Virus record (IMG/VR): IMGVR_UViG_3300009169_000126
Span: 1-20,533 of that record
Length of the DNA stretch: 20,533 nt
Strand: one strand, 5' to 3'
Source: a virus
Shown here: piece after piece, positions 1 through 20,533 of the stretch
Numbering within the stretch: position 1 is the stretch's first letter
Layout: every line of letters begins with the position of its first letter
Translations under genes and position numbers: made by a program
The notes under the pieces: model-generated
What the model saw: the letters and a program-made list of their open reading frames with translations, nothing else
Told to the model about the DNA's origin: nothing
Database searches by the model: none

Positions 1-2
1 CG

Positions 3-92
3 GTTGTTGAAGAAGTTCCGGTTGTTGAAAAGCCGAAGCGAGTTTACAAGAAAAAGCCAGTTCAGGTAATTGCAGAAAATGAGCCTGAATAA
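3..92 (+). CDS. C-terminal end of an upstream phage protein (partial)
   Basis: An open frame enters from the left edge and stops with TAA at 90-92. The 29 visible residues are rich in Val, Glu, Pro and Lys, with the short repeat VVEEVP/VVEKP followed by a basic stretch (KPKRVYKKKP). It looks like a flexible, charged C-terminal tail. The body of the protein lies outside the window, so no function can be given; by position it belongs to the head or head-tail region. It overlaps the next gene by 14 nt, which fits translational coupling. Confidence 0.6.
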   Translation, partial: VVEEVPVVEKPKRVYKKKPVQVIAENEPE

Positions 93-417
93 CTTCTTAT
101 TGGTTGTTGTTGGAGTCTTTGCTGTCTTTCGAGTTGCAGAGTTATTTTCTATTGACGATGGTCCTTACGGAATATTCAAGAGAATCAGGGAATATGCTGG
201 ACGGAAGGCAATCAGTAGTAAATTTTGGTTTGAAGTTGCTGAAATGGTGAATTGTCCTTACTGTGTTGGAATATGGATTGCTTTCTTCCTGTCGATCTTG
301 ATATCTATCATGGGAAAAATGAATCTGATTCATTTCTTAATTATTTGGATGGCAATTGCAGGTGGACAATCTTTCTTGTGGTCGTTGATCAAGAATGGGG
401 AGAGAGAAGAATCATGA
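79..417 (+). CDS. DUF1360-like small integral membrane protein
   Basis: A protein of about 112 residues that resembles the DUF1360 family, small membrane proteins of about 115 residues known from Bacillus and phages, with no established function. Visible features are an N-terminal hydrophobic helix (about residues 5-20), the conserved-looking block FSIDDGPYGIFKRIRE, a Cys motif VNCPYCVGIWIAFF that runs into a second hydrophobic helix, and a third helix near the C-terminus before a charged tail. I chose ATG 79 over the in-frame TTG at 70 because it is the stronger start codon. The gene overlaps the upstream stop and ends in an ATGA junction with the next gene. A perfect 19-bp palindrome (317-335) lies inside the coding sequence. 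The paired Cys could bind metal or form a disulfide, but that is inference. Confidence 0.7.
   Translation: MSLNNFLLVVVGVFAVFRVAELFSIDDGPYGIFKRIREYAGRKAISSKFWFEVAEMVNCPYCVGIWIAFFLSILISIMGKMNLIHFLIIWMAIAGGQSFLWSLIKNGEREES
317..335. repeat. Perfect 19-bp palindrome, copy 1
   Basis: The sequence AAATGAATCTGATTCATTT has two perfect 9-bp arms around one central base. Its reverse complement is identical to the palindrome at 11160-11178. This copy lies inside the DUF1360-like gene. It has the form of a dimeric-protein binding site. No other exact copy was found on reading the window. Confidence 0.6.
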
Positions 418-1514
418 CTGTTGTTCCGTCTCAATCGTCTCTAATTCCAATTGAATTAGCAGTTCCTCTTCCGAGGTATGCGAAGTTGGTTGGATATGCT
501 GAGTGTGCATTCTTTGGAATATCTCACCCGAATAATGCTCAGTATGCGTGTCGCGAGATATGGACAAAGTCTCAAAGAGATATGGTTGAAAAATATCTGG
601 CTGAGGCACAGTTGGAGATAGAACAGGTGATTGAAGCTCCGGTTGTGCCGAGATGGATCGAAGCCGAAGAGCATCCGGCAATTCAGAATCCAGTAAGTTT
701 AGATTGGTCAAAGTTTATTGTAGCTGGATTTAAAACTACGGATGATATCAGTTTAGGGGAAAGTGTTGATCATACGTCCGATCCTGCGGTCATCGGGCCG
801 GTTGCGACAACAGTGACGGACGAAAATGAAATTCATGTATTTCATCCTGGGTCAGACGTTGAGATACACCCGTCTAAAATCACATTATCTGGCGGAAATG
901 TCACAATTGAGATTCCTCGGTGCAGGCTAGTAAGTGAAGCATATGCAGATAATCCGGTAAATGGATGGGACTATTATAATATTCCTCCATCTATGACTTC
1001 TCCATTCTTAGTAGAAGTAGATATAAAAAGGGTATATAACGATCCTTCTACAAATGTTATCTTGAAGCATCCTGGAACGGCGGGAAGTTGTACTTGTGGA
1101 TGCAGCGAGACAGAGACAACGGGGTGTATTATTATTAAAGATTCAGAAATAAGCTCCGTTTATTATCGCCATGCGGTATATTCGAACAATGTTTGGACGA
1201 AAAGTTCTACTATTTGTGGATGTGGTGCGATCAGGGCTTTGTATTATTACAAAGCTGGATTTCAGGGATTGCTATCTTATCAACTCGAAGATGCGATCAT
1301 GCGGTTGGCTCATTCAAAAATGCCAAATGAACCGTGCGGGTGCGATGTGATTACTCAACTATGGAGAAGGGATAGGGATCATCCGGAGTACATGACCAGG
1401 GAGAGGATGAATTGTGCGTTTGGATTGAATAATGGTGCTTGGATTGCGTTTCAGTTTGCGATGGCAAATAAGATTTGGAAGATGAGTAATTTTATGGGAA
1501 GGCAAAATGGTTAG
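414..1514 (+). CDS. Cys-rich putative head-tail connector (adaptor) protein
   Basis: A 366-residue protein starting at ATG 414, four bases inside the previous gene (ATGA), behind a purine-rich GGGGAGAGAG site. The open frame extends upstream to 252, but that part only shadows the DUF1360-like gene. The N-terminal third (about 15-85) contains helical sequence of the type YACREIWTKSQRDMVEKYL, reminiscent of adaptor proteins that dock under the portal. The middle is beta-rich. The C-terminal half carries clustered cysteines: C226, C228, C230, C238, C268, C270, C308, C310 and C334. These could form a zinc site or disulfides. The position before a gp10-like neck gene supports a head-tail interface role. 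I do not recognise a precise family, so the functional call is mainly contextual. Confidence 0.5.
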   Translation: MTVVPSQSSLIPIELAVPLPRYAKLVGYAECAFFGISHPNNAQYACREIWTKSQRDMVEKYLAEAQLEIEQVIEAPVVPRWIEAEEHPAIQNPVSLDWSKFIVAGFKTTDDISLGESVDHTSDPAVIGPVATTVTDENEIHVFHPGSDVEIHPSKITLSGGNVTIEIPRCRLVSEAYADNPVNGWDYYNIPPSMTSPFLVEVDIKRVYNDPSTNVILKHPGTAGSCTCGCSETETTGCIIIKDSEISSVYYRHAVYSNNVWTKSSTICGCGAIRALYYYKAGFQGLLSYQLEDAIMRLAHSKMPNEPCGCDVITQLWRRDRDHPEYMTRERMNCAFGLNNGAWIAFQFAMANKIWKMSNFMGRQNG

Positions 1515-2028
1515 GTTTAAGGCGATTCTTCCTAATCCGAGAGAACCGGACATCAATGCGATGAAACATCGTTTTGCAATCTCCGCCGAAAAGTATATGG
1601 AGATTGCGAGAGACGATTTTAAGGCAACGGTTCAATCATGGAAAGGCGAAAAGCCGGTATTTGTTCGAAGGACGAAACTTAGCGATCCAAAAGAAATCAC
1701 GGTAACTATATTCCTCGAGCGATCAGACGAGGGTGTGCAAAAATGGGATTGGTTGGATTATGGGACAGAAAAGCATCCAATTGCGGCCAATAAATCTCCG
1801 GTACTTGCGTATCAAGGTGTATTCAAGCCTAAAACTAGAGTTGGAGTTTTCCCGTCTACCCCTGGTGGGAAATCGGGGGAATATGTATTCAGAAAAGCTG
1901 TTGAGCATCCTGGGATAGAAGCGAGAGGATGGTCAGATGCTATTTTAGAAAAACATGAAAAGCCTTTTGCAGAATGGATGGAGAAGGCGATGAAATCGGT
2001 TGCGGAAGTCAGCAAGCATAAGGCTTAG
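1507..2028 (+). CDS. HK97 gp10-like neck / head-tail joining protein
   Basis: A 173-residue protein with the pattern of HK97 gp10-type neck proteins. The N-terminal half is helical, followed by the block WLDYGTEKHPIAANKSPVLAY (about residues 80-100), where the YGT-x-x-HxI core is typical. A later hydrophilic segment has HPGIEARGW (about 134-142), matching the usual HPG-x-x-A motif, and the C-terminus is helical. Such proteins sit between the connector and the tail tube at the head-tail joint. The start ATG 1507 overlaps the previous gene by 8 nt and has a GGGAAGG site just upstream. The stop codon overlaps the strong ribosome binding site of the next gene. The call rests on motif resemblance and position. 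Confidence 0.7.
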   Translation: MVRFKAILPNPREPDINAMKHRFAISAEKYMEIARDDFKATVQSWKGEKPVFVRRTKLSDPKEITVTIFLERSDEGVQKWDWLDYGTEKHPIAANKSPVLAYQGVFKPKTRVGVFPSTPGGKSGEYVFRKAVEHPGIEARGWSDAILEKHEKPFAEWMEKAMKSVAEVSKHKA

Positions 2029-2036
2029 GAGGTAGG

Positions 2037-2399
2037 ATGAATCTTGTTCAAGTAAAAGTAATTAGATCGAAAGGTGCTGCCACTTTAGTTGAATGGACGA
2101 ATAAGGATGGATGTTTAGAGAGAGCGTCTATTCCGTCAGTTGAAGTAAAGAAGGACTCTGTGAATATTGCGATGGTCGGGCAGGATATTCTTGATCAAGG
2201 AATTGACTATGGTATTCCGTTTTCAGATGTTCTTCCAGAATACGTTGTCAGTCCAAAGACAATTTCTAATATACTTCATTTGCATGGAATTTGGACAGAG
2301 AGCGATTTAAGGACAAATTCCAACGAATTGCAAGGTGTTATTCTTGAATGTTGCAAAAACATTCTTCGTGATTTGAGTAAACTTTCTAAGAAGAAATAA
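2037..2399 (+). CDS. Small conserved-looking phage protein between neck and tail tube genes
   Basis: A 120-residue protein behind a strong TAGGAGGTAGG site (2026-2036). The N-terminal half looks like beta strands (VKVIRSKGAATLVEWTNKDG). The C-terminal half is helical and includes HLHGIWTESDLRTN (about 81-94), followed by an amphipathic, Lys-rich end (LRDLSKLSKKK). I cannot assign it to a named family. Tail terminator or tail completion proteins often occupy this slot between the gp10-like gene and the tube gene, so that is a contextual possibility only. Its stop codon lies within the ribosome binding site of the tube gene. Confidence 0.6.
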   Translation: MNLVQVKVIRSKGAATLVEWTNKDGCLERASIPSVEVKKDSVNIAMVGQDILDQGIDYGIPFSDVLPEYVVSPKTISNILHLHGIWTESDLRTNSNELQGVILECCKNILRDLSKLSKKK

Positions 2400-2405
2400 G
2401 GAGGT
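2398..2405 (+). promoter_or_regulatory. Very strong ribosome binding site of the tail tube gene
   Basis: AAGGAGGT matches the Shine-Dalgarno core completely, 7 nt before ATG 2413. It is among the best sites in the window, as expected for a tube protein needed in many copies per virion. Confidence 0.75.
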
Positions 2406-2412
2406 ATTAACA

Positions 2413-3864
2413 ATGGCTGAAACCAATTTCTTAGCCGGTCAAGCGTCAGTTTGGGTGCAACCCGGTGGTCCGAACACTAAGCCGGAATTTCTCGGCTGTC
2501 ATGGTATTGGGGATGTAGAAGAGCCTCAAGGTGACGTGACTCTTTTGTATTGCCCGAATCCTGCAAGTGCAGGAAAATTCATGGTAAAGAACAGTTTCCA
2601 GGGTGCGCCGGGATCGCCAACGTTCTCGATTGACACTGATATTCGCAAGACTGCGGATTATCTGGAAACTGTGAAATGTCCTGTTCCGATCTTTGTTCAC
2701 AAGGTGACTTGCGGAAGACGGGATGATTTCACTAACTTTGAAAGGACGTTCATTTTCCGTCAAAGCCGGATTACGACTCGCACCCTTTCGAATCTTGCCG
2801 CTCGAACTCCGGATGATGAAGATGAATCGTTGCAGAGTTTTGATTTTTCCGCTGAGGAAATCCTTCGTGCGTTCAACTTGCAAGCGAACCGGGTGACAAT
2901 CTCGGAGACTGAGCATATCAACAATATCGCGGTTGGTGGTGAAGATCGATGCGAGAGCGATTGCGGTGATACTCAGGATTTTGGAGATATCGTGGTTGCG
3001 GTTTGCGATGCTCCGGATTATATGACTGCGGCAAATGTTCTGCTTACTCAAAATGCGGGAGCGCCGGTTGCAACTGCTGCCGATCCATTCGGAATCGGGG
3101 AAGATATTCGGGGAGTAGTTATTTTCAAAGTTGGGAAGACTACTACCAGGATTTTAGTTGCGAGAGGGACTACGGATGGGGGTAATCCCGCCGAAGTTGC
3201 TTATTCAGACGATTACGGTGTGTCGTGGACAAACGTCAATGTTGGTGCAACAAACGGCGAGTATGTTTCCAATGGTCATGCTTTATTTGCTCTGGATGCT
3301 CGCAACATCTGGCTTGGTACGAATCTTGGCAACGTTTATTTTTCCGAAGATGGTGGAATTGTCTGGACGAAACAGACAACCGCCGCATTGTCCGATAATG
3401 TTGCCGCAATTTCCTTCATTGATGACACTTATGGATTTTTATTGGTGGATGATGGTGAGGTCTATAAGACTATTGATGGTGGAACGACTTGGAGTTCTGT
3501 TACTGCAATCGGTACATTCGGAACTGGCACAGACATCGAAGCAATTGGTCGGTATTTCGTCTATGCGTCTGCTACGGATGGATTGTATTATTCCCATGAT
3601 GCTGGAACTACCTGGGCGTTGAGAGCATCATACAATATCGGTGCGATTGATTATCGGAATGAGTTGGAGGGGTTAGCTGTTGGCGGCGCTCCTGCTGGAC
3701 TCATTTACCAGACATTTGATGGTGGATATTCTTGGGGGGCGACTCCTACGATATCTAACCAGGGAATGTTGGACGTTCAATGGGTAAACAGTCAATTGGC
3801 CTGGATTTGCGGACGAACGCAGAATGGTACTGGCTTTTTGGCAAAGATGATTCCTGTTCCATAA
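2413..3864 (+). CDS. Probable major tail (tube) protein fused to an Asp-box beta-propeller
   Basis: A 483-residue protein. Residues 1 to about 180 lie exactly where the tube gene is expected: after the neck genes, behind a very strong ribosome binding site, and before the chaperones and tape measure. A Cys-containing linker (EDRCESDCGD) follows. From about 215 to the end there are five Asp-box (BNR) motifs of the form S/T-x-D-x-G-x-x-W: 265-272 (SDDYGVSW), 311-318 (SEDGGIVW), 353-360 (TIDGGTTW), 394-401 (SHDAGTTW) and 434-441 (TFDGGYSW). They repeat every 40-46 residues, as in sialidase-, sortilin- or Ycf48-type propellers. The 265-residue span would fit about six blades. No sialidase catalytic set is evident, so a glycan- or protein-binding decoration is more likely than an enzyme. 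The tube assignment is contextual; the propeller repeats are seen directly. Confidence 0.7.
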   Translation: MAETNFLAGQASVWVQPGGPNTKPEFLGCHGIGDVEEPQGDVTLLYCPNPASAGKFMVKNSFQGAPGSPTFSIDTDIRKTADYLETVKCPVPIFVHKVTCGRRDDFTNFERTFIFRQSRITTRTLSNLAARTPDDEDESLQSFDFSAEEILRAFNLQANRVTISETEHINNIAVGGEDRCESDCGDTQDFGDIVVAVCDAPDYMTAANVLLTQNAGAPVATAADPFGIGEDIRGVVIFKVGKTTTRILVARGTTDGGNPAEVAYSDDYGVSWTNVNVGATNGEYVSNGHALFALDARNIWLGTNLGNVYFSEDGGIVWTKQTTAALSDNVAAISFIDDTYGFLLVDDGEVYKTIDGGTTWSSVTAIGTFGTGTDIEAIGRYFVYASATDGLYYSHDAGTTWALRASYNIGAIDYRNELEGLAVGGAPAGLIYQTFDGGYSWGATPTISNQGMLDVQWVNSQLAWICGRTQNGTGFLAKMIPVP

Positions 3865-3904
3865 TATTTGCGAAGAGGGGTAGTTTTATCCGCTTTATGT
3901 TCGG

Positions 3905-3965
3905 ACGCCGGCGACCATCACTCAGCACGCTCGCCCCTCGGCTGCTGAGTGATGGTATAAGGCGT
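3905..3965 (+). promoter_or_regulatory. Long RNA hairpin between the tail tube and chaperone genes
   Basis: In the 121-nt gap, ACCATCACTCAGCA (3914-3927) pairs perfectly with TGCTGAGTGATGGT (3943-3956), giving a 14-bp stem around a 15-nt GC-rich loop. After a 4x4 internal loop, ACGCC (3905-3909) pairs with GGCGT (3961-3965). No U-run follows, so it is not a classical intrinsic terminator. It sits just before the chaperone ribosome binding site (GAGGG, 3972-3976). The likely roles are stabilising the tube mRNA 3' end, attenuation, or damping chaperone expression. A second pairing of GAGGGG (3873-3878) with CCCCTC in the loop (3934-3939) is possible. Confidence 0.6.
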
Positions 3966-3985
3966 TATAACGAGGGTGCAAACAA

Positions 3986-4597
3986 ATGAACGACAATTTT
4001 TTTATTACAACCAGGGGAGTGAAGATCGAGTGCAATCCGGTATCTGATACTAAGATTGCTTTGGCGTTGGCGGCAATTGAGAAAAGATATCGGGCGGAAG
4101 GAAAAAAGGTAGACAAGCCGAAATATAAGACTGTTTTGGCTGGCGGGGCGGAAGAGTGGTATGAGCATGACGATAAATCTATCGTTGGCGATCCGGAAGC
4201 AGAGAAAGAATGGGATGAATTCTTGGCTGATGCTCAGGACTTGATTGATGAGCAGAATAACAAGAAAGTCAGGATGCTTCTCAAGGGATTAGTTTGGAGT
4301 GAAAATCCGGATTGGGAAATTAACCAAATGATGGATGGGATCGAAGTTCCTTCGAAGCCGTTGGAGAGTGATGCTCCGGATGTAAAGGCGAAGAAAATGG
4401 AGGAGCGTTGGTGGCATTTTTTGACCACCGAGATATTAGAAACTCCGGATGATTTGTTCAATGCCATTGAAAAGATGACATTGTTGACTTATATGGGAGC
4501 AGTATCGGAGGAAGCTGTAAAAGCTGGAATTGCCAACTTTCGCAGTTTATTACAACAAAACTCCTCTACTGCATTTGAAACTCAAGGCAAAGAGTAA
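3986..4597 (+). CDS. Tail assembly chaperone, G-type
   Basis: A 203-residue protein between the tube and tape measure genes, the standard place for the G chaperone that binds the tape measure and recruits tube subunits. The sequence is acidic and largely helical, with a charged middle (EAEKEWDEFLADAQDLIDEQ) and the C-terminal region RWWHFLTTEILETPDDLFNAIEKMT, which resembles tail chaperones that end in a helical bundle. The start ATG 3986 follows a GAGGG site and the hairpin described separately. The last 70 nt overlap an open frame that probably encodes the T extension. The chaperone call rests on position, length, composition and the overlapping-frame arrangement. Confidence 0.7.
   Translation: MNDNFFITTRGVKIECNPVSDTKIALALAAIEKRYRAEGKKVDKPKYKTVLAGGAEEWYEHDDKSIVGDPEAEKEWDEFLADAQDLIDEQNNKKVRMLLKGLVWSENPDWEINQMMDGIEVPSKPLESDAPDVKAKKMEERWWHFLTTEILETPDDLFNAIEKMTLLTYMGAVSEEAVKAGIANFRSLLQQNSSTAFETQGKE
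4521..4597 (+). other. Probable programmed frameshift region (+1 or -2) joining G and T
   Basis: The T frame is open from just after the TAA at 4518-4520, and the G frame ends with TAA at 4595-4597, so any frame change must occur here. The -1 frame closes at TGA 4576-4578, so the usual -1 shift cannot make G-T. A +1 (or -2) shift enters the T frame. The two best +1 slips are TTT-C (4538-4541) and AAA-G (4589-4592), where tRNA-Phe or tRNA-Lys could re-pair. I cannot choose between them. Confidence 0.45.
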
Positions 4598-4802
4598 ATG
4601 GGAGTTTCGCAATAATCGTCTTAAGGAAATAGATACTGCTTTTGAGTGGAATATGACTCCGAGTGAATTCAGGGAATTGCCGTATGAAGATCGAGTAGAG
4701 ATGATGGCGTACCTTGATGCGACCAGGAAAATGAAGCAGTACGAAGATGAAATCCTTTCAGCGAGAAGTGAGGCGACAGCGAAACAGAACAGAAAAGGAT
4801 AA
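4530..4802 (+). CDS. Tail assembly chaperone T extension (probably expressed as G-T fusion)
   Basis: A 90-residue frame overlapping the end of the G gene, open from 4521. The only upstream start is TTG 4530. The nearest GGAGG (4508-4512) is 17 nt away, too far for normal initiation, which favours expression by ribosomal frameshifting. The conserved-looking part begins near KWEFRNNRLKEI and includes MTPSEFRELPYEDRVEMMAYLD and a charged helical tail (about 50-85), typical of the short T domains that bind tube subunits. It ends 6 nt before the tape measure ATG, where T reading frames normally end. An alternative is independent translation from TTG 4530 or ATG 4653, for which no good ribosome binding site is seen. 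Confidence 0.6.
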   Translation: MPTFAVYYNKTPLLHLKLKAKSKWEFRNNRLKEIDTAFEWNMTPSEFRELPYEDRVEMMAYLDATRKMKQYEDEILSARSEATAKQNRKG

Positions 4803-4808
4803 ATAAAA

Positions 4809-7800
4809 ATGCCAAGAACTCCTAAAATCGGCCTTCAAGCCGTAATGAATTTGTCAAACTTCAATTTGGGTTTGAGGGGATATATGGGAGGGCTTCGGTT
4901 AGCAACTGCCACTACCAATACTGCTACAAAGACGATTAATCGTTCTATTGGCGGGATTGGTAGTGGCGTTTTCGCTAAATTGGGAAAGGCAGCTTTTATT
5001 GGAATTGCAAGTGCGATTGGAATTGCAACTGCCGCTATTGTAGGGTTTGGATTAGCGGGGGCGAATGCTGCAATTTCTTTCGAGTCTGCGTTCGCCGGTG
5101 TTGTGAAGACAGTTGAAGATATATCGGATGCGGAAGGAAACTTAAATAAGGAAGGGGAAAAACTACGATCTGGTATAAGGGATTTAGCGAAGGACATTCC
5201 AGTTACAGTTGAAGAATTGGCAAAGATCGGTGAATTAGCCGGGCAATTTGGTGTTGCCAAAGAAGGAATTATTCCTTTTACGAGGGCGATTGCTCAATTA
5301 GGGGCTACGACGAACTTGACGGTAAGCGAGGCCGCAGAACAAATTTCAAGATTTATCAACATCCTCGGAACTCCGGTTGAACAGGTTGATCGGATCGGGG
5401 CTTCAATCGTTGCTCTCGGTAACAACTTTGCTACGACTGAAAAAGACATCTTGAATTGGTCATTGAGAATTGCCGGTATTGGACAGGTAGTTGGATTGAC
5501 CGAAGCGCAGATTTTTGGAATCGGTGCAGCGTTTTCGTCTGTTGGTGTTCAGGCAGAGTCTGGTGGAACGGCGGTTCAAAAGGCTTTAGTGTTTATGAAT
5601 CAGGCGGTTGCTACGGGGGGAGATAAGCTAGAGAAGTTTGGGAAGATAGCCGGGATGACCGCAGAGGAATTCAGGGCGTCTTTTGAAAAAGATGCTGGCG
5701 AGGCTTTCAGGAGTTTTATTGAAGGGTTGGGGATGGCGGGGAAGGGAGCAAGCCAGTTGTTGCAAGATGTTGGATTGACGGATGTTCGTCTTAATCGTGC
5801 GTTCCTTGGACTGGCAGGTGCGGGAGATTTACTTGCCAGGGCGATGGGGATGGCAGAAGATGCTTATTCAAACATCAATGATATTGCGGGGGTTGTTGGA
5901 AGTACGCTTGGGGTAAGTGAAGGTCAAATTATTTCATTTGTTGACACATTGAAAGTAGCGGCAGATGAAGCCAACTTGAGATTTGATACCAGATCATTGG
6001 CGGCGTATGGAGCGGCTTTTTCAAAACTTGGGATTGATGCGGGTACTGCTCAGGATGCTTTTACGGAGGCATTAAATCAGGTGAAATGGGAGGCTGCGGG
6101 GGGAGGAAAACAGTTAGAGAAGTTTGCTAAGATTGCGGGAGTTACGGCGGCTGATTTCGTATTGGCGTGGAGAGATGATCCAACAAAAGCTTTTGATATA
6201 TTTTTCAGTGGGATTAAGGCAAGTGGAGCATCGCTTGAGGAGTTTTCTTCATTATTCCCTAATTTGAATGAGACATCTGCGAAGGCGTTGTTTGATCTTG
6301 CCAGTAATAATCAATTGGTTGTAGATTCTTTCACGGCGATTGATAGTGCGTTTCTAAAGAATAATGCTTTGCAGGTCGAAGCGAATAAAAGGTATAAGAC
6401 AACCGAGTCTCAGCTTCAATTATTGAAGAACACATTCAATGATTTGGCGATTACGTTGGGGTATGCGATTCTTCCGGTATTGAATACATTCTTGAAGGCA
6501 TTTCGTCCGATTATCGATGAAGTAGGAAACAGGTTACCGGATGCGTTGAATCGGTACGTTATTCCGGCGTTGGAAGATTTAGGAAGTGTAATCGAGAAGA
6601 ATCTTCCGAATGCGCTTGCCTTTTTATCTGGAATGTGGACGAATACGCTTTATCCTGCGATTCAGGGCGTTACTAATTTTATTCGGAACACGGTTGTTCC
6701 TGTATTTCTTTCAATTTACAATGCAATTAAAGGGCCGGTTGGAAAAGCATTTGGATTTATTGAAGAGAATTCGGGTACGTTAATTCCTTTAATCAAGGGA
6801 GTTGCAGGAGCCTTCCTTGGGTGGATGGTTACATTAAAAGTTGTTGCATTAATCGTAAAAGGAATTTTGGCTGCAAAGACAGCCATTGCGGTTTTTGCGG
6901 GCGCATTTTCCGGGCCGGTCGGTTGGATTGCGCTTGCGGTTGCTGGATTGGCGGCGGTCTGGTCATCAAATTTCTTGGGAATTCGGGACATTATTCAAGA
7001 TGATGTATTTCCGGTTATCGTAAAGTTTGCCGATTTTATCAAACAGGGATTGCCGGGAGCGATGTCGGTTGTCAAGAAGATATTTCAGGACACATTTGGA
7101 AGTTTTGATCCGTTGACGAAAAGTTTTGCGGCTTTATGGGAATCATTGAAATCGTTGTGGATCAGTCTCGCCCCGCTTCTTATTCCGGTCGGGAAAATAT
7201 TGGCTGGAATATTCGGCGGAGTTGTATTGACGAGTATCAGCTTATTCCTTTCATTTGTGAATGGAGTGATCAATGCCCTTCCGGTATTGTTAGATACGGT
7301 TGTAAAAGTATTTAGCGGAGTCGTTGATTTAGTTGGAGGAATGGCGGATGTATTTATCGGAGCATTTCAGGCGTTTTGGGCTTGGATTACTGGTGATGAA
7401 GAAGGATTGAGGAAGGCTCAAGAAAAGGTATCGGGGGGAGCGCAGAAGATAGTTGATGCGGCTGGGGATATTATCGTCAATTTCTTTGGAGGTCTTTGGG
7501 ATACCGTAAAGACGTATTTTGAGACTTTTCAAGATTCTATGGTTGCGTTCTGGATAAGTATGTGGGACAACGTGATTGCGGAAACTGCGTTGGGGGAGAA
7601 AATAAATACATGGGTGACGGGTGCTTTTGCGGGGATTGATACTATTCTTGCTGGATTGGGAGAAAGTGCTGCGGGGGCGTGGATACAGGGTGCATTAGAT
7701 AAGTTAGGGGTTGATACTGAATTGATCGATAAGATCAAGGGAGTGTTCGGGATCGAGCCGACAAAAACGAATGTTCCGGTTCAAGAGTTCCCGCAGATGC

Positions 7801-10187
7801 CGCCCTGGTTGCAGGGAGGAACGGTACAAGTTCCAGTTCAGCCTATTCCGTCAAAAGAAATCACTCCGACTCAGGAATCGGGTGTTCCGAAGGGAGGGGG
7901 GTTAATGCCGCAAGCTGTTGAAATTATTCCGGGTGGAGAGATTGAACAGGCACAACAACAGCTTACAAACTTTTCCACGTTTGTCTCAAACATTACGAAT
8001 GCAATTGCGGGAAGTTTTGATAAGGCTAAAAATGCAATCATGCCAACATTCGAAGCAATCGGCGGATTTTTTACTGAAACATTATTCCCGTTTGTTCAAA
8101 AGTATTATGATTTTTGGTGGGGAACGGTTGTGCCGCTTTTAGGGTCTTTAGCAGAATATATTGGTACTGCATGGACAAAGGCTTTCGAAATAGTACATGA
8201 TTTCTTAGAAGATATTGGGGTTTTCGATACTTTCAACTCTGTTGTTGAATCTGGAAAACAAATAATCGAGGATTTGAAGCTGTCTTTTATTGAAGTAAGT
8301 ACAAAAATAGGTGAATTTTTAGATTTTTATTTGACTCCGCTGACTGATTACTTCAATTCCATTTGGGCGGGAGCAATTGAATCTGCAACCAGTCTGATCG
8401 ATGGACTGAGCCTTGGGTTAGACAGAATCAATATAGTTTTATCTCAGGCAAAAGATTGGGTAGACAAACTTACTGCTGCTTTGAAGGAATTGTCTTACGA
8501 TAAGTTAAAAGAAATGCTTAAGGCGATTCTTCCTGGTAGTCCTCCTCCGATTGCAGAGGGTCTTTCAGAAATTGAAGAAACTGCGGGAGACAGCGCAAGG
8601 GGAATAAAAAGGGCTGGAATCGATGGAATTCTGGAAGATATTGCAATTATTTTTAAAGATAAATTACTTCCGGAGATTGACAATTTTGTTACAACATCTC
8701 TTTCGTTAATTACGTCAATTCAAGATATTGGAACTGCGGCTTTCAATTCTATGACGCAGATTTTAGATTTTGTTGCGGCGCTCAATACGGTTTCAATTCC
8801 AGCGGCGTTGCAACAGGGGAGTCCTTCTCCGTTAGAGCAGGCGTTATTGGATTTTTCGTATGCGGCTCAGGTAGCGAGAGATTCTTTTGATGGATTTGTA
8901 GAATCATTAGGGCAGGATATTTCGACTGGATTTGTGATGAGTGCTAAGAAGGAATTAGCTAGGTTGAAGGTAGAAAGAGATATCGCTATTCGGGATGCTA
9001 AAAGAAACTTGAAAAAGTCTCAAGCTGAATTGGCAGACGCAAGAGCGGAACAGGCGAAATTAGCCGCAAAGAAGAATATTCCTGCCGTAACTAGGATAGA
9101 GAAACGAGTGGTAGCAAACGCAGGTGGCGTTCCGATTGTTCAGGATGTTGAAGTCGTTATTACGCCAGGATCAAGTGCGGCGACAAAGAAAGAGTTGGAT
9201 AAGGCAAAAGATAGTGTGTCGGAATTAAAGGATAATGTTACGCTTGCTAAGTATGCTTTGCAAGATTTGTTGAATACTCCGCTTCCGCTCATATCCAGGT
9301 TGATTACTAATCTTGCGAGTAAACTTTCATCTATTACGGGGAGTTTTATATCCTTATATCAAGAGAAATTGATTGATCCAGTCGTTGAGCAGTTGGATCG
9401 GTTGAAGGATAAGTTGGAGGAAGATCAGGATGCTTTCAATGAGCTTACAGATCGAGTAAAGGAATTACGAGAAGCTTTTGGTGCGCCTATTTCGGATTAT
9501 ATTTCTTATAAGGATGCGTTGAACCTTCCGGAAGGGAAAGTTAGATCAGAGATATTAGCTTCATTGAAGGCTGAGGAAGAGATAAAGACGATTGAACAGC
9601 AGAGGCGTGAAATTGCGATCAAGATGGGGTATACACAGGCTGAGATTGCAAGATATGCTGAACTTGAAGCTGACGCTAAAAAGAGAACGTTGGAATACGA
9701 AACAAATGTTCAGCGGCTGAAATTCTTGGAAACACAGTTGGATTTGATCGAGCTAATTCAAGAGAGAGGGTTGGATGCGGGAAAAATATTGTCTGGAATT
9801 ACTCTTGGGTTGAATGCGTCTTTACCGCAGTTGATCGATGCGATGAATCTTGCGATTACTGCGTTGATCAAAGAAGCAAACGACTCGCTTGAGATAGGCT
9901 CTCCTTCGAAGGTATTTGCTCGGATTGGGGAGAATATGATGAAGAGTACGGCGGGGGCTGTTCTTGGACAGGTGAGTGATTTACAGCTTGCGATGAAGAG
10001 GGCGATGGCATCTGTTATTAGAACGGGGCAATCATTGGGATCGTCTATTGCGGGGAGTAGGACAAATGTATATAATAATAATAGTCGAGTCGTGAATTTA
10101 GAAATCAATCCGAGTTATCAGCAGTACCAAAGTCCGGCAGATATTTATTATGATGTTCATGCGGCATTGGGTGCGGTGAGGTTGTAA
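4809..10187 (+). CDS. Tail tape measure protein (TP901-type)
   Basis: At 1792 residues this is the largest gene, and it follows the chaperone pair. It sets tail length as an internal ruler; at the usual 0.15 nm per residue the tail would be about 270 nm. A hydrophobic helix (about 58-85) precedes a TP901/PhageMin-tail core (about 90-335; for example RDLAKDIPVTVEELAKIGEL). A second related module at about 395-500 repeats the AAFS...EKFxKIAGxTAxxF pattern of 240-305. Long membrane-like stretches lie at about 658-718 and 787-860. A coiled coil at about 1380-1425 and a second charged helical region at about 1560-1650 follow. Near the end, GSPSKVFARIGENM (about 1696-1709) matches the C-terminal motif of many tape measures. 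Related GSPPP and GSPSP motifs occur earlier. No protease or lysozyme domain is evident. Confidence 0.93.
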   Translation: MPRTPKIGLQAVMNLSNFNLGLRGYMGGLRLATATTNTATKTINRSIGGIGSGVFAKLGKAAFIGIASAIGIATAAIVGFGLAGANAAISFESAFAGVVKTVEDISDAEGNLNKEGEKLRSGIRDLAKDIPVTVEELAKIGELAGQFGVAKEGIIPFTRAIAQLGATTNLTVSEAAEQISRFINILGTPVEQVDRIGASIVALGNNFATTEKDILNWSLRIAGIGQVVGLTEAQIFGIGAAFSSVGVQAESGGTAVQKALVFMNQAVATGGDKLEKFGKIAGMTAEEFRASFEKDAGEAFRSFIEGLGMAGKGASQLLQDVGLTDVRLNRAFLGLAGAGDLLARAMGMAEDAYSNINDIAGVVGSTLGVSEGQIISFVDTLKVAADEANLRFDTRSLAAYGAAFSKLGIDAGTAQDAFTEALNQVKWEAAGGGKQLEKFAKIAGVTAADFVLAWRDDPTKAFDIFFSGIKASGASLEEFSSLFPNLNETSAKALFDLASNNQLVVDSFTAIDSAFLKNNALQVEANKRYKTTESQLQLLKNTFNDLAITLGYAILPVLNTFLKAFRPIIDEVGNRLPDALNRYVIPALEDLGSVIEKNLPNALAFLSGMWTNTLYPAIQGVTNFIRNTVVPVFLSIYNAIKGPVGKAFGFIEENSGTLIPLIKGVAGAFLGWMVTLKVVALIVKGILAAKTAIAVFAGAFSGPVGWIALAVAGLAAVWSSNFLGIRDIIQDDVFPVIVKFADFIKQGLPGAMSVVKKIFQDTFGSFDPLTKSFAALWESLKSLWISLAPLLIPVGKILAGIFGGVVLTSISLFLSFVNGVINALPVLLDTVVKVFSGVVDLVGGMADVFIGAFQAFWAWITGDEEGLRKAQEKVSGGAQKIVDAAGDIIVNFFGGLWDTVKTYFETFQDSMVAFWISMWDNVIAETALGEKINTWVTGAFAGIDTILAGLGESAAGAWIQGALDKLGVDTELIDKIKGVFGIEPTKTNVPVQEFPQMPPWLQGGTVQVPVQPIPSKEITPTQESGVPKGGGLMPQAVEIIPGGEIEQAQQQLTNFSTFVSNITNAIAGSFDKAKNAIMPTFEAIGGFFTETLFPFVQKYYDFWWGTVVPLLGSLAEYIGTAWTKAFEIVHDFLEDIGVFDTFNSVVESGKQIIEDLKLSFIEVSTKIGEFLDFYLTPLTDYFNSIWAGAIESATSLIDGLSLGLDRINIVLSQAKDWVDKLTAALKELSYDKLKEMLKAILPGSPPPIAEGLSEIEETAGDSARGIKRAGIDGILEDIAIIFKDKLLPEIDNFVTTSLSLITSIQDIGTAAFNSMTQILDFVAALNTVSIPAALQQGSPSPLEQALLDFSYAAQVARDSFDGFVESLGQDISTGFVMSAKKELARLKVERDIAIRDAKRNLKKSQAELADARAEQAKLAAKKNIPAVTRIEKRVVANAGGVPIVQDVEVVITPGSSAATKKELDKAKDSVSELKDNVTLAKYALQDLLNTPLPLISRLITNLASKLSSITGSFISLYQEKLIDPVVEQLDRLKDKLEEDQDAFNELTDRVKELREAFGAPISDYISYKDALNLPEGKVRSEILASLKAEEEIKTIEQQRREIAIKMGYTQAEIARYAELEADAKKRTLEYETNVQRLKFLETQLDLIELIQERGLDAGKILSGITLGLNASLPQLIDAMNLAITALIKEANDSLEIGSPSKVFARIGENMMKSTAGAVLGQVSDLQLAMKRAMASVIRTGQSLGSSIAGSRTNVYNNNSRVVNLEINPSYQQYQSPADIYYDVHAALGAVRL

Positions 10188-10188
10188 G

Positions 10189-11160
10189 ATGGTACAGTTT
10201 CATTCTCAACACTGGTTTGAAGATTTTGAATTGATTTGTCCGAGTGGAACGGTTTACAGATTCAATTCGGGGGAAAGATGCGTGATGACGTTTGAGGGTT
10301 TAGGGATGCCGGACATCAATTACATCACGCAAAGAGGGCCTTTTCAGCATGGCGAGACGATGATAGATTTTCGCCTTGAGAAAAGGATTATTCAAATTTT
10401 ATTGAGACAGGATTCTTGCAGCCGTTGGGATTATTGGGATTTGAGGGCTGATTTGATTAATAAAATGAGGCCTAACCGTTCTCCTTATGGGACAATTTCC
10501 CCTGGTCAATTTGTTGTCTCATTACCGGATGCGTCAAAAAGGGCAGTTCATGTCACGATTGATGGGGGATCGCCCAGGTTCGGACCGAGGGACTTAGACC
10601 AATGGGATGAATGGGGATATACGGAGACACTTCGATTTATTGCTCACGATCCAGTCTGGTATGATCCTACGGAAGTCTGCGATACATTGGCGATACTTGC
10701 GTCAGATGATGAATTGGTATTTCCAATCACATTCAAGAATCCGGTTACTAATCCTGATGGCACGGAATTGGTATTTCAGGCGGGAGTGATTTATATAGTT
10801 ACTTCTGTTGCATATTTGGGGACGTGGATCACGTTTCCGAATTTTGTTATTCAGGGGCCTCTTTATGGGCCTACGATAACGAATAATTCTACGGGTCAAA
10901 AGATCAAATTAAATTATAATGTTTTGACGGGAGAGGAAGTTTCGATAAATTTGCAATATGGACAAAAGAGTGTAGTTAGTGATATCAATGGGGATATCAT
11001 TGGCGCAGTAAGTGACGATAGCGATTTGACTGGATTTCACTTAGAGCCTGATCCAGGTGTAGTTGGTGGAATTAATGAAATCGTTGTATCGGGTGGGAAC
11101 GCGGCGATTGGCACGACTCAAGTAGATATGAGTTATTTCACCAGATATATCGGGATTTGA
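10189..11160 (+). CDS. Distal tail protein (Dit-like)
   Basis: A 323-residue protein immediately after the tape measure (one base between stop and ATG), the standard place for the Dit hub at the tube tip. The N-terminal domain has alternating strands (DFELICPSGTVYRFN) and the central segment LRQDSCSRWDYWDLRADL. Near the end of the first domain, GYTETLRFIAHDPVWYDP (about 142-159) matches the Dit signature in which a strand runs into a D-P-x-W/F-Y motif. The C-terminal part (about 175-323) is beta-rich and resembles the second domain of long Dit proteins; I see no clear carbohydrate-binding module. It probably forms the hexameric platform for the gp37-like protein and the tip proteins downstream. 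Confidence 0.8.
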   Translation: MVQFHSQHWFEDFELICPSGTVYRFNSGERCVMTFEGLGMPDINYITQRGPFQHGETMIDFRLEKRIIQILLRQDSCSRWDYWDLRADLINKMRPNRSPYGTISPGQFVVSLPDASKRAVHVTIDGGSPRFGPRDLDQWDEWGYTETLRFIAHDPVWYDPTEVCDTLAILASDDELVFPITFKNPVTNPDGTELVFQAGVIYIVTSVAYLGTWITFPNFVIQGPLYGPTITNNSTGQKIKLNYNVLTGEEVSINLQYGQKSVVSDINGDIIGAVSDDSDLTGFHLEPDPGVVGGINEIVVSGGNAAIGTTQVDMSYFTRYIGI

Positions 11161-11178
11161 AATGAATCAGATTCATTT
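11160..11178. repeat. Perfect 19-bp palindrome, copy 2
   Basis: The sequence AAATGAATCAGATTCATTT begins on the last base of the Dit stop codon and fills most of the 32-nt gap before the next ribosome binding site. It is identical on the opposite strand to the palindrome at 317-335. As RNA it could form an 8-bp, AU-rich hairpin with a 3-nt loop. No U-run follows, so a terminator is unlikely. Confidence 0.6.
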
Positions 11179-11192
11179 AGAAAGGAATTGAG

Positions 11193-12185
11193 ATGGCAGA
11201 AACTTCTTTTTATTGGGGAGGCACTTCGGTTGGGGACGCTTCGTTAGCTCCGTATACGGATGATCAGTTTTCGGATAATTGGAGTGTATTATTCCAGTAT
11301 GATAGGACAGCAGAAGGGGTCGTACTGACGAACAGGACTGGATACACCGGATTATTGGCGGTATCAGCACCTGGGGCGAATACAGTTCGGGTATCCAATG
11401 GATTCGGGTTGGTTGACGGGAAGTTGTATCAAAATGATGCAAACGTTGATTTCACCCCGGCTGATGGAAGCTGGACAGTTGTATTGAGGAAGGATTGGGC
11501 AGCGCAGACTGTCAGGCTGGCGGTGAGGGCTAGTGGTGGATTGACTCAGACGGATGGGGCAACGTGGGAAATTCCATTAGCAGATGTAACGCTCGCTGGC
11601 GGGGCTGTTACGGTATTGACGGATCGAAGGGCGTTTCTGCGAAATCCTGGATCAGGACAAATTTTGATTCGAAGGGATATTATTGGAAGTGCGGGAGGGA
11701 CGATTGATTGGACTTCGATTCCCCAGGTATTCAAAGATTTGTTGATTGTGATTCATGGTCAATCGAATGCAGTTGATCCTGTTGGAACGCTAGCGTATGA
11801 TGGGGTTGAAACAACGATCAATGGGGACGCAGGAGCAAACTATGATTCTCTTGAGAATTCATTAGATCAAACAGAAACTCCGTATTACAAATTTCTTTCT
11901 GGACAGAATTATCTTGTTTTCGGTGCATTTCCGGCAGAATTAAATGTGAATGGATGGGGAGATACTGTAATTCGAGTCAATAATTATGCAGATGCGAATA
12001 ACGACAAGAATTTTCAAGTCGAATTTTTTGTCCGAAACGATGGCTCTCCTACTGTAATGGGGAAATATTTAGGGATGTGGAATTCAGTTGATCCTATAAA
12101 TCGAATCACGATGATAGGGGAATATGGTGTTCCGGACGTGAATTTCAAAGCCGGATCGACATTCTCTTTGTTTGGGATTATGTGA
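11193..12185 (+). CDS. Tail tip / baseplate protein with C-terminal jelly-roll-like domain
   Basis: A 330-residue protein behind AAAGGA (11181-11186). The N-terminal part (about 1-155) contains SDNWSVLFQYDRTAEGVV, an NGFGLVDGKLYQND turn and VLRKDWAAQTVRLAV. It then has TDGATWEIPLADVTL and LTDRRAF, a pattern I associate with phage tip or upper-baseplate proteins that carry receptor-binding modules. The C-terminal part (about 180-330) has features of a phage jelly-roll module: a hydrophobic strand, INGDAGANYDS, several short strands, and the closing GSTFSLFGIM. Its place between the Dit and gp37-like genes supports a role at the tail tip, perhaps in host binding. The fold assignment is inference from sequence pattern. 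Confidence 0.6.
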   Translation: MAETSFYWGGTSVGDASLAPYTDDQFSDNWSVLFQYDRTAEGVVLTNRTGYTGLLAVSAPGANTVRVSNGFGLVDGKLYQNDANVDFTPADGSWTVVLRKDWAAQTVRLAVRASGGLTQTDGATWEIPLADVTLAGGAVTVLTDRRAFLRNPGSGQILIRRDIIGSAGGTIDWTSIPQVFKDLLIVIHGQSNAVDPVGTLAYDGVETTINGDAGANYDSLENSLDQTETPYYKFLSGQNYLVFGAFPAELNVNGWGDTVIRVNNYADANNDKNFQVEFFVRNDGSPTVMGKYLGMWNSVDPINRITMIGEYGVPDVNFKAGSTFSLFGIM

Positions 12186-12364
12186 TGATCAGCCGTAGGG
12201 AATTCCTTAAGGTTGGGATTGCTGGATTGTTGGCTTTGATTATTGCGATTTATTGCAAAAAGAATGTAAAGGCAGTACAGCAGATCCAATTCCCGCTTTC
12301 ATTTCCGTTATCATTCCCGGGGAATGAAGGGAAATTCCTTTATTTTCCGTATTTGGGAAAATAA
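12185..12364 (+). CDS. Micro-protein with a twin-arginine (Tat-like) signal
   Basis: A 59-residue protein. It starts at ATG 12185, one base inside the previous stop (TGATG), and ends directly before the next ATG. The N-terminus reads MISRREFLKVGIAGLLALII. It contains S-R-R-E-F-L-K, a full match to the Tat consensus S/T-R-R-x-F-L-K, followed by a hydrophobic core and then a basic segment (CKKNVKAV). The rest is only about 30 residues and contains FPLSFPLSFPG, a short duplication. The Cys after IAIY does not fit a lipobox. It may be a Tat-exported or membrane-anchored peptide acting on the cell envelope, for example in superinfection exclusion, or an ordinary N-terminal membrane anchor. Function is unknown, and GTG 12182 is a possible alternative start. 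Confidence 0.65.
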   Translation: MISRREFLKVGIAGLLALIIAIYCKKNVKAVQQIQFPLSFPLSFPGNEGKFLYFPYLGK

Positions 12365-13555
12365 ATGAGTATCTATTTTCCTTCTTCGTGCAAGACGGTT
12401 GCGATAAACCAAGAGGGGATTTTTGCTGAGTATTATGCTCGCTTGAAGGATAAAAACGGAAATGTTATTGCATGGATTGACGATTGGAATATTTTAGAAT
12501 ACCAGAACGTTGTCAACGATATTGGATATTATGTCCTTGCCATTAATGAGACAAACGGATACTTATTAGATTTATTTGAAGTAGATTGTTTAATTGAAGT
12601 ATATCGAAGAGTGCCGGGAGTTGGATTGGGATGGTATCGGGATTTTGTTGGATTTCATCAAAAACAAACCAGGGGAATAACCGAAGATGGAAGAAGGACA
12701 TATATTTCATCGGGGGTAGGAATCAATGACCTTCTTAATCGAAGAAGGATTGCTTATGATAAAGGGACAGTAGGGGCAAAGAAGATCGGTGCTTCCGAAA
12801 GTGTAATGAAGGAGTATGTTTTAGAGAATTGTGGAGGGATGGCTACGGTTGCCAATGGGAGAGTAAAAGAAGGCGGATTTCCGAATTTCACGGTGGAATT
12901 CGATAATGCCAATGGAATCATCTGGTATGGGGATCGGTATTTGGAGAATCTCCTTTCGATATTGAAAGAGATAGCTGATTATGCGTCAATTGATTTTGCG
13001 ATTGAGTATCAAAGTCCGACAAGTTTTATATTCAAGACATTTGTTGGGCAGATGGGGAGCGATCGGACGCATAAGGATATTGATGCAAGTACTGGAAAGA
13101 AAACAAATGGATTAAGTCCTATTTTATTTAGTGATGGATTTGGGACTATTCAATCTGTTAATTATGAGTTGGATTATCAGCCTGAGGCTACGGTTGCGAT
13201 GATTGCGGGAGAAATTGCGGGAATCAGGGTGATCGTATATGATATTGCGTCAACGGTTAATGATTCTCCGTGGAATACAAAGGAAACTGGATATGATGCT
13301 TCTACTCAGGATACATTGGACGAGTTGATGACTCTTGTTGGAGAAGAGTTGGCAAAAAATGTTCCAACGGAAAAATTTGAATTTGTTCCACTTCAACAGG
13401 CAAATGCGGTCTACGGGAAACATTATTTCATTGGAGATTCAGTTAGCGGGAAGGTGGATGGAATTTTGAAACATAAAAGGCTTGTCAAAGTAAAAGTGAA
13501 TGTAAGTAACGGAAAAGAGACTTTAGAGTTAGATTTCTCGGATAGGTTGAAGTAA
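12365..13555 (+). CDS. Siphovirus gp37-like tail protein (tail-tip hub)
   Basis: A 396-residue protein resembling the siphovirus ReqiPepy6 gp37-like family, found downstream of Dit genes and thought to form part of the tail tip, in a role similar to tail-associated hub proteins. Visible features are an N-terminal beta domain with WIDDWNILEYQNVVNDIGYYVLAI (about 37-60), then LIEVYRRVPGVGLGWYRDFVGF. Next comes the block RRTYISSGVGINDLLNRRRIAY, typical of these proteins, in which the local frame is redefined. The segment LENLLSILKEIADYASIDFAIE (about 198-219) follows. The C-terminus is a beta domain with GDSVSGKVDG and a final KVKVNVSNGKETLELDFSDR, as in hub proteins. It begins directly after the TAA of the Tat-like gene, and its own TAA shares a base with the next ATG. 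Confidence 0.75.
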   Translation: MSIYFPSSCKTVAINQEGIFAEYYARLKDKNGNVIAWIDDWNILEYQNVVNDIGYYVLAINETNGYLLDLFEVDCLIEVYRRVPGVGLGWYRDFVGFHQKQTRGITEDGRRTYISSGVGINDLLNRRRIAYDKGTVGAKKIGASESVMKEYVLENCGGMATVANGRVKEGGFPNFTVEFDNANGIIWYGDRYLENLLSILKEIADYASIDFAIEYQSPTSFIFKTFVGQMGSDRTHKDIDASTGKKTNGLSPILFSDGFGTIQSVNYELDYQPEATVAMIAGEIAGIRVIVYDIASTVNDSPWNTKETGYDASTQDTLDELMTLVGEELAKNVPTEKFEFVPLQQANAVYGKHYFIGDSVSGKVDGILKHKRLVKVKVNVSNGKETLELDFSDRLK

Positions 13556-16206
13556 TGAATGACAAGGGAATGTCAAAGACTATCGAAGAGATAGCCAATG
13601 GGTTGAGGAAGTTGGCCGTAAAAGTTGAGAGGTTGGAAGTAAAGAGATTCTTGACTTCCGGGAGTGTTCCTCCTGGTGGAGATACAGTAAGTGAAGGGCC
13701 TGGGATAGATATTGTTGCGGGTGTAACAAAGCAGATCGGATTAGGCGGAGACACGATTTTAATCTATGATTTTTCGGGAGCACCGGTTGCCGAATTTCCG
13801 TTTACGGAGGTAGGAATTAAAGCTGCGTTGGCGTCAGTAACTGCCGATGATGTAATTGAACTTCCGCAGGGATATTTAGGAATGACAAATCCAACTTTCA
13901 CTCCTAATCCTAGTTTTCCTGCAACGGATCAGTATTTATTCAATATAGGGACTGGGGTAAAGATAAGAGGAAAAGGGAGACAGCAGACGGTAGTTCGAGT
14001 TATTACAAATATTGCTCCGGCTAAAGTTACTACGACAATTTTTGAATTTGCGTCTGATTGTGTTATAGAAGATTTGACGTTAAGCGTTTCGAGTTCAAAC
14101 TGTACTGCGCTTGACACATTGTATCTTGCGAGACAAGGAAGTTTTGCTGGAAGCAACGAATGGGAATTCAATCGAGTAAGTTTAGAAGCATATGTTGATA
14201 CAGGGCTTGCTCTTATCCCGTTTTTTGCTTATTGCAACAATGATACATACAAGCGAGAACATTTGTATATGTCAGATGTTCTTATTTCTAGCAAGGTAAC
14301 AAATACCGCGAGTGCTTGCAAGAATTATGCTCAATTATCTGAGCCGCCTGCATATAGCCATATTGGAAGATCGGTTATTCGAGATGTTTATTGTGTATTT
14401 GAGTATGGACAAGTGTTAGGCCTTATTTTAGATGTGAGCGGGTCTGCTCCGGTTGGATCATATAGCGCACATAACATTTCTTCTTATGGGTATTCAATTC
14501 TTGCATCTACATCTCATCAGGCGGGAAATTTTCACGGATGGAATATTTATGAAGCAGTTGGAATTATGCAACACGTTTCGGCGGCGTCTACATTCCCTGC
14601 TGTGGGACTGGATATCAGCGCAGATTTTAGTTCTGGAAGGAACGAGTTTTTCAATGTTTATGGAAAGGCAATTGCCACAAGTAATGCTGTTGCTACGCCT
14701 CCAATTGGGATAAAAGCGAGAGGCCAAAGTGCGGCATTTCCGCTTACAGGAGATGGATTCTTTGGAGAATGTATCCAGTCTGGTACAGGAAATTCTATTG
14801 GAATATGGGGAGAGAATTATGCTCGTATAACCGGAGGGGTTGCAAAAGCAAGCGGAGGCATTGCCCAGGATGTTGTGCTAGATGCTACAAGCGAAATTGC
14901 GAATATGCAGTACAGCACATTCTCTTTATCGAATATTCTTGCTCCATTGAAGAGTGATAGACTTCCAGATCATCTTTGGATTCATTTATATCGAAATGGG
15001 GTATTGACTCAAGGATATGCGTTTACAAGTGCCGGATTTATTGCGGCATTAGCGGCGTCTACAGTGGGGGATGTAATTGAGCTTCCAACTGGAACTATTA
15101 CAATTACTAATCCGACATTAGTTCCCGATCCGCTCTATCCGGCAAGTTATCAGTATTTTTTCAGTATTCCAGCGGGAGTTACTGTTCGAGGCCAGGGGAA
15201 AAATAGAACAAAAATTGTTGTTACATCGAATGCTAATTTATCTCTTGCTACTCATGTATTCAGGATCAGGCATGGGAATGTTATTGAGGATTTAGAGATA
15301 GATGTAACGTTGTCTGGAACAATTTCTACGAATTTTGTGGCAATTATCAAACAATGGGATTATACAGAACCAATTACGTTCGAGTTGAATAGACTATCTA
15401 TAAAAGCTACTCAAACAACTGTTTGGACTGGATTTTTGAACAACTTCTTTTGTTTTGAGGGAGGATTTGTAGTATCTATTTATAATACGGCTGAAATAAT
15501 GACAGATGTTGAATTTTACATTAACATGAATTTGTCATCTACGGCTAATGCAAATCCTTGTTATTTGATTTCTCATTCTGCTCATAGAGGACATGCAATT
15601 GTAAGGGGAATGTATGCTTATACTAACGGAGGAAGAGGAGAGGGAATTTATCTCGATTCTAACGGGTATGGACAAAGATCAGCGTTTAATATAACTTCTT
15701 ATGTCTATACTACATACTCGGCATCATTTTGTACGAGCGGATGGCTTTTAGGATGGACATTGTATGGGGTTAAAGCTCACCTTACTCAATTATCTGCGGG
15801 AGTATCTGGAGACGCCGAAGGATTGCTTATCGGAACTTGTACGGCATACGACGTGTTTTCCTATACTGATGCGACAAATAACGGATTATTGTCTAGCTAT
15901 AAGGGTGCTGGCGCACTATATGTAGAATCTGCTAGAGTGTTCGGCTTTTTTGCTTACGCTATAAATCATGGTGCAAGCGGAGATGCTTTTGCATTAGAGG
16001 ATTCGAGAACATATGGAATACATGGGGGAGTTGCGAAGGCGGAAGTAGATGGAAGTGGACGTGCTATTGATATCTTGTGCGGATTGGGGAATCTTTCCGA
16101 TGTAACACATATGAGTATAGATGAGCCAGTAAATTTAAATGAGGCATGGAACACGAATTTGCGATTCAGATCGCACAGTCGTGGATTTATGTTGATGGGA
16201 GGCTAA
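13555..16206 (+). CDS. Tail spike with two tandem beta-helix-like domains
   Basis: An 883-residue protein. A short N-terminal helical region with coiled-coil character (about 6-27, IEEIANGLRKLAVKVERLEV) is followed by a Gly-rich hinge and two homologous domains at about 66-462 and 470-883. Both open with the same pattern: about 20 residues before DVIELP (DVIELPQGYLGMTNPT versus DVIELPTGTITITNPT). The shared DQYLFNI/YQYFFSI and GVKIRGKG/GVTVRGQG segments come next, then CVIEDLTL/NVIEDLEI. IRGKG-type turns, IEDL strands and later short repeating strands suggest a right-handed beta-helix of the pectate-lyase type, as in many spikes that bind or cleave surface polysaccharide. No catalytic residues can be assigned by eye. 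The start at ATG 13555 overlaps the previous stop by one base; ATG 13570 is an alternative. Most likely it forms the host-recognition spike. Confidence 0.75.
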   Translation: MNDKGMSKTIEEIANGLRKLAVKVERLEVKRFLTSGSVPPGGDTVSEGPGIDIVAGVTKQIGLGGDTILIYDFSGAPVAEFPFTEVGIKAALASVTADDVIELPQGYLGMTNPTFTPNPSFPATDQYLFNIGTGVKIRGKGRQQTVVRVITNIAPAKVTTTIFEFASDCVIEDLTLSVSSSNCTALDTLYLARQGSFAGSNEWEFNRVSLEAYVDTGLALIPFFAYCNNDTYKREHLYMSDVLISSKVTNTASACKNYAQLSEPPAYSHIGRSVIRDVYCVFEYGQVLGLILDVSGSAPVGSYSAHNISSYGYSILASTSHQAGNFHGWNIYEAVGIMQHVSAASTFPAVGLDISADFSSGRNEFFNVYGKAIATSNAVATPPIGIKARGQSAAFPLTGDGFFGECIQSGTGNSIGIWGENYARITGGVAKASGGIAQDVVLDATSEIANMQYSTFSLSNILAPLKSDRLPDHLWIHLYRNGVLTQGYAFTSAGFIAALAASTVGDVIELPTGTITITNPTLVPDPLYPASYQYFFSIPAGVTVRGQGKNRTKIVVTSNANLSLATHVFRIRHGNVIEDLEIDVTLSGTISTNFVAIIKQWDYTEPITFELNRLSIKATQTTVWTGFLNNFFCFEGGFVVSIYNTAEIMTDVEFYINMNLSSTANANPCYLISHSAHRGHAIVRGMYAYTNGGRGEGIYLDSNGYGQRSAFNITSYVYTTYSASFCTSGWLLGWTLYGVKAHLTQLSAGVSGDAEGLLIGTCTAYDVFSYTDATNNGLLSSYKGAGALYVESARVFGFFAYAINHGASGDAFALEDSRTYGIHGGVAKAEVDGSGRAIDILCGLGNLSDVTHMSIDEPVNLNEAWNTNLRFRSHSRGFMLMGG

Positions 16207-16560
16207 ATGCCAGCAGAGTATTATAAGGTTTTAGGACAAGCCGCTCCAAATGCTACAACAGAAACAACTTTGTATGATTGTCCGAGTGGATATAATGCAG
16301 TAGGTTCGAGCATTGTTGTTTGTAATAGGGCGAACACGGACACTACATTCAGGATTTCTGTTTCGGTTGGTGGAGGGGCGACAGCAAATAAAGATTATTT
16401 GTATTACGATGTTCCAATTTCTGCAAACGATACATTCATTGCTACAATCGGGATTACATTGTACGAGGATGATATTGTTCGGGTATATGCTGGAAGTGCA
16501 AATCTTTCATTTACTTTATTTGGGAGCGAGATAGATTATTACTTCTCGACATATATCTGA
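16207..16560 (+). CDS. Small beta-rich virion structural protein
   Basis: A 117-residue protein starting directly after the spike stop codon, behind GGGAGGC. The sequence is almost all beta-strand-like: YYKVLGQAAPNATTETTLYD, then VGSSIVVCNRANTDTTFRISV, a Gly/Ala turn, KDYLYYDVPISANDTFIATI, and a final strand NLSFTLFGSEI. This pattern (strand, CNR turn, YYDVPI, then strand) is familiar from small proteins encoded beside phage tail fibres and likely forms one beta-sandwich. No enzymatic motif is visible. It may decorate the spike or another part of the virion, which is inferred from context. Confidence 0.6.
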   Translation: MPAEYYKVLGQAAPNATTETTLYDCPSGYNAVGSSIVVCNRANTDTTFRISVSVGGGATANKDYLYYDVPISANDTFIATIGITLYEDDIVRVYAGSANLSFTLFGSEIDYYFSTYI

Positions 16561-16961
16561 TGATTGTATCTCCAATTAGATTTGTAAAGTTTCTTGATGG
16601 GGAAAAGGGATACGAGACTATCCAGGTTATATGCGATAACTGCGGTCAAGAATTTTTTGGTTCGTTATCGGATATGACGGAGCAAAAGGTATCCGATAAA
16701 GAGTATAAGCATACTATTCATCACGAAATAGGATTTAAATGTAAATTCTGTCAAGAGTTTGTTTTCTTTTTTTACGAGACTGATTCTCAAAAAGAAAAGC
16801 GAGATAAAGTGAAAAAGGATAAATCTCCAAACAAGAAAAAGGTCGAAGATTTTCTTGGAATCGAATATGCGAATCAACTCAGAAGGAATTTTCGTGATAT
16901 GCAGGAGATATTAGCAACTGGCGACATATTTAGTGATCCAGAGAGGAAAATAAACAAATGA
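16560..16961 (+). CDS. Zinc-ribbon-like protein of unknown function
   Basis: A 133-residue protein with two CxxC knuckles: CDNC at residues 25-28 and CKFC at 61-64. The 32-residue spacing is compatible with a zinc ribbon. Both knuckles sit after beta strands (ETIQVICDNCGQEFFG and HHEIGFKCKFCQEFVFFF). The C-terminal half is very Lys-rich (EKRDKVKKDKSPNKKK) and then helical (YANQLRRNFRDMQEIL). It starts in a TGATG overlap and its stop overlaps the next ATG by 2 bases. The combination of zinc ribbon and basic tail suggests nucleic-acid or protein binding, which is unexpected between two structural proteins. It could be a regulator of late expression or a host-takeover factor. No family is recognised. 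Confidence 0.55.
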   Translation: MIVSPIRFVKFLDGEKGYETIQVICDNCGQEFFGSLSDMTEQKVSDKEYKHTIHHEIGFKCKFCQEFVFFFYETDSQKEKRDKVKKDKSPNKKKVEDFLGIEYANQLRRNFRDMQEILATGDIFSDPERKINK

Positions 16962-17551
16962 GTCAAGGGTTTGCAAAACTTTCGGGGCTTATCCGTAACT
17001 ATTTCTACAACGGTACGAACTGGTACGAAGCCAGAATGGATGTTCAGACCAGGGCGTTAATTACGATTGATTACGAACATCACGAGGTACACGCCGGAAG
17101 TCATTTTATTTATTATGACTATGATGCAGATGTTGATACTGCCGGTCCAAAATATTATAGGTTAACAACGCCTGATACAACAAAATGGATTCATATGCAA
17201 TTTGTCTTGCAGTCTGAGGGGGCTGGCACATGGCAGTTATTCGAGAATCCAACTGTCAATGCCGCTGGAACTACTGCTACGACATTCAACAATGATCGAA
17301 ATTCTGCTACTGCTGCTGGATTGGTTGTTGCATATGATGCTACGTCAACTGCCGATGGAACACAGATAAAAATTTGGAGAACGGGAAGCGGGACAAATGC
17401 ACCGAGTAGAGCCGGGACAGAATCGAGATCGAGCGTAGAATTGATATTGAAACAAAACGAGGATTATTTCCTGAAATTCACGCCTGATTCGGATAATTGC
17501 AAGACAAAGGTCGAGATGCTTTGGTATGAGCATACAAATAAAGGTGTTTAG
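16958..17551 (+). CDS. Beta-sandwich-like virion structural protein
   Basis: A 197-residue protein preceded by AGAGGA, overlapping the previous gene by 4 nt. Visible features are an N-terminal strand region, HHEVHAGSHFIYYDYDADV (about 46-64), TPDTTKWIHMQFVLQSEGAGTW, a Thr/Ala-rich turn, TTFNNDRNSATAAGLVVA (about 107-124), and a C-terminal VEMLWYEHTNK strand. I associate this pattern with phage beta-sandwich proteins encoded among tail-fibre genes that often form a decoration. No enzymatic motif is seen. It is the last gene of the tail-tip block before an 82-nt gap. Confidence 0.6.
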   Translation: MSQGFAKLSGLIRNYFYNGTNWYEARMDVQTRALITIDYEHHEVHAGSHFIYYDYDADVDTAGPKYYRLTTPDTTKWIHMQFVLQSEGAGTWQLFENPTVNAAGTTATTFNNDRNSATAAGLVVAYDATSTADGTQIKIWRTGSGTNAPSRAGTESRSSVELILKQNEDYFLKFTPDSDNCKTKVEMLWYEHTNKGV

Positions 17552-17570
17552 TTTGGCTAAAAATAAGCAG

Positions 17571-17599
17571 TTGAGCGGAATCATTAATAATTCTATCTG
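17571..17599 (+). promoter_or_regulatory. Possible weak promoter before the lysis cassette
   Basis: The 82-nt gap holds TTGAGC (17571-17576), a 17-nt spacer and TATCTG (17594-17599). This is a plausible but weak sigma-70 arrangement. The spacer contains the imperfect palindrome GAATCATTAATAATTC (17578-17593). A strong AAAGGAG (17622-17628) follows for the next gene. Confidence 0.25.
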
Positions 17600-17633
17600 T
17601 TTGATTGCGGTATATTTATAGAAAGGAGTCCTT

Positions 17634-17972
17634 ATGAGCGGGTGGCTTGTTTTTAATTTTGTCGTCTCCGTGTTGGTAATACTATCAGCTTCTGTTTATG
17701 TTGTTGAAGTAATTCGGAACAGGAAGAGTCATGTGAAATGCACGTCTCGCGATCGTTCTTATTTTTTTGTAAAGCTCGGATATATTATTTCTTTTGCGAT
17801 ATACGGATATGGAGTTTACCGAGCAATTATAGGAGACCCAATTAATCGTATAGCACAAGTAGAGTCCGTCTCATTGATCCTTGTTACTGTGTTGTTTGCC
17901 AATATTTCAAGCCTGCTTCGAAACAACATAATAAGGCTGTATAAAATCAAGGAGACCGATGGATGCAACTGA
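17634..17972 (+). CDS. Three-helix membrane protein, putative holin-type lysis protein
   Basis: A 112-residue protein behind a strong AAAGGAG site (17622-17628). It has three hydrophobic stretches: about residues 3-27 (FNFVVSVLVILSASVYVVEV), 46-66 (VKLGYIISFAIYGYGVYRAI) and 78-97 (VSLILVTVLFANISSLL). A basic loop (IRNRKSHVKCTSRDR) sits between helices 1 and 2, and the end is basic. Three helices just upstream of an endolysin fit a holin, though phage holins are too diverse to prove this by sequence. It overlaps the next gene by 14 nt, so the two are probably co-translated. Confidence 0.55.
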   Translation: MSGWLVFNFVVSVLVILSASVYVVEVIRNRKSHVKCTSRDRSYFFVKLGYIISFAIYGYGVYRAIIGDPINRIAQVESVSLILVTVLFANISSLLRNNIIRLYKIKETDGCN

Positions 17973-18411
17973 AACGCTTGTATTGGTTGGCGCAGCGATT
18001 TCCGTTATTTCGAGTGCAACTGGTATTATCTTGGATACACTCAGGCAAAAGAGGGAATCAAGGACTGCTTATGTAAGTGAAAAGATTGAGTTAGGTCAAG
18101 CTACTCTTGACAAAGATCGTTTAGATATGATCGATATGACTCAGACTGCTATCCAGAATATTGGGCAATATTCGGATATTGACCAGAGAATAAGAGAAAG
18201 TTTTAGATCAGAGATCGAGTCGATGGCTGGAAGGTATGAGAAATTATTTCAGGAATATGAGCAGTATCGAGCGATTTGCAGACAGTCGAAAGCTGACGTA
18301 TCTGAGGTATTTGAGAGTATCGAAGTTCTCGTTTGCGAAAATATGGAAAATGGAAGCAAGAAAGAATTAGTGAAGTTGTTGAATAAAGCCAGGAGAGACC
18401 TGGACATTTAG
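17959..18411 (+). CDS. Membrane-anchored coiled-coil protein in the lysis cassette
   Basis: A 150-residue protein starting inside the previous gene, with AAGGAG at 17949-17954. One N-terminal transmembrane segment (about 6-25, TLVLVGAAISVISSATGIIL) is followed by a basic stop-transfer (RQKRESR). A long charged, helical region (about 35-140) with coiled-coil character follows. It shows no lipobox or signal cleavage site. The topology resembles a holin partner or antiholin, or a single-helix anchor with a large helical domain. An i-spanin-like arrangement is also conceivable but would be unusual in a monoderm host. Its place between the three-helix protein and the GH25 endolysin supports a lysis function. 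Confidence 0.5.
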   Translation: MDATETLVLVGAAISVISSATGIILDTLRQKRESRTAYVSEKIELGQATLDKDRLDMIDMTQTAIQNIGQYSDIDQRIRESFRSEIESMAGRYEKLFQEYEQYRAICRQSKADVSEVFESIEVLVCENMENGSKKELVKLLNKARRDLDI

Positions 18412-18421
18412 GAGAAATATT

Positions 18422-19372
18422 ATGAGCTTAGTCCATCCGGCTTATCCAATTGGTGGGTGTGATATATCAAGTTGGCAAGTGCCGATTCGATATGACGAAT
18501 TATATGCGAAGATAAATTTCATTTTACTGCGTGCCGGTCATCCATTTCTACGTCCTGATTGGGAAGATGATACGTTTCAGCGATCCAGGCGAGAAGCGGA
18601 GTCTGTTCAGCTTCCGTGGGGAAGCTACTGGTATTTGGAGCATGAAGTTGATCCGGAAGCTCAGGCCAGGGCATACATCGAGTTTCTTGGAAATAAAATG
18701 GGGGATATTGGTGCATATCTTGATCTTGAAGATCGTACAATCAACGGAGTGAAATACGTCTTAACTGCGGCAAACAAGACTCTGCATACTCAAAATGCAA
18801 TAAAGTTTTTGAAGATCGTGGACGCAAAGCTTCAATCGTCTGGATCGAAGCAGAGGTATTGCGGGATTTATTCGAATTCGTATTGGAATGAATTTATTTA
18901 TCACTCTCAGATTCCAAATTTAAAAGAAAGATGGGTATGGCAGGCTCAGTATTTCAATAATTGGCCGATGCCGAAGCCAACTATGAAGTTGAATGGAATG
19001 GCGAGTACATCATTCTGGCAGTTTACTGATGAGGGGAGCAATCCGCACAATAAGGGTGGGAACGGGAAACAATGGGGAGTTGGATCATTCGGGCTGGATA
19101 TGAATGCTTATCTTGGAAGTGCAAAAGAGTTTGAGTTGAAGTTCGGGATAAAGCCCAAAGAAGTTTTGATTCTCCCTACCGCTTGTAAGCCGTTTCAATC
19201 TGGCTACAATATTCGGGCAAAGCCTTCGGAATTATCACTTTCAGTTGCTTCTACTCGTTATGCTGCGCCCATTGAAGTGATGGGAGAGACGGTTGACGAG
19301 AAAAATGCCTGTTGGTATCAGCTTGGAAAGGGAATGTGGATACACGGCAGTCTGGTAAGTTTAGTATTATAG
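18422..19372 (+). CDS. GH25 family endolysin (lysozyme) with C-terminal SH3-like domain
   Basis: A 316-residue protein with an N-terminal glycoside hydrolase family 25 domain (about 10-240) that cleaves the MurNAc-GlcNAc bond of peptidoglycan. Visible motifs are GCDISSWQ (D14) at the start, and GAYLDLED with the D101-x-E103 pair, typical of the GH25 catalytic site. Later blocks are YCGIYSNSYW (about 145-154), SFWQFTDEG and GLDMNAYLG near the end of the barrel. A smaller C-terminal region (about 250-316), CKPFQSGYNIRAKPS and WYQLGKGMWIHG, looks like an SH3-type cell-wall-binding domain. No signal peptide is present, so export would need a holin, which fits the two upstream membrane proteins. 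AGGAG lies 7 nt before ATG 18422. Confidence 0.9.
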   Translation: MSLVHPAYPIGGCDISSWQVPIRYDELYAKINFILLRAGHPFLRPDWEDDTFQRSRREAESVQLPWGSYWYLEHEVDPEAQARAYIEFLGNKMGDIGAYLDLEDRTINGVKYVLTAANKTLHTQNAIKFLKIVDAKLQSSGSKQRYCGIYSNSYWNEFIYHSQIPNLKERWVWQAQYFNNWPMPKPTMKLNGMASTSFWQFTDEGSNPHNKGGNGKQWGVGSFGLDMNAYLGSAKEFELKFGIKPKEVLILPTACKPFQSGYNIRAKPSELSLSVASTRYAAPIEVMGETVDEKNACWYQLGKGMWIHGSLVSLVL

Positions 19373-19383
19373 GAGTGTGAAAT

Positions 19384-20163
19384 ATGGGAACACCTTCAAC
19401 GCCTGTTGAGTTTGTAAAGAAATTACCTGGGGGCGGGCTTCAAAGAGTAGGGAATGAAGTTACAATCGCTGGAAGTGGTGGAGGGGGAATTAATGTAATT
19501 GTTATCGATCCAATTCCGGCTGGAAATAACAATATTGGCGATGTAGATGTAGCCAGCTTGCCGAACACCGTTCTTGCTGGAATGGCGTCTCTTCCTACTG
19601 GGACGAATAATATCGGAGATGTGGACATTGCCAGTATCGCGGCGGGAGAAACTCACATCGGCTCTGTTGGTGGGAATATGGCAAAAGTTTCCGTTGAGAT
19701 GACCAGACCTGCTGATACAACTGCTTATGGGGTTGGGGATGTTGTCTCGAATTCAACGGTTACAACAACTTTGATGGAGTTTGCCAACCTTACTAGGGTC
19801 AACGCTGGATCAGGGTATCTGGTTCGAGTGAATTTGTTCACGGACAAGAAATCTATTGTGCCTAGAATGAGGATTCACTTGTTCAATGTCAATACTCCGA
19901 CTGTTGCAGTTGATAATGCTCAGATGAAGTTATTGTACGCTGATGCGGCAAAGTATATTGGGTTTATTGATTTACCGGCGATGACTACGCCTGTTGATAC
20001 TGCAAACTCAACGTGGAGTTATGCAGACAATGATACGCTTCGCAAGGCGGTTATGTCTGCTATTGGATCAAGGTCAATCTTTGCCATGATGGAAGCGTTA
20101 GATGCTTTCACTCCTGCATCTGCACAAAAGTTTACTCTTTCGATCACGTTGGAGAATAACTAA
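19384..20163 (+). CDS. Fibre-like structural protein with IGDVD repeats
   Basis: A 259-residue protein with an AGGAG site (19371-19375). The N-terminus is short and charged, with a Gly-rich stretch (GSGGGG, about 31-36). Then come near-repeats: IPAGNNNIGDVDVASL (about 44-59), LPTGTNNIGDVDIASI (about 70-85) and IAAGETHIGSVGG, an N-I-G-D-V-D pattern that suggests a repetitive fibre shaft. The C-terminal part (about 100-259) is beta-rich. It begins TRPADTTAYGVGDVVS, a pattern common in phage tail and head-fibre proteins, and contains RMRIHLFN and a final KFTLSITLEN strand. It is encoded after the lysozyme, so it is likely a second set of fibre genes. No enzymatic motif is seen. Confidence 0.6.
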   Translation: MGTPSTPVEFVKKLPGGGLQRVGNEVTIAGSGGGGINVIVIDPIPAGNNNIGDVDVASLPNTVLAGMASLPTGTNNIGDVDIASIAAGETHIGSVGGNMAKVSVEMTRPADTTAYGVGDVVSNSTVTTTLMEFANLTRVNAGSGYLVRVNLFTDKKSIVPRMRIHLFNVNTPTVAVDNAQMKLLYADAAKYIGFIDLPAMTTPVDTANSTWSYADNDTLRKAVMSAIGSRSIFAMMEALDAFTPASAQKFTLSITLENN

Positions 20164-20533
20164 TGCCGCTCATAGCTCCTAGTAGGATTAGGGAGCTAAC
20201 ACTCAATCCTGCTCAGATAAAGTATCTGTTAGATGACCAGTTCTCGGATACTAGAATTGCGGGATTAGTGAATGGTACTCCGGCTGTTCCTGGGCCTGGA
20301 ACCAGGAACATAGTAGAAACCGCAGGAACAATTAGCATAGGTTCTGGAAGAGCAGTCATAGATGGAGCAAGCGCAAGTTATAGTACTCCTGTTTTGCATT
20401 ACGGATTATATGCCAGGACTAGCGGAAGGATATTTATTTTCAATGTTACTGGAAATTCTGCTACAGGCCCTCATTTTGGATTAAATACAGCAATAACGAG
20501 CTGGCACTTGGGACAACATATTTTTGCATGGGA
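20163..20533 (+). CDS. Beta-rich fibre or tip protein (partial, cut by window end)
   Basis: An open frame from ATG 20163, which shares one base with the previous stop (TAATG), to the window edge with no stop. About 123 residues are visible: a short N-terminal segment (ELTLNPAQIKYLLDDQFSD), a Gly/Pro linker (NGTPAVPGPGTRN) and then strand-rich sequence (HYGLYARTSGRIFIFNVTG). The layout resembles a fibre or tip protein with a C-terminal jelly-roll-like domain. The remainder lies outside the window, so the call is tentative. Confidence 0.5.
   Translation, partial: MPLIAPSRIRELTLNPAQIKYLLDDQFSDTRIAGLVNGTPAVPGPGTRNIVETAGTISIGSGRAVIDGASASYSTPVLHYGLYARTSGRIFIFNVTGNSATGPHFGLNTAITSWHLGQHIFAW

Follow-up and report, generated by a model that had tools for sequence, protein, structure and literature searches.

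A very probable tail tube protein bearing an obligate seven-bladed Asp-box propeller in uncultivated siphoviruses

The window (the whole 20.5 kb virus record analysed here) contains a siphovirus-type tail module in which one gene very probably encodes the subunit of a tail tube that is obligatorily coated with propellers. The reading considered likely is that of a tube protein from a long-tailed, non-contractile phage in which every copy bears a propeller and the coat mainly braces and shields. The gene would encode the tail tube (major tail) protein of such a phage, with residues 1 to about 150 forming a tube domain that would stack in rings around the tape measure protein and residues about 155-483 forming a closed seven-bladed Asp-box propeller of fixed orientation relative to the tube domain. 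The propeller would be present on every tube subunit because the two parts are encoded as a single uninterrupted polypeptide and no frameshift is needed in the window. In siphophages the tail extends by 0.15 nm per tape measure residue and each ring accounts for 4 nm. The 1792 residues of the tape measure protein translate into a calculated tail length of about 270 nm, with 67 rings and about 400 subunits, and this is an upper estimate because not every segment of the tape measure need span the tube. The propellers would coat the tube on the outside in a regular array that braces adjacent subunits and acts as a shield, in a manner comparable to the C-terminal domain of lambda gpV, and weak surface binding may be a second role of this layer. 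On balance, a divergent group of uncultivated siphoviruses would carry an obligate shell of hundreds of tube-borne propellers, the shell of one lineage being separate and completed by the tube chain.

An uninterrupted reading frame with a seven-bladed Asp-box propeller

The tube-propeller gene and its neighbours are given in Table 1. All five Asp-boxes of the original prediction were present as octamers at precisely the residues that it had given. When residues 155-483 were shuffled 10,000 times, the mean number of Asp-box motifs was 0.22 with a maximum of 4, and five were never attained. The 483-residue protein also matched Pfam PF14870 (Ycf48-type BNR) with 37.1 bits against a cut-off of 27, and this match together with the repeated S/T-x-D-x-G-x-x-W motifs (n=5) identified the region as an Asp-box propeller.

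Structure prediction of the full-length protein by AlphaFold2 with 53 relatives gave a mean pLDDT of 94.2 and a pTM of 0.89. A first prediction from two sequences, in which the N-terminal domain had a pLDDT below 50, was discarded. The propeller region was predicted with a pLDDT mostly above 90 to be closed, which the original prediction had proposed to check, and to have seven blades. By AlphaFold2 and fold matching the propeller consisted of approximately 330 residues (about 155-483) rather than the roughly 265 extra C-terminal residues first described, and the domain border was predicted near residues 150-155 instead of about 180. The pTM is so high for a two-domain protein that it suggests the tube domain and propeller may be held in a fixed arrangement. 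In the model, blade 1 would start near residue 169 and blade 7 would comprise the strands at 452-481, with a strand near 156-160 closing blade 7 as a velcro. The Asp-boxes sit in blades 1-6, and the blade 1 copy is degenerate in the window protein. Cysteines 29, 47, 89, 100, 180 and 184 of the window protein ranked among the family's most conserved residues and possibly form disulfides or a metal site.

Residues 154-483 superposed on seven-bladed chains with Z of about 28-30 and an rmsd of mostly 2.4-3.0. Ycf48 and HCF136 were the best PDB matches of the full-length model by Foldseek and also the best PDB match in the profile search. Like the propeller described here, these proteins (PF14870) are seven-bladed Asp-box propellers, but they are free-standing cellular photosystem II assembly factors with approximately 15% identity to it, and no photosystem link was seen here. 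That the propeller is an enzyme, namely a tail-borne glycosidase resembling sialidases or xyloglucanases and degrading polysaccharide of the capsule or matrix, is highly improbable. Sialidase and GH74 chains were among the profile matches and GH74 chains among the fold matches; however, both the best sequence and the best fold matches were to the non-enzymatic Ycf48 and HCF136, and the most conserved residues besides the Asp-boxes showed no obvious catalytic set. The propeller's profile matches to sialidases (GH33), enzymes characterised by an arginine triad and by catalytic Asp, Glu and Tyr, were weak.

Table 1. Features of the tube-propeller gene and the surrounding tail module in the window
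Feature	Position	Strand	Details
Conserved neck gene, probable head-tail adaptor	252..1514	+	family alignments; true start probably 414
Neck gene, HK97 gp10-like by position	1507..2028	+	synteny; weak phrog_5
Small gene in tail terminator position	2037..2399	+	synteny; compare Harrison, HK97
Ribosome binding site GGAGGT of tube-propeller gene	2400..2405	+	sequence reading; 7 nt 5' of ATG
Tube-propeller gene	2413..3864	+	483 aa, uninterrupted ORF
N-terminal domain, inferred tail tube domain	2413..2862	+	residues 1-150; gene position, predicted strands/helix
Seven-bladed propeller	2875..3861	+	residues ~155-483; AlphaFold2, Foldseek, superposition
Degenerate sixth Asp-box QNAGAPVA, blade 1	3049..3072	+	residues 213-220; good form in many relatives
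Asp-box SDDYGVSW	3205..3228	+	residues 265-272
Asp-box SEDGGIVW	3343..3366	+	residues 311-318
Asp-box TIDGGTTW	3469..3492	+	residues 353-360
Asp-box SHDAGTTW	3592..3615	+	residues 394-401
Asp-box TFDGGYSW	3712..3735	+	residues 434-441
Tail assembly chaperone G-like gene	3986..4597	+	position, overlapping downstream frame, weak phrog_25000 E 0.09
Chaperone T-like frame overlapping G-like gene	4530..4802	+	similar overlapping frames in relatives
Tape measure protein	4809..10187	+	1792 aa; phrog_13339 E 6e-99, Pfam PF10145
Distal tail protein Dit	10189..11160	+	phrog_106, phrog_33, Pfam PF22768 above cut-off

Gene position and the N-terminal domain

Both in the window and in the relatives examined, the tube-propeller gene alone occupied the interval between the neck genes and the chaperone and tape measure genes. 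The order of neck, terminator-like, tube-propeller, chaperone pair, tape measure and Dit genes agrees with that of annotated phages, Harrison, HK97 and lambda among them, and it places the tube-propeller gene at the position of the major tail (tube) protein in the window and its relatives. Matches of PHROGs to the chaperone-like and neck-like neighbours were weak, and three of the 22 neck-gene relatives scanned matched phrog_5 ('tail completion or Neck1') weakly with a best E-value of 0.014. The strongest independent test of the tube slot is the scan keyed to the neck gene. With the neck protein encoded at 252..1514 alone as the query, 34 viral loci were retrieved and a tube-propeller gene was located a few genes downstream in every one (34/34), including a locus (L177) where a long antisense ORF masked the gene and it was found on re-inspection.

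Seven strands and a single short helix were predicted over the roughly 150 residues of the N-terminal domain, with a pLDDT mostly above 90 (AlphaFold2). The order of strands and helix was like that of known tube domains, and the predicted helix was very short (residues 83-86). Lambda gpVN is described as combining seven strands with a helix over a comparable length of about 150 residues (PMC8718954). Tube proteins in general have a beta-sandwich with a flanking alpha-helix and a loop that joins strands 2 and 3, and they build hexameric (or trimeric) rings that stack.

Profile searches with the N-terminal domain gave no relevant match in the PDB, PHROGs or Pfam, and hhalign comparisons with the tubes of lambda, HK97, TP901-1, 80alpha, JBD30, Harrison and phi31 gave none above about 1%. 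Under identical conditions the tube profiles of lambda and HK97, both built from few sequences, detected each other at 95%. The lambda and 80alpha tubes do not detect each other as single sequences, and profile similarity is therefore not strictly tube-defining. By eye GAPGSPTFSIDTDI resembled HK97 GLPSPSEISLSGNF, but this resemblance lacked significance and was set aside, and a scan for relatives of the HK97 tube returned near-identical sequences only. The fold-search lists of the full-length model, including that of VIA-align, were filled by propellers and were uninformative on the tube fold; since propellers took up the VIA-align list, the absence of a tube there means nothing.

The original assignment of this gene to the tail tube was thus borne out strongly by gene position in every locus examined, but not by a sequence or profile match to known tubes. 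Because position supports a tube while no sequence or profile method ties the N-terminal domain to known tubes, we infer, strongly, that this is a tail tube domain. It is unlikely that the slot is occupied by chance by an independent tail adhesin or decoration and that the tube is encoded elsewhere. Such a protein would be in keeping with an N-terminal domain without sequence match to known tubes and with the weak identification of the genes in the chaperone and terminator positions. However, the slot held no other gene in the loci examined, the linkage of tube-propeller and neck genes was universal in the independent scan, and searches of limited sensitivity with two Pfam tube models (Phage_TTP_12 and Phage_tail_2) gave no tube above cut-off elsewhere in 16 related records. 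A tube gene elsewhere, which the original prediction had named as grounds against a fusion, was not encountered in these loci and records.

Relatives, co-inheritance and natural splits

The family was common in IMG/VR, where scans with the whole protein, the N-terminal domain and the neck gene yielded 72 distinct N-domain ORFs. Some of these scans were keyed partly to the propeller while the N-domain-only and neck-gene-only scans were not. Identity of the relatives to the window protein ranged from approximately 55% down to 18%. Both domains were encoded in one ORF in 66 of the 68 complete distinct relatives, defined as those with both ORF ends inside the contig, which provides the matching fusions in phage databases that had been proposed as a check. 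The remaining two (L008 and L214) had a separate propeller ORF directly behind the tube ORF, and N-domain-only scans for relatives lacking the propeller recovered just these two split cases. No family member was found in a cultured-phage collection by tblastn with the window protein, its N-terminal domain and three relatives. Scans of GTDB genome contigs, which rely on short conserved peptides and may miss distant prophages, gave no relative and hence no host was assigned.

Pairwise identities of the tube domain and of the propeller were strongly correlated (Mantel r 0.86; none of 2000 permutations as high), and the two domains share one history and are co-inherited. Conservation was 32% in the propeller compared with 30% in the tube domain. 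The shared history and the conservation of the propeller speak against a host-range module that changes quickly and in favour of a constant role. Judged from these sequence comparisons, a universal and conserved propeller would be no less compatible with a structural or general surface role than with the binding of glycans or the environment.

In one of the split cases (L214:2459-3972), a tube ORF of 178 aa, counted from the first possible start, and a propeller ORF of 323 aa were 5 nt apart. This arrangement could be genuine, but it could also stem from a programmed frameshift or from one indel introduced in sequencing, and it is less certain when taken alone because a single indel could join both frames. 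In the other (L008:5983-7444, on a contig shared with L050 and L220), tube and propeller were again separate ORFs. The break seems to lie inside blade 1, with the first ORF (199 aa) apparently extending over the initial strands of that blade and the second (281 aa) apparently beginning at its third strand. A single sequencing error was ruled out as the cause of this split, as all three frames were closed between the ORFs, and a Shine-Dalgarno-like AAGTGAGGTG preceded the second start. If the split is real, the L008 propeller would be completed by the tube chain and anchored without a covalent bond. By eye L008 and L214 resemble close relatives, and both splits fit a two-part reading of the protein.

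Several loci contained more than one copy. Two paralogous tube-propeller genes were located at L011:3333-5609 and 5983-7482, the first of which continued behind the propeller into an additional C-terminal domain of LamG/concanavalin-like type (Pfam PF13385, E-value 7e-9). Tube-propeller copies were in tandem at L036:4992-7931, and at L049:1-2614 a propeller-matching frame of 361 aa, open at the contig start, preceded the tube-propeller gene. Tails of the latter two viruses could mix two subunit types. A single 143 kb contig (G005) carried two tube-propeller genes about 75 kb apart (L019 and L024) and is perhaps a concatemer or two related viruses joined in assembly. Asp-box propeller repeats were also carried by the protein in the Dit position behind the tape measure gene at L179:12009-12995, and the propeller domain therefore occurs elsewhere in tails.

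Known tube decorations and the possible role of the propeller

The extensions described on tubes so far comprise Ig and FN3 domains (PMC8718954) as well as a BppA-like carbohydrate-binding module, which 936 phages add by a frameshift to a portion of the tube subunits (PMC6669499). The tube-propeller was neither an Ig/FN3-type nor a frameshift-made decoration, being a propeller encoded within a single uninterrupted ORF in the window. As in 936 TpeX, a large C-terminal domain behind the tube domain would decorate the tail; in TpeX, however, the carbohydrate-binding module lies behind an adhesin domain and only a portion of the subunits receive it, through a programmed frameshift (PMC6669499), whereas here the propeller directly follows the tube domain in one ORF. 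Lambda gpV, T5 pb6, YSD1_22 and SPP1 gp17.1* (PMC8718954) similarly combine a tube domain with a C-terminal domain on the outer surface. Their extensions are small Ig or FN3 domains (about 90 residues in lambda) compared with a propeller of about 330 residues here, their tube domains had no detectable sequence similarity to the N-terminal domain, and the SPP1 gp17.1* extension is dispensable whereas the propeller was present in every complete relative found.

A predicted structure in BFVD (UniProt A0A1P8DJ39) matched the model over nearly its full length (527 alignment columns, TM-score 0.75, E-value 9e-19) at 17% identity to the window protein. This protein probably belongs to the tube-propeller family, and a family member is therefore probably already in UniProt. 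A BNR/Asp-box gene has been mentioned in Nostoc cyanophages, with no tube context (PMC4916379). The titles and abstracts returned from 5.39 million open papers contained no case of a tube or major tail protein with a propeller, BNR or Asp-box. This is in agreement with the earlier view that a propeller is unusual on tubes, and the coat appears to be a kind of tail-tube decoration unreported in the open literature searched.

For the chief role of the propeller the favoured order is bracing and shielding, followed by adhesin and then enzyme. A chiefly bracing and shielding coat would have about an even chance and a chiefly binding or adhesin layer somewhat under an even one; the two roles are compatible and not exclusive. 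The fuller form of the adhesin reading, a tube fusion in which hundreds of weak sites for a surface or environmental glycan keep the phage close to host cells until its tail tip takes hold, is put forward tentatively. The carbohydrate-binding tail extensions of 936 phages bind host cells (PMC6669499), and both the lectin-like LamG domain behind one L011 propeller and the Asp-boxes of the Dit-position protein in L179 would accord with such a function. However, the propeller was slightly more conserved than the tube domain and followed the same tree, unlike a host-range module, and it was missing from none of the complete relatives. Bracing and shielding therefore remain the favoured role.

Tail tubes are among the most repeated phage surfaces and the function of their decoration is an open question, such decoration being dispensable in SPP1, helpful in lambda and cell-binding in 936 phages (PMC8718954, PMC6669499). 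A far larger domain kept in every complete relative makes this question testable by its removal. If true, the obligate propeller shell would be a tail surface plan beside bare and Ig/CBM-decorated tubes, and a self-assembling tube that bears propellers at constant intervals would lend itself naturally to use as a display scaffold. Dozens of viral contigs also gain a tail tube candidate that was missed by profile libraries (no PHROGs match).

Two other window genes were of interest. The 883 aa product of window:13555-16206 had two halves that looked alike, for example VIELPQGYLGMTNPTF and VIELPTGTITITNPTL, and no PHROGs match, and it appears to be a beta-helix-like tail fibre or spike that has been duplicated internally. 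An endolysin was encoded at window:18422-19372 (phrog_291, E-value 3e-18) and, from its sequence, is probably a GH25 muramidase that may offer a clue to the host.
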